IMG/VR virus record: IMGVR_UViG_3300030906_000642
Location: 1-58,056 of that record
DNA length: 58,056 nucleotides
Reading direction: 5' to 3' (one strand)
Source of the DNA: a virus
The position numbers were made by a program, and so were the translations under genes. Each line of letters opens with the position of its first letter. Position 1 is the stretch's first letter. Below are positions 1 through 58,056 of this stretch, in pieces. Below the pieces are notes generated by a model, which ran no database searches, was not told the origin of the DNA, and was given only the letters and a program-made list of their open reading frames with translations.

Positions 1-975
1 ATGAAGACCAGGATCACGGAACTGTTCGGGATCAAACACCCGATCATCCAGGGCGGCATGCATTTCGTCGGCCTCGCCGAGCTGGCCGCCGCTGTATCCA
101 ACGCCGGCGGCCTGGGCTTGATCACCGCCCTGACCCAGCCGTCGCCGGAGCATCTCGCCGCCGAGATCGAGAAGGCGCGAGGCCTCACGGACAAGCCCTT
201 CGGGGTCAATCTCACCTTTTTACCTTCGGTGAGGTCGCCCGACTATCCCGGCTATGTCGCCGCCATCATCGCTGGCGGCGTGAAGATCGTGGAGACCGCG
301 GGCAACAATCCCGTGCAATGGCTCCCTGGCCTCAAGGCGGCCGGCGTCAAGGTCATCCACAAATGCACCTCGGTCCGGCATGCGCTGAAGGCCGAGGCGA
401 TCGGCGTGGACGCGCTCAGCATCGACGGCTTCGAGTGCGGCGGCCATCCGGGCGAAGACGACGTCCCCAACATGATCCTGCTCCCCCGCGCCGCCGACGA
501 ACTCAAGATCCCCTTCGTCGCGTCCGGTGGAATGGCGGACGGGCGCTCCCTGGTCGCGGCCTTGGCCATGGGCGCCGAGGGCGTCAATATGGGGACGCGC
601 TTCATCGCCACCCAGGAGGCGCCGGTTCACCCCAAGGTCAAAGCCGCCATTGTCGCGGCCAGTGAACTCGACACTCGCCTGGTGATGCGCCCGCTACGCA
701 ATACCGAGCGGGTGCTGACCAACGCCGGCGTGGAGCGCCTGCTCGAAAAGGAGAGGGCGCTGGGCCCGGGCGTCACCTTCCAGGACATCGCTCCGGAAGT
801 CAGCGGCGTCTATCCCCGGGTTATGCGGGACGGTGAGCTGGACGCGGGGGCGTGGAGCTGCGGCATGGTCGCCGGGCTCATTCACGACATCCCCACGGTC
901 CAGGTGCTCATCGATCGGATCATGGCCGAGGCCGAGGTGATCATTCGTCAGCGGCTATATGCCCTTCTCGATTAG
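1..975 (+). CDS. Nitronate monooxygenase (2-nitropropane dioxygenase family), host
   Basis: This 324-residue protein belongs to the FMN-dependent nitronate monooxygenase family, TIM-barrel enzymes that oxidise alkyl nitronates to carbonyl compounds and nitrite. The sequence shows the N-terminal PIIQGGM motif (residues 14-20), the glycine-rich segment SNAGGLGL (33-40), the family signature GGHPGEDD with the expected catalytic His at 149, and the phosphate-binding-like ASGGMADGR and MGAEGVNMGTRF segments (174-201). Length is normal for the family. It begins at the first base of the window, so its promoter is not visible, and ends 231 bases before attL. It is chromosomal rather than phage DNA. 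The true physiological substrate cannot be read from sequence; many family members are annotated only by homology. Confidence 0.9.
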   Translation: MKTRITELFGIKHPIIQGGMHFVGLAELAAAVSNAGGLGLITALTQPSPEHLAAEIEKARGLTDKPFGVNLTFLPSVRSPDYPGYVAAIIAGGVKIVETAGNNPVQWLPGLKAAGVKVIHKCTSVRHALKAEAIGVDALSIDGFECGGHPGEDDVPNMILLPRAADELKIPFVASGGMADGRSLVAALAMGAEGVNMGTRFIATQEAPVHPKVKAAIVAASELDTRLVMRPLRNTERVLTNAGVERLLEKERALGPGVTFQDIAPEVSGVYPRVMRDGELDAGAWSCGMVAGLIHDIPTVQVLIDRIMAEAEVIIRQRLYALLD

Positions 976-1315
976 GGCATCGCCCCGAAGAGTCCTTGTT
1001 TAACCTACGTCGGCTGCCTGCTCCCGCGCGGAGTCGAGTCCGGGCCTGCCCCGACAGCGACAAAAATAGAACATCGCGGCGCTGGGCGTTTTTCGGAAAC
1101 GGTAGGACGATCCGGAAATTCTCGCAAAATCAATGGAAACCAAGAATCGGACGCCAAAACGCCAATCCCGCGCAAGAGCGGCGAACTATCCAATCTTTTC
1201 AAAGATTAAGTTTGGAGGCCTGGCCGAGAATCGAACTCGGGTACACGGATTTGCAGTCGGTGGGGTGGTTAGGGAATTCAAGGGGTTATCCGCGCGCGTC
1301 GCTGTGGCGTCGTTG
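976..1315. other. Intergenic host-phage junction
   Basis: No gene is supported here. Bases 976-1206 are host DNA downstream of the nitronate monooxygenase gene. Bases 1207-1258 are attL. Bases 1259-1315 are the left phage end between attL and the integrase stop codon. Integrase arm-type sites may lie here, but I could not identify them. Confidence 0.6.
1207..1258. repeat. attL (52-bp direct repeat with attR)
   Basis: These bases are identical to 57254-57305. They correspond to the 3' half of tRNA-Cys including the encoded CCA and a few bases beyond. Identity stops at 1259 (G here, C at the right copy). The tRNA fragment is 5'-truncated here, so no functional tRNA is made from this copy. The integrase gene ends 58 bases away, the usual int-attL arrangement. 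Confidence 0.95.
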
Positions 1316-2569
1316 TCAGGTTCCGGAGAGGATCAGGCGTTCACCATCGGCGGCCATCTCCTGGTCGCCGGCTTCGTCGGTCCAGAGGTGGCCGTAAAGG
1401 TCCATGGTCATGGCCAGGGTGGCGTGGCCCAGCTTCTCCTGAAGCTTCTTCGGGGTGACGCCGTTCTTGATCTGGATCGAGGCGTAGACGTGCCGCAGCA
1501 TGTGCGGGGCGAAGTCCACCTTCAGCACCTTCCGCCCGCGCTGGCCCGGTTCGGTGTCGGCCAAGCCGGCCCGCAACATGAGCGGATTCCAGCACTGGCG
1601 GCGGAAGTCGGAGTAGGACCACAGCGGCCCAAAGCGACCGCCGGCCGGCCCCGGAAACAGGCGCGGCGGGATGTTGTGGCCCTGGCCGCCCGACAGGTGA
1701 ACGATGCCGCGGGCGGCGCGCCAGGCGCGCACGGCCTTGGCGGTGGCGGGGCCGAGCGGGACGTCGCGCAGGCCGTCCTCGCTCTTTACGTCGCCCAGGG
1801 TGGTGTGCCGCGAGCAGAGCTTCTCGACGACGTGGAGAATGCCGCCGGCGTTGGAATTCGCGCCGATCGCGCGTTTCAGTTCGGCCGCCTCGTCCGCCGC
1901 GCCGAGCAGCTCGGAAATGCGGAAGCCGCCGAACATCAGCAGATGCACGAGGGCGGTGTCCCGTTCGGGATGGGGGCCTTCGCTGGCGGCTTGGACCAGC
2001 GCGGTCAGCTGCGGCATCGGCGCCACCTCGACCTTCTGGTCGGCGCGCCGGCGACGCTTCTGGACGATCTTGGCCGCCTTGACCGGGTCGCCCTTAAGCC
2101 AGCCGTTGCGGGCGCCGTGGGCGCACCAGGCCGAGAGGCTGCGGCGCACCCGCCGCGCGGTCTCGACCGACCCGGTGCGGGCGATGACCCGATCCAGGAA
2201 GGCCTGTATCCGCGGCGTGTCCAGGTCGCTCAGGACCGTCGTCGGCAGGGCGGAGAATCCATCCTCTTCGGTGGTGGCGTCGATCGCCAGATGACAGCGC
2301 AGATGGGTGTCGTAGCCATCGGCCGTTCGCCGGTCGCGCTCGCCGGCGGCGACGATGGCGTCGAACCAGCGGTTATGGCTCTTGGCGAGGGCGAGCACCG
2401 TCATGTCGGCCGAGCCCGATGCGCCGACGCCATCGTGCTTCTTCACCCAGGCGTCCGCCTCGCGCTTGGTGGGATGGTTCCTGGACTTCCGCTTGCCCGA
2501 CAGCGTCTTGACCGTCGCCTGCCACGCCAGCTTGCCGGAGGAGTGGACGATCTTGCGGACGTTGGCCAT
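1316..2569 (-). CDS. int: Tyrosine recombinase integrase
   Basis: This 417-residue protein is a phage tyrosine recombinase that would catalyse site-specific integration and excision at the tRNA-Cys attachment site. The catalytic set is visible: Arg217 in GGFRISELLG, His356 and Arg359 in HMLRH, His382 in LGHATLAMTMDLYGHL, and the nucleophile Tyr392. The N-terminal 45 residues, with a lysine/arginine-rich segment, resemble an arm-site binding domain, and residues about 55-160 resemble a SAM-like core-binding domain. The ATG at 2569-2567 is followed directly by family-like sequence. It is the last gene of the leftward early operon and faces attL, as in many lambdoid prophages that use tRNA targets. 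Confidence 0.95.
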   Translation of the reverse strand: MANVRKIVHSSGKLAWQATVKTLSGKRKSRNHPTKREADAWVKKHDGVGASGSADMTVLALAKSHNRWFDAIVAAGERDRRTADGYDTHLRCHLAIDATTEEDGFSALPTTVLSDLDTPRIQAFLDRVIARTGSVETARRVRRSLSAWCAHGARNGWLKGDPVKAAKIVQKRRRRADQKVEVAPMPQLTALVQAASEGPHPERDTALVHLLMFGGFRISELLGAADEAAELKRAIGANSNAGGILHVVEKLCSRHTTLGDVKSEDGLRDVPLGPATAKAVRAWRAARGIVHLSGGQGHNIPPRLFPGPAGGRFGPLWSYSDFRRQCWNPLMLRAGLADTEPGQRGRKVLKVDFAPHMLRHVYASIQIKNGVTPKKLQEKLGHATLAMTMDLYGHLWTDEAGDQEMAADGERLILSGT

Positions 2570-2581
2570 GGGCGCTCCGGA

Positions 2582-2749
2582 TCAGGCAGTCTTCTTTGCC
2601 ATGAGCGCCGCTATCTGGCGATAGACTTCCATGAGGAACGGCGCGGGCGGCCGATCGCTGATCGGACCGTTTCCGATGCTCGGACCCCATAGCGCGGCTA
2701 CACCGCGCTGCGCGGTTTTGAGGTAGCTAGCGACCGCTATATCAGCCAT
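2582..2749 (-). CDS. Hypothetical 55-residue protein
   Basis: A short open frame begins with an ATG (2749-2747) that overlaps the stop of the AlpA-like gene upstream and ends 12 bases before the integrase start. Predicted content is a mildly amphipathic N-terminus, a proline-rich centre and a basic C-terminus ending in AKKTA. I recognise no family. The overlap with its upstream neighbour supports translational coupling, but the short length keeps confidence low. Confidence 0.4.
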   Translation of the reverse strand: MADIAVASYLKTAQRGVAALWGPSIGNGPISDRPPAPFLMEVYRQIAALMAKKTA

Positions 2750-2963
2750 AGCGCTGCGCTTCCTTCGCCTGCGGCAGTGTCTCGGGCGCGTGCATCCAGG
2801 CGTCCAGCTCCGACCGGAAGGCATAGACGCCGAGCCCCAGGCGCTTGCGGATCGGGACATCCCAGCCCTCCTCGCGCGCCTGATAGACCCAGCGGACCTT
2901 CTTGCCGAGATAGGTCGCGATGGCGTCCGCGCCGTCAAGGCGATCGTTGGCGAGGTCAGTCAT
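2742..2963 (-). CDS. AlpA/excisionase-like DNA-binding protein
   Basis: This 73-residue protein has the layout of MerR-like or AlpA-like winged-helix excisionases. A helix-turn-helix spans roughly residues 10-33 (LDGADAIATYLGKKVRWVYQ), followed by a predicted wing ending in the family-typical FRSELDAWM. Such proteins bind DNA and often act as recombination directionality factors or regulators of int. Its place immediately upstream of int and one small gene fits a role in excision. The ATG overlaps the stop of the upstream gene by four bases. The molecular assignment is by motif and position only. Confidence 0.7.
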   Translation of the reverse strand: MTDLANDRLDGADAIATYLGKKVRWVYQAREEGWDVPIRKRLGLGVYAFRSELDAWMHAPETLPQAKEAQRYG

Positions 2964-3310
2964 GGCGGGCTCAGACCCGCTGCGAGGGCGAGCGCGTCGC
3001 AGAGACGGTTGCGAAGCGTGCGCTGATCCTCGGCGTCCAGATAAACAACCTCAACGCCGAGGATTCCCCCAAACGGCTCGGGGAATACGGCGCCTGCCAG
3101 CGCCGGCGCGTTCGCTGCGTTCAGCGCCCGCAGTCGCGCGACATCGGCCGGGTGGACCAGATACCAATCGACGTCTTCATGGATGACCGGAATGGCGCGG
3201 TCGGGGAGGAAGACGAAGGAGACGCCAAACCGCATCCGGCGAGGCGCGGGCGGGAGCCGCCTGACCATGTCGATGAAGGCTTGGGCGTCCAAGGTGTTTG
3301 CGGCCATCAT
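2960..3310 (-). CDS. Hypothetical 116-residue protein
   Basis: I do not recognise a family. The product is a mixed alpha/beta protein with a basic stretch near residues 16-27 (RRLPPAPRRMRF) and a C-terminal helical segment. It is coupled at both ends by four-base ATGA overlaps, with 3307-3930 upstream and the AlpA-like gene downstream. This supports it being translated within the leftward early operon. No signal peptide or membrane segment is evident. Confidence 0.65.
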   Translation of the reverse strand: MMAANTLDAQAFIDMVRRLPPAPRRMRFGVSFVFLPDRAIPVIHEDVDWYLVHPADVARLRALNAANAPALAGAVFPEPFGGILGVEVVYLDAEDQRTLRNRLCDALALAAGLSPP

Positions 3311-3930
3311 CCGGCCTCGCTGTCGTCGCCCAGGCGACCCAGATGATAGCGTTGTGCGGCCGCCAGCTGCTGCGAGATTCGATCTGGGGTGTAGTCGCCA
3401 GCGCGGACGAGAATGGCCAGGCGACCCTTACCGTCCGTTCGTGTGGCTGCCGGTCCATCTGACGCGTCGAGCGAGGCTGCATTCACCCACATCTCGCCGG
3501 CTTCGATCTCGGCCGGGGACGCGCCCACGCATTGGGCATGGATGTCGCCGCAATCGACATCGGACACCACGGGCTGGCCATCCAGGAGCGGCTTACCGCA
3601 GCTCTCGCAGTATTCGTGATAGTCGCCGGCCAGGGCGTCCCGCAGGGCTGTGGACTGGGGAAGGATGGTCGACACAAGAATTCGCGCCTCCTCGTCTGTG
3701 TCCCCTTTCCGCGCGGCCGCCTCGGCCATCATGACGGCCGTCGAGAGGGTCGCGGCGGCGTTGGCGCGCCAGAAATGGACCTCCTCCCGCAGCTGGGCCA
3801 GTTCGTCTATCAGCGCGGTCCAGTATCTCCGCGCGGCGGCGTGGAAGATGAAGGCGGAGACGTCCTCGAGGGCGCGCAGCTCGTCGATCGGCGGCAGGAT
3901 GGGTGGGGTCTGCGCGCCCATCACGCCCAC
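3307..3930 (-). CDS. Hypothetical protein with putative zinc-binding Cys/His cluster
   Basis: The 207-residue product has a helical N-terminal half (residues about 15-100) and a central CESCGKPL segment (from residue 109), followed by CGDIHAQC about 20 residues later. The spaced CxxC, Cys, His and Cys residues could form a small zinc-binding site. The C-terminal part contains a basic stretch ending near LGRLGDDSEAG. I do not recognise a named family, and function is unknown. It overlaps its neighbours by 10 and 4 bases in the leftward early operon, which supports expression with them. Confidence 0.65.
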   Translation of the reverse strand: MGVMGAQTPPILPPIDELRALEDVSAFIFHAAARRYWTALIDELAQLREEVHFWRANAAATLSTAVMMAEAAARKGDTDEEARILVSTILPQSTALRDALAGDYHEYCESCGKPLLDGQPVVSDVDCGDIHAQCVGASPAEIEAGEMWVNAASLDASDGPAATRTDGKGRLAILVRAGDYTPDRISQQLAAAQRYHLGRLGDDSEAG

Positions 3931-4415
3931 CCGATGTAGCGGCAGGCCGACAGGTGATCGACCACGGGGCCAAGGCGGCTCCCCAGGTCATCCGGCGGCG
4001 TCCAGTTGAAGAGACCCTGGCGACCGGCTGCTGGCACGGGCCTAAGGAGTGGGCGCAGGTTGTCGACGCGCAACGCAAAACGCTCCTCGGCAAAATTGCC
4101 CGCCGCCCTGTCGGCTTGGGTAAGCGAAGAGGACAGGCGTTTTGCACCGACGCATGCGGTGAGTTCGCCGATGGCGAGCACCATGCCGACGGGCACCAGC
4201 CGCCGCCAGTTCTTGCCAAGGGCCGCCGCGCAGAGCGCTTCCGGCGCGCCGACAACGTCGAGGGTGAGGCCGGCATGGATGGCGATGGGGCCGCGATAAG
4301 GTGTCGCCCAATCACGAACGTCGTGGCGCTTGACGCCGGCGGCGAATAGCGAGGCCCAGGGCTGCCAAAGGGTCAGCGCCTTGAAGGTGGTGGTCTGTGC
4401 AAAGAGGTCGGTCAT
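3921..4415 (-). CDS. ASCH-domain (PUA-like) protein
   Basis: The 164-residue product starts with MTDLFAQ and carries the ASCH signature LTLWQPWASLFAAGVKRHDV near the N-terminus, then a TPYRGPIAIHA strand. ASCH domains share the PUA fold and are thought to bind RNA or modified nucleotides; many phage copies are uncharacterised. I chose the ATG at 4415 rather than an in-frame ATG at 4481 because the extension has no family-like sequence and covers an inverted repeat. A second PUA-like protein (DUF3850) lies at 15194-15718. The role is probably in phage-host nucleic acid interaction, but that is inference. Confidence 0.8.
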   Translation of the reverse strand: MTDLFAQTTTFKALTLWQPWASLFAAGVKRHDVRDWATPYRGPIAIHAGLTLDVVGAPEALCAAALGKNWRRLVPVGMVLAIGELTACVGAKRLSSSLTQADRAAGNFAEERFALRVDNLRPLLRPVPAAGRQGLFNWTPPDDLGSRLGPVVDHLSACRYIGWA

Positions 4416-4441
4416 GGGTGATCCGAAATGATCTGATGGGG

Positions 4442-4492
4442 AAGGGCCGCCGGTGAGCGAGGCCGAAGGCCACGAGCCCACCGGCGGCCCTT
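4442..4492. terminator. Long inverted repeat between early genes (attenuator-like)
   Basis: A perfect 14-bp inverted repeat (arms 4442-4455 and 4479-4492) encloses a 23-base loop that itself contains a short GGCC hairpin. It lies between the stop of the microsatellite gene (4497) and the ASCH start (4415). There is no T-run after it on the minus strand, so it may attenuate, protect or process mRNA rather than terminate fully. Confidence 0.5.
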
Positions 4493-4496
4493 GGGC

Positions 4497-5324
4497 TCAG
4501 GCGGCAAGTTCGGCGTCGATGACTTCCAGCAGCAGGTCGAACGACCGGGCGTAGCTGGTGCGGCGAGCCACCTCCGCCGCCGCCTCCGCCACCGCCACCT
4601 CCGCCGCCGCCACCGCCTCCGCCGCCGCCGCCACCGCCTCCGCCACCGCCACCACCGCCACCGCCACCGCCTCCGCCGCCTCCGCCTCCGCCGCCACCGC
4701 CACCGCCACCGCCACCGCCGCCGCCTCCGCCGCCACCGCCGCCGCCTCCGCGCGCCGCCGGCGCGCGGCGTAGTAGTTGCTCCAGGCCTGATCTCTCAGA
4801 ACACGCGCCTGGTCGCGGATCGGAACGTAGGCCTTCCAGTGTGTCGAGGGGTCGAGCAGCAGGGTCAGCAACTGGTCGGAAAGGCCCTTCAGTTCGGGCC
4901 AAAAATCGGGCGTATGATCGCCCAGCTTGGCCTGAGCTTCGTCAATCGCGCCGGTGAATACCCGGGTGATGAAGGTGCGCCGCACACGCTCCCAGGCGGC
5001 GGCGTCGAACACCGACCAGCGATGCAGCCGCTGTGCATAAGCCTCGCCATAGTGAAAGATGCGCTCCTCGGGAACGCCGTCGAACAGGCGCACGGTGAGA
5101 CGCGCCAGCCATTCCGGCATCAGCCGCGCGGGGCAGTCGGACGGGCTGTCGATCGACGGATGGATCGAGCCCAGCAAGCAGGCGATCTCGACGCCAACGC
5201 CGTCGTCGCCGCCCCGGCGCCCGTGCCACTGACCCTGGGTCAGGCGGCGTTCGCGCACGTGGGTCATGATGTTCTCGGCCGCCACGTCGTTGGTGATGGC
5301 GTCTAGCGTCAAGGCTTCAGGCAT
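4497..5324 (-). CDS. Hypothetical protein with Ala/Val/Glu low-complexity tail
   Basis: The 275-residue product starts at MPEALTLDAI. Its N-terminal 190 residues look like an ordinary globular protein with aromatic-rich segments (HRWSVFDAAAWERVRRTF). From about residue 190 comes a 60-residue stretch of almost only Ala, Val and Glu, encoded by a GC-only microsatellite, and then a normal 25-residue C-terminus (SYARSFDLLLEVIDAELAA). The stretch probably forms a long helix or coiled coil. I chose the ATG at 5324 because the longer frame is proline/arginine-rich shadow sequence over the upstream gene. No family is recognised. Repeat-length changes in three-base units would keep the frame. Confidence 0.65.
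   Translation of the reverse strand: MPEALTLDAITNDVAAENIMTHVRERRLTQGQWHGRRGGDDGVGVEIACLLGSIHPSIDSPSDCPARLMPEWLARLTVRLFDGVPEERIFHYGEAYAQRLHRWSVFDAAAWERVRRTFITRVFTGAIDEAQAKLGDHTPDFWPELKGLSDQLLTLLLDPSTHWKAYVPIRDQARVLRDQAWSNYYAARRRRAEAAAVAAEAAAVAVAVAVAAEAEAAEAVAVAVVAVAEAVAAAAEAVAAAEVAVAEAAAEVARRTSYARSFDLLLEVIDAELAA
4571..4750. repeat. Imperfect trinucleotide/hexanucleotide microsatellite
   Basis: About 180 bases consist almost wholly of CCG, CCT and CCA triplets on the plus strand, arranged as imperfect hexamer units. They lie inside a leftward gene and encode Ala/Glu/Val there. Such a tract is prone to replication slippage, and assembly errors in it are also possible. Confidence 0.95.
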
Positions 5325-5556
5325 CTTCAGTCTCCGGTTCTCTGGCCCCCAACGGGCCGGAATGGGTGAATTGGTCGCAGCGCGCGGGTAGGCGCTCGGC
5401 GAGGCAGGCCTCCGCCTGGTCTGCGAAGTAGCGGCTCCGGCCGGGGTTGCCCGGCCGGCCATGGCGGGGCAGCAGAGCTTCTGCTTGCACCGTCCATCGG
5501 CGGGCGCTGTTGAGTTCGGTCTGCGCCCAGGCGAGGTGTTCGTAGCGGGTGCTCAT
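5317..5556 (-). CDS. Hypothetical 79-residue protein
   Basis: The product starts with MSTRYEHLAWAQTELNSARR and is mostly helical and charged, with a cysteine pair near the C-terminal third. No family is recognised. Its ATG overlaps the stop of the C5 methyltransferase gene (four bases), and its own end overlaps the start of the next gene by eight bases. It therefore looks like a coupled member of the early operon. Confidence 0.6.
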   Translation of the reverse strand: MSTRYEHLAWAQTELNSARRWTVQAEALLPRHGRPGNPGRSRYFADQAEACLAERLPARCDQFTHSGPLGAREPETEDA

Positions 5557-7667
5557 GCGGCCTCCGCGATGGTGATCACGGCCGGCCGGGGCTTGCGGCG
5601 GCGGCGCGGGACGGCATCGGCGAAGATCTCTTTGCACTCGGCCTTGATCATCTCGCCGGCGACGGCGTTGCCGATCTGCTTGACCTGCTCGGTCTTTGTG
5701 CCGGCGAAGATGTAGGGCCGCTCCCGCGTGCCCAGACCCATGGCCGCCGCCAGTTCGTGCGGCTCCAGCATGCGAAACAGGATGTCGTAGCGGACGCCGT
5801 CGACCAGGATGCCCTGGACGAGATCGACGTGGCCGGTGGCGGCGATCACCGGCGTGGGATTGTCGAGGTCGTGGGTGCGCGGCGCCTGTCCTGGCCGCTC
5901 GCCATGCTGGGCGGTGATGAAGGCCAGCTCGCCGCGGTTGGCGCCGGTGATGGTCGGCAGGGGTTGGCCGACATCCTGGACGCGGTCGGAGGCGTCGTGG
6001 TGCGTCACCGGCATGACGATGGCGAACTCGCCGCCCTTGGCCGTGGTCATGGTCGGGAGCGGTTCGGCGACGTCCCGCGCCTGGTTGGCGCCCTGGCTGT
6101 GCGTCACCGGCACCACCATGCCGAAGCGTCCCTTGGTGGTGATCGGCGGCAGGGGCTGTTCGGTCGTGTAGACGGGCGGCGCCGCGCCAGACTGTTCCTG
6201 CCAGCCGTTGCTATAGTAGGGCGTGATCAGGGCGTGGGCGCCGCCCGTGGGAATGGTCGGCAACGGCTCGCCGATCTCACGCGGCGCGCCGCCGGACGCC
6301 TGGGAGAGGATGAAAGGCTCGACAATCCCGAACGCGCCGCCCCCCGCGTGGATCGCGCCCAGCGGATCGTCGATGCTGAAGGTCCGCCGCTGATCAGCCG
6401 TACGGTCGCCCGGGGAATTGCCGTGGGCAAGGTTGGCGATGAACGGCTCGATCAGCATCGGGCGGGCGCAGCCTGGGTGATCGCCCGCGCCCGCACCGCC
6501 GGTCATGATGGTGGGCAGGGGCTCCTCGACCGATCGGGCCGCCCCGCTGCTGTGCTGCGACAGGATGATCGGCTCGGCCACGGCGATCCCGCCATCCGTG
6601 GTGATGGTCATCAAAGGATCCTGCGCGCCACGGGCGCCGGGGGATTTGCGGCCATGCATGTTGGTGCGGACGATCACCGCCTCGGCCGTCGCCAGATGCC
6701 CCGCGTGGGCCGTCTGGGTGGGCAGGGGTTCGTCAGCGCCGGAGGCGGTAGACCGACCCTTCATGTTGACGATCACCGGCTCGGCGAGGCCGATGTGGAA
6801 GCCTTGGGCGGCGATGGTTGGGATCGGCACATCCAGGCCCTGGCTGGCCATGTGGTTGCGCAGGATGACCAGGAAGGGGCGCGGCCAGCCGTGCTTGATC
6901 GCGCCCGCCCAGATGCGCGCCAAGGTCTTGGGGGCGAGGTCCTTCTTGCGGTTGAAGATGGACCGGCCCCGGATGTTCCAGTCGATGATCTCCCGCGCCG
7001 GCCGCCAGGGCTGCAGCGACGGGACAAGCGCCACGCCATCGGCCGGGCGTTTGGCGTGGGTCAGCGGCGCCCAGCCGACCTGGCGGCGGTAGCTGTAGCC
7101 CTTCATGATGAAGCGGGAGCGGGTGGTGGCGTCGCCGTAGTTGGCGGCGTTGAGCTTGCGCCAGTCGAGGTCCTCGAAGCCGATCCGGCGCACCGTGTCG
7201 ATCCAGGCGTTGAAGTACTCGCCCTCGCGGTCCTTGATCGGCTTCATGGTCACCGGATCGACCGGCCCCCATTTGATGAATTCCCAGACGTTCTCGATGA
7301 TGATCCGCTTGACCCTAAGCTCGGTCAGCCAGGTGATGATGTGCCAGGGATCGCTGCGCTGTTGGTCGCTGGTGGGCTTGCCGCCGCGCGCCACCGAATG
7401 GTGGGTGCAGGTGGGCGAGGCCATCAGCAGGTCAAGGTAGCCCTCGGGCACGAGGATGTGCGGCCGGACGGTGGAGATGTCCTGGACGTAGTGGCGCGCC
7501 TTGGGGTGGTTCAGGCTGTGGGTGGCGATCGCCGTGGGCCAGTGATTGACCGCGACCAGCTCCATCTCCAGGCCCAGCTCATCGCAGGCGCGCTGGCAGC
7601 CGGTGGAGGAGCCGCCGGCGCCGCAGAGCAGGTCGGCGACAAGGACTTTGCGGCGCGGGCGGATCAT
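5553..7667 (-). CDS. C5 cytosine DNA methyltransferase with internal tandem repeats
   Basis: The 704-residue protein has motif I at residues 13-23 (LLCGAGGSSTG), the catalytic-loop motif ASPTC with Cys87 (a phage variant of the usual PPC), IIIENV at 122-127, and the C-terminal GNAVAGEMI motif X. It should transfer a methyl group from AdoMet to carbon 5 of cytosine, typically to protect phage DNA from restriction. Between the core motifs lie about ten degenerate repeats of 31-43 residues with the consensus EPLPTITT followed by a glycine-rich turn. This region probably serves target recognition. I chose the ATG at 7667, which overlaps the upstream membrane-protein gene by four bases. Confidence 0.92.
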   Translation of the reverse strand: MIRPRRKVLVADLLCGAGGSSTGCQRACDELGLEMELVAVNHWPTAIATHSLNHPKARHYVQDISTVRPHILVPEGYLDLLMASPTCTHHSVARGGKPTSDQQRSDPWHIITWLTELRVKRIIIENVWEFIKWGPVDPVTMKPIKDREGEYFNAWIDTVRRIGFEDLDWRKLNAANYGDATTRSRFIMKGYSYRRQVGWAPLTHAKRPADGVALVPSLQPWRPAREIIDWNIRGRSIFNRKKDLAPKTLARIWAGAIKHGWPRPFLVILRNHMASQGLDVPIPTIAAQGFHIGLAEPVIVNMKGRSTASGADEPLPTQTAHAGHLATAEAVIVRTNMHGRKSPGARGAQDPLMTITTDGGIAVAEPIILSQHSSGAARSVEEPLPTIMTGGAGAGDHPGCARPMLIEPFIANLAHGNSPGDRTADQRRTFSIDDPLGAIHAGGGAFGIVEPFILSQASGGAPREIGEPLPTIPTGGAHALITPYYSNGWQEQSGAAPPVYTTEQPLPPITTKGRFGMVVPVTHSQGANQARDVAEPLPTMTTAKGGEFAIVMPVTHHDASDRVQDVGQPLPTITGANRGELAFITAQHGERPGQAPRTHDLDNPTPVIAATGHVDLVQGILVDGVRYDILFRMLEPHELAAAMGLGTRERPYIFAGTKTEQVKQIGNAVAGEMIKAECKEIFADAVPRRRRKPRPAVITIAEAA

Positions 7668-7996
7668 GGGTGCGCCGCGAAGTGGTGGGCAAAGGCGGCC
7701 GTCAACAGCGTGATGGTCGGAAGGAGAAAGGATAGGCGGTAGGCAGACCAATAGTCAGAGATCGACCAGCGCTCTTTGTTGTACCCGCGGCCCTTGAAAC
7801 AGCTGATCAGGCACATGATCCCGATCGCCAAAGGGACGGTCAGTCGCAGCGGGGTGACCGGCCATGCAAACCAGTTCCAAATCACCGTCAGCACGTAGCC
7901 ATCCAAGACCGTCCGAACAGGAGCGATGATCAAGCCAGCGAGGATGACCCACCCGTTTGGGGGCGGCTCACGCGAGGCTGTCGAGGCGTCGGTCAT
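7664..7996 (-). CDS. Small integral membrane protein
   Basis: The 110-residue product has about three hydrophobic segments, around residues 15-45, 50-67 and 85-103, separated by short basic loops (FKGRGYNKERW). No family is recognised. It lies between the ParB-like gene and the C5 methyltransferase gene and overlaps the latter by four bases. Possible roles include superinfection exclusion or host membrane modification, but nothing in the sequence decides this. Confidence 0.65.
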   Translation of the reverse strand: MTDASTASREPPPNGWVILAGLIIAPVRTVLDGYVLTVIWNWFAWPVTPLRLTVPLAIGIMCLISCFKGRGYNKERWSISDYWSAYRLSFLLPTITLLTAAFAHHFAAHP

Positions 7997-8000
7997 GGGT

Positions 8001-9953
8001 TCAATCCTTGAAAGGGTAGGCGCGGATGCGGGCGACGAGGGCCTCGACGGCGTCCAGGCTGCGCCCGGAAACTTCGGCGGCGCGCTTCATGTCGAGGCGG
8101 GTAATCCAGTGCTGGAACAAGGCGTCGAGGATGCCGAGCTCCGGCGCGTCCAGGCCGAAGACGTTCTTGCCCCTGGCCGGTTCGCCGGGGGCGGCGGGCA
8201 AGGCCTCGACCTCATGGCCTTCGCCGCCTTCTTCAGCCTCCATCTCCTCGCGCACCTCCCGCAACTGCTGCGAGAAGGCGTCGCCGGTCAGGCCCGGGAT
8301 GGCCTTCACCGGGGCGTTGAGCCACGCTGTGGCGTAGGGGCCAGAGCCGGCGACCTTGGCGCTCCAGGCGCCGTGGAATTCCGCGAGGTTGATGGGGTGC
8401 GGCAGGTCACCGTCCTCGCGGGCCTGCTTCAGCCAGCCCTCGCCGACGTCGGTGAGGTAGACTGCCCAGTCGGCGCCGCTCGGCTGCATCAGGCCGAGCA
8501 GCTTGAGGTTTCGGATCAGCGCCGACGCGGCGGCGCTGGAGGGCATGCCGTCGACCTTGGCGGCCCAGACACCGCCGCGCGCCGAGAAGCCTTTCTCCGC
8601 CAACTTGTGGCAGACCTCGGCCATGACCAGCATCTGGGGGTTGGAGAGGATCGGGATGTCGATGCGCGGCAGGTTGGGTGTGTCGCCGTGGGCGCCGACC
8701 GGCTCAGCCTGAGGCGATTGGGCGGTCGGCGTTTCGGGGGCAGCGACGCCGCGAACCGGGTTCGCGGGCGTCAGCGGTGTCTCGGTCGCCGCCGTGTTGA
8801 GCCAGTCGGTGAGGTATCGCCCGTCCCTGGCCAGGGCGCCGGCGGTGAGCGGTCCGGCGACGGCGTCGCGGAGGCGGTAGAGACAGTCGGCGCGTTCATC
8901 GACAAAGCCGATCTGGACGAACCAGACGGTCAGGTCCTGGTTGGCCCGCAGGCTGACGGACAGGGCGCCGTCGCGGCCCGACCGGGTGTCGATCATCTGG
9001 CGTTCGCGCAGGGTGGACAGGGCGCCGCCTTCACCCGGCTTTACGGCGATGAAGCCATTGACGTCGCCGGTGCGGTACTGGGCCGCGTCGGCAATCTCGG
9101 CCACCAGCACGGCCAGCTTGGGCGACAGGTCCAGCGCGGGCTTGGGCCTGCTCTCGGTGACATTGTCGCGCACCTCGCGATAGTTCTTTTCGCCGCTCTC
9201 CAAGGCGGCGAGGTCTTCCGGGGAAGCGCGGTTGAGCACCTTCAGCCGATCCTGGACCGTCTTGGCAAGCCGCCCGCTCTGGCGGGCGCATTCGGCGGCG
9301 GTCCAATGCTTGGCGTCACACAGCCGCTTGAAGGCGCGGGCCTCATCCAGTTCGCTCATCGGCGCGCCGGAGTTTTCCAGCAGGCCGATCAGGATCACCT
9401 CCTCCGCGTCGGCCGGGGCTTCCTCGACGGCCGGCATGGGCATGTCCGGGTCATAGCGGCCATCCTCGATCAATCTGCCGACAGCAAGCCAGCGGCGCTG
9501 GCCGGCGAGGATGAAGCGATGGCCGCCCACGCTGGGAGGTGTGACGATCAACGCATCCTTGACTCGGCCGACGGCGTCTATCGCGCCCATCAGCACCAGC
9601 AGCTCCTCCTCGTCGATGGCGTGGCGGGGATTGTCCGGATGGGGCGTCAGGTAGGCGTGCAGGACCTCGATCTCGCGGCCCTGGCGCTCACCGGCAGCCC
9701 CGTCCAGGCTGAGACGCCCCGCGCCGACGTCCATGGCCCGCAGCGCCAGATCCGCGCGGTCGGTAACCGTCAGGCCGTCGGCGCTGATAAGGCCCTCGTC
9801 CCGCAGCCGGCTGATGGTCTTGCTGAAGTTGGACTTGTCGCGCCCCAGTTCCTTGGCCAGGGCGGCTGGCGTGGCGGGGAGGTCGTCTTCCTTCAGGCGG
9901 CGCAGCAGGGGCTCGTTCTCGACGGCCAGGGGCGACAGGGGCGAGGCGTTCAT
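8001..9953 (-). CDS. ParB/sulfiredoxin-fold protein with N-terminal winged helix
   Basis: This 650-residue protein combines a winged-helix domain (about residues 25-75, with PAALAKELGRDKSNFSKTIS) with a ParB N-terminal domain (about 95-200). The ParB hallmark AGQRRWLAVGR (150-160) corresponds to the CTP-binding GERRxRA box, and LLENSGAPMSELDEARAF (191-208) matches the next conserved box. A helix-turn-helix follows at about 215-240. The C-terminal 250 residues have no match I recognise but contain another winged-helix-like stretch. ParB-family proteins bind palindromic sites and spread or silence nearby DNA. Here no ParA gene was found, so a regulatory or DNA-coating role like KorB is as likely as partition. 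One copy of the recurrent 15-bp palindrome lies inside this gene. Confidence 0.85.
   Translation of the reverse strand: MNASPLSPLAVENEPLLRRLKEDDLPATPAALAKELGRDKSNFSKTISRLRDEGLISADGLTVTDRADLALRAMDVGAGRLSLDGAAGERQGREIEVLHAYLTPHPDNPRHAIDEEELLVLMGAIDAVGRVKDALIVTPPSVGGHRFILAGQRRWLAVGRLIEDGRYDPDMPMPAVEEAPADAEEVILIGLLENSGAPMSELDEARAFKRLCDAKHWTAAECARQSGRLAKTVQDRLKVLNRASPEDLAALESGEKNYREVRDNVTESRPKPALDLSPKLAVLVAEIADAAQYRTGDVNGFIAVKPGEGGALSTLRERQMIDTRSGRDGALSVSLRANQDLTVWFVQIGFVDERADCLYRLRDAVAGPLTAGALARDGRYLTDWLNTAATETPLTPANPVRGVAAPETPTAQSPQAEPVGAHGDTPNLPRIDIPILSNPQMLVMAEVCHKLAEKGFSARGGVWAAKVDGMPSSAAASALIRNLKLLGLMQPSGADWAVYLTDVGEGWLKQAREDGDLPHPINLAEFHGAWSAKVAGSGPYATAWLNAPVKAIPGLTGDAFSQQLREVREEMEAEEGGEGHEVEALPAAPGEPARGKNVFGLDAPELGILDALFQHWITRLDMKRAAEVSGRSLDAVEALVARIRAYPFKD
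8751..8765 (-). repeat. 15-bp palindrome copy 1
   Basis: GCGAACCGGGTTCGC on the plus strand (central base C on the coding strand), inside the ParB-like gene, where it reads ANPVR. Perfect copy. Confidence 0.95.
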
Positions 9954-10156
9954 GCGGGGGCTTTCTCAGGCGAAAGGGCGGCTTTGGCCGCGCGCAGGGC
10001 GCGGATGGCGGATTGGGCTTGGCGCACCAGGTGCGGCGGCGCGGGCGTGAGGCCGGCGGGCACGTCGAAGACGACGAAGCCGTTGGCGGCGACGAAGATC
10101 AGGGCGTCGAGCTGGCCAGCGGTAAGCTCGATTGTGGCGGCGACCGGCGGCTTCAT
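9950..10156 (-). CDS. Hypothetical 68-residue protein
   Basis: A small hydrophobic-to-basic protein that begins MKPPVAATIELTAGQLDALI and ends with a lysine/alanine-rich helix. No family is recognised. It is joined to the ParB-like gene and to the upstream gene by four-base overlaps, so it is likely translated. It may act together with the ParB-like protein, but only position suggests this. Confidence 0.6.
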   Translation of the reverse strand: MKPPVAATIELTAGQLDALIFVAANGFVVFDVPAGLTPAPPHLVRQAQSAIRALRAAKAALSPEKAPA

Positions 10157-10554
10157 GACTTGGGAAACCAGCCCACCCGCTGCAGATCGCGCAGGGCCGT
10201 GTTGGCGTCTGACGCGGTGATCCCGTCCCAGATCACAGCGAAGATCACGCCGGGGCCGATGGCGCTGTCGATGGCGCGGACCTCGACCTCATCGCGGGCG
10301 GCGCGGCAGGTGATGGCGTCTGGCGCGGCCCCAAGCCGGTCGCAGATCACCCGCATGGTTTCCTCGGGCGCCGGGCCGAACAGGCTGATGGTGTGGGCGC
10401 CCGGCCGGGCATAGCCGGTGAAGCGAATGGTGACGGTGGGTCCCTGGCGAAAGCTGGCGCACATGTGCGAACCGGGTTCGCTGTTGGGATCGGTCATGAT
10501 CTGGCCGGCGAAGAAGGCGCCTTCGGCCCGGGCGCGGCGGGCGGAGGGCTGCAC
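10153..10554 (-). CDS. Hypothetical 133-residue protein
   Basis: I place the start at a GTG (10554-10552) because a clear GGAGG lies seven bases upstream; an internal ATG at 10497 has no comparable ribosome site. The product is an alpha/beta protein with segments such as GPTVTIRFTGYARPG and EVRAIDSAIGPGVIF. No family is recognised. It carries palindrome copy 2 in its N-terminal part, where the repeat encodes EPGS. Confidence 0.6.
   Translation of the reverse strand: MQPSARRARAEGAFFAGQIMTDPNSEPGSHMCASFRQGPTVTIRFTGYARPGAHTISLFGPAPEETMRVICDRLGAAPDAITCRAARDEVEVRAIDSAIGPGVIFAVIWDGITASDANTALRDLQRVGWFPKS
10467..10481 (-). repeat. 15-bp palindrome copy 2
   Basis: Perfect copy, GCGAACCGGGTTCGC on the plus strand. 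It reads EPGS in the leftward gene, a different frame from copy 1. Confidence 0.95.
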
Positions 10555-10556
10555 GG

Positions 10557-10943
10557 TCAGGCCTCCGCCAGCTGGGCGCGGAGCGTCGCCGTGTCGGGCA
10601 GGCGGATCGCCCCGCGCCGGACCACGATGTCCGTATGCCGGTAGCAGGCCATCCGCCGGGCCTTCAGCAACCGTTCGGCCACGTCGCTGCGGACGGCATA
10701 GAGCGGGTCGCGGCCGATGGCGTCGTTCAGCAGGCCGGCCTCGTCCGCCGTCAGGCGGAACCGATGGACGCCCGCGCGGCCAGCGATGACGATCCGCTGG
10801 CGGGCGCCGTCGACCACGATGAGCGGGACGAAGCGGATGCTGTCCGCGCCGCCTTCACCGGCGCGTTCCATCGCCAACAGCGCGGCGGTGACCACCTGGT
10901 TGCGGCGGTCGGCTTCGACGGAGGAGGGGGCGGCCCAGCTCAT
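10557..10943 (-). CDS. Hypothetical 128-residue protein
   Basis: The product begins MSWAAPSSVEADRRNQ and has alternating strands and helices (IRFVPLIVVDGARQRIVIAG, then FRLTADEAGLLNDAIG). No family is recognised. The ATG at 10943 touches the stop of the upstream gene, and its own stop is two bases from the next GTG, so it is tightly packed in the early operon. An in-frame extension upstream is arginine/proline-rich shadow sequence and was rejected. Confidence 0.6.
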   Translation of the reverse strand: MSWAAPSSVEADRRNQVVTAALLAMERAGEGGADSIRFVPLIVVDGARQRIVIAGRAGVHRFRLTADEAGLLNDAIGRDPLYAVRSDVAERLLKARRMACYRHTDIVVRRGAIRLPDTATLRAQLAEA

Positions 10944-11290
10944 CACAGCACCGCCGGATCGCGGCCGGCGTCGGGGTCGGCGATCAGGGGGCGGCGCAGG
11001 GCATAGTCGAGCGCGCCTTGCAGCCGGCCGACGGCGGCGTTCCCCGCGGACCCGTCCAGGAAGGCGTATCCAAGCAGGGCCAGGACGTTGCCGTCCTCGT
11101 CCAGGGCCTGGACCTCGACGACCGGACCGCACCGACGCCGCCCGCCGCGATCGGCCAGCGAACAGGCCTTGAGGCTGATGGTGTGATCCTCGCGCAGGTC
11201 GTGGATGCGCTCGGCGAGGCCGTCGGCGGAGAGGAAGGTCTCGTCCACCGCCAGCAGGGCGCGGGAAAAGGCATAGGGACGGCGTTGCAT
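10943..11290 (-). CDS. Hypothetical 115-residue protein
   Basis: The product begins MQRRPYAFSRALLAVDE and contains strand-rich sequence such as CGPVVEVQALDEDGNVLALL, then a C-terminal helix. No family is recognised. It is packed between neighbours with a two-base gap upstream and a one-base overlap downstream. Translation from 11290 is favoured because the frame becomes low-quality arginine-rich sequence upstream of it. Confidence 0.55.
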   Translation of the reverse strand: MQRRPYAFSRALLAVDETFLSADGLAERIHDLREDHTISLKACSLADRGGRRRCGPVVEVQALDEDGNVLALLGYAFLDGSAGNAAVGRLQGALDYALRRPLIADPDAGRDPAVL

Positions 11291-11292
11291 GA

Positions 11293-11568
11293 TTAGCGGC
11301 TCCTGCGAGGGTCGAGGTGTTGCTTGAGGTGTTCGGAGGCCTCGCCCATCAGGTCGGTGAAGTCGCCGATGTGGAGGTGGTGAAGCTCGACGGCCGTGAC
11401 CTGCGAGCCGGAGTTGAAGGTCAGGCGGACATGGGCGTAGCCGAAGGGCGGCGTGACGACCTCGGCCTGGATGACGACGCCATCGCCGTCCATGTCGGCG
11501 CTCCAGTGGATCGTCTCCGCCGACGCGGGAGGGCTTGGCGGCGCCTCGGATCGCTTGGACTTGCCCAT
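11293..11568 (-). CDS. Hypothetical 91-residue protein
   Basis: The product begins MGKSKRSEAPPSPPAS, a flexible basic/proline-rich leader, then a strand-rich region (VVIQAEVVTPPFGYAHVRL) and a His-rich segment VELHHLHIGDF before a C-terminal helix. No family is recognised. It is separated by two bases from the genes on both sides. Confidence 0.55.
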   Translation of the reverse strand: MGKSKRSEAPPSPPASAETIHWSADMDGDGVVIQAEVVTPPFGYAHVRLTFNSGSQVTAVELHHLHIGDFTDLMGEASEHLKQHLDPRRSR

Positions 11569-11570
11569 GG

Positions 11571-11768
11571 TCAGAGGCTCCGAAGGATGAGGAGGAAGAC
11601 GAGGACGGCGGCCGATCCGGCCCCGGCGAGCACCCAGTCGATGGTCGGCGCGGCGCGCCGGCGGCGCTGCCAGCGCAGGGTCTGCGGCGCGGGGGCGCTG
11701 GCCGGCGCATTGGGGCGGGCGACGAAGCGGCCGCGAACGGGGTCCCAGACCAGATGGTCGCCGTTCAT
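11571..11768 (-). CDS. Small single-pass membrane protein
   Basis: The 65-residue product has a basic middle (LRWQRRRRAAPTIDW) followed by one C-terminal transmembrane segment (VLAGAGSAAVLVFLLILRSL), suggesting an N-in anchored peptide. No family is recognised. It overlaps the first gene of the operon by four bases. Confidence 0.55.
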   Translation of the reverse strand: MNGDHLVWDPVRGRFVARPNAPASAPAPQTLRWQRRRRAAPTIDWVLAGAGSAAVLVFLLILRSL

Positions 11769-11983
11769 GGCAGGCGCTCCAGCGTCCAGGCCGGGGCCGC
11801 GCCACCGCCGCCGGTGACGGGCAGGCGGTGCAGGATGTCGATGGCGATCTGGGTGCGCCGGGGCCAGTTGGCCTCACCGCCGAGGTCGCCTGCGTTGTCG
11901 GCGAAGAAGTCGCCGAGGGTGGTCTCGCTTACGTCGCCCTCCACCGTGAGGCGGCAGCGCAGACTGCGGAAATCGGTCTTCAT
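11765..11983 (-). CDS. Hypothetical 72-residue protein, first gene of leftward early operon
   Basis: The product begins MKTDFRSLRCRLTVEGDVSE and is a small acidic protein with no recognised family. It is the promoter-proximal gene of the leftward early operon that runs to int. AGGGACC lies just upstream of the ATG as a likely ribosome site. The AT-rich control region with TTTGC half-sites starts about 100 bases upstream. Confidence 0.55.
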   Translation of the reverse strand: MKTDFRSLRCRLTVEGDVSETTLGDFFADNAGDLGGEANWPRRTQIAIDILHRLPVTGGGGAAPAWTLERLP

Positions 11984-12308
11984 GAAGGTCCCTCTGTTGT
12001 GGCCCCGCGCCGGCGTCGGTGTCGGCGGATGGCCTCACGGGGGATGGGCCAACCGCCAGCGACCGGCGCGGGGTTGGTGGTAGGGAAGAACCAGTTTGCA
12101 AAAACTGTCAATCTGCGATTTGCAGAAAAAGCTAATTCACAATTTGCAAAAAGAGCGAATCATTTGTGGCGCCCCGGCCGCTCGTGTTTGTGGCTATTGA
12201 TCCCAAAGGGGAAATTGGACGGCAGCGTTGCAAGTCGGCGGCGCCGTCCCTGAGAATCGACTATGTGTCCGGCAGGTGTAAGCTCACCCGCGCAACTGGG
12301 GGCTGAAC
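11984..12308. promoter_or_regulatory. Leftward early control region with TTTGC half-sites
   Basis: No gene is seen in this 325-base stretch. Bases 12090-12165 are AT-rich against a GC-rich background and hold repeated half-sites: TTTGCA at 12095-12100 and 12143-12148, and CTGC-N5-GCAG around 12113-12125. These match the operators near the repressor gene (13662-13738) in core sequence. The region probably contains the repressor-controlled promoter for the leftward operon and a promoter for the rightward cargo genes. Exact -35 and -10 elements could not be assigned. Confidence 0.6.
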
Positions 12309-12689
12309 ATGCGACGCTTGATGCTCGGACTGATGATCGCCGCGCTGGCGACCTCGGCAATGGCCGACCCCAGCCCGATAGACGTTGCGGCGCAGTTTCA
12401 AATCGGGGTCGCCACGCCTGAAGATGTGATCGCGAAGCTTGGGCCGCCCATGACTGTCCTGAAGAACTCCGACGGCACGGAGATGCTGACCTATGTTAGG
12501 AGCGCCAGCCACGTAAAGGCGGCCAGCTTCATTCCGCTGGTGGGATTGTTCGCCGGTGGCGCCGTCAGCCACTCGTCGTCTTTGGTCTTCATGTTTGACA
12601 CGAAGGGGCTGCTCAAGAGCACCAGCTCAAGCAGCTCCAATCTGGACTGTTCGGCGCTGCTGGTGGGCGCGAACTGCCACACCAACTGA
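12309..12689 (+). CDS. Secreted BamE/SmpA-like small protein (lysogeny cargo)
   Basis: The 126-residue product has a clear Sec signal peptide (MRRLMLGLMIAALATSAMA, cleaved before DP) and then a segment resembling BamE/SmpA-OmlA domains: GVATPEDVIAKLGPPMTV followed by a GTEMLTYV strand. A hydrophobic loop and a serine-rich tail follow, with two C-terminal cysteines. Such domains occur in periplasmic or outer-membrane-associated proteins. There is no lipobox, so it should be soluble or cysteine-linked in the periplasm. Its position between the two early control regions, outside the lytic operons, is typical of genes expressed in the lysogen. Function is unknown; envelope modification is a guess. 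Confidence 0.65.
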   Translation: MRRLMLGLMIAALATSAMADPSPIDVAAQFQIGVATPEDVIAKLGPPMTVLKNSDGTEMLTYVRSASHVKAASFIPLVGLFAGGAVSHSSSLVFMFDTKGLLKSTSSSSSNLDCSALLVGANCHTN

Positions 12690-12711
12690 TCAGCGACGCG
12701 AGGGCGGATCC

Positions 12712-12996
12712 ATGCCGACCGACGGGACAAAGATTGCGGAAGCCAGGATCGGCGGGTCGCTGGGATTGTGGCTCGCCGCAGGCGTACTGCTGGCGATCGC
12801 GATCTTCGCAGCGCTAGCGTCGGCGGATGGCGCGTCTCCAAGCGCGGGCGCGGTCGCGGGGCTGGCTGGAACGGCCGGCGTGGCTTGCCTGTTGATCGCC
12901 TTCCTGCGCGGTTTGTTCGCTGCCATCGAGTTGCGCTTGATGGATATCGAACGCGGGGTGAAGACCCGCGCCACCGACTTGGCGGATGGGCGTTAA
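12712..12996 (+). CDS. Small two-pass membrane protein (lysogeny cargo)
   Basis: The 94-residue product has two hydrophobic segments at about residues 13-36 (LGLWLAAGVLLAIAIFAALA) and 45-66, followed by a charged C-terminal tail (ELRLMDIERGVKTRATDLAD). GAGGGCGGATCC upstream of the ATG supplies a ribosome site. It follows the secreted protein by 22 bases and converges on the repressor gene, whose stop is 10 bases away. No family is recognised. Membrane location and lysogenic position would fit superinfection exclusion, as an inference only. Confidence 0.6.
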   Translation: MPTDGTKIAEARIGGSLGLWLAAGVLLAIAIFAALASADGASPSAGAVAGLAGTAGVACLLIAFLRGLFAAIELRLMDIERGVKTRATDLADGR

Positions 12997-13005
12997 AACG
13001 CCAGC

Positions 13006-13653
13006 TTAGCCGCGCCCGAAGGACGCGCCGACTACGGCGTCCAGGGCCTCAACGTCGCGAAGCGGGAGCTTTAGCGCCTGCTGATCTTTCGGATTGAGCT
13101 GGGTCAGGAACAGGGTGTTGTCGTCCTGACGATCATAGAACTTCACCAGGGCGTCGCCGTTGTTCATGCGTATGACAGTGAGTTGGCCCTTGATCGGTCG
13201 CTGGTTGCGGTTTGCGTATCCAATCTCGCCGTCGTTCAGGCGCGGCGAGACGCTGTCGCCAAAACAAATGAAGGCATAGGCGTAGCGCGAGCCGATTTGC
13301 GCTGGATGGATCGGCACGACGCCCACCCGCTGATCATCGTTGATACGCAGCGTCGCCCCAGCGGCGTTCGCATAGCCGAATAGGGGGACCGCGTCGCCGG
13401 TTCCGGTCAGGTCGGGCGCCGCCGGTTCGTCCACCGGCGCGGCGACGAGTTCGCGCAGGGCGTCCATCTCGTCCGCCGCAATCTTTTGCGGGCCTGACGC
13501 CCTGCGACTGATGTCGTAGTTCTTGTAGGTCCTGCCGAGCCGCCTGCTCAGATAGTCGGCGATCTGCTGCTGTGTCCGCCCGGTCTGCTCGACCAGCTGG
13601 GCAAATTCGGCGTTTACGCCGGATGAGGCGACTTTGACGGATGCGCGGGCCAT
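13006..13653 (-). CDS. S24/LexA-type phage repressor
   Basis: The 215-residue protein has an N-terminal DNA-binding region (about 14-65, with GRTQQQIADYLSRRLG) and a C-terminal S24 peptidase-like domain. The putative catalytic Ser134 (FGDSVSPRLNDGE) and Lys171 (ALVKFYD) are 37 residues apart, the same spacing as LexA Ser119 and Lys156. An Ala98-Gly99 bond in NAAGATL is a plausible self-cleavage site. It should maintain lysogeny by binding operators and lose activity after RecA-stimulated self-cleavage on DNA damage. I start at the ATG at 13653, since the longer frame would run through the operators. The gene is divergent from the Cro-like gene. Confidence 0.88.
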   Translation of the reverse strand: MARASVKVASSGVNAEFAQLVEQTGRTQQQIADYLSRRLGRTYKNYDISRRASGPQKIAADEMDALRELVAAPVDEPAAPDLTGTGDAVPLFGYANAAGATLRINDDQRVGVVPIHPAQIGSRYAYAFICFGDSVSPRLNDGEIGYANRNQRPIKGQLTVIRMNNGDALVKFYDRQDDNTLFLTQLNPKDQQALKLPLRDVEALDAVVGASFGRG

Positions 13654-13661
13654 GCGCCGTT

Positions 13662-13738
13662 GTTTTGCAGGAAATGCAAAACTTGGCGATTGACGCGTTT
13701 TGCAAATCACTTCAGCCGTCGTTTGCATCAATTGCAAA
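13662..13738. promoter_or_regulatory. Repressor operators TTTGCA-N5-TGCAAA
   Basis: Two exact 17-bp inverted repeats, TTTGCA-N5-TGCAAA, occur at 13664-13680 and 13722-13738, with a half-site TTTTGCAAAT at 13698-13707 between them. They sit in the short gap between the repressor start (13653) and the Cro-like start (13754). This is the expected place for operators of a genetic switch controlling divergent promoters. Binding by the S24 repressor and the Cro-like protein is inferred. Confidence 0.8.
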
Positions 13739-13753
13739 TGGCAGAGCTGGTCC

Positions 13754-14029
13754 GTGAGCGCAACTCAAAAGATGGACGCCTTCGGCATGAAGGCCCTGGA
13801 GGAGGCGACAGGGAAGAACCTTGTCACTCTATATCGCTGGCGAAAAGCCCTCACCACGGGCGGGTCCATCAGTGATGACAACAAGCGCGCGCTGATCGCC
13901 GCAACCCGCGAGAGTGACCACGCCATCCAGATGGCGGACTTCTTCGCGGAGGAGATCGCCGCGCCTGCCGGCGAACCCGGTTCGCCCACCCCGGATGAAG
14001 TCGTCATCGCGGCCGGGAGGGCGTCATGA
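13754..14029 (+). CDS. Cro/Cox-like DNA-binding protein
   Basis: The 91-residue product reads from a GTG at 13754 (MSATQKMDAFGMKALEEATG) and contains a helix-turn-helix-like segment, GKNLVTLYRWRKALTTGGSI. It is divergent from the repressor and directly downstream of an operator, so it is the likely Cro-type switch protein that starts lytic development. An ATG at 13772 is an alternative start. Palindrome copy 3 lies in its C-terminal tail, encoding EPGS. Its stop overlaps the next ATG. Confidence 0.7.
   Translation: MSATQKMDAFGMKALEEATGKNLVTLYRWRKALTTGGSISDDNKRALIAATRESDHAIQMADFFAEEIAAPAGEPGSPTPDEVVIAAGRAS
13971..13985 (+). repeat. 15-bp palindrome copy 3
   Basis: Perfect GCGAACCCGGTTCGC near the 3' end of the Cro-like gene, reading EPGS. 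Confidence 0.95.
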
Positions 14030-14451
14030 GCGCCTCCTCGACCAGCGCCCGCTATGACCGCCTGTGTGCACAGGCGCTGGCCGGCAAAGTCGACGCGATC
14101 AGGGAGCTGGCGCGCCGCGGGCTAGGGCTCCAGCAACCGGACGATGCGGTCGAGCACCCTGGCCATGTCGGCTTCGGTGGCGGACCTCAGCGTCATGGCG
14201 CCGCCGCCCCCGCCCATCCCGACCAGCCGCATCCGGGCCAGGCGTCCTGCGTCGGTCCCGGCCAGGGCGGTGACGAGCAGCTCCAGGCCCAGCAGCCGCT
14301 CCTCCGTCGTTGCGGGAAGCTCGTCGTCGACGCGCTCAAGGTCATCTTCATCCATCGCAATCTCTCCGTTGGTTGTGTTGCAACCGCCAGTGAAGAGCGA
14401 GTCGCGGGAGGCGGGAAATCCGCTTCCCGCGATGAGGGCGCGCGGTCATGA
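14026..14451 (+). CDS. Uncertain open frame; only N-terminus looks coding
   Basis: The frame starts with an ATGA overlap to the Cro-like gene and ends with an ATGA overlap to the next rightward frame, a pattern typical of real coupled genes. The first 34 residues (YDRLCAQALAGKVDAIRE) look normal. From about 14122 the translation becomes proline/histidine/glycine-rich, while the opposite strand encodes a convincing protein (14122-14355). Either the true rightward gene ends near 14125, where a TAG occurs one base out of frame, or both strands are used. Product unknown. Confidence 0.35.
   Translation: MSASSTSARYDRLCAQALAGKVDAIRELARRGLGLQQPDDAVEHPGHVGFGGGPQRHGAAAPAHPDQPHPGQASCVGPGQGGDEQLQAQQPLLRRCGKLVVDALKVIFIHRNLSVGCVATASEERVAGGGKSASRDEGARS
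14122..14355 (-). CDS. Hypothetical 77-residue helical protein, antisense to early operon
   Basis: The product begins MDEDDLERVDDELPATTEER and is strongly helical, with a glycine-rich turn (VGMGGGGGAM) and a final helix (DMARVLDRIVRLLEP). GGAGAG lies about six bases upstream of the ATG. Codons use G or C at the third position as in neighbouring genes. It therefore looks like the real coding strand here even though it opposes the replication operon. No family is recognised. Confidence 0.55.
   Translation of the reverse strand: MDEDDLERVDDELPATTEERLLGLELLVTALAGTDAGRLARMRLVGMGGGGGAMTLRSATEADMARVLDRIVRLLEP
14411..14430. terminator. Hairpin between early frames
   Basis: A perfect 7-bp stem (14411-14417 with 14424-14430) around a six-base loop lies just upstream of the ATG at 14448. 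No T-run follows. It could terminate weakly or affect translation of the next frame. Confidence 0.35.
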
Positions 14452-15197
14452 GCGTCGGCAGCTTTCTGCTCGGCGTGATGCCGTCGGGCGGCGTCCGGAT
14501 GGCCATACGTTTCGGCGATCAGGCCGTTCTGGTCGACTTTGATCGGCGCACGGCCACGCGCGTCGGACGTGACCTGGACATGCTCGGCGAAATCATCCCT
14601 GACGGCGGCTTGCCGTCAGGGTGGTCCGAAGACGCCCCGGTTAACCGGATCGTCGATGGCTGTGTGGAGGCTTTCGGCCAGGTCCTTGAGCGCCGACCCG
14701 AGGCGCTTGGCGAAGTCGGGGTCAGCGTCCGGCTCACCGTCCTCGGGATCACGTCGGATGTCGAAATAGCCGGTCGCCCGGCGCTCCAGCCCCTCGAACA
14801 GTTCGGTCTCGAAGAAGCTGACCCGGATGTATGGGCTGGTGGCTGGGCTCCGCTCGATCGTTGGCGTGATCTTGCCCGCGATGAGCCGCTTGGCGACCCG
14901 AAGGCCCACGGGCACGACGGCGCGGGCGGCTCTGCGCCGGATGCTGAACTCGTCGCGGAAGATGGACGTGTCCAGGTCGGCGGCGATCTGGACGTCGGGC
15001 AGCCCCCGGCGGCGCCAATGAGTGGGAGAGAGTTTGAAGGCGGCGGTGACGAGGCGCGGGCCGCCCGCGCCGCCGACCTGGGTGCGGATGGGCTTAAGCG
15101 CCTCGATCCGCAAATCTCGGGCGGTGACAATCTCCATGGCTGCGCAGCTTCCATCAGCGGAGTCGACGAGTCCAGAGCCAAGGGAGCGCGCTCATGA
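14448..15197 (+). CDS. Uncertain open frame; N-terminus plausible, remainder antisense shadow
   Basis: The first 55-60 residues (MSVGSFLLGVMPSGGVRM, then AIRFGDQAVLVDFDRRTATR) look like a small real protein. Beyond about 14616 the frame is glycine/aspartate-rich and lies opposite a much better leftward gene. Its stop nevertheless forms an exact ATGA overlap with the DUF3850 gene. I list it because the coupling at both ends is hard to dismiss, but I do not trust the full length. No family is recognised. Confidence 0.3.
   Translation: MSVGSFLLGVMPSGGVRMAIRFGDQAVLVDFDRRTATRVGRDLDMLGEIIPDGGLPSGWSEDAPVNRIVDGCVEAFGQVLERRPEALGEVGVSVRLTVLGITSDVEIAGRPALQPLEQFGLEEADPDVWAGGWAPLDRWRDLARDEPLGDPKAHGHDGAGGSAPDAELVAEDGRVQVGGDLDVGQPPAAPMSGREFEGGGDEARAARAADLGADGLKRLDPQISGGDNLHGCAASISGVDESRAKGARS
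14597..14621. terminator. Hairpin at convergent gene ends
   Basis: A perfect 10-bp stem, CCCTGACGGC with GCCGTCAGGG, surrounds a five-base loop. It contains the stop codon of the leftward 14616-15137 gene. Its position at the meeting point of opposing frames suggests a bidirectional terminator. Neither side has a long T-run. Confidence 0.5.
14616..15137 (-). CDS. Hypothetical 173-residue protein, antisense to early operon
   Basis: The product begins MEIVTARDLRIEALKPIRTQ and reads as a globular alpha/beta protein, with strands such as YIRVSFFETELFEGL and a final helix (KRLGSALKDLAESLHTAI). Its amino-acid composition and third-position GC are much better than those of the overlapping rightward frame. 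No family is recognised. It is transcribed against the replication operon and ends in the hairpin at 14597-14621. Its promoter would lie in the 56-base gap before the DUF3850 gene. Confidence 0.6.
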   Translation of the reverse strand: MEIVTARDLRIEALKPIRTQVGGAGGPRLVTAAFKLSPTHWRRRGLPDVQIAADLDTSIFRDEFSIRRRAARAVVPVGLRVAKRLIAGKITPTIERSPATSPYIRVSFFETELFEGLERRATGYFDIRRDPEDGEPDADPDFAKRLGSALKDLAESLHTAIDDPVNRGVFGPP

Positions 15198-15718
15198 ACA
15201 CCCATCGCCTCAAATGCGTGCCGCCCTTCTTCGCGGCGATCCGGGACGGGTCCAAGCCCTTCGAGGTTCGGCGGAACGATCGCGACTACCAGGTCGGCGA
15301 TGTTCTGGTCCTGGCGGAATGGACCTTCCTGCCCGGGACGGAGAGCTTCGGCTTCACGGGTCAAGAAGAGGCGCGGCGGGTCAGCTATGTGCTGACCGAG
15401 TTTCCGGGGCTGGAGGCCGGGCATGTGGTGCTCGGCTTCGAGCTGGCCATCGCGACCTTCCCCACGCACGACCATCGCGCCTTCATCGCGGCGGTGGCGG
15501 CGGAAACGGCGCGCCGTCACGCGCACCGGACCCTCGACTCGGCGCGGGGCAAGGATCCCGAGGATCGGTTCGCGGCGATTTCCCGTGCGCTCGGCTTCGC
15601 CCTGGTGGCGGCGATGGTCGGGAACGTCAGTCGCATGCGCCAGCAACTGGTGACGGCGGCCGCCTCCATGGCCGACTGGCACGCCTTCGGCGGCGGCGTG
15701 CGGGAGCCTTTCTCATGA
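15194..15718 (+). CDS. DUF3850 (ASCH/PUA-like) protein with helical C-terminus
   Basis: The 174-residue product begins HRLKCVPPFFAAIRDGSKPF after MNT, then EVRRNDRDYQVGDVLVLAEW, which matches the DUF3850 domain, a PUA-like RNA-binding fold common in phages. The remainder (about 95-174) is helical and probably a separate domain. Together with the ASCH protein at 3921-4415 it gives the phage two PUA-like proteins. The start is preceded by GGGAGCG and its stop overlaps the next ATG. Substrate and function are unknown. Confidence 0.75.
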   Translation: MNTHRLKCVPPFFAAIRDGSKPFEVRRNDRDYQVGDVLVLAEWTFLPGTESFGFTGQEEARRVSYVLTEFPGLEAGHVVLGFELAIATFPTHDHRAFIAAVAAETARRHAHRTLDSARGKDPEDRFAAISRALGFALVAAMVGNVSRMRQQLVTAAASMADWHAFGGGVREPFS

Positions 15719-16062
15719 CCGTCGTCGCCTCGCCCGAGGACATCAAGATCTGGACCGGTTTCGTGGACGCCGCCGAGCGGTGCGCGAACCGGCATCTGGC
15801 CTGGCTGGTCGGCGAGACCGAGCCGGTGGCGGACAAGCTGTTCGGCGCCGAGAAGCGGGTGCGCCGGCGCACGATGCCCTGGGGACAGGCCGTGATCGGC
15901 TCGCCCCTCTATCGCCTGCACACCCTGGCCAGGGACTGGCGCGGCTACAGCTTCGAGCGCCGCCGCGAGACCGCCAAGGCCATGGCCGACCTGGTCGCCG
16001 ATGTGCGGCGCGCCTGGGTCCACCGCACAGACAGCCGCCTGCGCAAGGACATCTACGGATGA
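15715..16062 (+). CDS. Hypothetical 115-residue protein
   Basis: The product begins MTVVASPEDIKIWTGFVDAA and is helical and basic, with an arginine-rich centre (EKRVRRRTMPWGQ) and the segment SFERRRETAKAMADLVADVR. No family is recognised. ATGA overlaps join it to the DUF3850 gene and to the next gene. Confidence 0.6.
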   Translation: MTVVASPEDIKIWTGFVDAAERCANRHLAWLVGETEPVADKLFGAEKRVRRRTMPWGQAVIGSPLYRLHTLARDWRGYSFERRRETAKAMADLVADVRRAWVHRTDSRLRKDIYG

Positions 16063-16268
16063 GCCTCGCCGGTCGGAGCGGAAGCCTCGTGCACAGTGGC
16101 CTGCTTGGGGCGTCGAACCGCCGGGCGCGGGGCGACGCCGTCGATGTCTCGATCCTCCGCGTCGAGGTCGCGGCTCTGCGGGCCAAGGCGACGTCGTGGT
16201 CCAACGTCGCCCGGATCACCGGCAAGCCGGAGGCGTGGCTGAAGCGCACGTTCGGAGGCGTCGCATGA
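16059..16268 (+). CDS. Small HTH-like protein
   Basis: The 69-residue product ends in a helix-turn-helix-like sequence (ALRAKATSWSNVARITGKPE, then AWLKRTFGG) after a flexible basic N-terminus. It could be a small DNA-binding regulator. It is coupled to both neighbours by ATGA overlaps. Confidence 0.5.
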   Translation: MSLAGRSGSLVHSGLLGASNRRARGDAVDVSILRVEVAALRAKATSWSNVARITGKPEAWLKRTFGGVA

Positions 16269-16822
16269 GCCTCCCCGATCCACGACCCTGGGTTCCGATT
16301 TCTCGGCCCCTCGACCTGAAGCATCTCGGCAAGCTGTCTGAAGAGCTGAGCGAGTGCATGGAAGCCGCAATGGCCTTCCTGGGCTGCCGCAGCGTCGGCG
16401 ACGACGCGCGGAACGGCAAGACTTTCAAGGTCTGGCTGGAGGATGAAATCGCCGACGTGGTTGCGAACATCAGCTTGGTCGAGCGGCATTTCGGCATGGT
16501 GGTTTCCTCGCATTCGGAAACCTGGGGCCGACCTCTGGCTCACGACGGGATGCTTGTCGGCCTGACCCGCCGGCTGGCGAAGGCCGGTCAGGCGACCGCG
16601 CGCTCGATCATCCAGGGCCTGGATGGCCGCGAGCCAACGACCGGGCTGCTGAACTTCGATTGGTTGGAGCAGCGGCTGCGCCGCTTGCCCGCGCCGATTT
16701 ATGCGGTGACCGAGGCTTACGGGCTGGACCGCGGGCGGATCAAGGTCCGCGCAGCGGCGAAGATGGCCCAGCTGCGCGTCTGGCACGCGATGCTGGCGGA
16801 AACCGATGGGGGGGGGCGGTGA
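16265..16822 (+). CDS. MazG-like nucleotide pyrophosphohydrolase-related protein
   Basis: The 185-residue product has the MazG-type helical signature near its N-terminus: KLSEELSECMEAAMAF, then KVWLEDEIADVVANI at about residues 58-72. The acidic EExxE and ExxD pattern is what binds magnesium and nucleotide triphosphates in all-alpha NTP pyrophosphohydrolases. Phage MazG proteins are thought to tune nucleotide pools or (p)ppGpp. The C-terminal half is longer than a minimal MazG domain and has no recognised match. The last codons run through a nine-G tract (16808-16816) just before the GTGA overlap with the next gene. Confidence 0.65.
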   Translation: MSLPDPRPWVPISRPLDLKHLGKLSEELSECMEAAMAFLGCRSVGDDARNGKTFKVWLEDEIADVVANISLVERHFGMVVSSHSETWGRPLAHDGMLVGLTRRLAKAGQATARSIIQGLDGREPTTGLLNFDWLEQRLRRLPAPIYAVTEAYGLDRGRIKVRAAAKMAQLRVWHAMLAETDGGGR

Positions 16823-17052
16823 CGCTTTCAGCCGGCGGCAAGCCCATCAGCCAGATCGTCAACGAACTGGTGGAGATGGAATTCAAGGGCGACCTGATAG
16901 GCCTCGCCTGCGTGGCGGTCACCAAGGACGGTGACGCCCGCACACTGTTCGCCTTCGACGATGGCGGCAAGTTCGCCGTCTTCGCTGGAGTCGCGATGCT
17001 GCAGTCGTCGGTCATGGACGTTCTGCGCGGCAGCGAAGAGGTCGAGCCGTGA
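16819..17052 (+). CDS. Hypothetical 77-residue protein
   Basis: Translation from a GTG at 16819, overlapping the previous stop as GTGA, gives MTLSAGGKPISQIVNELVEM. A beta-strand-rich centre follows (IGLACVAVTKDGDARTLFAF). No family is recognised. The G-rich end of the upstream gene could act as its ribosome site. It is coupled to the helicase-methyltransferase gene by an overlap. Confidence 0.55.
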   Translation: MTLSAGGKPISQIVNELVEMEFKGDLIGLACVAVTKDGDARTLFAFDDGGKFAVFAGVAMLQSSVMDVLRGSEEVEP

Positions 17053-19607
17053 CCGCCTCGGACCCCTACACCCAGTTTCTGGAAGCCAAGGTCCGCATGG
17101 CGCCGTCGTCGGGGTTCGAGGTGCCGCTGTCGGAACTGCATCCGTCGCTGCTGGCCAAGGGGCATCAGGCGGCGTCGGTGCAGTGGGCGGCGCGGGGCGG
17201 CCGGCGGGCGATCTTCGCCGCCTTCGGCCTGGGCAAGACGCGCATGCAGATTGCGCTCCTCAACTGCATCAGGTCGCGGGTGGACGGGGCCTCGCTGCAG
17301 GTGATCCCGCTCGGCGTACGCGACGAGTTCATGCAGGAGGCGGAGGCCTTGGGCGTCTCGCTGAACTGGATCAGGTCCACCGACGAGGTGCGGGAGGACA
17401 TGATCAACCTAACCAATTACGAGCCGGTGCGGGACGGTGCGGTCGATCCGCGGCGTTTCAAATCGGCCTCGCTGGACGAGGCGTCGGTGCTGCGCTCGTT
17501 CGGGTCCAAGACCTATCAGACCTTCCTGCCGCTGTTCGCCGAGACGCCGTTTAGGTTCGTGGCCACGGCGACGCCGTCGCCCAACCGCTTCAAGGAGCTG
17601 ATCCACTACGCCGGCTATCTGGGCGTCATGGATACCGGGCAGGCGCTGACGCGGTTCTTTCAGCGCAACCCGAAGAAGGCCGGCGACCTGACCCTCTATC
17701 CGCACAAGGAGGAGGAGTTCTGGCTGTGGGTTTCATCCTGGGCGCTGTTCATCCAGCGGCCGTCCGACCTGGGCTTCTCGGACGAGGGCTATGACATGCC
17801 GCCGCTGGACGTGCGCTGGCACGAGGTTCCCGCCAGCGCGGCGGCGATGGACCATGTGGAGTCGGACGGACAGCGGTCGCTGATCCCGGAAATGGCGCAG
17901 GGGCTGGTCGAGGCGTCGGCGGAGAAGCGGGCGTCGATCCCGGCGCGGGTGGCCAAGGTGGTTGACCTGGTGGCGCGCGAACCCGGTTCGCACCGGATCA
18001 TCTGGCACGACCTGGAGGATGAGCGGAAGGCGCTGGAGGCGGCGTTTCCGGGCGCGGTGAGTGTCTATGGCACGCAAGAGCTTGAGGCGCGGGAAGAGGC
18101 GATCCGGGGCTTTTCACAAGGCTGGTTCGACACCCTGTCGACCAAGCCGGTGCTGTGCGGCTCCGGCTGCAATTTCCAGAAGCATTGCCACTGGGAAATC
18201 TTCGCCGGGGTGGGGTTCAAGTTCAACGACTTCATCCAGGCCATCTATCGGGTGCAGCGGTTTGGCCAAAAGCATCCCGTGCGGATCGACATCATCCATA
18301 CCGAGGCGGAGCGGGAGACGGTCCGCATCCTGAAGGACAAGTGGGCGCGGGACACCGAGCTGCGAGGGCGGATGAGCGCCATCATCCGCCAGTATGGGCT
18401 GAACCAGCTGGCCATGGCCGAGGTGCTGACCCGGTCCATGGGGGTGGAGCGGATGGAGGCCAGCGGCCCCTCTAGCAAAGAATGGGTCTGGAAGGTGGCG
18501 CTAAACGATTGCGTGCTCGAGGCTCAAGGGATGGACGAGGCGAGCATCGACCAGGTGGTCACCTCCATCCCGTTTTCGAACCACTATGAGTACACGCCGA
18601 AGTACGAGGATTTTGGGCACACCGAGAGCGACGATCACTTCTTCGCCCAGATGGATCACCTGACGCCGCAGTTGCTGCGGGTGCTGAAGCCCGGCCGGGT
18701 GGCCTGCATCCACGTCAAGGACAGGATCCTGTTCGGATCGGTGACCGGGCAGGGGGTGCCGACGGTGAACCCCTTCCACGCCAAATGCATCTTTCACTAC
18801 CTCGGCCACGGCTTTCAGTACCTGGGCATGCACGAGGTGCTGACCGACGTCGTGCGGGAGAACAATCAGACCTACCGCCTCGGCTATACCGAGATGTGCA
18901 AGGACGCGACCAAGATGGGCTGCGGCTCGTCGGAGTTCGTGTTGCTGATGCGGAAGCCGCAGTCGGATCGGAGCCGCGGCTATGCCGACATGCCGGTGGA
19001 GCGTCAGAAGGCCGACTACAGCCTGGCGCGCTGGCAGACCGACGCTCATGCGTTTTGGCGCTCCAGCGGCGATCGCCTGATCACGCCGGAGGAGGCGCAG
19101 GCGCTGGTGACCGGCGGCGAGGGCGGCATGGCCCGGCTGATGGCGCTCTGGTCCGAAGCGAGCCTTAGGACCGTCTACAGCTACGAGCACCACATCAAGA
19201 TCGGCGAGGCGCTGGAGCTGCTGGGCAAGCTGCCGGCGACCTTCATGGCGCTGGCGCCCACCAGCTGGTCGGACAGGGTCTGGCATGACGTCAACCGGCT
19301 GAAGACGCTGAATACGGCGCAGGCGTCGGCCGGGAAAGAGAAGCACATCTGCCCGCTGCAGTTCGACATCGTCGACCGGCTGATCCAGCGGTACTCGAAC
19401 CCGGGCGAGCTGGTGTTCGATCCGTTCTGCGGCCTGGGCACGGTGCCGCTGAGGGCCATGAAGCTGGGGCGGCGCGGCTGCGGCTCGGAGCTGAACGGCG
19501 ACTATTGGCGCGACAGCGCGAACTATCTGCGGGCGGCCGAAGACGAGGTCCAGGCGCCGACGCTGTTCGACCTGATAGCGGGCGAAGTGGAAGGGGCGGC
19601 GGCGTGA
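17049..19607 (+). CDS. SNF2-like helicase fused to DNA methyltransferase
   Basis: The 852-residue protein starts with a helicase/ATPase region: FGLGKT at 59-64 (Walker A variant), DEAS at 143-146, ATATPSPN at 172-179 and the motif VI-like QAIYRVQRFGQ at 397-407. The C-terminal third is an amino-methyltransferase with SIPF at 506-509 (in place of the usual DPPY or SPPY catalytic motif) and the AdoMet-binding DPFCGLGT at 791-798. It probably translocates on DNA and methylates adenine or N4-cytosine. Such fusions occur in alphaproteobacterial phages near replication genes. Palindrome copy 4 reads EPGS at residues 311-314. Specificity cannot be predicted. Confidence 0.88.
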   Translation: MTASDPYTQFLEAKVRMAPSSGFEVPLSELHPSLLAKGHQAASVQWAARGGRRAIFAAFGLGKTRMQIALLNCIRSRVDGASLQVIPLGVRDEFMQEAEALGVSLNWIRSTDEVREDMINLTNYEPVRDGAVDPRRFKSASLDEASVLRSFGSKTYQTFLPLFAETPFRFVATATPSPNRFKELIHYAGYLGVMDTGQALTRFFQRNPKKAGDLTLYPHKEEEFWLWVSSWALFIQRPSDLGFSDEGYDMPPLDVRWHEVPASAAAMDHVESDGQRSLIPEMAQGLVEASAEKRASIPARVAKVVDLVAREPGSHRIIWHDLEDERKALEAAFPGAVSVYGTQELEAREEAIRGFSQGWFDTLSTKPVLCGSGCNFQKHCHWEIFAGVGFKFNDFIQAIYRVQRFGQKHPVRIDIIHTEAERETVRILKDKWARDTELRGRMSAIIRQYGLNQLAMAEVLTRSMGVERMEASGPSSKEWVWKVALNDCVLEAQGMDEASIDQVVTSIPFSNHYEYTPKYEDFGHTESDDHFFAQMDHLTPQLLRVLKPGRVACIHVKDRILFGSVTGQGVPTVNPFHAKCIFHYLGHGFQYLGMHEVLTDVVRENNQTYRLGYTEMCKDATKMGCGSSEFVLLMRKPQSDRSRGYADMPVERQKADYSLARWQTDAHAFWRSSGDRLITPEEAQALVTGGEGGMARLMALWSEASLRTVYSYEHHIKIGEALELLGKLPATFMALAPTSWSDRVWHDVNRLKTLNTAQASAGKEKHICPLQFDIVDRLIQRYSNPGELVFDPFCGLGTVPLRAMKLGRRGCGSELNGDYWRDSANYLRAAEDEVQAPTLFDLIAGEVEGAAA
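17977..17991 (+). repeat. 15-bp palindrome copy 4
   Basis: Perfect GCGAACCCGGTTCGC inside the helicase-methyltransferase gene. Confidence 0.95.
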
Positions 19608-19915
19608 TGGATGGAAATCCAGGCGGACCGTGGGTTCCAGCAGCGGCGGCCGCGCCCTTTGAGAGTATGTGGCTGACGCCACTGGTGATGGGCCGAGGGC
19701 GCCGCCTCCACCGCTGGCGCGCAGACGGCGAAGCCTTGCGGTCGGACTGTGGCCGCGTCGGCCTCTTCATCTACCGGGACCCGCTTGGGCTCGTGGCGTT
19801 CTCGCCGAGCGGCTTCGATGTCCCTTGTGCGCACTGTCAGCGACACGCGCCAGACGAGCGGCCGCGCATGCTGCATGGCGCGCGTTTCGCCCTCACTGAG
19901 GCGCACAAATCATGA
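19607..19915 (+). CDS. Hypothetical 102-residue protein
   Basis: The product begins MDGNPGGPWVPAAAAAPFES and contains a CAHC pair near residue 75 followed by His residues, possibly a small metal site. The ATG directly follows the helicase-methyltransferase stop (GTGATG); a GTG three bases earlier is an alternative start. No family is recognised. Its stop overlaps the next ATG. Confidence 0.55.
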   Translation: MDGNPGGPWVPAAAAAPFESMWLTPLVMGRGRRLHRWRADGEALRSDCGRVGLFIYRDPLGLVAFSPSGFDVPCAHCQRHAPDERPRMLHGARFALTEAHKS

Positions 19916-20190
19916 GCGCCGCAGGCGATCCCATCGCGCGGGCCAGGGCGCTTGCCTTCGTCGAAGGCCTGACGCTGTCCGCGCCGGTCAAGCGGCTGCT
20001 GACGCCTGGGGACACGCATCGCGCGGATATCGTTGCGGTGCTGGCTGACGCCCTGGAGATCAGCCTTGCTGGCCGGCAGACGCTTGGCATTTCGCCCGAG
20101 GACTGCGAGGGCGCTGCGGCCAAGATCCTGGATAGGCTGCTGGCCTACACCGTCGCCTTGGCCTTCGACATTGAGGCGGGGCGAGCGTGA
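19912..20190 (+). CDS. Hypothetical 92-residue helical protein
   Basis: The product begins MSAAGDPIARARALAFVEGL and is predicted mostly helical and acidic, ending LLAYTVALAFDIEAGRA. No family is recognised. It overlaps both neighbours (ATGA upstream, GTGA downstream). Confidence 0.55.
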   Translation: MSAAGDPIARARALAFVEGLTLSAPVKRLLTPGDTHRADIVAVLADALEISLAGRQTLGISPEDCEGAAAKILDRLLAYTVALAFDIEAGRA

Positions 20191-20342
20191 CCGCTGTGCG
20201 TTCCATCCGGGGGGGGCTCGACCAGCTGCGGGCGTGGCTGGAGTTCCTTGCCCAATACGCCATCGACTGGCTCGACGACCTCGACGCCGGCGCGGAAGAC
20301 CGCGAGGACGATGAGGCCGAAGTCGTCTGCGAGGACGACTAG
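20187..20342 (+). CDS. Small acidic 51-residue protein
   Basis: Translation from a GTG overlapping the previous stop gives MTAVRSIRGGLDQLRAWLEF and then a very acidic tail rich in Asp and Glu. An eight-G tract lies at codons 8-10 (20209-20216). It ends immediately before the primase ATG, so it may be translated to couple primase expression. No family is recognised. Confidence 0.5.
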   Translation: MTAVRSIRGGLDQLRAWLEFLAQYAIDWLDDLDAGAEDREDDEAEVVCEDD

Positions 20343-21503
20343 ATGAGCGACCTGTTCGAGCGGGCCAAACGGGCGGTGAAGATCGAGGATATCGCCGCGC
20401 GCGTGACCAAGCTGCGGGGCGTCGGTAACGATCGCCGGGGCGCCTGCCCCCTGTGCGGCAAGGGCAAGGATTCTGGCGCCTTCAGCGTGCTGGTCGCCAA
20501 GCAGTCCTTCGCCTGCTTCGTCTGCGGCGAGCATGGCGACGTGATCGAGTTGTATCGTCTGCTGAAGCGGCTGACCCCCTATGAGGCGGCGCTGGAGCTG
20601 GCCGGCCCGGACGTCGGCGAGGTCAAGGCGCGGGTTGAGCCGCAGGCGCGTGCGATGGCCGGTCCGGACGCCAGCGTGGCGCGCAAGCTGGCGCGGGCGG
20701 CGGAGACATGGTCGCGGGCAAGGCCGTTCGCCGGGTCGCTCGCGCAGACCTATCTGCTGGCGCGGGGGATCGATCCCGAGGTGGTGGCGGCCGTGGACGG
20801 CCTGCGGTTCCATCCGGATGCGCAGCATTCGTGGCGCGAGGCGGACCGCCGCTGGATTGCGGCGCCGGCGATGGTGGCCCAGGCGATGACGCCGGGGGGT
20901 TGGACCGGCGGCGTGCACGCCACCTTCCTCGCGGCCGACGGCTTGGCCAAGGCGGCATTCGAAAAGCCCAAGCTGATGATCGGCCCGCAGATGATGGAGA
21001 CGCCGCTGGGCGTGGTTCGGGGCGGGGCGATGCTGATCGCCGGCGATGCGGACCTGGACCTGGTTGTGGCCGAGGGGATCGAGACGGCGCTGTCGCTGGC
21101 GTCCTGGCTGAAGGCCTGCGGGCGCTGGCCGCTGAAGGTCTGCGCGGCGCTGTCGCTGAACCGGCTGATGGGCGGGGTGCTGAGGGACAAGGAGGGCCGG
21201 ATCGACGTGTGGAAGCCCGCACCCGATCCGGAGCGCCCGGCCTTTACCTGGCCGGCCTACGGCGAGGGGCGGCGATGCTGGATCGGCATCGACCGCGACA
21301 TGAGTGCGTTGCCGGTCAAGGGCCGCAACGGGCGTGGCAAGCCGGTCGAGATCATCCTCGACGGTGAGGCGAGGGCGCTGCTGAGCGCCAAGATGGCCAA
21401 GGCGGCCTGGAAGTCCGCCGGCTGGGATCGAGTGACGCCGATGTTCCCCTTGGCCGGCGACGACTGGAACGATGCAATCCGTAGGTTGGGGCGAGCGGCG
21501 TAA
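20343..21503 (+). CDS. CHC2 zinc-finger/Toprim primase
   Basis: The 386-residue protein is a DnaG-type phage primase that makes RNA primers for phage replication. It has a CHC2-like zinc ribbon with Cys35, Cys38, Cys58 and Cys61, and a Toprim domain with the catalytic Glu in VVAEGIET (241-248) and the metal-binding IDRD (316-319). The C-terminal GDDWNDAI segment is also typical of phage Toprim primases. GAGGA lies upstream of the ATG. The next gene encodes the helicase partner, and the origin-like iterons follow it. Confidence 0.9.
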   Translation: MSDLFERAKRAVKIEDIAARVTKLRGVGNDRRGACPLCGKGKDSGAFSVLVAKQSFACFVCGEHGDVIELYRLLKRLTPYEAALELAGPDVGEVKARVEPQARAMAGPDASVARKLARAAETWSRARPFAGSLAQTYLLARGIDPEVVAAVDGLRFHPDAQHSWREADRRWIAAPAMVAQAMTPGGWTGGVHATFLAADGLAKAAFEKPKLMIGPQMMETPLGVVRGGAMLIAGDADLDLVVAEGIETALSLASWLKACGRWPLKVCAALSLNRLMGGVLRDKEGRIDVWKPAPDPERPAFTWPAYGEGRRCWIGIDRDMSALPVKGRNGRGKPVEIILDGEARALLSAKMAKAAWKSAGWDRVTPMFPLAGDDWNDAIRRLGRAA

Positions 21504-23345
21504 GTGCAGTTGGAACCGCGTGACATCGACGATGGCGAGGATGTGGACGAGCGCAAGCTCGGCGTGTTCCCGAATCCGCCGCTGGAAGAATGCCCGGTGC
21601 TGCTGCTGGGGTTCGACGGCGCGAAGGTGATCTTCGCCATGCCGGAGGGCGAAATCCGCGAGGAGGCGTCGGCGAAGATCAGCCAGCTGATCAAGGTCGA
21701 TATCTTCAACTGCCAGGCGGGGCAGGCCTTCCTGACTTATTGGCGCGACAGCGACGACAAGTTCGCCCGCGACCTGGCTACGACCTGGTTCATCCGCAAC
21801 TGCCGGACGGCCGGGAAGTGGGATCGCTCGCGCCCGCAACGGGGGTTGGGCGTCTGGCCCGGCGCGCCGGGCGAGGTGGTGCTGCATCGCGGCCACGAGG
21901 TCTGGGTCTATCCGCGCGACACCGGCTTTGGCGCGCCTGCTGGCGAGATCGAGGTCCGTTCGGTGTTCGAGATGCTGCGCGCGGGTCGCGGGCCGATCTA
22001 TCGGCTGTTGGCGTCGGCTCCCGCACCCTCGGATGCAGCGCTGGGCCCGTCCGGCGTGTGGGTGCGCGAGCAGCTGGATTTGTGGCGGTTCGAGGCGATA
22101 GGTGACGACGGATTGACCGGCGCGGACCTGTTGTTCGGCTGGATCATGCTGGCGCTGCTGGGGGGCGTCGCGCCATTCAGGCCGCATTTCCTGATCTATG
22201 GCATGCCGGGATCGGGCAAGACGACGCTGATGATCTTCGTCCACGCCCTGTTGTCGGCCCTGGCCGGCGACCTGATGGACAGTTTCTCGCCCGCCGGCTT
22301 CCGCAACGATCTGGCCGGGCAGGCGAGGCCGCTGGTGCTGGATGAGGCCGAAGGGTCGAGCAACAGCAACGGCCCCGGGATGATCGAACAGGCGCTGGAA
22401 ACGCTGCGGCGGATGACCACCGGCGACGGCGGCATGCGCAAGCAGGGCGATATCGGCGGGGCGACCGTCTCGCAGACCGCCGTCGGGGCGGTGATCATGG
22501 GGGCAGTCAATCCGGTGAAGCTCGGCCCGGCCGACGCCACCCGGTTCGCCGAGGTGCGGATGCTGCCGCTGACCACGCCGTCCGCCAGTGGGCGTATCGC
22601 CACCGACGCGGAGGTGAAGGCGGCGATCGCCGCGGCCAAGGATCTCGCGCCGGCCTTGTTGGGGCGGGCGCTGTCGGGAGTCGGGCGATATCTGGCCGAT
22701 GTGACCCTGATCAAGGCGGCATTGATCAAGACCGGCTCCGATCCGCGCGGGGCGGACCTTCCGGCGGCCCTGGCCGCTGGGCGAAGGCTGATGCTTTACG
22801 ACGCGCCGCTCGATGAAGGCGGCGCGACGGAAGAGGCGGAGTTCTGGCGCGGGATGATGGCCCAGCGCGAAGGCGCGTCCCTGGTGCAGAACCCGGGCGA
22901 GCAGTGTCTGGCCCATCTGTTTTCCTGGCCTTCGGGCCAGCATAGCCATGACCGGGTGCTGTCGATCGGCCAGCTGGTGCAGCGATGCGGCAGGGCGCGG
23001 ATCAATGGCGGCGAGGCCAGCGACTATGATGAGACCCTGGCCGAGCATGGGGTGAAGGTGCTCGGGGTTCCGGCGGCGAACGGCGAGCGCGAGCCGTGGC
23101 TGCTGGTGGCCAACCATCATCCGATGCTGGACCGCGTTTTCGAGCGGACGGCCTGGCGGGACTGGCGGCGGACGCTATCTTACCTCGACGCCCTCGGCGA
23201 GGCCTTCGCGCCACGGCCGTCCCGCAATTCCGAGCGCTTTGGCATGACCAAGCAGCGCGCGACCTGCATCCCCCTGGCCCCCTGGTTGGAACAGAACCGA
23301 TCGGTGCGTTCCGGTGAGCGTTCCGGCGAGGGCTTTGATGATTAA
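21504..23345 (+). CDS. Phage replicative P-loop ATPase/helicase
   Basis: The 613-residue protein has a Walker A GMPGSGKTT at 233-241 and a Walker B LVLDEAEG at 277-284, in the style of DUF927 or virulence-associated-E-like phage helicases. It likely unwinds DNA at the nearby origin with the primase. The start is a GTG directly after the primase TAA (TAAGTG). The N-terminal 200 residues have no recognised domain. Two GCGTTCC elements of the origin cluster fall inside its 3' end, so the coding region overlaps the iterons. Confidence 0.8.
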   Translation: MQLEPRDIDDGEDVDERKLGVFPNPPLEECPVLLLGFDGAKVIFAMPEGEIREEASAKISQLIKVDIFNCQAGQAFLTYWRDSDDKFARDLATTWFIRNCRTAGKWDRSRPQRGLGVWPGAPGEVVLHRGHEVWVYPRDTGFGAPAGEIEVRSVFEMLRAGRGPIYRLLASAPAPSDAALGPSGVWVREQLDLWRFEAIGDDGLTGADLLFGWIMLALLGGVAPFRPHFLIYGMPGSGKTTLMIFVHALLSALAGDLMDSFSPAGFRNDLAGQARPLVLDEAEGSSNSNGPGMIEQALETLRRMTTGDGGMRKQGDIGGATVSQTAVGAVIMGAVNPVKLGPADATRFAEVRMLPLTTPSASGRIATDAEVKAAIAAAKDLAPALLGRALSGVGRYLADVTLIKAALIKTGSDPRGADLPAALAAGRRLMLYDAPLDEGGATEEAEFWRGMMAQREGASLVQNPGEQCLAHLFSWPSGQHSHDRVLSIGQLVQRCGRARINGGEASDYDETLAEHGVKVLGVPAANGEREPWLLVANHHPMLDRVFERTAWRDWRRTLSYLDALGEAFAPRPSRNSERFGMTKQRATCIPLAPWLEQNRSVRSGERSGEGFDD

Positions 23346-23540
23346 GCGCTTTTGCCAGTTTGGAACGCTGGAACGCTTGGAACGCGATTTCGGCCTCAGG
23401 TGTGGGTGCGTGCGAGCGTGCGCGTACGAGGGGCGAAATGTGCGTTCCAGCGTTCCAAGCGTTCCACTCTCTATTTTTCTTATAGTTTTCAAAAAGATAA
23501 CTGGAACAAAAAGTGGAACAGGCTGGAACGGTCCGTTCCA
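23286..23540. other. Candidate replication origin: iterons and AT-rich segment
   Basis: Six exact 8-bp repeats occur here: three TGGAACGC (23361, 23369, 23378) and, in opposite orientation, three GCGTTCCA (23442, 23450, 23459), each trio spaced 8-9 bases. Extra TGGAAC copies lie at 23287, 23502 and 23514, GCGTTCC copies lie at 23306 and 23318, and a 17-bp palindrome TGGAACGG-T-CCGTTCCA lies at 23524-23540. A stretch of about 20% GC (23467-23500) lies beside them and could be the unwinding element. The position after primase and helicase genes fits a phage origin. Confidence 0.7.
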
Positions 23541-23569
23541 CGGCCTGGGTCCGGCTCTGGGGGTGGGTG

Positions 23570-24706
23570 ATGGGCAAGGCTAAGGGCAAATCCGGCAAGT
23601 CGGCCACGGCGACGAAGGCCTCTCCGTTCGCCATGGCCAAGGCTCTGGCTGGCGGCGCGCTGGTGGAGCATCTGGCGGCGAACGCCGATGAGCTGGGTCT
23701 GGGGCTGGCCGACAGGACGCGGGTTCGCCAGTGTCTGGCGGTCTGGCGGGTCAGCCATGCCTGCACGGTCTATCAGACCGGCGGCTTTGAGCTGGATCGC
23801 CCGGACATGGACCGGGCCTGCGACGTGAAGCGGGTGGTCGAGCGGGCGGTGTTCATCCGCGATCGCCTTGCCGCGCCGGTGAAGCGCGGCGTCCGCTGCA
23901 AGGTCGCGGCGCCCTATCGGATCGAGATGGACCTGCCGAAGGGCGAGAGCCTGGTGGTGCACATGGCGCTGAACGCCAACGCCATGGGGCTGGACGATGA
24001 TCAGTTCGGTCGGCTGAGCGAGGCCTACCGGCTGTGGGGCGATGACGATGATCGCCGCTCGGTGATGCAGCGCGGTGAGGATCGGGCGGCGGCGATGGGG
24101 ATCGCGCGGGCTGTGCTGGACGCGCTGGGCGGGCAGATCGGCGAGACGATCGCGCTGGAGACGGCGCGGTCCGGCGGCGCGGCGAAGGTCGAGCGGATGT
24201 CGGGAGGGCGCACGCGGCTTGGGTCTCGCGATGGCTTGATGGCGCTGTATGACGCTGGGGTGCTGACCGGGTTGTCCGAGGCGGATCGGGCAGCGGGCGC
24301 GGTGCGGAGCCTGGACGCCTGGACGCGGGCCAAGGTGCGGATGTCGGCGGCCCTGGCCTATCGGGAGCACTACGAGATGCTGGCCGGTGACCTGCGCTCG
24401 AACATGGCCAGCCTGGGGAGCGCTGGCGGCGGCGGTGGCGCGGGTAGTGACCGGGCGGCGAACGCGCACGCGAAGGCGTCGCGGCTGGTGAGTGAGATCG
24501 ACAGCCTGGTGCTGCAATCGGCGCGCTCGCCCAAGGCCTTGCTGGCCTTGCGGGCTGTCGCCGGCGAAGGCCAGACGGTGCGTAGCCTGACGTCGGGCGG
24601 CCGCAATGCGGAGCTGATCACCAAGCAGTTGATCGCCGCGCTGGATGTCGCCGCGCCAGTGTTGAAAATACTTGGTCACGCCGTCTTGACAGGCGTACCC
24701 AAATAA
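23570..24706 (+). CDS. Unknown 378-residue protein downstream of origin
   Basis: I recognise no family. The protein starts with a lysine/alanine-rich tail (MGKAKGKSGKSATATKASPF) and is otherwise helical. It contains a glycine-rich linker near residue 285 and a hydrophobic C-terminus (VAAPVLKILGHAVLTG). The basic N-terminus and location right after the iteron cluster make it a candidate origin-binding or replication accessory protein, but no DNA-binding motif is obvious. Start choice: the ATG at 23570 follows a G-rich ribosome site; an earlier in-frame start would lie within the iterons. Confidence 0.65.
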   Translation: MGKAKGKSGKSATATKASPFAMAKALAGGALVEHLAANADELGLGLADRTRVRQCLAVWRVSHACTVYQTGGFELDRPDMDRACDVKRVVERAVFIRDRLAAPVKRGVRCKVAAPYRIEMDLPKGESLVVHMALNANAMGLDDDQFGRLSEAYRLWGDDDDRRSVMQRGEDRAAAMGIARAVLDALGGQIGETIALETARSGGAAKVERMSGGRTRLGSRDGLMALYDAGVLTGLSEADRAAGAVRSLDAWTRAKVRMSAALAYREHYEMLAGDLRSNMASLGSAGGGGGAGSDRAANAHAKASRLVSEIDSLVLQSARSPKALLALRAVAGEGQTVRSLTSGGRNAELITKQLIAALDVAAPVLKILGHAVLTGVPK

Positions 24707-24742
24707 CGACATCCAAACGTCATCGCAACAAATGCGACCTGA

Positions 24743-24770
24743 AGCCGCCGCGGACCCCGCTGGCGGCTTT
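24743..24770 (+). terminator. Weak terminator-like hairpin
   Basis: AGCCGCC (24743-24749) pairs with GGCGGCT (24762-24768) and is followed by TT. It lies between the replication region and the HNH/terminase genes, a natural boundary between early and late transcription. The short T-run makes it weak. Confidence 0.4.
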
Positions 24771-24791
24771 GTCGTACCCGGACGGTCCCCC

Positions 24792-25118
24792 ATGAAGCTG
24801 GCGACCGTCGGGCTGCGGATCGCCTGCTTCGACGGCCGCCGCGTCAAGCCGCCGCCCAAGACCGCCGCCTCGATCTACCACACGCCCGAATACAGGGCGT
24901 GGCGCGAGACGGTGATCTCCCGCGCCGGCGGTCGCTGTGAAGCCCTCGACAACGGCAAGCGCTGCTGGAAGGGCGCCCGCCATGGCCATCGCGTCTTCGC
25001 CGATCACAAGCAGGAGCTGCGCGACGGCGGCGCGCCCTTCGACCCCGCCAACGGCGAATGCCTCTGCGGCTCGCACCACTCGCTGAAGACCGCCGCCTCC
25101 CGCGCCGAGAGGCGCTGA
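24792..25118 (+). CDS. HNH endonuclease
   Basis: The 108-residue product carries the HNH arrangement: HTPEYRAWRETVISRAGGRC near residues 30-49, then FADHKQELRDGG and CLCGSHHSLKT. HNH proteins beside terminase genes commonly assist terminase cleavage and packaging in HK97-like phages. I chose the ATG at 24792 over an in-frame upstream start because the extension overlaps the hairpin. It is the first gene of the packaging module. Confidence 0.85.
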   Translation: MKLATVGLRIACFDGRRVKPPPKTAASIYHTPEYRAWRETVISRAGGRCEALDNGKRCWKGARHGHRVFADHKQELRDGGAPFDPANGECLCGSHHSLKTAASRAERR

Positions 25119-25215
25119 CCCCACCGTCGAGGCCCTCCGACCCCCAGGGGGTTTCGACTGAACCCCAATCCCGCCCCAGCAACCGCGTTGGTTCCCATTC
25201 AGAGATTTTTTTCTG

Positions 25216-25731
25216 ATGACCGAGAATTCCGAACCGACGGATCTCTTCGGCGAACCTATGCGGCAATTGCCGGACAGGCGGGGTCGGCGGAAACTGCGGT
25301 TTCCTCAGGAAGTCTATGAAAGGGTTGAGTTTCTAGCGGCCATTCCGACGTCGCAGGAAGACATCGCCATCATCATCGGCGTCAGCGTCCCGTCTCTGCG
25401 GAAATATTTTCGACCGGAGTTGAGTGGGACCAGATCGCTCTCGACGGAGCGGGCGGGGGCGCTGGTCATGCTCCGCGATGCGGCGGCCAAGGGAAACGTC
25501 TCGGCGATCAAGGCGCTGCTGGCTGAGATCGACAAGCGCGAGGCGTCGGCCAATTTTCGACGTCCGGATCGTCCAGCCGAAACGTCGCGCCCCGAGGCGC
25601 CCGGCAAGAAGGCGGTCGCCCGCGCCGACGCCGCGGCGGTCATCGCCGCCGATGACAAGTTCGCCCCACGAGGCGCCGTCCGACTCGCCACGGCCAACGG
25701 TGAGGCGGTGGCCTCCGCCCCCGCCGACTGA
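25216..25731 (+). CDS. Terminase small subunit candidate
   Basis: The 171-residue product has a helix-turn-helix-like centre (TSQEDIAIIIGVSVPSLRKY), followed by a helix AAAKGNVSAIKALLAEIDKR and a proline/alanine-rich flexible tail. That layout matches small terminase subunits, which recognise the packaging site. It is directly upstream of the large subunit, overlapping it by one base. The assignment rests on layout and position more than on detailed sequence match. Confidence 0.7.
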   Translation: MTENSEPTDLFGEPMRQLPDRRGRRKLRFPQEVYERVEFLAAIPTSQEDIAIIIGVSVPSLRKYFRPELSGTRSLSTERAGALVMLRDAAAKGNVSAIKALLAEIDKREASANFRRPDRPAETSRPEAPGKKAVARADAAAVIAADDKFAPRGAVRLATANGEAVASAPAD

Positions 25732-27566
25732 TGCCGACCTGGTCAACCGCCTGCCCCGACTGGCGCGAGCGTATCGTCCAGGGCAAGTCCCTGCTGCCCT
25801 GCCCGCCGCTGTTCCCTGATGAGGCCGCCGCCGCCCTCGACGTCTTCCGCGACCTCACCATCGCCGACGTGCTAGGCAAGCCCACCTTCGGCGAGATCAG
25901 CCGCGACTGGGTGTTCGACCTGCCCTCGGCCGTCTTCGGCGCCTATAACCCGGTCAGCAAGCGCCGGGAGATCAATGAATTCTTCGAGCTGATCGGCAAG
26001 AAGAACGCTAAGTCCACCCGCGCCGCCGGCATCATGATCACCGAGCTCGTGCGCAACGAACGCCAGGGCGCGGAATTCCTGATCCTCGCGCCCACCATCG
26101 AGATCGCCAAGAACGCCGCCGACCCGGCCATGGACATGGTCGCCGAACATCCGGAGCTGCGCCGCTTCCTCAAGCCCGTCGCGCACCAGCGGATGATCGA
26201 GCACCGCATCACCGGCGCCCAGCTCAAGATCATCGCCGCCTCGCCCGAGACCGTCGCCGGCACAAAGGCCACCGGCGTCCTGATCGACGAGCTGTGGCTG
26301 TTCGGCAAGATGGCCAAGGCCAAGAACATGCTGCTGGAAGCCACCGGCGGGCTCTACAGCCGCCCGGAAGGCTTCGTTATCGCTCTTTCGACCCAGAGCG
26401 ACGAGCCGCCCACCGGCGTCTTCCTGGACTGGCTGCGCCGCTATCGCGACATCCGCGATGGCAAGCTTTACGACCCCTACAAGCTGGGCATGCTCTACGA
26501 GTTCCCGGAGGAGATGATCAAGGCCGGCGCCTACAAGCTGCCGGCCAACTTCCACGTCCCCAACCCCAACTACGGCGCGTCGGTGGACCCGCAGCGCCTG
26601 CTGGCCAAGTTCGAGGAAGCCACCCGCGAAGGCCAGAAGGCCCTGGTGGGGTTCTTCGCCAAACATCTCAACGTCGAGCCCGGCATGGGCGGTCGGTCCG
26701 ATGGGTGGCCTGGCGCAGACTTCTGGAAGCGCCGGGCGATCAGGCTCACCCTTGACCGCCTGATCGAGCGCAGCGAGGTTATCGTGGTCGGCATCGACGG
26801 CGGCGGCCTGGACGACCTGTTCGGCCTCACTATCGTCGGCCGCGAGGCCATCGAAATCGAGGTGGTGGCGGATGCCGCGGCGCAAGATGCGCCAGATGCT
26901 TCTGGGACGCCTGTCGCCGGCAAGAAGAAGGTCAAACGCTGGCTATCGTGGAGCCACGCCTGGGCACACCGGATCATCCTCGACCGACGCAAATCGATCG
27001 CCACCAAGCTCGAAGAGTTGGAAGAGGCGGGTGAACTAACCTTCGTCGGCAGCGCTGAGGATGTGGCTTTCACAGCCGACGCGGAGGACGATGACCTCGC
27101 CGGCAACGAAACCCTGATCGCCGATCTAGACCTGGACGAGATCATCGAGATCATCGTCAGGATCCGCGACGCCGGCCTGCTCTACTGCGTCGCGGTCGAC
27201 CCGGCCGGCCTCGGCGAGCTGATCGACGCCCTCGATGCTGTCGATATCAAAGAGCAGAACAAGGAAGACGGCTGCAACTTCGTCGCCGGCGTCAGCCAGG
27301 GCTACGCCCTGATGAACGCCATCAAGACGGCGGAGCGCAAGCTAGCCAACGGAGCCCTCCTCCACGCCAGCCAGGCGCTGATGGATTGGTGCGTCGCCAA
27401 CCTGAAGATCGAGCCGACCGCCACGGCGATCCGCGCCACCAAGCAGAACGCCGGCGACGCCAAGATCGACCCGGCCATGGCGCTGTTCAACGCCGTGACG
27501 GTCATGTCCACCAACCCCGAGGCCCAGCGCTCCGTATACGAGGAGCGCGGCCTGCTGGTGTTCTAG
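25731..27566 (+). CDS. Terminase large subunit
   Basis: The 611-residue protein is the packaging ATPase and nuclease. It has an N-terminal ATPase with a deviant Walker A (IGKKNAKST, 88-96) and a Walker B VLIDELWLF (from residue 183, acidic pair Asp186-Glu187). The C-terminal RNase-H-like nuclease shows VVGIDGGGLDDL (first metal Asp356) and a later VAVDPAG segment. Length and motif order match HK97-type terminases. Strategy (cos or pac) cannot be read directly; the HNH neighbour favours cos-type, as inference. Confidence 0.93.
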   Translation: MPTWSTACPDWRERIVQGKSLLPCPPLFPDEAAAALDVFRDLTIADVLGKPTFGEISRDWVFDLPSAVFGAYNPVSKRREINEFFELIGKKNAKSTRAAGIMITELVRNERQGAEFLILAPTIEIAKNAADPAMDMVAEHPELRRFLKPVAHQRMIEHRITGAQLKIIAASPETVAGTKATGVLIDELWLFGKMAKAKNMLLEATGGLYSRPEGFVIALSTQSDEPPTGVFLDWLRRYRDIRDGKLYDPYKLGMLYEFPEEMIKAGAYKLPANFHVPNPNYGASVDPQRLLAKFEEATREGQKALVGFFAKHLNVEPGMGGRSDGWPGADFWKRRAIRLTLDRLIERSEVIVVGIDGGGLDDLFGLTIVGREAIEIEVVADAAAQDAPDASGTPVAGKKKVKRWLSWSHAWAHRIILDRRKSIATKLEELEEAGELTFVGSAEDVAFTADAEDDDLAGNETLIADLDLDEIIEIIVRIRDAGLLYCVAVDPAGLGELIDALDAVDIKEQNKEDGCNFVAGVSQGYALMNAIKTAERKLANGALLHASQALMDWCVANLKIEPTATAIRATKQNAGDAKIDPAMALFNAVTVMSTNPEAQRSVYEERGLLVF

Positions 27567-27578
27567 AGGGATCCTCGA

Positions 27579-27887
27579 ATGACCCGTGGCGCCGTCGTTG
27601 TCCTCGACCCCGAACTGTTCGTCTTGGCAGTCGGTCTGATCAAGGACCATGGTCTGCAGATCAAAAACTCGCTCGATGGCCGGGACCGTGGCTTCGGCGG
27701 AAAAGTGGTCCTTGTGATCGCTGGCGACCGACTTCCTGAAGAATGCGAATCCGTCTCACCCCCTCATGTGGTGAAGTTCCTAGTCACGGACGAGCACTAT
27801 GGGTCTCAGCACTTGACCCGCATCACTGATATCTCGGTCGACGTCGCGGCGACTGAACGGTTCATCTCCATGGCTGCCGCCATCTGA
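27579..27887 (+). CDS. Hypothetical 102-residue protein
   Basis: The product begins MTRGAVVVLDPELFVLAVGL and reads as an alpha/beta protein (GGKVVLVIAGDRLPEECE), with a C-terminal segment VDVAATERFISMAAAI. No family is recognised. It sits between terminase and a small membrane gene, with the next ATG starting at its last stop base. Confidence 0.55.
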   Translation: MTRGAVVVLDPELFVLAVGLIKDHGLQIKNSLDGRDRGFGGKVVLVIAGDRLPEECESVSPPHVVKFLVTDEHYGSQHLTRITDISVDVAATERFISMAAAI

Positions 27888-28075
27888 TGACCGCCGCCCC
27901 TGCGCGAACCGGGTTCGCTGATCGCATCCTCGGTCTGGCGGTCGATGTCGCCATCCCGGCGGGCGCGTTGCTGATCACCTTCGGCGTCTGGCAGTTGAAC
28001 CATCCGGCGGCCTTCATCGTCGGCGGCGCCTTCCTGCTGGCCGGCGGCTGGATCGCGGCGCGGAAAGGCGCGTAA
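27887..28075 (+). CDS. Small two-pass membrane protein
   Basis: The 62-residue product has two hydrophobic segments (about residues 14-34 and 40-56) joined by a short NHPAAF turn and ends ARKGA. It lies between terminase and portal. Holins are usually elsewhere, so I do not call it one. Palindrome copy 5 sits in its first codons (RTGF). Confidence 0.6.
   Translation: MTAAPARTGFADRILGLAVDVAIPAGALLITFGVWQLNHPAAFIVGGAFLLAGGWIAARKGA
27904..27918 (+). repeat. 15-bp palindrome copy 5
   Basis: GCGAACCGGGTTCGC, perfect. It is the only copy whose central base is G on the coding strand. Confidence 0.95.
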
Positions 28076-29451
28076 TGAGCTTCTTCAGCCGCATTGCCGC
28101 GCCGAGCCACGAGCGCGCCAGCGCCGGCGTGCCGTCCTATGGCATGATCCCGCCGCTCGGCTCGGTCCAGTCGGCCTCCGGCGCGATGATCAGCCAGGCC
28201 ACGGCCATGACGGTGTCGTCCGTCTACGGCTGCGTCACTCGCCTCGCCACCGACCTGGCCCGCTGCACGCCCTACCTCTACCGCCGCAACAGCAACGGCA
28301 CCGAAACCCGCGAGGACGACCATCCGCTCTATGAGCTGTTCGAGCGCCCGAACCCGCAGCAGGACTGGTTCGAGTTCGCCTTCCAATACTGGGTCGGCTA
28401 CCTGCTGCGCGGCAACGCCTATGCGCCGATCCAGCGCGACAGCCGTGGCGATCCCACCGCGCTGATCCCGGTCAATCCGGATGCGGCAATGGTGCTGGAA
28501 GCGTCGAACGGCGACGTCTTCGTCAACATGAACCGCATCGGGCTTTGGCAGATGGCCATGCTGCGAGACTTCCCGACCGCGATCCCGTCGGAAGATGTCT
28601 TCCACCTGCGCGGTCTGACCTTCAATTCCCTGGTCGGCGTCTCCACCATCGGCCTGGCCCGCGACGCCATCGGCCTGTCGATGGCGCTCGAACAGCAGGC
28701 CAGCCGCTGGATCGCCAACGGCGCCCGCCCCTCGACCTGGCTGAAGTCCGCCAAGCGCGTCAGCGACGATGCCGCCCGCCGCCTGAAGACCCAGTTCGAC
28801 GACCTGCACGCCGGCTACCAGAACACCGGCAAGACCGTCCTGCTGGAAGACGGCATCGAACCGGTCGCCCTGCAGCTGACCTCGGTCGACCTGCAGTTCA
28901 TCGCCCAGCGCCAATGGCAGCCCGAGGATGTCTGCCGCTTCTTTGGCGTGCCGCCGCACAAGATCGGCCTCTATGCCGACAAGCGCAGCGACCCGCAGCC
29001 GAACGTGGCCCAGGACCAGGACTATGTGAATTCGGCTGTCACCTGGCGCGCCCACGCCCTCGAAAAGCGCTTTGCCTGGACCTTCGGCCTGGACAAGGAC
29101 GCCAAGGGTCGCCGCCTGCCGCGCGATGAGCAGCTGCGCCTCAAGCACGACCTGGGGGAACTCCTGCGCGCCGACCTGATGACCCAGGCCAACGTCGACC
29201 GCATCGACGTTTTGACCGGGATCAGGACCCAGGACGAGGCGCGCGCCGGGCGCGGCCTTGCCCCGAAGGGCGGCGATGCCGACAAGCTGATGCGGCCTAC
29301 CAACATGGCCTCGGAAGGCTCCGCCACCTCGGGCCAAGCGCCCGATGGCGCGGGCCGTCCCATTGACGGCACGGTCGGCGTCGGCGGCGCGGGCACGGGC
29401 GGCACGGCCGCCACCGACCAGACTACGGCCGATGAGCCTTCGCAGAACTGA
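28075..29451 (+). CDS. HK97-family portal protein
   Basis: The 458-residue product forms the dodecameric ring at the capsid vertex through which DNA enters. Family-typical segments include AMTVSSVYGCVTRLATDLAR (about residues 43-62), HPLYELFERPNP, GYLLRGNAYAPI, and the late WQPEDVCRFFGVPPHKIGLY. The C-terminal 60 residues are glycine/threonine-rich and variable. Its ATG overlaps the previous stop. It is followed by genes for a small accessory protein, the protease and the capsid, the standard HK97 order. Confidence 0.95.
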   Translation: MSFFSRIAAPSHERASAGVPSYGMIPPLGSVQSASGAMISQATAMTVSSVYGCVTRLATDLARCTPYLYRRNSNGTETREDDHPLYELFERPNPQQDWFEFAFQYWVGYLLRGNAYAPIQRDSRGDPTALIPVNPDAAMVLEASNGDVFVNMNRIGLWQMAMLRDFPTAIPSEDVFHLRGLTFNSLVGVSTIGLARDAIGLSMALEQQASRWIANGARPSTWLKSAKRVSDDAARRLKTQFDDLHAGYQNTGKTVLLEDGIEPVALQLTSVDLQFIAQRQWQPEDVCRFFGVPPHKIGLYADKRSDPQPNVAQDQDYVNSAVTWRAHALEKRFAWTFGLDKDAKGRRLPRDEQLRLKHDLGELLRADLMTQANVDRIDVLTGIRTQDEARAGRGLAPKGGDADKLMRPTNMASEGSATSGQAPDGAGRPIDGTVGVGGAGTGGTAATDQTTADEPSQN

Positions 29452-29461
29452 GGACAACACC

Positions 29462-29836
29462 ATGGCCAGCAAGCCCACGGCCGCCCCGGCCAAAGCCAAG
29501 ACCGCCAAAGCCGCCCCGAAAGCGGCCAAGGCCAACCCCACCGCCGCTCCAGCGCCCGCCGCCGCACAAGCGACCGGCGCTTCGCACCCCGACCCGCTCC
29601 ACGCCGCCTTGGCCATCCTCGCCCCGCTCTGCGACGCGCATGGCGCGCGGTTGGAGCCTCCCAAGACCTTCATGGTGATCGGCGCCCGCATGCTCGGCGG
29701 TTTCGCCCACGCCCATCACCCCGTCTCGGTCGAGCGCTTTGTCGAAGCCGCTCGCGCCACCATGGGCGTCCGGGATGTGCAGGTGATGTCCACCGGCATC
29801 CGCCTCGAAGTCGTCGTTCCGGCGCCCGACGCCTGA
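29462..29836 (+). CDS. Hypothetical protein with Ala/Lys-rich N-terminus
   Basis: The 124-residue product has an unstructured Ala/Pro/Lys N-terminal 40 residues (MASKPTAAPAKAKTAKAAPK) reminiscent of histone-H1-like or scaffold-linked tails, then a folded region with HAALAILAPLCDAHGARLEP. GAGGA precedes the ATG. It lies between portal and protease and is probably a head accessory protein. Function unknown. Confidence 0.6.
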   Translation: MASKPTAAPAKAKTAKAAPKAAKANPTAAPAPAAAQATGASHPDPLHAALAILAPLCDAHGARLEPPKTFMVIGARMLGGFAHAHHPVSVERFVEAARATMGVRDVQVMSTGIRLEVVVPAPDA

Positions 29837-30061
29837 CCACCAGATTTGCTGCTTTCGCCCCGGCGCAGTCCGGACCTAGGCCGACAAGCAGACCCTCCCG
29901 TCGAGATTGGCGCGCCGGGAGTAGCTGAAGCCAGCCTTGCGGCGAAGTGAGCTACGGCCCGCGTCCTGAGGTAACCCGCGCGATCCCCGACCGGGGGCGG
30001 ACGCAACGCCGAGACCTCCGCTCGGACGGCGCGGGCTGAAATTCTTGAAGAGGGCTGACCG
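29837..30061 (+). other. 225-base gap in head operon, possibly structured RNA
   Basis: No credible reading frame on the plus strand is present. The stretch contains several short complementary GC-rich segments, including CCCCGACCGGGG and CCTCCGCTCGGACGG, and ends with a ribosome site GAAGAGGG before the protease ATG. Such a long gap is unusual between tightly packed head genes. It could hold a structured leader or processing site. Confidence 0.3.
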
Positions 30062-31282
30062 ATGACCATGCAGCGCAAGATCGTCCGCGCCCTGATCACC
30101 CCGGTCGGGGACGACGAGGTCGACGTGGTCATGTCCACCGCCGCCCTGGCCCGCGACGGCCACATCCTGCTGCCGCAGGGCTGCGTCCTCGACAACTACC
30201 GCGCCAACCCCATCGTGCTCTGGAGCCACAATCCGGATCATCCGATCGGCAATGCGGAAAACATCGTCGTCAGCGCCGACAACATCACCGCCCGCGCCCG
30301 CTTCGCCCAGCTGGGCATTTCGCGGAAGGCCGACGAAATCCGGGGCTTGGCCAAGACTGGCGTCATCCGCGCCGTCTCCGTCGGGTTCGACGCTCTGGAG
30401 ATGGAGCCGCTTAATCCCAAGAAGCCACACGGTGGCCAGCGGATCACCGCCTGGGAGCTGATGGAGTTCTCCTTCGTCAGCGTCCCCGCCGATCCCGGCG
30501 CCGTGGTGACCGCGCGCCAGCTTGAAGACATCACCGGAGACCTGCCCGTGACCGTGAAGCCAGAAATCGCCGCCTCCACGGCCGCCTCCACGGCCGCCGC
30601 TACCCCGAAGCCCCGCAAGCGCCGCGCGAACCCGGTTCGCAACCAAGGGCCAATCCAGTTCAAGCGCGGCCTCTATCAGGTCGCCAACCTGCTCTATCTG
30701 GTCGAGGAACTCGGCTGGCACGTCGACATGGCCAAGTATGAGGCCGCCATCGAGGGCGACGGCAGCGCCGTCCCCGGCATGCTTGCTGGCGTCCTGCAGG
30801 ACCTGGTCGACGCCCTCATGGCCATGACCACGGAAGAATTATCCGAGTTCATGGCCGGCTACGACGTCGAGGTCGAAGCCGAAGACGAGGTCGACGACAG
30901 TGTCGTGCTCACGGTTGAGGCGCGCGCCCACATCGCCGCCGCCCCCACGCCCGCCGTCCGCGCCTTCCGCCGCGGACTGGCCCACGCCAAGCTCCGCGCC
31001 GGCAAGACCCTGTCGGATGAAACCGTGCGCTGCCTGAAGGAAGCCGCCGCCCTGCACGAAGACGGCATGGCCGAAATCCGCAGCGGCCTGGCCAAGCACA
31101 AAAAGGGCGTCGCCGCCGTCAACGACCTGATGGATCGCGCTGGCGTGGCCGATCAGGAGGACAATGCGGCGGAGGCCAACGAGAACGCCGACCCCAGCGG
31201 CGAGCCCGAGGGTGAAGCCCGCATGAGCGCCGACTTCCGCCGTCGCGAGGCCGAGTTCTTGGGCCTGGCGCATACGCACTGA
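30062..31282 (+). CDS. HK97-type prohead protease with long C-terminal extension
   Basis: The 406-residue product has an N-terminal prohead protease domain: VLWSHNPDHPIG with likely catalytic His56, RAVSVGF with likely nucleophile Ser106, and ELMEFSFVSVPADPGAVV. It processes the capsid protein during maturation. Residues from about 160 form a charged helical extension that is probably a scaffold-like region, about twice the length of a minimal protease. Palindrome copy 6 encodes ANPVR at the junction between the domains. The adjacent downstream gene is the capsid protein. Confidence 0.9.
   Translation: MTMQRKIVRALITPVGDDEVDVVMSTAALARDGHILLPQGCVLDNYRANPIVLWSHNPDHPIGNAENIVVSADNITARARFAQLGISRKADEIRGLAKTGVIRAVSVGFDALEMEPLNPKKPHGGQRITAWELMEFSFVSVPADPGAVVTARQLEDITGDLPVTVKPEIAASTAASTAAATPKPRKRRANPVRNQGPIQFKRGLYQVANLLYLVEELGWHVDMAKYEAAIEGDGSAVPGMLAGVLQDLVDALMAMTTEELSEFMAGYDVEVEAEDEVDDSVVLTVEARAHIAAAPTPAVRAFRRGLAHAKLRAGKTLSDETVRCLKEAAALHEDGMAEIRSGLAKHKKGVAAVNDLMDRAGVADQEDNAAEANENADPSGEPEGEARMSADFRRREAEFLGLAHTH
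30626..30640 (+). repeat. 15-bp palindrome copy 6
   Basis: Perfect GCGAACCCGGTTCGC, reading ANPVR in the protease gene. Confidence 0.95.
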
Positions 31283-31394
31283 CACCGAATTTCGATCCCC
31301 ACGCCCAGGCGCGGGTAGCGAAACGCCCTATCGGCCCTTGGGCAAGGCTGCCGGCCCGCTGTGAAGCGCGCCACTCCCTTTGAAGGATCGCCCC

Positions 31395-32861
31395 ATGCTC
31401 GCCGAGCTGCTGAAGAAGCGTGCGGCCGCCTATGACACGTTCAAGGCGCTCGCTGAAAAACCCACCCTCACCGAAACCGAAACCGCCGACTATGGCGCGC
31501 GCAAAAAGGACGTCGAAGATATCGACGGCCAGATCGTGCGTTTCAAGGAGGCCCAGGCCCTAAGCGCCGAGACCGCCCTCCCGGTCGCGGGACAGGAAAA
31601 CGCCCACGACCCGATCCAGGTCCGCGAACTCGATCCCTACACCAACGAAGCCGACGCCAAGGCCATGGGCTTCGGCACCCACAAGGGCCTCCGCGCCGTC
31701 GCCTGCGCCAAGCTATTCGACGCGGCCGGCAAGAACCCTCAAGCCGCACGAGCCCTGGCCGTCGATATTCACGGTGAGCGCCATTCGATCACACGCGCCT
31801 TCGAGGCCGGTCGCCGCCCGGGATCGCGAGCCCTCGTCGTGTCGGTTGGCGCGTCCGGCGGTTTCGCCGTGCAACCGGACTTCGCTGGCGAGATCATCGA
31901 GCTGCTGCGCCCGAAAGCCGTTGTCCGCAAGGCCGGCCCGCGCAACATGCCGATGCCGCGGGGCAGCATGGTGATGCCGGGCCAGAACACGGCCGCGACC
32001 GCAAACTACGGCGGAGAATCGACCAAGGCGTCGTCCAGCCAGCCGTCGCTGAACCAGAAGACCGCGACCTACAAGAAGTTGACGGCCCTCGTGCCGGTAT
32101 CCAACGACATGATGCGCTATTCCGACCCGGCCGCCGACGCCTTCGTGCGCGACGACTTGGTCAAGGTCATGGCGCTTCGCGAGGACAAAGGCTTCCTGTT
32201 CGACGACGGCACCAGCGACACGGTGGTCGGCATGCTCGCCTGCGCCAATCGCTGGGTTGGCGAAAACGACGGCACGATGGGAGCTTGGTCGACCTCGGCC
32301 AACTCCGTCATGGCCGCGAATGCCGCCGACCCGGCTAACAGCACCGGGGGCAACTTCATCACCTCCAATGCCAGCCCCACCCTGGCCACCGTGCAGGCGG
32401 AACTTGGCGGCGCGGCCAACCGTCTCGATACCGCCAACGTGGACGAGGACAAGCGCGTCTGGTTCGTCCACCCGCGCATCAGGAACTTTCTCTACGACCT
32501 TACGAATAGCTTGGGCGAGTATGTCTTCCGCGACGAGCTGAACGACGGTGTCCTGCGGAACTATCCGCTGATGACCACCACCCAAATCCCGACCAACTAC
32601 TACAACGGCAACGGGTCGGCGACGAACTGCTCCTTCATCTTCCTGGCGGAGATGGACGAGGTCATCATCCTCGACTCGATGCAGCTGGAGTTGGCGGTGT
32701 CCCGCGAGGGCACCTACGTCGATGCCGGCGGCACGACGGTGTCCGCCTTCCAGAGCGACCAGACCATCATCCGCGCGATCGCCGAGCACGACTTCCAAAT
32801 GCGCCACGACCAGTCCGTGGCGATCATCCAGGGCGTCACCTGGTCGCCGGACATCCTCTAA
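31395..32861 (+). CDS. HK97-fold major capsid protein
   Basis: The 488-residue product has the HK97 layout: an N-terminal helical delta domain (about 1-110, LLKKRAAAYDTFKALAEKPT), then the conserved capsid core starting near GGFAVQPDFAGEIIELLRP, with YKKLTALVPVSNDMMRYSDP and the C-terminal AFQSDQTIIRAIAEHDFQMR. The protease would remove the N-terminal domain. I start at the ATG at 31395, which has AAGGATC upstream; an in-frame TTG at 31380 is less likely. A strong hairpin follows the stop. Confidence 0.95.
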   Translation: MLAELLKKRAAAYDTFKALAEKPTLTETETADYGARKKDVEDIDGQIVRFKEAQALSAETALPVAGQENAHDPIQVRELDPYTNEADAKAMGFGTHKGLRAVACAKLFDAAGKNPQAARALAVDIHGERHSITRAFEAGRRPGSRALVVSVGASGGFAVQPDFAGEIIELLRPKAVVRKAGPRNMPMPRGSMVMPGQNTAATANYGGESTKASSSQPSLNQKTATYKKLTALVPVSNDMMRYSDPAADAFVRDDLVKVMALREDKGFLFDDGTSDTVVGMLACANRWVGENDGTMGAWSTSANSVMAANAADPANSTGGNFITSNASPTLATVQAELGGAANRLDTANVDEDKRVWFVHPRIRNFLYDLTNSLGEYVFRDELNDGVLRNYPLMTTTQIPTNYYNGNGSATNCSFIFLAEMDEVIILDSMQLELAVSREGTYVDAGGTTVSAFQSDQTIIRAIAEHDFQMRHDQSVAIIQGVTWSPDIL

Positions 32862-32872
32862 GCCCGCGCTAT

Positions 32873-32909
32873 CGCTCGCTTGCGCTCGCGGTTTGAGCGC
32901 GAGCGAGCG
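32873..32909 (+). terminator. Strong hairpin after capsid gene
   Basis: A 15-base arm (32873-32887) and its complement (32895-32909), matching at 14 of 15 positions around a seven-base loop, form a very stable GC hairpin. No T-run follows. It may stabilise the capsid mRNA 3' end or reduce downstream transcription, giving higher capsid output. Confidence 0.6.
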
Positions 32910-32959
32910 GTTCCATCGCCTGCGCCGGCCTCCCGTTCACCTCCCAAAGGACTCTCCTC

Positions 32960-33400
32960 ATGACCCCCTCGTTCCAGCACAACGTCGGCGCCTATGTCGC
33001 GCCGGTGACCAGCGTCTTCCCGCAAAGCTCCGCCGCCGCGACCATCAATGGCGCATCCGTCAGGCGGTCGGCGCACAACATGCCGCTGTCCTGCCTCCTG
33101 CACCAGGTGGTCGGCGCGGTCGGCGGCGCGCCCTCGGCGTCCAGCGTGCAGACCACCCTGCAGCACTCGCCGGACAACGCCACCTGGACCAACTACATCC
33201 CCGATGGCGCGAGCTCGGTGGCACAGACCCCGGCGATCACGGCGGCCAATCTCGGTTCGGGCGCCGCCGTCGATCTGTCGGGCGCCTTTGACTACATCCG
33301 CGCGGTCACGGTCATCACCTTCACCGGGGGCACGAGCCCCACGGCGCAGGTCTATTCCGACATCATCCTCGGCGGCGAGGCGGTCCTGCCGGCGATCTAA
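32960..33400 (+). CDS. Putative head decoration/structural protein
   Basis: The 146-residue product begins MTPSFQHNVGAYVAPVTSVF and is rich in small residues and beta-prone segments (GAFDYIRAVTVITFTGGTSP). AAAGGACTC precedes its ATG. Position directly after the capsid gene is where decoration proteins are usually found, but I do not recognise the family. Confidence 0.6.
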   Translation: MTPSFQHNVGAYVAPVTSVFPQSSAAATINGASVRRSAHNMPLSCLLHQVVGAVGGAPSASSVQTTLQHSPDNATWTNYIPDGASSVAQTPAITAANLGSGAAVDLSGAFDYIRAVTVITFTGGTSPTAQVYSDIILGGEAVLPAI

Positions 33401-33513
33401 CCTGGTCGGGTCTCAGTATCTGATTGGCCGCCACGGGATCGCGACTGACATCGCCGCCCTCGCTCCCGTGGTGGGCGCCATCACCCGAACCGTCACGCGA
33501 AGGATCCGCCCCA

Positions 33514-33717
33514 ATGAAACACATCACCTTCGCGCAGACGACGGGCGAATTCCGCGCCGGCGACAAGCGGGTTGTCCCCGACGAGGTCGCCGCCAAGCTT
33601 CCCAAGGACGCCGTGCTCGCCAGCGAGACCTGGCCCGCGCCGCCGGCGAGGAAGCCGAAACGCGCGGTGCTGAATATCCAGCGCCCCGGCGCCCCGGACC
33701 TGCTGAGCGAGAAATAA
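33514..33717 (+). CDS. Hypothetical 67-residue protein
   Basis: The product begins MKHITFAQTTGEFRAGDKRV and ends with a basic/proline-rich region. It could be a small head or connector accessory protein similar to lambda FI-like fillers, but only position hints at this. GAAGGATC precedes the ATG. Confidence 0.55.
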   Translation: MKHITFAQTTGEFRAGDKRVVPDEVAAKLPKDAVLASETWPAPPARKPKRAVLNIQRPGAPDLLSEK

Positions 33718-33719
33718 CC

Positions 33720-34553
33720 ATGGCCAACCGCCTCCTCGCCTCGATCTCCGCGCTGGCTCTCCTCACGGCGACCCCGGCGTTGGCCCAGTCCGCCAGCGGC
33801 GGCCCACCCGCCACCTATGCCGACCAATACGGCCATCTTCAGACCGCCAGCGCCGCCCACGGCATCGGCCGCGAGAACGGCACGGGCGCGCAATGCCTGA
33901 TGGGCTATGACGTCACCTGCGCCCAGCCGGTCTATATCGAGGCCGGCGGCTCCCTTGGCGTCTCCAACCTCCCCGCCACGGTCGATACCAACACCGGCCC
34001 AGCGTCAGCGAGCACCTTGCGCACCGCCCCGGCGACCAATACGACCTCCGCGCCGGTCTCCCCCGCCATCACCGGCCCCACCAGCACCCTGACGCTGCCG
34101 TCGACCACCACGGCCTATGCCGCCGGCAACCTGATCGCCAACTCGGCCACGGCCGGGTCTGTCGTGGTTCCCAGCTTCAACGTCTCCAACGCCGCCGGCG
34201 GCGCGGCGATCGCGCGGTTGCGGCTGTCGACGAACGACAACACCTCGACCGCCTGGCCCGGCGTCGGCGTCCAGGTCGATCTCTGGCTTGCCGCCCCCAC
34301 CTTCACCAACGGCGATCGCGGCGCCTTCCTGCCGGCCACCGGCACAGCCAACCACCTCGGGTCCTTCACCTGCACGATGTCGGCGGAATATGGCGACGGG
34401 GCCTATGGGGAATGCTCGCCCTCGGTGGGCTCCTTCGCCCTGCCGAAGCTGGCCAGCGGGACCGCCATCTACTGGACGCTGCAGGCCACGACCGCCAGCG
34501 GCGTCACCGGCGCGTCCAAGGTGTGGACCCTGACCGCCGAGCTGTTGAACTGA
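33720..34553 (+). CDS. Secreted-type beta-rich protein in head operon
   Basis: The 277-residue product has a clear Sec signal peptide (MANRLLASISALALLTATPA, cleaved after LAQ or ALA) and a Ser/Thr/Ala-rich body with many beta-prone strands, plus two Cys pairs (QCLMGYDVTC and CTMSAEYGDGAYGEC). Virion proteins do not normally carry signal peptides. It may be an envelope-directed cargo protein, or a structural protein whose leader is retained. It overlaps the next gene by one base. No family is recognised. Confidence 0.65.
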   Translation: MANRLLASISALALLTATPALAQSASGGPPATYADQYGHLQTASAAHGIGRENGTGAQCLMGYDVTCAQPVYIEAGGSLGVSNLPATVDTNTGPASASTLRTAPATNTTSAPVSPAITGPTSTLTLPSTTTAYAAGNLIANSATAGSVVVPSFNVSNAAGGAAIARLRLSTNDNTSTAWPGVGVQVDLWLAAPTFTNGDRGAFLPATGTANHLGSFTCTMSAEYGDGAYGECSPSVGSFALPKLASGTAIYWTLQATTASGVTGASKVWTLTAELLN

Positions 34554-35827
34554 TGCGCTTCTTCGCCGCGCTTCTCTGCGTCATCGCCCTCACGCTGGGT
34601 CTGTCGGCCCCGGCGCATGCCGCCCCGCCGGCGGAAACCCTGCTGCTGCTCAGCGGCGGCAAGTGCGCCGGCGTCAGCCTGGATGTCGAGTTCGTCAAGG
34701 GCGGCGCCTGCCTCAACGGTCGCTACTACGGTTCGGCGACCCAGCTCCCCGGCTGGAGCTTCGCCCGCTCCTCGACCAAGACCGCGCTGGACGCCTCCGG
34801 GGTTCTGCACACCTTCACTTCGGGCGTCCCGGCGATCACCAACCTGGGACTGTCGGTCGAGCAGGCCGCCACCAACGGCGTATTGAGAAGCGGCGATCTT
34901 TCCAACGCGGCCTGGACCAGCATTTCCGCCACCGTCACCGGCAATGTCGGCGTCGCGCCGGACCTGACCACCACGGCGGCGCAGATCGTCTCCTCGGCCA
35001 CGAATGGCGGCCAGTACCAGAACGTCGCCAGCTTCGTTGCTTCGGGCAGCGCCTACACCAGCCAGGGCGACCTGAAGACGGTGTCGGGCGGCCCGAACCT
35101 GATCTTCTTCGCGGCCGCCTCCAGCGTCGGCGCCGGCAGCGTCGCCCCGACCGTCACGATCAACGGCTCGACCTGCGCTTTTGTCTCCGCTTCGGCGTCG
35201 GTCTCCTCCGAAACCGTCACCCAGCTGGCCAACGGCTGGTGCCACGTCACCGCGACCTTCACCGCCGCCGCGACAGCCACCACCACGGTCGCCGCTGGCG
35301 CGGTGAACAGCGGGACCACCTTCCAGGCCTGGGGGATGCAGACCGAGGGAGGCCCCTTCGCGACCTCCTACATCCCGACGACGTCAGCGCAAGCGGCGCG
35401 CGCGGCGGATGTGGCCTCCATCGGGACCCCAATCGGCGCGACCGGCTCGTTTTTGGGGTGGGCATATGGGCCGAATGACAGCACTGCGTCAGGCCCCCGC
35501 GTTGCCGGCTATCTAGCCGCGGCGTCGGCCTACGCCACCGCCTCGCCTACCAACGTAGCGATTTTCAACTCGTCTGTCGGAAATCTGAGTTTGACGGTCG
35601 CCACATCGCCAACGGCGTTGATGAAAATTGCCGCGTCGTGGTCCCCAACTGGGCGGTCGCTTTCGGTAAATGGCTTGGCCGCCGTGTCAGACAGCGCGGC
35701 GATGCCCGCATCGACGGGGGTCATCATCGGCAGCCAAAACACCGGCGGCCAGTTCCTCAACAGCTTCGTCCAGAAGCTGGTGTTCTACCCTACGCACCAG
35801 AACCCGCAGGCGCTGAGCAGCAAATGA
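34553..35827 (+). CDS. Secreted-type LamG/carbohydrate-binding-like phage protein
   Basis: The 424-residue product has a Sec signal peptide (MRFFAALLCVIALTLGLSAP) and then the layout of phage adhesin or lectin-like proteins: SNAAWTSISATVTGNVG, FQAWGMQTEGGPFATSYIPT (a motif frequent in phage carbohydrate-binding proteins) and a concanavalin-like C-terminal half. It may bind host surface glycans. The signal peptide is unexpected for a particle component. It overlaps both neighbours, so it is part of the operon. Confidence 0.65.
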   Translation: MRFFAALLCVIALTLGLSAPAHAAPPAETLLLLSGGKCAGVSLDVEFVKGGACLNGRYYGSATQLPGWSFARSSTKTALDASGVLHTFTSGVPAITNLGLSVEQAATNGVLRSGDLSNAAWTSISATVTGNVGVAPDLTTTAAQIVSSATNGGQYQNVASFVASGSAYTSQGDLKTVSGGPNLIFFAAASSVGAGSVAPTVTINGSTCAFVSASASVSSETVTQLANGWCHVTATFTAAATATTTVAAGAVNSGTTFQAWGMQTEGGPFATSYIPTTSAQAARAADVASIGTPIGATGSFLGWAYGPNDSTASGPRVAGYLAAASAYATASPTNVAIFNSSVGNLSLTVATSPTALMKIAASWSPTGRSLSVNGLAAVSDSAAMPASTGVIIGSQNTGGQFLNSFVQKLVFYPTHQNPQALSSK

Positions 35828-36120
35828 TCCGCACCCTCGCCATCCTGTCCGCCCTCGCGCTACTCGCCGCCACGCCGGCCCAGGCCCAGACCATCAGCTG
35901 GTCCCCCGGCGTCGACTGCCAGGCCAACGCCCTGGGTGAAGACTGCATCATCACCCCAAGCCTGATGCAGCCAGCCTTCGCCGCCTATCAGGTCGCCCCG
36001 CCGCTCAACCGGGTCTGGTCCGGAGACGATCCCACGTCCCCCACCCTGACCGTCGAACTCCAGTTCCCCGACCTCGCCACCGCACAGAGCGTGCTGGCGG
36101 GGCTGTGGACGGCGAGCTGA
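35824..36120 (+). CDS. Small secreted-type protein in head operon
   Basis: The 98-residue product has a signal peptide (MIRTLAILSALALLAATPAQ, cleaved after AQA) and a mature domain of about 77 residues with two Cys (VDCQANALGEDC). No family is recognised. It starts with an ATGA overlap to the previous gene and is the third consecutive signal-peptide gene. Confidence 0.6.
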   Translation: MIRTLAILSALALLAATPAQAQTISWSPGVDCQANALGEDCIITPSLMQPAFAAYQVAPPLNRVWSGDDPTSPTLTVELQFPDLATAQSVLAGLWTAS

Positions 36121-36138
36121 TCCGCCTAGGAGACCCTG

Positions 36139-37056
36139 ATGGGCTATTCCGTCGTCACCACGGTGCTCCAGGCCGCCGTCAGCACCCTGCTGACCGATCT
36201 GCCGACGGTGAAGGACGAACTGTCGATCAAGGCCGCCGACACCTCGAACGACGCATGGCTGACACGGGCGATCACCCAGGCGTCGCGGGCGATCGCCGTC
36301 TACACCAAGCGCAAGTTCGCCCCGGAGTATGTGCAGGACCTGTTCGACGTCGAGCAAGATCCCTATCCCTACCAGACCCCCGGCGGCTTCCCCCAGCTGG
36401 AGTTGACCCGCTGGCCCGTCCTGGCCGTGGTTGCCGTGGTCCAGACGCTGGCCCCGGCCAGCAGCCAGCGCCCCGCGACCACCCAGGCCCTTGTCCAGGA
36501 CCTGGACTTCCGGCTCGAGCCCGTCACCGGCCGCCTGCTGCGCCTGAACGCCTTCACCGGCGTGGCGACCCTTTGGGAGGCCATGCCGGTCACCGTTACC
36601 TACACCGCCGGGTTTGGGGCGCTAATCGAGGATACGGACACGGTTCCGGCCTCATCACCCTATCAGGTCACGGTGGCGGAAGCCGGCGCATTCTCCTGCG
36701 GCCAGTCGGTCAGCTACGCCTCCGGCGCGGCCCTGGCCCTGGTTGCCGCCAATCCTGATCAGGGCCAGTACAGCCTGGAGGCGGGCGCCTATAGCTTCAA
36801 CCCGGCGGACGCGGGCCAGCCGCTCGCCTTCGCCTACGCCACCTTCATCATCCCCGCCGACCTGACCGAAATCTGCCTGCGGCTGATCACCATGCGTTTC
36901 CGGGCGAGGGGGCGTGATCCGCTCCTGATGCAGCGGGAAAGCCAGCAGATCGGCGTCGAGCGTTTCTGGGTCGGCGGCTCGCCGGGCCAGACCGGGCAGT
37001 TCCCCGCCGATATCGAGGGCGCCCTGAACGAGTACCGGACGCCCACGCTGGCCTAG
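36139..37056 (+). CDS. Head-tail connector (gp6-like) protein
   Basis: The 305-residue product has the helical N-terminal connector signature (LSIKAADTSNDAWLTRAITQ, then ASRAIAVYTKRKF) typical of HK97 gp6-like adaptors that sit under the portal. Between residues about 175 and 235 an extra beta-rich insertion interrupts the fold before the C-terminal helices (DLTEICLRLITMRFRARGRD). AGGAGA precedes the ATG. It is followed by a gp10-like gene. Confidence 0.8.
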   Translation: MGYSVVTTVLQAAVSTLLTDLPTVKDELSIKAADTSNDAWLTRAITQASRAIAVYTKRKFAPEYVQDLFDVEQDPYPYQTPGGFPQLELTRWPVLAVVAVVQTLAPASSQRPATTQALVQDLDFRLEPVTGRLLRLNAFTGVATLWEAMPVTVTYTAGFGALIEDTDTVPASSPYQVTVAEAGAFSCGQSVSYASGAALALVAANPDQGQYSLEAGAYSFNPADAGQPLAFAYATFIIPADLTEICLRLITMRFRARGRDPLLMQRESQQIGVERFWVGGSPGQTGQFPADIEGALNEYRTPTLA

Positions 37057-37066
37057 GGGCAGACCT

Positions 37067-37573
37067 ATGGATTTCGTTCATTTTGACATCACCGGCGTGC
37101 GCCAGACCGGCATTCGTTTCGATGAGTTCCCGGACGCGCTTTACGAAGACCTGCGCGTCGAGGTCAACGCCCTGGCGATCGAGCTGTTCGGTCGGGTCGA
37201 GGCGGCGACCCCTGATCGCACCGGCCTGTTGCGCAGCCAGGAGCGGGTGCGGCTGTTCACCGATCCCAATCGGATCACCGGCTATGTCGATGTCGAGGGC
37301 GGCAAGGTTTCGGGCGGCCCCTACGCCAAGGCCGCCTCGCTGGAATACGGCGCCCACGCGTCGACCCAGGTCAAGGCCCACGCCATGGGCCTGGATCACC
37401 ACTGGGCGCTGAAACTGGCGTCGCCGGAGAGGGTGCTGGTCGAGGCCTACAACCGGACGCCAAACATCGCGGAAGTGGCGTTCGAACGCGGCCCGCTGGC
37501 GGTGATGCAGCCCGAAATCGCATCCCGCCTGAACGCCGTCGTCGCCAAGTCGACGGCGGAAGCCAACAGCTAG
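37067..37573 (+). CDS. HK97 gp10-like head-tail joining protein
   Basis: The 168-residue product matches the gp10 family layout: an N-terminal helix (LRVEVNALAIELFGRVEAAT), PDRTGLLRSQ, a strand block, and the conserved YAKAASLEYGAHA. It finishes the head-tail interface. It starts 10 bases after the gp6-like gene and ends 31 bases before the next. Confidence 0.8.
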   Translation: MDFVHFDITGVRQTGIRFDEFPDALYEDLRVEVNALAIELFGRVEAATPDRTGLLRSQERVRLFTDPNRITGYVDVEGGKVSGGPYAKAASLEYGAHASTQVKAHAMGLDHHWALKLASPERVLVEAYNRTPNIAEVAFERGPLAVMQPEIASRLNAVVAKSTAEANS

Positions 37574-37604
37574 AACGCTCAAGTCGCGCGGAGAGGAATG
37601 CTCT

Positions 37605-38243
37605 GTGAACAACGATTTCGAGCCGGTGATGGCCGCCCTGTTCGCCCATCTGCAAGGCGCGGTGGTCATCCCCTTCACCGCCAATGCGACAGCGGCGGAT
37701 GCGACCTTGATGGGCATCACTGACCCCGCCGTGGCGCTTCTGTTCCCGGGCCTTCCGGTTTTCGGGCCAGGTGTGGTGCGCGGGGCGACCATCGCCTCGC
37801 TCGATCTGGATGCCGGCACGGTCACCCTGTCCGACCCGCTCGACCAGGGTGGGGACGGCGTCGCGTTTACGACCGGCTTCTTGAGCGCGTCACGGCGCAC
37901 CCAGCACTGGAACCAGGTCGATGAACAGCCGGCCCTGTTCCTGCGGCGCATCGGCGTCACCGACGAACCCGACGAGCTGTTCATGCGCACGACGCTGGAG
38001 TGCGAGGCCTGGATTTACTGCAACGCCGGCGAGGATCCTGCGCTACCGCCGGACAGCGCCCTGACCAGCCTGGAACAGCTGGTTCGCCAGAGCTTCGCCG
38101 CCGATGGTGACTACGGCGACCCTCGCTTCACCCTCGGCGGCATGGTCGATTGGTGCCGCATCGAAGGTCGAGGAACCAGTTCGCCCGGCGACCAGGGCGG
38201 CCAAGCCATCAGCCTTATCCCCATTCGCATCACGCTGCCCTGA
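37605..38243 (+). CDS. Putative tail terminator (lambda gpU-like) protein
   Basis: The 212-residue product starts at a GTG with GAGAGGA upstream. It has an insertion of beta-rich sequence (about 25-85) followed by the tail-terminator-like part WNQVDEQPALFLRRIGVTDE and LECEAWIYCNAG. Position between the joining protein and the tail tube is where tail terminators are encoded. Evidence is layout and order, so the exact role is inferred. Confidence 0.65.
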   Translation: MNNDFEPVMAALFAHLQGAVVIPFTANATAADATLMGITDPAVALLFPGLPVFGPGVVRGATIASLDLDAGTVTLSDPLDQGGDGVAFTTGFLSASRRTQHWNQVDEQPALFLRRIGVTDEPDELFMRTTLECEAWIYCNAGEDPALPPDSALTSLEQLVRQSFAADGDYGDPRFTLGGMVDWCRIEGRGTSSPGDQGGQAISLIPIRITLP

Positions 38244-38255
38244 GGAGCGCCTCCC

Positions 38256-38510
38256 ATGTCCCACGCCGACACCGTCAACAACTGGTTCCGCGAGCGCCTG
38301 TCGGGCGGCCCGATCGCGCAGCACACCCCGGCCTATAACCAGCTGGTCGAGGCGCTGCCGGACCTGATCACCCGCCTTGAGGTCAAGCTTGCCGCCGCTG
38401 CCGATGATGCGAACCCGGTTCGCGCCGCGCCGGCCAAGGCCGCTAAGGCGCCCCCGGCGGGTGCGCCGGCCGCCCCGCTCGCCGGCGCCAAGCCCGACGC
38501 AGCCGCTTAA
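38256..38510 (+). CDS. Hypothetical 84-residue protein
   Basis: The product begins MSHADTVNNWFRERLSGGPI, contains a helix (NQLVEALPDLITRLEVKL) and ends in an Ala/Pro-rich flexible tail. Palindrome copy 7 reads ANPVR near the start of the tail. It precedes the tail tube gene. No family is recognised. Confidence 0.6.
   Translation: MSHADTVNNWFRERLSGGPIAQHTPAYNQLVEALPDLITRLEVKLAAAADDANPVRAAPAKAAKAPPAGAPAAPLAGAKPDAAA
38409..38423 (+). repeat. 15-bp palindrome copy 7
   Basis: Perfect GCGAACCCGGTTCGC, in frame as ANPVR. Confidence 0.95.
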
Positions 38511-38558
38511 TCCCAATCTTCGCCCCACCCTCCCGCGCCAACAGGAAAGCCTTCTCCC

Positions 38559-39320
38559 ATGACCGTAGCCCTCAACGGCAAGCCGACCTTCGGCGCTGGC
38601 CGCGTCTTCGCCACCGCTAACCTGACCAACCCCACCCCGGCCCGGGCGATGGTGCCGCAGAGCCAGTCCATCGACTTCAAGCGTAAGACCGAAAGCCTGT
38701 TCGGCGAGAACCAGCTAGCCGTCGCCGTCGGCGCCGGCGAAATGGATGTCACCGGAAAGGTGGAATACGCCAAGATCAACGCCCGGATGTTCGCCGACAA
38801 TCTGTTCGGCGTCGCCAGCACGACCGGCTCCTACGCCGAGGCGGATGGCGAACTGGGCACCGTCGCCGCCAGCACGCCCTTCATCGTCACCGTGGCCAAT
38901 GTGGCCACCTTCCTGTTCGATCTGGGCGTCATCAATGTGCTGACGGGGGCGATCTTGAGCTGCGTCGCGACGGGTTCGGAGGTGGCGGGCAAGTCCTACT
39001 CCGTCGCCAACGGCGTCTACAAGTTCGCCGCCGCCGACGACGGCGCGAACGTCAAGATTTCCTACGCCTATTCGGTGCCGACGGCGGGCGAGACCGTGTC
39101 CCTGACCAACCAGCCCCAGGGTCTGACCGGCAACTTCCAGGCCACCCACGTTCTGCCCTGGGGGACCGAGCAGGACATGTTCGTGTTCGGCAACTGCCTC
39201 TCCGGCGGCGGCGGCTTGTCGATGAAGAAGAGCGGCTTCGCCAGCAACACCCTCGACTACACCGCCGCCTGCAACAGCAACGGGGTGCTCGGCACCGCCA
39301 GCTTCGCCGAAGCGGCTTAA
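38559..39320 (+). CDS. Major tail tube protein
   Basis: The 253-residue product has tail-tube features: an early beta block (FGAGRVFATANLTNPTPARA), an acidic FKRKTESLFGEN loop, and a C-terminal domain with NQPQGLTGNFQATHVLPWGT. Location after connector genes and before chaperone and tape measure genes fits. It assembles into the non-contractile tube. A central insertion (SYSVANGVYKFAAADDG) resembles repeated sequence in the gp6-like insertion. Confidence 0.8.
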   Translation: MTVALNGKPTFGAGRVFATANLTNPTPARAMVPQSQSIDFKRKTESLFGENQLAVAVGAGEMDVTGKVEYAKINARMFADNLFGVASTTGSYAEADGELGTVAASTPFIVTVANVATFLFDLGVINVLTGAILSCVATGSEVAGKSYSVANGVYKFAAADDGANVKISYAYSVPTAGETVSLTNQPQGLTGNFQATHVLPWGTEQDMFVFGNCLSGGGGLSMKKSGFASNTLDYTAACNSNGVLGTASFAEAA

Positions 39321-39326
39321 GGCGCC

Positions 39327-39731
39327 ATGACCGAAGAAGAGCGCCGGGCGCTGGGCCAGACCCGGCGCCTGGTGTTTCAAAATCTGGCCAACGGCGTCCC
39401 GGCCGAACAGATTGGCGCGGACATGAAGCTGTCGCAGCTGGAGGTCGACCAGGCGCGCAGGTTTGTCGCCCGCAAGATCGGCGAACACCTGTTCCTGCGC
39501 CGCGCGGCCCCGATCGACTGCCATGATGTCCGCACCATCCGATACAACCGCCGTCCGCTGCTGAGCGTGCTGCGCAAGATCGGCAACCTCGACCTTTCCA
39601 CCGACCTGCTCCTCACCAAGCTCACCGTGCAGGCCATCGACCACCCCGAGATGGTCGAAGGCGCCAAGCACCGCATGGCCGACCATGCGAAGGCCAAGAC
39701 CAAGGATTATGAGAATGACCGGCCAGACTGA
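39327..39731 (+). CDS. Hypothetical 134-residue protein with HTH-like segment
   Basis: The product begins MTEEERRALGQTRRLVFQNL and contains GVPAEQIGADMKLSQLEVDQ, which looks like a helix-turn-helix, followed by helical sequence. It sits between tail tube and chaperone genes. It could be a tail assembly factor or a late regulator. Its 3' end overlaps the next gene by 17 bases. Confidence 0.6.
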   Translation: MTEEERRALGQTRRLVFQNLANGVPAEQIGADMKLSQLEVDQARRFVARKIGEHLFLRRAAPIDCHDVRTIRYNRRPLLSVLRKIGNLDLSTDLLLTKLTVQAIDHPEMVEGAKHRMADHAKAKTKDYENDRPD

Positions 39732-40179
39732 ACCTGTGGCGATCGAGCCCGGCACGCCCGCCGTGCGCCTGGCCGGCAAGCTCTGGCCCATCCCGGAACT
39801 GGCCTGGCGCGATCTGAAGAAGTGTCGCTCGGCCTTGCTTGCGCTGACCGACCAGATCAATGACGTCATCGCCGCCGCGAAAGACACCTCCGGCGAAGAC
39901 GACGACGTCCGCGCCCAACGCAATCTGGCCGCCGTGTCGCTGGTGTTCCAGGCCCTCGCTGACGATGATTTCGACCGCCTGGTGGTCGGCCCGATCCATG
40001 CCGGCTTGCAGGCCGCCCACCCGACCCTGTCCCGCGAGGAGTTTGACGGCTGGTCGTTCAGCGAGGCCGAGCTGCAGCTGGCGTGGCTCACCGTGCGCGG
40101 CCAGTCCGGCCTGTTTGTGCTCCGCGCCCCCGGCTCTGATGGCAACGCCTTGTCGGGGGAAGTGGCCGGGGTAGCCTAG
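39715..40179 (+). CDS. Putative tail assembly chaperone (G-like)
   Basis: The 154-residue product begins MTGQTEPVAIEPGTPAVRLA. It contains ELAWRDLKKCRSALLALTDQ and SFSEAELQLAWLTVRGQSGL. Position immediately before the tape measure is where lambda G/GT-type chaperones are encoded. I chose the ATG at 39715 because AAGGA lies nine bases upstream. Near its 3' end the run GGGGG (40155-40159) precedes GAA. The -1 frame stays open from there into the 40203-40457 sequence, which suggests a programmed frameshift. Confidence 0.65.
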   Translation: MTGQTEPVAIEPGTPAVRLAGKLWPIPELAWRDLKKCRSALLALTDQINDVIAAAKDTSGEDDDVRAQRNLAAVSLVFQALADDDFDRLVVGPIHAGLQAAHPTLSREEFDGWSFSEAELQLAWLTVRGQSGLFVLRAPGSDGNALSGEVAGVA

Positions 40180-40202
40180 TCCCCGATCCAAACTGGGAGG
40201 GC

Positions 40203-40457
40203 GTGGTTCTCAACGCCTGCCGCTACTTCGGCCACACGCGGGATTATTGGTGGGGAAACCTCACCTGGGCCATCTACGAAGAGATGGAGTGGCAGCTGGC
40301 GGAAAATCCGCCGGCGGACCGCCTGGCCGCCATCTACTTCATCGGCAACCAATGGTGGGAGCCGCCGACCCGCACAGGCTCCGGCGCGCACATTTCCGCC
40401 GCCAGCGAAGACGCCGATGAAGTCTGGGAAAGCCCGTTCCCCGACGTGACGGACTGA
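40203..40457 (+). CDS. Putative T extension of tail assembly chaperone
   Basis: This 84-residue sequence could start at GTG 40203, but its ribosome site GGGAGG is only two bases away, which is too close. Read as the -1 extension of the previous gene, it continues without a stop through PDPNWEGVVLNACRYFG. The product is aromatic-rich (RDYWWGNLTWAIYEEMEW). Lambda-type phages make the GT fusion by such a frameshift to assemble the tail around the tape measure. No perfect heptameric slippery site is visible. Confidence 0.6.
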   Translation: MVLNACRYFGHTRDYWWGNLTWAIYEEMEWQLAENPPADRLAAIYFIGNQWWEPPTRTGSGAHISAASEDADEVWESPFPDVTD

Positions 40458-40529
40458 CGCGCTCACCCCGCGCCTGGAGCCCCGCGCCCAAGCAGCGCGC
40501 GGCGCGATAGCGCCCTCAAGGATCATCCG

Positions 40530-43436
40530 ATGACCAACAATATCGCGGTCTCGATCACCGCCGACGTCGCCGATCTGACCGCCAAGCGGGCCATCGCCTC
40601 CACCGAACTGAAGGCGCTGCAGAAGGATCTGAACGACCTCGCCAAGACCGCCAGGGATGGCGGCATGACCGACGAGCTGAAGGCCAGGATGTTGGCCCTT
40701 GGCGACGGGGTGGCCAAGGCCAAGAGCCAGGTCAGCCAGATCGATACGCAGCTGAAGACCTTCGGCCGGACCGCCAATGAGACCGGGGCAGCGGTGGGCG
40801 GCCTGCACGCCGGCACGGCCGGCGTCACCCGTGAACTGCTGGTGATGGGCCGCGAGGCCAGCCGGGGCAACCTCAACCGCCTGGCCGGCTCGGCGACCAT
40901 TCTCGCCGGGCGGCTGGGCCTGCTGACCCCGCAGATCCTGATGGTGGTTGGCGGGGTTCTGGCCCTGGCCGCGCCGGTCGTCTTGGTCGCCGCCGCGATG
41001 GAGTCCGCCGCCAACGACGCCGCCAAATACCAGGGCGCCCTGTCGGCCACCGCCAACTACGCCGGCCTCACCGCCGCCAGCTATCGTGACATGACCAGCG
41101 CGCTGGCCGTCTCCTCGCATATCGGCTTGGGGGAGGCCCGCAAGGAGCTGCTGGACCTAATCAACACCGGCAAGTTCAGCGGCGCGGAGATGCTGCTGAT
41201 CGGCAAAGACTCCAACGCCATGTCGGAGATGACCGGCGAGTCCGCGGACAAGATGTTGTCCGAGTTCGAGAAGATGGGCGACGATGTCGCCAAGTTCGCC
41301 CGGGAGTATCAGGACCACTATCACCAGCTGACCACGGCCCAGTTCGAACACATCGAGGCCTTGCAGAAGGCCGGTGATGTCGAAGGCGCGCAGATGGCCT
41401 TCCTGCAGGCGGTCTACGGCTACCTCGGCAATCAGGCGCCGCGCCAGGTCGGGGCGCTGAAGAGCGCCTGGGACGATCTGACCATCGCGATTGGCGGGGC
41501 CGTGGACGCCGAGAAAAACTATGTTGCCGGTCAGGGCGACACGGCCGCCACACAGATCGCCAAGTCCAAGGCGGCCCTGTCCGAACTCTATGGCGAGAAG
41601 CTGCGTCAGCAGCACGGGGATGACGTCGGCATCTCGCCGGGGCTGCTGGATGAGCGCATCGCCGGCGGCGAGAAAATGCTGGCCTCGCAGCAGGCCTTGG
41701 CCGCCGCCACGGCCAAGACGGCCCAGGACGAGCGCGACAAGGCCAAGGCCCAGACCGAGGGCGTCGATGCGGCGGCCAAGCTGAACGAACAGTTCGAGGC
41801 GTCCAAGACCTCCGGCGAAAAGCTGAAGAAGACCCTGGCGGACATCAACCTGGAGCTGGCGCGCGCAACCGCGGCCGATCCGGGGAACAAGGCCCTCTAC
41901 GAGCAGGAAGCCGCCGCCGCGCGGTCTCAGGCGGTCAAGTCCGATACGCCCCATGCGGCCAAACCGAAGAATGACGAGGTGCAGGTCTGGCAGGAGGAGC
42001 TGCAAACCAAACTCGAGGACGAAAAGGCCTATTTCGGAGACTCCAAGGCGGAGGAACAGAAGTTCTGGACTGACAAGCTGGCCCTGACCACGGCCGGCTC
42101 GTCCCAGCAGCGGGCGGTGAAGACCAAGCTCTATGACCTCGATCGCGACCTGGCGCGGCAGGCCTATGCCGACCAGCTCGCCAGCCTGAACGATCGACTT
42201 GAGGCCGACCGGGGCAACTGGTCGAAACAGCAGGCCGAGTGGGCGACCAAGCTGGCCTTCATCAAGGCCAGTTACGGCGCGCAGAGCAGCGAATACACGA
42301 ACGCCCAGCGCGAGGAGGAGGCCGCCGAGCGCGAGCATCGCTCGACCATGGCGCAGATCCAGCGCGACGCTGAGGCGACCAGCGTGGAGCAGCTGAAAAG
42401 CACGCTTGCCGCCAACAAGACCATCCGCGATGAGGACGCCAGGACCCAGGAGGCTGTAACCCGCGCCAAGGGTTCCGGTTCACCGGTCGGGGAAATCCAG
42501 GCGGCTGTCCAGATCGCCGCCCAAGCGAGGGCGGCCCGCGCCGCCGACCTTGCCGACACCGCGACCACCTACCAAGCCGAGAATGCGCTGCTTCAAGCGG
42601 CGGTGGCCAGGGCCACGGTCAGCTACGGCACGGACTCCAAACAGTACGCCGACGCCCTGAAGGCCAAGCAGGAGGCGGATCAGGCCTATTACGACAAGCG
42701 CCGGGTCATGGAGGATCAGGCGACCCAGCAGTCGATCCGCGACGCGCAGGACATCCAGCAGAAATGGATGGGGATCACCCAGCCGATCGGTTCGGCCATG
42801 AGCGGGATGTTCCAGGGCATGGCCCTGCACCAGCAGACCTTCTCCCAGGCCGCTCTGAAGGCCGGCGACCAGCTGCTGTTCAAGTTCATCGACGTTGAGG
42901 TCCAGGACCTGGAGAAATGGACCGCGACCCAGCTGGCCAAGACGGGCCTGATCAAGACCCAGTCCACCATGCAGGGCCTGGCCCAGGCGGCGGCGGCCAG
43001 CAATACGGCGGTCACCCAGAAGGCGGCCGACCTTGCGGCGGTCACCGGTTACGCCGGTGTCGCCGCCGCCGCGACTTTCGCGGCCTATTCACCCGAGGCC
43101 GCCGCTGATCCGGCGCTGCCCGGCGAAATGGCGGCGGCGGCCTACGGCCAAGCCATGTCGATGGGTTCGTTTGCCAAGGGCATCGACGTCGTCCCGCGGA
43201 ACATGATCGCCCAAATTCACGCTGGCGAACGGATCATGCCGGCGGCCGACAACAGCGCCATCATGGACGCGGTCGGCGCTGGCAAGGGCGGCGGAAGGGG
43301 TGGCGCATCGGTTAACAACACCTTCAACAACAACTTTCACGGCGTCTCCCACGATCCGCATGAGTTGGTCAGCGCGATGATGCCGCTGATCATGGAACGG
43401 TTCGAGAAGATGAAGCGGCGGGGCATGCTCGGATGA
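40530..43436 (+). CDS. Tape measure protein
   Basis: The 968-residue product sets tail length and helps DNA entry. It starts with a helical region (residues 1-120) and has hydrophobic segments near 145-170 (LMVVGGVLALAAPVVLVAAA). A long charged coiled-coil middle follows (about 440-740). The lambda-H-like C-terminus has a hydrophobic segment around 840-880 and HAGERIMPAADN. By the usual rule of about 0.15 nm per residue, a tail near 145 nm is expected. It overlaps the next gene by four bases. Confidence 0.92.
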   Translation: MTNNIAVSITADVADLTAKRAIASTELKALQKDLNDLAKTARDGGMTDELKARMLALGDGVAKAKSQVSQIDTQLKTFGRTANETGAAVGGLHAGTAGVTRELLVMGREASRGNLNRLAGSATILAGRLGLLTPQILMVVGGVLALAAPVVLVAAAMESAANDAAKYQGALSATANYAGLTAASYRDMTSALAVSSHIGLGEARKELLDLINTGKFSGAEMLLIGKDSNAMSEMTGESADKMLSEFEKMGDDVAKFAREYQDHYHQLTTAQFEHIEALQKAGDVEGAQMAFLQAVYGYLGNQAPRQVGALKSAWDDLTIAIGGAVDAEKNYVAGQGDTAATQIAKSKAALSELYGEKLRQQHGDDVGISPGLLDERIAGGEKMLASQQALAAATAKTAQDERDKAKAQTEGVDAAAKLNEQFEASKTSGEKLKKTLADINLELARATAADPGNKALYEQEAAAARSQAVKSDTPHAAKPKNDEVQVWQEELQTKLEDEKAYFGDSKAEEQKFWTDKLALTTAGSSQQRAVKTKLYDLDRDLARQAYADQLASLNDRLEADRGNWSKQQAEWATKLAFIKASYGAQSSEYTNAQREEEAAEREHRSTMAQIQRDAEATSVEQLKSTLAANKTIRDEDARTQEAVTRAKGSGSPVGEIQAAVQIAAQARAARAADLADTATTYQAENALLQAAVARATVSYGTDSKQYADALKAKQEADQAYYDKRRVMEDQATQQSIRDAQDIQQKWMGITQPIGSAMSGMFQGMALHQQTFSQAALKAGDQLLFKFIDVEVQDLEKWTATQLAKTGLIKTQSTMQGLAQAAAASNTAVTQKAADLAAVTGYAGVAAAATFAAYSPEAAADPALPGEMAAAAYGQAMSMGSFAKGIDVVPRNMIAQIHAGERIMPAADNSAIMDAVGAGKGGGRGGASVNNTFNNNFHGVSHDPHELVSAMMPLIMERFEKMKRRGMLG

Positions 43437-44107
43437 CGCTGCCGGTCTATCCGGGTCGGGACCTGCTGCCGGGCATCACCTATGGCTCTACCTGGTCGCC
43501 CAGCTTCATGAACCTGCCCACGGCCACCACGGCGTCCGGCGCGGACATCGACCTGGCGGTCGCCCAGTATCCGCTGCACGATTTCGAACTGACCTATGAG
43601 TTCCTGCGGGATGGCGTCGGCCCCGGCGTCTGGCGCGACGGCGAGGGGCGGGAATTCCGCACCATGATGGGCTTCCTGCTGGAGACGGCGGGGACGGTGG
43701 GGCGGTTCCTCTACAAGAACCCGGACGACTTCCGGGTCTGGCGCAATCTGATCGGCGTGGGGGATGGCGCGACCACGGTCTTCCCCCTGACCCGCTTCTT
43801 CGGCGCCAACGGCTATGGCGCGAGCGAGCCGGTGGGCCAGGTCAATCTGGGCGAGGCGTTCAACGTCTATCTGAACGGCTCGGCCACACCGGTGAACCCG
43901 GACCTCTACACCGTCAGCACGGCCAGCCCGGTGGCCAATACGATCACCTTCGACACGGCTCCGCCGGCGACCCAGGCCATCGCGGTGGACATGTCCTATT
44001 TCTACTACTGCAAGCTTTCGGCCAACAACAACACGGTCAAGAAGTTCATGAACAGCCTGTGGTCGATGGACAAGGTGGCGCTGCACAGCTGCCGGCCGGG
44101 GGCCTGA
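43433..44107 (+). CDS. DUF2460 distal tail protein
   Basis: The 224-residue product matches the DUF2460 layout found in gene transfer agents and alphaproteobacterial siphoviruses: YGSTWSPSFMNLPT, FELTYEFLRD and the C-terminal SYFYYCKLSANNNT. It forms part of the tail tip below the tape measure. It is coupled by ATGA to the tape measure gene and lies four bases before the next gene. Confidence 0.85.
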   Translation: MTLPVYPGRDLLPGITYGSTWSPSFMNLPTATTASGADIDLAVAQYPLHDFELTYEFLRDGVGPGVWRDGEGREFRTMMGFLLETAGTVGRFLYKNPDDFRVWRNLIGVGDGATTVFPLTRFFGANGYGASEPVGQVNLGEAFNVYLNGSATPVNPDLYTVSTASPVANTITFDTAPPATQAIAVDMSYFYYCKLSANNNTVKKFMNSLWSMDKVALHSCRPGA

Positions 44108-44110
44108 GCC

Positions 44111-45019
44111 ATGGCCGCCCTGCTGCGCGCCACCGCCAACGGCCTGCTCGCGGACGCCCTGGCGGCGGGGACGGTTCGTGCCCGCGCCGACCTGTTCACC
44201 TTCACCCTGCTCGACGGGACCATCCTCAACTGGACCAGCTGGGACCAGCCGGTGGTGTTCGCGGGCGTCACCTATTCCCCAGGCGCGCCGGCCGACGGGT
44301 CGCAGACGCCGTGGATCGAACGGACCACTTGGAACGTCTCCAACACCATGGAGATACCGGAGATGACGGTGCTTCTCCGGGCCCTGAACGCCGGCTTCAA
44401 CGGCGGCGCCAATATCAAGACCCAGGTCCATAACGGCCTGTTCGACGGCGCGACCTTCCTGCTGTCTGAAGCCTATATGGTCGCCCCGCCGGTTATCCTC
44501 GACACCGTCCCCCTGTTCGGCGGCAAGATCGCCGGGATCGACCTGACCGCCACCACGGCCACCATCGACGTGCGCGGCAAGATCAACGACCTGGACCAGT
44601 ACGCCCCGCACAACCTCTATCAGATCGGCTGCAACCACGGCTTCTGCGATCCCGGCTGCACCCTCAGCAGCGCGGCGTTCACGGCGGATTTCACGGTCGG
44701 CTCATCCGGCCTGACCTCGTCCTTCCTGCCCTGGCCGGCCACGCCGCCGACGAACGCCAGCACCTACCAGAACGGCCAGATCACCATGTCCAGCGGCGCG
44801 GCCTCGGGCCAGACCCGCACCGTCGGCTTGGCCAACAGTGCTGGCCTCACATTGACCTATCCGCTGTATCAGACCCCCGCGCCGGGGGATGGTTTCTCCG
44901 CTTTCCGGGGTTGCAGCAAAGCGAAGATGGACGACTCCGGCCAGGGCTGCACCGACTACGACAACGTCCAGCACTATAAGGGCTATCCCGACGTGCCGCC
45001 GCCGAACGCGGCCTACTGA
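44111..45019 (+). CDS. DUF2163/BR0599-type tail tip protein (lambda gpL-like)
   Basis: The 302-residue product begins with a DUF2163 domain (LFTFTLLDGTILNWTSWDQP) and ends with a BR0599-type Cys-rich domain: GCNHGFCDPGC (Cys174, 179, 183) and RGCSKAKMDDSGQGC (Cys268, 280), then GYPDVPPPNAAY. Lambda gpL coordinates an iron-sulfur cluster with similarly spaced cysteines, so this one may also. It belongs to the tail tip hub with DUF2460, NlpC/P60 and J-like proteins. Confidence 0.85.
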   Translation: MAALLRATANGLLADALAAGTVRARADLFTFTLLDGTILNWTSWDQPVVFAGVTYSPGAPADGSQTPWIERTTWNVSNTMEIPEMTVLLRALNAGFNGGANIKTQVHNGLFDGATFLLSEAYMVAPPVILDTVPLFGGKIAGIDLTATTATIDVRGKINDLDQYAPHNLYQIGCNHGFCDPGCTLSSAAFTADFTVGSSGLTSSFLPWPATPPTNASTYQNGQITMSSGAASGQTRTVGLANSAGLTLTYPLYQTPAPGDGFSAFRGCSKAKMDDSGQGCTDYDNVQHYKGYPDVPPPNAAY

Positions 45020-45071
45020 TCGCGCCCTGCTCAAGCGGGCCGAAGGCCGCCAGCACCACGAAAGGTTTTCC

Positions 45072-45608
45072 ATGGTTCGCGTCGAGGGCTGCGACATGCT
45101 GGCCGATGCGGCGGGCGGGGAGGAGCGGCACGTTTTCGCCACGACGGCGGAGGCCGAGGGCCGGGCGGCCTTCATCAACGAGGCCCTGTCCTGGCGCGGC
45201 ACGCCCTTCCGCAACTGCGGCGACGTCAAGGGACCGAACGGCGCGGTCGACTGCGCCATGCTGCTGGTGCGGTCCGCCGTCGACACCGGCAGGATACCCG
45301 CCTTCGATCCGCGGCCCTATTCCCCGACCTGGATGCTGCACCGGCGCGAGGAGAAGTTCGTCGACTGGATGGTCAAGCTCGGCGCCCATGAGGTCGAGCG
45401 GCCCCGGGTGGGCGATATCCTGCTCTGGCAGTTCGGCCGCACCTATGCCCACGGCGCGATCCTGATCAATTCGCGCCAGGTCATCCATGCCTACACCGCC
45501 GCCGGGGCGGTGATCATCTCCGACCTGGACGAGCCGCTGCTGCGGTTCCTGCCGGTCAGCTTCGCCCAGGTCCCTCGGCCGGTTCGCTACTTCGATCTGT
45601 GGGGCTAG
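45072..45608 (+). CDS. NlpC/P60 tail tip peptidase (lambda gpK-like)
   Basis: The 178-residue product carries an NlpC/P60 catalytic set: Cys61 in GAVDCAMLLVRSA, His127 in TYAHGAIL and His139 in VIHAY. It likely cleaves host peptidoglycan during DNA entry. Sequence before the ATG at 45072 includes GAAAGG as ribosome site. Gene order L-K-J is conserved with lambda and GTA tail clusters. Confidence 0.85.
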   Translation: MVRVEGCDMLADAAGGEERHVFATTAEAEGRAAFINEALSWRGTPFRNCGDVKGPNGAVDCAMLLVRSAVDTGRIPAFDPRPYSPTWMLHRREEKFVDWMVKLGAHEVERPRVGDILLWQFGRTYAHGAILINSRQVIHAYTAAGAVIISDLDEPLLRFLPVSFAQVPRPVRYFDLWG

Positions 45609-45611
45609 CCC

Positions 45612-48284
45612 TTGTCCCTGTTCGCCGGCAACCAGAGCCCCACCAACGCGCCGATCAACTACACCGGGCTGAACGTCGGCTCGTCGCAGTGGAACGCGCC
45701 TGTCCCGATCTTCTGGGGCATGCGGCGGCTGTCCACCAACGCCGCCTGGTTCGGCAACTTCTCCGCCAAGTCGGAAGGCGGCAAGGGCAAGGGCGGCGGC
45801 GGCAAGGGCGACCAGCAAAAGACCTACACCGCCTCGGTGGTGCTGGGCCTGTGCGAGGGGCCCCTCGACGCCACCGATCCGGTCGGCAACATCTGGGCCA
45901 ACGGCTCGACCACCACCACCACCACCCTGTCGGCCATGAATATGGTCCTGGCCCTCGGTACGACCGAACAGGCGCCCTGGAACTATCTGGTCGACAATTA
46001 CCCCGACGCGGCCCTGGCCTATTCCCAGCTGGCCTACCTGGGCGCCATCAACCTCGGCCTGGGGGAAAGCGCGACGATCCCGGACAACGGGTTCGAGTGC
46101 AAGCGAACCCTGGACTTCGCCTTTGTGAACTCCACCCACGCCAGCGGCTGGATCAACCCCAACTCGCACACCCAGTCGCTGGGCGTCGACTGCCTGATGA
46201 GCGACATCATCCCCGACCTGCTGACCAATGTTCAGTACGGGATGAGCTTCAACGCCGGCGACCTGGGCGACATGACCCAGTACGCCACCTATCAGCGGGC
46301 GCAGGGGATATTCTTCTCGCCGCTACTGAACAGCCAGGAGAAGTGTACCGAGATCCTCGATCGCTGGGCCATGCTGTCCAATGCATGGATCTATTGGGCC
46401 GGGACCGCGATCAATTTCGTGCCCCTGGGCGACAGTGTCGTCACCGGCAATGGCGTCACCTATACCCCCGATGTCGATGTCGCCTATGACCTGGACTACG
46501 ACGACTTCCTGCCCGGCAGCGGCAAGGACGACGGCCCGGTCAAGGTCACCCGCATCGACCCGGCGGACGCCCACAACCGCACCGCCCTGGATTTCACCGA
46601 CCGCACCCTGGCCTACATCGATAACCCGGTCGAATGGAAGGATGACGGCCTTGTCGATCAGTATGGGCTGAGGGACAATTCCAGCACCGAGGCGGACGAA
46701 ATCTGCGACCCGGCGGTGGCCAAGGTCGTGGTGCAGTTGCTGGGCAAGCGCAACGCCTACATCCGCAACACCTACACCTTCAAGACCAGCTGGCGCTTCA
46801 TCCTCTGCGTGCCCGGCACAATCCTAACGCTGACCGAGCCGAATATCGGTCTCGATCATGTCCGGGTGCGGGTTCAGAAGGTTAGCGGCGACGAAAAGGG
46901 CCAGCTCAGCTTCATCTGCGAGGAATTCCCCGGCAACGTCGGCACCTATTATCCGGCGGTGGCGGCCGCGGCGATCACCGCCCCGACCACGCCGATCCTC
47001 AACATCCCGCCCGGCAATGTGAACACGCCGGCGATCATCGAGCCGGACTCATCCTTCACCGCCGGCACCCCCCAGATCATCATCGCCGCATCCGGCGGCG
47101 TCGCCTGGGGCGGCTGCACGGTCAACATCAGCTTCGACGGGGTCAACTACAGTCAGATCGGCGTGATCAACGCCTCAGCCAAACAGGGCCTGCTGACATC
47201 CGCCCTGGCGGCCTATGGCGGGGACAATCCGGACACGGCCGACACCCTGGCCGTGGACTGCACCGAAAGCCTGACCCTGCCAACGCCGGTCAGCAACGAC
47301 GACGCCACGGCCCTGCGGACCCTGTCTCTGGTGGCGGCCCAGCCGACCCTGGTGGGCGACGCCTACGAGGTTCCGAACAATGGCGAGCTGCTGGCGTTCG
47401 GATCGGTCACCTCCACGGCCACCTATGCCGCCAACCTGACCTATCTGCAGCGCGGCGCCTACGGCACCGCGCCGGGCGCGCACGGCGTCGGCGACCAGTT
47501 CACCCTGCTGGACGTCACCGGCACGGACGGGACCTCGGTGGCTTACGATCTGCCGGCCCAGTACATCGGCCAAGTCCTGTATCTGAAACTGGCCTCGTTC
47601 AACGTCTTCGGCCAGGCGTCGCAGGATCTCTCCACCGTCGCGGAATACCAGTACACGCCGACGGGCGCGGGCTTTGGCGGCGGCACGGTCGGCGCGCCGC
47701 TGGAGCCTACCGGATTCGGGCTGCTGGGATCGCCGGGCGCCACCAGCGTGCCGCTGGCCTGGACCGCCAACCAGAGCAGCGACAATGTCACCCGCTACAC
47801 GGTGTGGCGGGCGCCCGGCGCCAGCGCGGCCTTCAGCTCGGCCTCGGAGATCTGGTCGGGGCTGGCCCTGGCCTATACCGACGGCGCGGTGGCGGCCAAC
47901 ACCGCCTATACCTACTTCCTGACCGCCAACAATTCGGTCGGTGGCTCGCCCAACACCGCCGGGGTGAACGCCACCACGAGCGCGTCCATGACCGGCTCGA
48001 CGACTCTCGTCACGGCCGCCTCGTCTCCGCTCAGCCTGGGCGTCGCCCCGGGCCTGACCTGGTACGTCGATGTCAACAACACCGCCGGCGCGCCGTTGCA
48101 GATCAACCTGCCGACCGGAGCCCCGGTGGTCGGCCAGCGGATCGTCATCACCGACGCTGGCGGGAACGCCACCACCAACGCCTTCACTATCAAGGCGGGG
48201 GCCACGACGATCGACACCGTCAATATCAGCAACGGCTGGTCCGTGGTGCGCTGGAACGGGTCGGCCTGGCTGAGGAGCGCGTGA
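45612..48284 (+). CDS. J-like tail tip/host specificity protein
   Basis: The 890-residue product begins at a TTG three bases after the previous stop (MSLFAGNQSPTNAPINYTGL). The N-terminal 400 residues form the tail hub domain (QYGLRDNSSTEADEICDPAV and NAYIRNTYTFKTSWRF). A fibronectin-III-like region follows near 700-780 (VPLAWTANQSSDNVTRYTVW). The C-terminal 100 residues probably bind fibres. It likely contacts the host receptor. The KGKGGGGKGDQQ loop near residue 57 is unusual. Confidence 0.85.
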   Translation: MSLFAGNQSPTNAPINYTGLNVGSSQWNAPVPIFWGMRRLSTNAAWFGNFSAKSEGGKGKGGGGKGDQQKTYTASVVLGLCEGPLDATDPVGNIWANGSTTTTTTLSAMNMVLALGTTEQAPWNYLVDNYPDAALAYSQLAYLGAINLGLGESATIPDNGFECKRTLDFAFVNSTHASGWINPNSHTQSLGVDCLMSDIIPDLLTNVQYGMSFNAGDLGDMTQYATYQRAQGIFFSPLLNSQEKCTEILDRWAMLSNAWIYWAGTAINFVPLGDSVVTGNGVTYTPDVDVAYDLDYDDFLPGSGKDDGPVKVTRIDPADAHNRTALDFTDRTLAYIDNPVEWKDDGLVDQYGLRDNSSTEADEICDPAVAKVVVQLLGKRNAYIRNTYTFKTSWRFILCVPGTILTLTEPNIGLDHVRVRVQKVSGDEKGQLSFICEEFPGNVGTYYPAVAAAAITAPTTPILNIPPGNVNTPAIIEPDSSFTAGTPQIIIAASGGVAWGGCTVNISFDGVNYSQIGVINASAKQGLLTSALAAYGGDNPDTADTLAVDCTESLTLPTPVSNDDATALRTLSLVAAQPTLVGDAYEVPNNGELLAFGSVTSTATYAANLTYLQRGAYGTAPGAHGVGDQFTLLDVTGTDGTSVAYDLPAQYIGQVLYLKLASFNVFGQASQDLSTVAEYQYTPTGAGFGGGTVGAPLEPTGFGLLGSPGATSVPLAWTANQSSDNVTRYTVWRAPGASAAFSSASEIWSGLALAYTDGAVAANTAYTYFLTANNSVGGSPNTAGVNATTSASMTGSTTLVTAASSPLSLGVAPGLTWYVDVNNTAGAPLQINLPTGAPVVGQRIVITDAGGNATTNAFTIKAGATTIDTVNISNGWSVVRWNGSAWLRSA

Positions 48285-48289
48285 CGCGC

Positions 48290-49186
48290 ATGGAACACCC
48301 GATGATGCGAACCCGGTTCGTTTTGGCGGTGCTGCTGTGCGCCGCCTCATGCCACACCGTGCCCGCTTACGCCGGCCAGGTCCCGACCCCGGTCAATGCA
48401 CCAGCTTCCGTAACCGCCGGCGACGCGCTAAGCGCCACGTCCAATCCGCAGCAGGCGGCGGACAGCGGTGTCAGCCTGAGCGCTGCGGGGCAGAACAAGG
48501 TCCTTGCCGGCCCATCTTCCGGCGGCGCGGGCGCGGCAGCCTTCCGCGCCCTGACCAACGCGGACATGCCGTCCACCGGCCCCGGCGCCGGCTCGGTCAG
48601 CAGCGTGGGTCTGACCGCGCCGGTGGAGTTCACCGTCAGCGGCGCCCCGGTCACCGCCGCCGGCACCCTGGCGATCGCCAAGGCCACCCAGTCCGCCAAC
48701 AGCATCTGGGCTGGCCCATCTTCCGGCTCCGCCGCGCAACCCGGGTTCCGGGCGCTGGTCTCCGCCGACATGCCGGCCACGGGCGCCGGCAGCGGGACGG
48801 TCATGAATGTCGGCCTGACCAGCTCGTCGACCGCTTTCAGCATCACCGGCTCGCCGGTCACCAGTTCGGGAACCATCACCCTGGGGGTAGCGACCCAGAG
48901 CTCAAACCAGGTGTGGGCGGGTCCGACCTCCGGCTCGCCACTGCGGCCGGCCTTTCGCGCGCTGGTGGCGGCCGATATCCCGTCGCTGGCGACGCTCTAT
49001 GCACCCAGCGCCGTCACCACGGCGACCACGGTCGCGGGGTTGCCCGCGCCTTCCTTGGCGGCCCGTGGCTTCGTCACAGATTCGACCCTGCCGCTCACCG
49101 GAACCAATCTCGGCGCCGCGGTCGTGGGTGGCGGCGCGAACAAGGTCCCCGTCTATTCCGACGCGACCGCCTGGTACATCGGCTGA
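48290..49186 (+). CDS. Tail fibre protein with GT-SVGL repeats and signal-like N-terminus
   Basis: The 298-residue product has a hydrophobic signal-like N-terminus (MMRTRFVLAVLLCAASCHTV) and then at least two fibre repeats of about 60-70 residues. The repeats share the pattern SVSSVGLTAPVEFTVSG, GTLAIAKATQSANSIWAGPS and FRALVSADMPATG, a repeat common in siphovirus fibre proteins. The C-terminus (NKVPVYSDATAWYIG) fits trimer ends. The signal-like leader is unusual for a fibre. Palindrome copy 8 lies within the leader codons (RTRF). Confidence 0.8.
   Translation: MEHPMMRTRFVLAVLLCAASCHTVPAYAGQVPTPVNAPASVTAGDALSATSNPQQAADSGVSLSAAGQNKVLAGPSSGGAGAAAFRALTNADMPSTGPGAGSVSSVGLTAPVEFTVSGAPVTAAGTLAIAKATQSANSIWAGPSSGSAAQPGFRALVSADMPATGAGSGTVMNVGLTSSSTAFSITGSPVTSSGTITLGVATQSSNQVWAGPTSGSPLRPAFRALVAADIPSLATLYAPSAVTTATTVAGLPAPSLAARGFVTDSTLPLTGTNLGAAVVGGGANKVPVYSDATAWYIG
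48307..48321 (+). repeat. 15-bp palindrome copy 8 (14/15)
   Basis: GCGAACCCGGTTCGT; only the last base differs from the consensus. It lies within the N-terminal codons of the fibre gene. Confidence 0.9.
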
Positions 49187-49196
49187 GGACACTGCC

Positions 49197-50021
49197 ATGA
49201 TCCTGATGATCGCTCCCGCCTCGGGGATGACGTTCGGCGCCATGCCCTCAGGCGCCAGCTACGTCTCCGACCCCTTCGCCCTGGTGCGAATTTTCAACGA
49301 CTCCAGCGCCGACCAGACCGCCCTTGAGGGCGCGGGGTGTTTCACCCTGACGCCCTTCGGCAACTGGGGGAACGCCGGCTTCGTCACCCTGGCGGACCTG
49401 TACGCCGCCGACACCGGGTCGATTCTGCCGGGGATCACCGGCTATCCGATCCACACCGTCGCCACGGTCTTCACCGACCCGACCCTGGCCAACTGCGGCA
49501 CCTGGGCCAAGACCACGACGGGCAATGGCTCCGGCGCCTGGACCCAGGTTTCCACCGAAACCCTGGCCTCGATCGCCACGACCGCAGGCGCCGCCGCGAC
49601 CAGCGCCGCGACCGCCGCGACGACGGCCTCCGCCGCCGCGGCCGCGGCTGGAACATCGGCCGCCACGGCGTCAGGGGCCGCCACCACGGCGACCACGGAA
49701 GCTGGCATAGCGACGACCGCCGCCGGCTCAGCCTCGGCGTCAGCAACCGCGGCCGCCAACGCCGCCGCCGCCGGAACCGGCGGCCAGGTGTTCACGACCC
49801 ACGCCGCCTTTGCCGCCGCGCTGAGTGGTCTCGGGAACGCCAATTATCAGGTGATCGCGGACGAAACCCACGGCGGCGACTGGACCATCTATTCGGTCGC
49901 CAGCCATGCCGCGACCTTCCTGATCGACCTGTCGCCCGGCGGCATGTCGGAGCCCCAGCTGACCTCGCTGTTCAACGCCATGCAGGCCGCCGGCCTGTTC
50001 GCGAACTTCCAAGGGATCTAG
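49197..50021 (+). CDS. Tail fibre-associated protein with Ala/Thr-rich coiled region
   Basis: The 274-residue product has an N-terminal globular part (MILMIAPASGMTFGAMPSGA), then about 90 residues of Ala/Thr/Ser/Gly that likely form an extended stalk or collagen-like fibre, then a short C-terminal domain (GGDWTIYSVASHAATFLIDL). It follows the fibre gene and precedes the SGNH protein, so it probably belongs to the adsorption apparatus. No family is recognised with certainty. Confidence 0.65.
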   Translation: MILMIAPASGMTFGAMPSGASYVSDPFALVRIFNDSSADQTALEGAGCFTLTPFGNWGNAGFVTLADLYAADTGSILPGITGYPIHTVATVFTDPTLANCGTWAKTTTGNGSGAWTQVSTETLASIATTAGAAATSAATAATTASAAAAAAGTSAATASGAATTATTEAGIATTAAGSASASATAAANAAAAGTGGQVFTTHAAFAAALSGLGNANYQVIADETHGGDWTIYSVASHAATFLIDLSPGGMSEPQLTSLFNAMQAAGLFANFQGI

Positions 50022-50026
50022 CCCCC

Positions 50027-52279
50027 ATGACCTTTAAGACCGCGCTGGCGGCTTCGGCCGCCCTGATGGTGCTTGCCTGCGCGTCCGCGTCGATGGCGCA
50101 GACAACCACCAACGCCCTGCCGGCCAACGCCGCGCCGCTGCCCACCGACGTGGTTTCCTGTCAGCCGGCGGCGGCGGGGACCACGCCCGGCACCGCCAAA
50201 AAATGCACCCTGGCCCAGGTCGTCTCCGCGACCCCGCCGAGCGCGATGGCCACGGCTTTGCGTCCGCAGAACACCCCGTGGAACGCCAACAATGGCATGA
50301 CCAATTTCGGCGACAGCGTCACGGCCGGTTTCGGCACGACCGTTTTTCCCACCAACGGCTATGCCAACCTGATGGCCGTCGACTTCGTCAATGGGGTCGG
50401 TAAATTCAACAACCTGGGCGTCTCCGGTGACGACGCCGCCGACGTCGCAACCTCGATGTTCACCAACCTGAACCCGACAGATTCCGGCAATCCGATCGTC
50501 ACCGTCATGGACGGGATCAACGACCGGACCAATGACCCGAACAAGCAGGTGGTTTTCCAGCAAATCCTTGGCTCAGGCATCGTCCGCGCGGCGATCTCCA
50601 ACACCAACACCGTGGCGGCGGCCGCGGCCCTGGTGACGGCGGCGGGGGCTTGGTCATCCGACACGACCTTCGCAAATCTGACCGGCGAGACGTCGACCAC
50701 GAACGGTTCGACGCTCACGCTGACGAGCGCTAACTTTCCGGGAGGCGTCTTCTACCTCTACTACCGGATCAACAACAGAGGCGGCACGACCACAGGCGGC
50801 AGTTTCACGGTGTCGGTGGACGGGACTGTCGTCGCCGACACCGTCTCCGGCGCCTCGCCGATCACGACGTTGCCTTTCGGCGGCGCGACCTACCCAAGCA
50901 TTGCGGCGCTTCCAACGGCTCCGGCGCTCGCGCGATTTCCGGTTGCCAGCGGTATCCATACGGTCGTGGTGACGGTGACGTCTCCAACCCTATCAACCAA
51001 CCCGGTCCAAATTCTAGGGTTCGCCATCCCCAACGGCCAGATCGGCGGCCAGAGCGCCCCTCGCGTCGCCGTCGGCGGCACCATCTTTCAGCAGAATGGC
51101 GCCCAGGAGAATTTGCAGGCGCCGATGAACGTCCTGAACCAACAGATGGCGGCCCAATTCGCCGCCGACGGCCTGGACGTTCGCTTCGCCAATGTAAGAG
51201 CCTACATCAATTCCACGACCGACATGGCGTCGGTGGCGACCCAGAATTGCCCCGCCAGCACCGCGCCAGGACTGCACCCCAACGACTGCGGCCATCGGCA
51301 CCTGGCCCAGGCCTTCGAGGACACGATCGCCGCCACCAGCGCTCCGCTCACCCAGCCGCTCAACCTGTCTGGCCTTCCCGTGCCGGCGACGCAAGACTTG
51401 GCGAATGGTCAGACCGTGGACGATGGCACCCACCTGGCTGCCGGCGGCCACTGCGTTTCGACTTTCCTCGGCTATTGCTGGGGCGAGACGATGCTCTTGG
51501 CGGGCGGGCGCTACACCAATATCCTAATGGCCGGCAACACCAGCTCGATGGGCTTCGGCTTCAGCTTTGCCCCTGCGCATCCGACGACGGCTCAGGTCCT
51601 TGCCGGGCTCGCCTACAAGTTCAGCGAGGACAACAGCATGCAGTGGGGCACGGCGGGAGCCGGCGTCACGGCTAATGAGCAATTGCAGCTGGCGCTTGCC
51701 GCCCCCCCGACGTCCCTGTCCGGCTATCATGAGGTGCGCGGTAGCGGCACAAGTTCTTCGGGCCTGATCGGTGGCCTGGATATCGGCGACAGCGGCGTCT
51801 TTGGCGGCATTCACTGGCTGTTCGATACAACCCACAGCGCCTTCGCCTTTGGCGTCTACGCGCCGAACAATGAGAATATCTGCAGCTTTTTCTACCCGTC
51901 CGGAACGACGCCCACCGCCGCGTCGAACTTCACCTGCCCGGACTACGTGACGCCGACGGGGGATCGTGACAGCAATTCATTCACGGCCGCGACGGCTTTC
52001 ATCGCTGGCGGCAGCGCGCCGGCCGGATCAGGATCCTGCTCGATTGGGACCCAGACCGGCGGCAACACCGTGGGCTTCTTCAAGACGCCCAGCGCCTGTT
52101 CGGCGACCACGGCGACCCTGACCTTCAGCAAGACGGCGCCCACCGGCTATGTCTGTCACGTCACCGACATGACCTCGGCCGCCATCGCCCCGCAAACGTC
52201 TTCGTCCCTAACATCCTGCACCGTGAAAATCACCAGCGGCGCGAACGACAATTTCGCCTTCAGCGCGATGGCCGGTTGA
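50027..52279 (+). CDS. SGNH/GDSL-esterase-like tail spike protein with signal peptide
   Basis: The 750-residue product has an SGNH hydrolase domain: GDS at 95-97 with nucleophile Ser97 (NFGDSVTAGFGTT), and the catalytic pair Asp420 and His423 in HPNDCGH. Such phage enzymes remove acyl groups from surface polysaccharide. Between these a beta-rich carbohydrate-binding module is inserted. The C-terminal 300 residues form a further beta-rich domain. An N-terminal signal peptide-like segment (MTFKTALAASAALMVLACAS) is present, as in neighbouring tail genes. Confidence 0.8.
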   Translation: MTFKTALAASAALMVLACASASMAQTTTNALPANAAPLPTDVVSCQPAAAGTTPGTAKKCTLAQVVSATPPSAMATALRPQNTPWNANNGMTNFGDSVTAGFGTTVFPTNGYANLMAVDFVNGVGKFNNLGVSGDDAADVATSMFTNLNPTDSGNPIVTVMDGINDRTNDPNKQVVFQQILGSGIVRAAISNTNTVAAAAALVTAAGAWSSDTTFANLTGETSTTNGSTLTLTSANFPGGVFYLYYRINNRGGTTTGGSFTVSVDGTVVADTVSGASPITTLPFGGATYPSIAALPTAPALARFPVASGIHTVVVTVTSPTLSTNPVQILGFAIPNGQIGGQSAPRVAVGGTIFQQNGAQENLQAPMNVLNQQMAAQFAADGLDVRFANVRAYINSTTDMASVATQNCPASTAPGLHPNDCGHRHLAQAFEDTIAATSAPLTQPLNLSGLPVPATQDLANGQTVDDGTHLAAGGHCVSTFLGYCWGETMLLAGGRYTNILMAGNTSSMGFGFSFAPAHPTTAQVLAGLAYKFSEDNSMQWGTAGAGVTANEQLQLALAAPPTSLSGYHEVRGSGTSSSGLIGGLDIGDSGVFGGIHWLFDTTHSAFAFGVYAPNNENICSFFYPSGTTPTAASNFTCPDYVTPTGDRDSNSFTAATAFIAGGSAPAGSGSCSIGTQTGGNTVGFFKTPSACSATTATLTFSKTAPTGYVCHVTDMTSAAIAPQTSSSLTSCTVKITSGANDNFAFSAMAG

Positions 52280-52339
52280 GGCTTTCAGCGTCCTGGATCA
52301 GCGCGCTTACCCGCCGCCCGTGAGCCATTGGAGCCCAGC

Positions 52340-52558
52340 ATGCCCGTCCCCACGCCTCCCGAGGCGCCCGTCGTCGTGTCCTCTGCGCCGCGCCGCTCGG
52401 TGGACACCTATTTGGTGGTGCAGGCTATTGTCGTCCTGATGCTGGGCGCGCTCGCCCTGGCTTTGGTGCTCAAGGGCGACACTAGTCATGCAGCGGAGAT
52501 CGGCGCCGGCCTGATCGGCGCCCTGGCGCTGAACCGCAAGCGGAGCGGCGAGCAATGA
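52340..52558 (+). CDS. Holin candidate
   Basis: The 72-residue product has a proline-rich N-terminus, a transmembrane segment at about 24-45 (LVVQAIVVLMLGALALALVL) and a second weaker hydrophobic segment (about 54-65), then a basic tail (NRKRSGEQ). It directly overlaps the lysozyme gene (ATGA). This layout and place fit a class II holin or similar release protein. The role is inferred. Confidence 0.65.
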   Translation: MPVPTPPEAPVVVSSAPRRSVDTYLVVQAIVVLMLGALALALVLKGDTSHAAEIGAGLIGALALNRKRSGEQ

Positions 52559-53007
52559 CCCCGTCCACCGCCTGCGCATCGCTCATCAAGCAGTTCGAGA
52601 CCTGCGGCAAGCCGCTGGGCGACGGCCGCTTCATCGCCTACCTGCCGACGCCACAGGATCGCCCGACCATAGGTTGGGGCACGACCGGACCCGACATCAA
52701 GCTCGGATTGGTCTGGGCCAGGGCCGAGTGCGATGTCCGCTTCGCCGCCGATCTCAAGACCTTCGGGGAGGGGGTGGCTAAGCTGATCACCGGCCCCACC
52801 ACTCAGGCCCAGTACGACGCCATGGTCTGCCTGACCTACAACATCGGCCCGGGCAGCTTCCGCGTCTCGACCCTGCTGCGGATGCATAACGCCGGTGACC
52901 ACGAGGGCGCAGGCGCCCAGTTCGCCGACTGGAACAAGCAGGCCGGCAAGGTCCTAGCTGGACTGACCACCCGCCGCGCCGCAGAGGCCGCGCTGTACCG
53001 CTCCTAA
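52555..53007 (+). CDS. Endolysin, GH24 lysozyme family
   Basis: The 150-residue product is a T4-type lysozyme that cleaves peptidoglycan between N-acetylmuramic acid and N-acetylglucosamine. The likely catalytic Glu15 lies in KQFETCGKP, with Asp35 in PQDRPTIGWGTTG, and YDAMVCLTYNIGPG is the family helix. No signal peptide is present, so export needs the holin. It overlaps the holin gene by four bases. Confidence 0.92.
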   Translation: MTPSTACASLIKQFETCGKPLGDGRFIAYLPTPQDRPTIGWGTTGPDIKLGLVWARAECDVRFAADLKTFGEGVAKLITGPTTQAQYDAMVCLTYNIGPGSFRVSTLLRMHNAGDHEGAGAQFADWNKQAGKVLAGLTTRRAAEAALYRS

Positions 53008-53093
53008 CCATCACGCAATCTGGGGACAAAAGCGCCCCTGATCTGACCGGCCAGAAGCCGAGTGGGCCAGAGCGCCCAATCGAAAGCCTACAC

Positions 53094-53321
53094 ATGCCCG
53101 AAGTGAACAGCGCGTCCGACGAGCGGACCGTCAACAACACCATGCGCCACGCCTATCGCGTCCTGAGTGACGACGAGAAGGCCAAGATGCAGGCCATCAA
53201 GGACCAGGGCCTCGCGTTCCACGACTTCATCGCCAGCCTTGGCTCCAGCCGCGAAATCTCGCTGGCCAAGACCAAGGTCGAGGAAGCGGTGATGTGGGCC
53301 GTCAAGCACCTCACGGCCTGA
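53094..53321 (+). CDS. acb2: Acb2-like anti-CBASS cyclic oligonucleotide sponge
   Basis: The 75-residue product carries the Acb2 (T4 Vs.4 family, Acb2/Tad1 hairpin) pattern: HAYRVLSDDEKAKMQAIKDQ, then LGSSREISLAKTKVEEAVMW and AVKHLTA. Known Acb2 proteins form hexamers that bind cyclic di- and trinucleotides and so block CBASS defence. Here it is the main visible anti-defence gene, located after the lysozyme gene. The ATG follows a short gap and a hairpin ends the region. Confidence rests on the strongly conserved C-terminal helix; the exact ligand range is unknown. Confidence 0.85.
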   Translation: MPEVNSASDERTVNNTMRHAYRVLSDDEKAKMQAIKDQGLAFHDFIASLGSSREISLAKTKVEEAVMWAVKHLTA

Positions 53322-53330
53322 GCCCGTCAT

Positions 53331-53357
53331 GTCCCCGGCGGCGACCCTGCCGGGGAC
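53331..53357 (+). terminator. Hairpin after acb2-like gene
   Basis: GTCCCCGGC (53331-53339) pairs perfectly with GCCGGGGAC (53349-53357) around a nine-base loop. No T-run follows. Likely an mRNA 3' end or partial terminator. Confidence 0.5.
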
Positions 53358-53433
53358 CAACCCATCCGCCCCGCTCGTGGGCCGATCCGTGCTGGCCGGA
53401 TGCCGGATAGCAGAAGAACTAGGAGAACCAACC

Positions 53434-53664
53434 ATGCTGACCGCAGGTCCGCTGACCGTGAAACATATCGAGTCGAACGGCTTCGAATCGATCGTGCAGT
53501 CCACCCATGTGAACTTCATTCCGGGCGATACCCAAAACCCGACCGAGCTGATCGCTTTCGGCGTCGCGCAGCCGGTTTCTGATGGCTGCAATCGCTACCG
53601 GAATGGCATCGTCTATGTGATGAACGAGGCCGGCGCGACTGTCGCCAAATACGAGATCGACTGA
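53434..53664 (+). CDS. Hypothetical 76-residue protein
   Basis: A strong ribosome site AGGAGA precedes the ATG at 53434; a longer frame from 53329 overlaps the hairpin and is rejected. The product begins MLTAGPLTVKHIESNGFESI and resembles small beta-rich proteins (IVYVMNEAGATVAKYEID). No family is recognised. As a separate small gene in an accessory region it may be another anti-defence protein, but nothing supports that directly. Confidence 0.6.
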   Translation: MLTAGPLTVKHIESNGFESIVQSTHVNFIPGDTQNPTELIAFGVAQPVSDGCNRYRNGIVYVMNEAGATVAKYEID

Positions 53665-53822
53665 AACGCCGAAGCTGCGCCGGCTGATAGGCGCGGAAGC
53701 TGGGCTCGCCCAGCCGAGCGGGTGGAAGGCCCGCACCTCATCAATCTCCGACCACACCCATCCCGGCGCACCCCGCGCCGAGACGAGGGCCATTGCGCCC
53801 ACAACCTGAAGAGAACCGCACC

Positions 53823-54176
53823 ATGTCCACTACCGAAAACCCCCTGCAGGAAGTCGAAGGCGCCGCCGTGGCGACCTGGGACACCATCAAGAGCAAGCTC
53901 GGCGCGACCTTCGGCGCGCTTGCCACGGTCGGCGCGACCGACGCCGCCTCGGCGATCGGCGCGCTGGGCTCCGCCGCCGTCACCTTCGGCCCGACCCTGC
54001 TGATCCAGGCGGCCGACCTGGTGCAGACCGTCGTCTCCGAAGCCGAGCAGGGCGCGAGCTATGCCGACATCGAGACCGCCGTCCTGAACAAGGCGGAGGC
54101 CGATGGCAAGGCCGACCTGACGGCCATCGAAACCGACGTCTGGCAGGTCCTGATCGGCCTGTTCGCCAAGGCCTGA
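53823..54176 (+). CDS. Hypothetical 117-residue protein
   Basis: The product begins MSTTENPLQEVEGAAVATWD, is low in charge and has a hydrophobic centre (LGATFGALATVGATDAASAI, GSAAVTFGPTLLIQAADLVQ) without clear membrane spans, and then an acidic helix. No family is recognised. Its ATG follows a 158-base gap containing a GCTGGGC-TC-GCCCAGC hairpin (53699-53714). Confidence 0.55.
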   Translation: MSTTENPLQEVEGAAVATWDTIKSKLGATFGALATVGATDAASAIGALGSAAVTFGPTLLIQAADLVQTVVSEAEQGASYADIETAVLNKAEADGKADLTAIETDVWQVLIGLFAKA

Positions 54177-54298
54177 CCCCTCGGGCGCTCGCGCCCGTCT
54201 CGATGCGGCTGCGCCGGTGGCGGTGCTGGCCGCAGTCGCGCGCCCCGGCCTTTCCCTCCCCTGTGAGGCCGGGGCGCAGTTTTTTCGAAAGATCACCG

Positions 54299-54961
54299 AT
54301 GACCGACATCCTTGCGCCGGCGGTCTCGCCGTCCAACGCCATCAACGACCCGTCGAAGACCCTGCGGGATTTCGCGCTGGCGGACCTGGCTCAATACACG
54401 CCCGAGCGGACGCCTGACCCCAACGCCAGCAAGGACGTGCAGCTGTTCCTGGTCGGCAAGGATGACGTGCACGATGTGCTAAAGCACCTGCTCAGCCGCG
54501 CCTCGATCTGCATCCACCTCAATATGTTCGGCTATGACGATGAAGAGCTGAACACGATCCTCATGGCCAAGGCCATGGACCCGAACGTCTATGTGTTCAT
54601 CACCCTGGACCTGAGCCAGGCCGGCGGAAAGCACGAGGCGGCGCTGATCGCCCTCGATCGCCAGATGAACCTCGCCGCGTTCAACACCCACTTCGCGATC
54701 GGTCAGTCCGCGACACATTCCATCAGCCACACCAAAGGCGCCGTGCTTGACAACCGCGTCGTGTTCCAGGGCTCGGTCAACTGGTCCAGGGACGGGGAGG
54801 GGACCTTCGTCACCCGGGGCCAGCCCGGCGGCGTTGGCTACAAGGCCCAGAACAATACCCTGGACGTCATCCTCGACCTGGGTATTGCCGCGCGCTTCCA
54901 GGCCAGGCTGAGCGACGAACACCTGATCGCCGTCAAACAGCAACTGGCGAAGGCGGCCTGA
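54299..54961 (+). CDS. Phospholipase-D-like protein with single HKD motif
   Basis: The 220-residue product shows the PLD signature once: His144 and Lys146 in ISHTKGAVLDN, then GSVNWSRDGEG (from residue 158). PLD-fold enzymes act through two HKD sites, so this protein would need to dimerise, as Nuc-type nucleases do. No signal peptide is present. It may cleave nucleic acid or phospholipids; its place beside accessory genes suggests host takeover or defence evasion. The substrate is unknown. Confidence 0.75.
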   Translation: MTDILAPAVSPSNAINDPSKTLRDFALADLAQYTPERTPDPNASKDVQLFLVGKDDVHDVLKHLLSRASICIHLNMFGYDDEELNTILMAKAMDPNVYVFITLDLSQAGGKHEAALIALDRQMNLAAFNTHFAIGQSATHSISHTKGAVLDNRVVFQGSVNWSRDGEGTFVTRGQPGGVGYKAQNNTLDVILDLGIAARFQARLSDEHLIAVKQQLAKAA

Positions 54962-54968
54962 TCGCGCC

Positions 54969-54983
54969 GCGAACCCGGTTCGC
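54969..54983 (+). repeat. 15-bp palindrome copy 9
   Basis: Perfect GCGAACCCGGTTCGC; the only copy between genes, eight bases before the ATG at 54992. Confidence 0.95.
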
Positions 54984-54991
54984 TTCCCGCC

Positions 54992-55171
54992 ATGACTGAT
55001 CTCCAGCGCGACCAACTGGTCGCCGCCGTCTTCGCCACCCCGGCCGGCAAGCGGCTGATCGAGGATGTCCAGGCGCGCGGCGCGACCTGCCTCACCCTCG
55101 CCGATATCGCTGCCGCCATCGCCCGCGCTCGGCGGACGTGGTCGACCGCCAATCCGGAAACCCACGAATGA
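54992..55171 (+). CDS. Hypothetical 59-residue protein
   Basis: The frame begins MTDLQRDQLVAAVFATPAGK and ends with an ATGA overlap to the desaturase gene. It is helical and basic-acidic mixed. No family is recognised. The palindrome sits where its ribosome site should be, so a regulator bound there could block translation or transcription. Confidence 0.5.
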   Translation: MTDLQRDQLVAAVFATPAGKRLIEDVQARGATCLTLADIAAAIARARRTWSTANPETHE

Positions 55172-55707
55172 TCGCCACCGTCCTGGGCCAGCTGCTGATC
55201 GGCTGGCTGATCACCGATTTTCTGAGCGGCGTCGCCCACTGGTGGGAGGACCGCGTCGGCCGCCGAGACTGGCCGGTGATCGGCCGCATCGTCGTGGTTC
55301 CCAATCGCGAGCATCACCGCGTGCCGCTGGCCTTCCTGCGCGCCCGGCTGTGGAAGCGGAACCGCGCGGTCTGGCTGGTCGCCGGCCTGATCTCGATCAC
55401 GTGGCTGCTCTTGTTGGGGCCGTCCTGGACCTGGGCGTCGGCGACGATCGGCGGCCTGGTGGTGGGCGAGGTCCACGGCCTGGCGCATCGGCCGCCCCGG
55501 CCGGGATCCTGGCCGGGGATTCTGCAGCAGATCGGCCTGATCCAGTCGCCACCCCACCACGCCGGCCATCACCGGGCGCCCTCCGACCGTCGCTACTGCA
55601 TCCTGACCGACTGGCTCAACCCGGTGCTCGACAGGGTTGGCTTCTGGGTCGCCCTCGAGACCGCTCTGACCTGCATCGGCCTTGAACCCAACAGGGGAAC
55701 AGCATGA
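55168..55707 (+). CDS. Lipid desaturase-domain protein (CarF/TMEM189/Kua family)
   Basis: The 179-residue product aligns in pattern with plasmanylethanolamine desaturases: AHWWED near the N-terminus (His24), NREHH (His49-50), HGLAH (His103, His107) and HHAGHH (His130-135), then YCILTDWLNPVLDRVGFW. These His clusters bind the di-iron site. Membrane segments lie at about 5-22, 68-84 and 86-104. CarF makes the vinyl-ether bond of plasmalogens in myxobacteria and animals. A phage copy is unexpected; it may alter host membrane lipids or act on a different lipid. Substrate is unknown. Confidence 0.85.
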   Translation: MIATVLGQLLIGWLITDFLSGVAHWWEDRVGRRDWPVIGRIVVVPNREHHRVPLAFLRARLWKRNRAVWLVAGLISITWLLLLGPSWTWASATIGGLVVGEVHGLAHRPPRPGSWPGILQQIGLIQSPPHHAGHHRAPSDRRYCILTDWLNPVLDRVGFWVALETALTCIGLEPNRGTA

Positions 55708-56321
55708 TCCTCAACACCGTCCGCTTCATCATCGGCGTCTTCTGCACGACAGCCCTGTTCTGGGCCGGGATGCTGTTCGAGCACCGGCCGGCCGGTTGGC
55801 CCAACCTCAACGTGCCGCTGCCCTTTGGCGCCCACTGGACATTCCAGCTGCCCGACGGGCCATACGTCAAACTCACCGTCCTGCAAGCCCGGGAGGCGCA
55901 AGCCGGCCGCCAGGTCGTGGCGCTCCAGGCCAGGCAGTTGGCGATCGCCACGAGGGCGAATGCGGCTCAGGCCGCCGTCCAACTCAGAATTCAGACTGTC
56001 ACCAAAACCCTCATCAAGGAGGTTCCCGTCTATGTCGATCGCCAAGCTGTCGCTGCTTGTACTGTCAACACTGGCTTTGTGCGCCTGTACAACGCCGCCG
56101 TCGTCGGCGAGCCCCTCCCAGGCGGGGATGCCAACACCGCCAGCGGCGCTAATGACGCCCCCTCCGGTGTTGGACTCGATACCGTTGCCCGCGTCTCCAT
56201 TACCAACCTCGGAAAAGCCCACTCGGCCATAGAGCAGGTGAGAGGCTGGCAGACCTGGTATCAGTCTGAATATCAGGCGTGGCTCGCCACCCGCGCCAAG
56301 CTCGCCAACCCAGCCAAATAG
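55704..56321 (+). CDS. Rz: i-spanin (Rz-like)
   Basis: The 205-residue product has an N-terminal transmembrane segment (LNTVRFIIGVFCTTALFWAG), a periplasmic helical region (about 62-105, LQAREAQAGRQVVALQARQL) and a soluble C-terminus. It is the inner-membrane spanin subunit, which joins inner and outer membranes at lysis. A lipoprotein gene (Rz1-like) is nested inside it in another frame. Its ATG overlaps the desaturase stop by four bases. Confidence 0.8.
   Translation: MILNTVRFIIGVFCTTALFWAGMLFEHRPAGWPNLNVPLPFGAHWTFQLPDGPYVKLTVLQAREAQAGRQVVALQARQLAIATRANAAQAAVQLRIQTVTKTLIKEVPVYVDRQAVAACTVNTGFVRLYNAAVVGEPLPGGDANTASGANDAPSGVGLDTVARVSITNLGKAHSAIEQVRGWQTWYQSEYQAWLATRAKLANPAK
56032..56232 (+). 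CDS. Rz1: o-spanin lipoprotein (Rz1-like), nested in Rz
   Basis: The 66-residue product has a lipoprotein signal (MSIAKLSLLVLSTLALCAC) with lipobox LCAC, so it would be acylated and placed in the outer membrane. The mature part is short and proline-rich (PPAALMTPPPVLDSIPLPAS), the typical o-spanin composition. AAGGAGG lies nine bases upstream of the ATG at 56032, within the Rz frame. Overlapping Rz/Rz1 genes are well known in lambda-like phages. Together they finish envelope disruption. Confidence 0.85.
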   Translation: MSIAKLSLLVLSTLALCACTTPPSSASPSQAGMPTPPAALMTPPPVLDSIPLPASPLPTSEKPTRP

Positions 56322-56358
56322 CCACCGTCCCCGACCCGCGTAGAAGGATCGCCGAACG

Positions 56359-56664
56359 ATGCCCCCCGAATCGACCCTTACGACCCGCCTGCTGGACGCT
56401 GGCGCCCCGGCATGGGCGATCATGATGGCCGAGGAGGTGGGCGGCCTGAAGCAAACCATCGGCGTCCCCAGCGACGACGGCAAGAGCGGCTCCGGCTTGG
56501 TCGGAAAGGTCAACGACATGGGGGCCAAGATGGACGGGCTGATGAGTCTGAAAACCCTCGGCATCGGCGCCCTCGGCGGCATCGCCCTGGTGCTGGCCAT
56601 CGTCGTGTTCGGCCTCAAAGGGACCTTCGCCGCGGTCCTCGGGATATTCGGGGTCAAGGTTTAG
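56359..56664 (+). CDS. Membrane protein with C-terminal hydrophobic segment (second holin candidate)
   Basis: The 101-residue product has an N-terminal soluble part (MPPESTLTTRLLDAGAPAWA) and a long hydrophobic C-terminus (about 65-98, LGIGALGGIALVLAIVVFGL, then TFAAVLGIFG) that could hold one or two membrane segments. It is the last late gene, with GAAGGATC as ribosome site, and is followed by the strong terminator. It could be a holin or antiholin beside the spanins. Confidence 0.6.
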   Translation: MPPESTLTTRLLDAGAPAWAIMMAEEVGGLKQTIGVPSDDGKSGSGLVGKVNDMGAKMDGLMSLKTLGIGALGGIALVLAIVVFGLKGTFAAVLGIFGVKV

Positions 56665-56709
56665 GCCCCTGCCGCCGGCCGCCCGCGACTCGCCATATCG
56701 ACCGGCCCC

Positions 56710-57045
56710 TTAAGCGCCGCGGTCCCCGGAAGGGGCCGCGGCGCTTTTTGCGTTTTCGCAAGCGGCCTTCTCGGCCATCGTCGGCGCCTCATCACCCGGC
56801 GACCCAGGGTGCCATCCGCCGCCCATGCCGATGACGAAGGCCGATACCTGCGCGGACCCGCACTGGGGGCACCGCAACCGAGGCCCCACGACGCCCAGCG
56901 TCCCGTCCGGGGTGAAGCGCTCCACCAGCTGACGCCCGGACCAGGTCCTCTCCGCCTTGCAGTCAAGGCAGGTGAACCGGACGCCATTGCCCACCGCCGC
57001 GATGTGCCCGAATCGCCAGTCGTGATGGGAAGAAACTTGCGTCAC
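56710..57045 (-). CDS. Zinc-ribbon-like hypothetical protein near attR
   Basis: On the minus strand, a 111-residue product begins at a GTG (57045) with MTQVSSHHDWRFGHIAAVGN and holds CLDC and CPQC pairs (FTCLDCKAERTW and LRCPQCGSAQVSAF) that form a probable zinc ribbon. The gene faces the late operon and ends within the strong terminator. It may be a lysogeny-expressed cargo gene at the right prophage end. A TTG at 57168 is an alternative longer start. Confidence 0.55.
   Translation of the reverse strand: MTQVSSHHDWRFGHIAAVGNGVRFTCLDCKAERTWSGRQLVERFTPDGTLGVVGPRLRCPQCGSAQVSAFVIGMGGGWHPGSPGDEAPTMAEKAACENAKSAAAPSGDRGA
56713..56749. terminator. Strong rho-independent terminator of late operon
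   Basis: AGCGCCGCGG (56713-56722) pairs perfectly with CCGCGGCGCT (56736-56745) around a GC-rich loop and is followed by TTTT and a further T-rich stretch. It ends rightward late transcription and, with its A-run on the other side, may also act on the leftward zinc-ribbon gene, whose stop lies beside it. Confidence 0.9.
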
Positions 57046-57253
57046 GCGGCCGTTCTGCGTCCGTTCACGGCCGGAGTCCAGGGACGAAAGAGGAACGCCG
57101 CGTCGCTCGCGCGTCGCTCGGAGTTTTCCGGAACAGCTCGGAAAATCCGGAAAAGGACGTAAATTCAATGATGAGAGAGGGTGGTGCGAAGTCGTCCCCG
57201 GAGCGCCAAAAAGGAGCGCCGGTTTGGATAATTAGCCAATAATTTCAGCAACG

Positions 57254-57305
57254 TAAGTTTGGAGGCCTGGCCGAGAATCGAACTCGGGTACACGGATTTG
57301 CAGTC
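57254..57305. repeat. attR (52-bp direct repeat with attL)
   Basis: Identical to 1207-1258. It contains the 3' half of the tRNA-Cys gene from the anticodon stem to the encoded CCA and six bases beyond. Host DNA resumes at 57306. Confidence 0.95.
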
Positions 57306-57333
57306 CGTTGCGTAACCACTCCGCCACCAGGCC
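57260..57333 (-). tRNA. tRNA-Cys (GCA), reconstituted by the prophage
   Basis: The 74-base gene reads GGCCTGG at its 5' end (57333-57327), which pairs with CCAGGCC at the 3' acceptor (57270-57264). The discriminator U and encoded CCA follow (57262-57260). The anticodon GCA is at 57301-57299. A normal T-arm sequence GTTCGATTC is present. The prophage supplies the 3' half, and the intact 5' half and promoter are host. Without this precise replacement, integration would inactivate the gene. Confidence 0.95.
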
Positions 57334-57483
57334 GCGCCGCATTTCTGGCCTTCCGGCCTCGCGCGAGGGGCGATGGCTAACAGAAGGGCCGCCGGGGAGC
57401 AATCCTATGCGTCCAGGCCAATTGCGCTCTCGTTAAGAGCGGCCCTATAAGCGGATCAATTCCATCCTTAGGGCTCCCGGCCA

Positions 57484-58056
57484 ATGACGTTCGATTTCGC
57501 CGCCGCGCGGCAGACCATGGTCGAGACCCAGGTCCGCGTGAATGACGTGACCGACCTGACCATCCAGACTGCCATGCGGCAGGTTCCGCGCGAGCGGCAC
57601 TGCCCCGAGGGCCGCGCCCACATGGCCTACGCCGACGCCGAGGTGGAATACGCCCCCGGCCGCTGGCTGCTGCGCCCGCGCGACGTGGCCAAGCTGGTGC
57701 AGTCGGTGCGGCCCCGCGCCGGCGAGCGCGCCCTCTGCATCGCCGCCCCCTACCTGGCCGACCTGCTGGACGACATGGGCCTGCTGGTCACCCGCCTGAA
57801 TGACGGCGACCTGACGGCGGCGCCGGCCGGCGCGTTCGACCTGGTGGTCTGCGAAGGCGCGGTGGCCGAGGTTCCGGCCTCCTGGATCGCGGCCCTGGGT
57901 GACGGCGGCCGTCTGGGCGTGATCGTGCGCAAGGGGCCGGTGGGCAAGGTGCGGGTCTATCTGAACACCGCCGCCGACATCGGCTGGCGCGAAGTCTTCG
58001 ACGCCACCCCGCCGATGATGGCCGGGTTCGAACCCGTGGCTGGCTTCGCGTTCTAG
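57484..58056 (+). CDS. Protein-L-isoaspartate O-methyltransferase-like protein, host
   Basis: The 190-residue product has the N-terminal PIMT pattern (AAARQTMVETQVRVNDVTDL, then VPRERHCPEG), which matches alphaproteobacterial relatives often found upstream of tolC-type genes. The usual AdoMet-binding GTGSGY motif is replaced by ALCIAAPYLADLLDDMG, and later segments DLVVCEGAV and LGDGGRLGVIVRKG are recognisable. It may therefore bind AdoMet weakly or have changed function. The start at 57484 follows the tRNA-Cys promoter gap. It ends at the last base of the window. Confidence 0.75.
   Translation: MTFDFAAARQTMVETQVRVNDVTDLTIQTAMRQVPRERHCPEGRAHMAYADAEVEYAPGRWLLRPRDVAKLVQSVRPRAGERALCIAAPYLADLLDDMGLLVTRLNDGDLTAAPAGAFDLVVCEGAVAEVPASWIAALGDGGRLGVIVRKGPVGKVRVYLNTAADIGWREVFDATPPMMAGFEPVAGFAF

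Follow-up and report, generated by a model that had tools for sequence, protein, structure and literature searches.

A PF10520-type lipid desaturase gene of a phage lineage beside the spanin genes of a tRNA-Cys provirus

Why would a phage carry a gene for a lipid desaturase among its lysis genes? The question is raised by a reading frame near the right end of a 58,056-base IMG/VR virus record (IMGVR_UViG_3300030906_000642), the whole of which is called the window here. A first-pass annotation, made from the letters alone, had assigned the frame to the CarF/TMEM189 type of plasmanylethanolamine desaturase and placed it in the late operon. The features that bear on the question are given below.

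1207-1266, plus strand: attL candidate, direct repeat with 57254-57313
1316-2569, minus strand: phage integrase (phrog_1, 4e-43)
52328-52558, plus strand: 76-aa hydrophobic protein, overlaps the start of the endolysin gene and is a holin candidate from its position (no confident family)
52555-53007, plus strand: endolysin, a phage lysozyme (PF00959, 2.9e-33; phrog_7, 2.5e-42)
54299-54961, plus strand: PLD-like protein upstream of the desaturase (PF13091 at 8e-6, just under cut-off; HTK...GSVNW motif)
54992-55171, plus strand: 59-aa ORF, overlapped by the desaturase start at ATGA (no PHROG or PADLOC match)
55168-55707, plus strand: phage Lipid_desat (PF10520) desaturase, 179 aa, from ATG at 55168 to TGA ending at 55707
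55704-56321, plus strand: Rz-like i-spanin, ATGA overlap with the desaturase stop (phrog_4952, 3e-24; phrog_8821 Rz-like spanin, 8e-8)
56032-56232, plus strand: nested Rz1-like o-spanin lipoprotein, 66 aa, lipobox LCAC, Pro-rich (by sequence)
56359-56664, plus strand: 101-aa protein, single hydrophobic segment, lying after the spanin genes (no family match)
57254-57313, plus strand: attR candidate, direct repeat, in tRNA-Cys (57260-57333, minus strand)

The family assignment of the first-pass annotation is upheld. The profile search that could have placed the protein elsewhere returned PF10520 (Lipid_desat) at 115.1 bits and 4.8e-33 over profile positions 1-172 of 175, above the curated Pfam cut-off of 26.4 bits. 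The only other Pfam match is FA_hydroxylase PF04116 (E 0.0013, 19.6 bits), which falls below its own cut-off, and no match to the three-box fatty-acid desaturases (FA_desaturase type) was returned. Enzymes of the PF10520 type hold two irons on the cytosolic face and use O2 and an electron donor to act on intact phospholipids. The motifs NREHH, HGLAH, HHAGHH and YCILTDWLN, on which the assignment had been based, are each found in the 179-aa translation, and the residues of the active site map as follows.

55237-55251, plus strand: HxxxD motif with H24 and D28 (mouse H96 and D100; alignment and conservation counts, numbering from PMC8960569)
55303-55317, plus strand: N46-R-E-H49-H50 (mouse F118, H121 and H122), with Asn at the Phe place common to PEDS1 and FAD4 (alignment counts)
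55342-55344, plus strand: codon 59, Ala at the PEDS1-specific His131 place (alignment counts; PMC8960569, PMC9131029)
55474-55488, plus strand: H103xxxH107 (mouse H187 and H191; alignment and conservation counts)
55558-55572, plus strand: H131xxH134H135 (mouse H215, H218 and H219; alignment and conservation counts)

Mutants of mouse PEDS1 define eight essential His (96, 121, 122, 187, 191, 215, 218 and 219) and an essential Asp100, and Phe118 is important as well, an F118 mutant retaining only 6% of the activity (PMC8960569). The window protein has all eight His (H24, H49, H50, H103, H107, H131, H134 and H135) and the Asp, D28, four residues past H24. We counted conservation over 55 distinct relatives, mostly phage, which group into 39 clusters at 80% identity. 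Conservation of each His is 54 or 55 out of 55, down to about 27% identity, which answers the doubt raised earlier over the His ligands in homologues; Asp28 and Asn46 are each kept in 54, and position 59 is variable. The gene is apparently intact and is under purifying selection, with dN/dS between 0.07 and 0.33 in eight pairs of relatives.

For the structure, AlphaFold2 gave a pLDDT of 95.3 and a pTM of 0.89 from an alignment of 49 rows that left out two rows from deposited phage records. The model has three long helices (2-29, 61-83 and 87-106) with shorter helices around the ligands, and hydropathy marks the first two long helices as clear membrane spans. A search of solved chains found no homologue by sequence. 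By fold, the best solved match is the yeast di-metal fatty-acid hydroxylase Scs7p, and it is weak (E 0.87, probability 0.85, TM 0.54), while the best named match among predicted viral structures is a Harvfovirus 'Lipid desaturase domain-containing protein' (E 3e-5).

The Scs7p match raises the alternative that the protein acts on the same membrane lipids as a hydroxylase or another oxygenase. The wider fold includes both desaturases and hydroxylases, the sub-threshold PF04116 match points the same way, and Asn at the Phe118 position across the clade could mean a changed reaction, a point that also counts against the reading that we prefer. The profile scores nevertheless stand at 115 bits for PF10520 against 19.6 for PF04116, and the essential Asp of the desaturases is retained. 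We consider a hydroxylase unlikely and take the protein as a desaturase in what follows.

The two att candidates form a 60-nt direct repeat, 95% identical with the first 52 bases identical, and tRNA-Cys lies at the right end. The integrase is found just inside the left repeat, and the stretch from one repeat to the other encodes terminase, portal, capsid, tape measure, tail proteins and a repressor. Because att repeats, integrase, phage structural genes and repressor occur together, we read the window as a complete tRNA-Cys provirus, about 56 kb long and bordered on either side by some host DNA. The host chromosome is probably alphaproteobacterial. For the PCMT gene in the flank, the best match in the Alphaproteobacteria sample is at 64% identity, and no above-threshold match was found in an Erythrobacteraceae MAG.

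The desaturase unit sits in the last late block ahead of attR, and its neighbourhood is a Gram-negative lysis cassette with endolysin and Rz/Rz1 spanins on one strand and a holin as candidate only. Nesting of Rz1 within Rz is the usual anatomy of this pair. The overlap with the spanin gene had been recognized in the first-pass annotation and is confirmed as ATGA; the overlap of the desaturase start with the stop of the 59-aa ORF was absent from it. The late operon that it proposed fits the position and strand of the gene, and late expression is a prediction.

Directly after the endolysin, at 53094-53321, the window encodes an Acb2/Tad1 hairpin-domain protein (PF24729, 2.6e-19), likely an anti-CBASS protein in the late block. 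We also considered the PLD-like gene as a functional partner of the desaturase and rejected it: none of 24 phage relatives of the PLD-like protein from IMG/VR has a desaturase nearby, and the pair is therefore not conserved. A reading of the desaturase as part of a defence system was likewise dropped, as it has no PADLOC match. The PLD-like protein itself gave weak DrmC matches (E 0.002-0.004, PADLOC), which most likely reflect the shared PLD domain.

To what extent is this arrangement particular to the window? One profile scan of IMG/VR yielded 74 viral loci with the gene. Gene calls in these neighbourhoods are mechanical, so that some small genes may be wrong, and several loci have no neighbour that can be named. 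With this in mind, we distinguish five settings besides that of the window, in which the spanin gene lies downstream of the desaturase. In the first (L001, L019, L023, L024, L026, L027 and L028), a lysozyme or amidase is followed by an ORF for an o-spanin-like lipoprotein, which either overlaps the desaturase or directly adjoins it; the lipoprotein has weak PHROG support (0.0076 for L023), and no lysis enzyme was detected in L019. In the second (L039), an amidase lies immediately upstream. The third is the late region of Mu-like phages (L020-L022, L029, L042, L044, L104 and others), with terminase and either GH108 endolysin genes or genes that we take, from our own reading of the sequence, to be DUF2730-like. 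The fourth is found in Cbk-like phages (L017, L032, L037 and L043), with PhoH upstream and portal downstream. In the fifth (L103), a neck protein lies upstream and the tail sheath downstream, and L003 and L015 have a similar upstream gene. In many of these other phages the gene overlaps the gene upstream of it by 4 nt, often ATGA. The late genes found near it comprise holin, endolysin, amidase, terminase, portal and sheath genes. The desaturase gene thus travels with late genes and has lysis genes next to it in three or more distinct arrangements. Since it is also found beside terminase, portal, neck and tail-sheath genes, it is not confined to lysis cassettes, and for the same reason the evidence for a role at lysis is suggestive only.

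The same neighbourhoods bear on whether the gene serves the lysogen instead, its expression from the resident prophage altering the host membrane for stress tolerance or phage exclusion and not for lysis. The gene lies near attR, a frequent site of cargo, with the anti-CBASS-like Acb2 gene and the PLD-like gene close by. Against such lysogenic conversion, it runs in the same direction as the lysis genes and is linked to the spanin gene by the ATGA overlap, the lytic Erythrobacter phage L02 has a copy beside its portal gene, and other proviruses hold the gene within head or tail modules. This explanation strikes us as quite unlikely.

Which lipid would a desaturase of this kind act on? PF10520 enzymes are known for the plasmalogens of human and myxobacteria and for a chloroplast phosphatidylglycerol. 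The first of these activities was the one proposed in the first-pass annotation, namely that the protein is a true plasmanylethanolamine desaturase (CarF/PEDS1) making plasmalogens from host ether lipids. In its favour are the PF10520 domain, the eight His and the Asp with the spacing within and around the motifs, and the CarF equivalog NF045946 as best NCBIfam match (1.7e-24). That match scores 86.6 bits against a cut-off of 500, however, and other phage and chromosomal relatives tested score between 25 and 106 bits. It spans profile positions 58-229 of 269; the phage protein lacks about 57 profile positions at the N-terminal end, which leaves it without the N-terminal part typical of the family, and about 40 at the C-terminal end. 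His131 is present in PEDS1 and absent from FAD4 (PMC8960569); at this place (CarF H113) the window protein has Ala59, a position variable across the clade, and the counterpart of mouse Phe118 is Asn46. A review of the CarF work reports that this ninth His is absent from the homologues of Alphaproteobacteria and plants, and that the sole alphaproteobacterial homologue tested, from Bradyrhizobium diazoefficiens, failed to replace CarF (PMC9131029). On residues, length and equivalog score we reject the identity of plasmalogen synthase, and hold this rival to be very unlikely. Two residues tied to plasmalogen synthesis are absent, and therefore the window enzyme probably acts on a lipid other than a plasmalogen precursor, as the caution in the first-pass annotation about another substrate had correctly allowed; plasmalogen synthesis by it is, judging from its residues, unlikely.

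Neither of the other known types offers a full match. FAD4, the plant phosphatidylglycerol delta-3-trans desaturase, acts on an intact phospholipid and shares PF10520, the eight His and the Asp, and the lack of the PEDS1-specific His. It differs in residing in the chloroplast, and the phage proteins have Asn at the Phe118 place and, in the window, Ala at position 59 where plants usually have Arg. The alphaproteobacterial CarF homologues (the Bradyrhizobium-like L110/L113, and L082) share PF10520, the same ligands and the absence of His131; unlike the phage protein they are of REHH type, have an N-terminal extension and form a separate supported clade. Because the phage proteins carry Asn where PEDS1 and FAD4 have Phe in common, they fit neither signature, and the exact label that their sequences support is 'PF10520, N-type'.

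Two observations on the relatives may be added here. The Bradyrhizobium-like homologue L110/L113 adjoins fatty-acid beta-oxidation genes (3-hydroxyacyl-CoA dehydrogenase). The copy of an uncultured 595-kb phage (L018) keeps the Asp and the full set of eight His, combines them with Phe in position 118 and His in position 131 (mouse numbering), and scores only 90.5 bits against the CarF equivalog. If a plasmalogen desaturase is to be sought in phages, its residues make it a stronger candidate than the window protein.

To estimate how far the phage type extends, we looked for the gene in named phages, plasmids and bacterial genomes. Two copies were found among named phages, one in the Erythrobacter phage vB_EliS-L02 (51%) and one in the 595-kb phage (28%; L018, 5983-6441, LR756511.1), for which no relative was found in IMG/VR. 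The former copy (L017, 2337-2873) is UIS25202.1, annotated as hypothetical, and lies between PhoH and portal; the word 'desaturase' is absent from the main text of the vB_EliS-L02 paper. Plasmids gave zero matches. Matches were found in 5 of 385 sampled Alphaproteobacteria and 5 of 398 sampled Pseudomonadota, and 145 Verrucomicrobiota returned matches only in the genome already known. The family of the Erythrobacteraceae MAG is richer, with 18 matches in 299 genomes. Among them, three strong matches belong to the phage type: L103 and L104, which lie in prophages that are Mu-like by gene content, and the MAG contig L015, whose protein is identical to that of provirus L003. The remaining 15, about 5% of the sampled Erythrobacteraceae/Sphingomonadaceae-type genomes, are weak (41-53 bits). 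We rejected the explanation that these belong to another family, since the six inspected (L087, L089, L092, L094, L098 and L100) retain the Asp along with every one of the eight His, and branch as a chromosomal clade of their own; they are a divergent form with Phe46 and Arg59, which stand in the positions of mouse Phe118 and His131 and agree with plant homologues.

The family tree proposed earlier as a check on whether phage copies form a clade gave a clear answer. In a tree of 53 rows, the window falls in a phage-only clade of 20 rows (99/93) within a phage-only clade of 33 rows (95/87). Five chromosomal copies form a group of their own (88/98), and those chromosomal copies that are of REHH type are set apart, together with L018 from the jumbo phage. 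When the six sphingomonad chromosomal copies are added, the 20-row clade stays (96/94), the added copies fall outside a branch with 100/98 support, and the 33-row phage set has 87/83; the tree is unrooted and gives no direction of transfer. The phage-only clade spans siphophage, Mu-like and Cbk-like phages apart from the chromosomal copies. This result points to a deep phage lineage spread over several phage types, which does not look like a recent acquisition from the host copies sampled. That the gene is a non-functional passenger retained by chance after transfer between phages is barely credible: its neighbours differ between phages and only a minority of phages have it, but the active site is conserved and dN/dS low over this deep clade.

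Taken together, the reading that we consider reasonably probable as a whole is that the window encodes a late-expressed di-iron desaturase of a phage lineage that acts on intact host phospholipids. The protein would be a di-iron lipid desaturase with the PF10520 fold, integral to the membrane and of minimal size. Its phage lineage, 'N-type' for the Asn in place of Phe118, is distinct from both PEDS1/CarF and FAD4. We infer that it is made from the phage late operon with its translation coupled to the spanin gene. The three long helices would anchor it in the inner membrane, and on its cytosolic side two irons would be bound and tuned by the eight His and Asp28. Using O2 and a host carrier as the source of electrons, it may desaturate a chain of its substrate late in infection; among the window genes scanned, none was recognized as a dedicated electron donor. 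That this substrate is intact host phospholipid is a guess; the likely product is an unsaturated acyl chain, as with FAD4, and not a vinyl ether.

The altered membrane might aid the final steps of infection, whether assembly at the membrane, triggering of the holin or fusion of the inner and outer membranes. It is conceivable that the enzyme takes part in spanin-mediated fusion or in lysis. In its strongest form, the hypothesis would be that the phage desaturase remodels host phospholipids shortly before lysis so that the spanins can fuse the inner and outer membranes, as a fourth, lipid-directed part of the lysis machinery that was acquired in the vicinity of lysis genes in no fewer than three separate arrangements; we regard it as speculative and improbable.

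We found no report of a phage PF10520 enzyme in the open-licence literature searched. Roitman reportedly described in 2018 fatty acid desaturases encoded by cyanophages, as cited in PMC8228385 and PMC9600351. Sea-ice viruses encode stearoyl-CoA-desaturase-like desaturases (PMC7300359). These are alike in being virus-encoded membrane desaturases thought to alter host membranes during infection; they are of a different family, three-box and stearoyl-CoA-desaturase-like in the sea-ice viruses, whereas the window protein matches only PF10520. A branch confined to phages, whose active site is intact and whose signature residues differ, offers a compact (179 aa) and diverse set in which to seek the determinants of substrate choice in PF10520, and it opens to experiment the question whether lipids are altered by phages at the time of lysis. 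Because the isolated Erythrobacter phage vB_EliS-L02 has an unannotated copy, the experiment is feasible now.

Finally, the window contains nine copies of a 15-bp palindrome, GCGAACCSGGTTCGC, where 0.49 are expected (8751, 10467, 13971, 17977, 27904, 30626, 38409, 48307 and 54969). The palindrome is absent from the other loci except L014, which is a copy of the window, and its last copy lies just upstream of the 59-aa ORF that heads the desaturase-spanin unit. The palindrome has the look of an operator used across the whole phage, or of a site of that sort.
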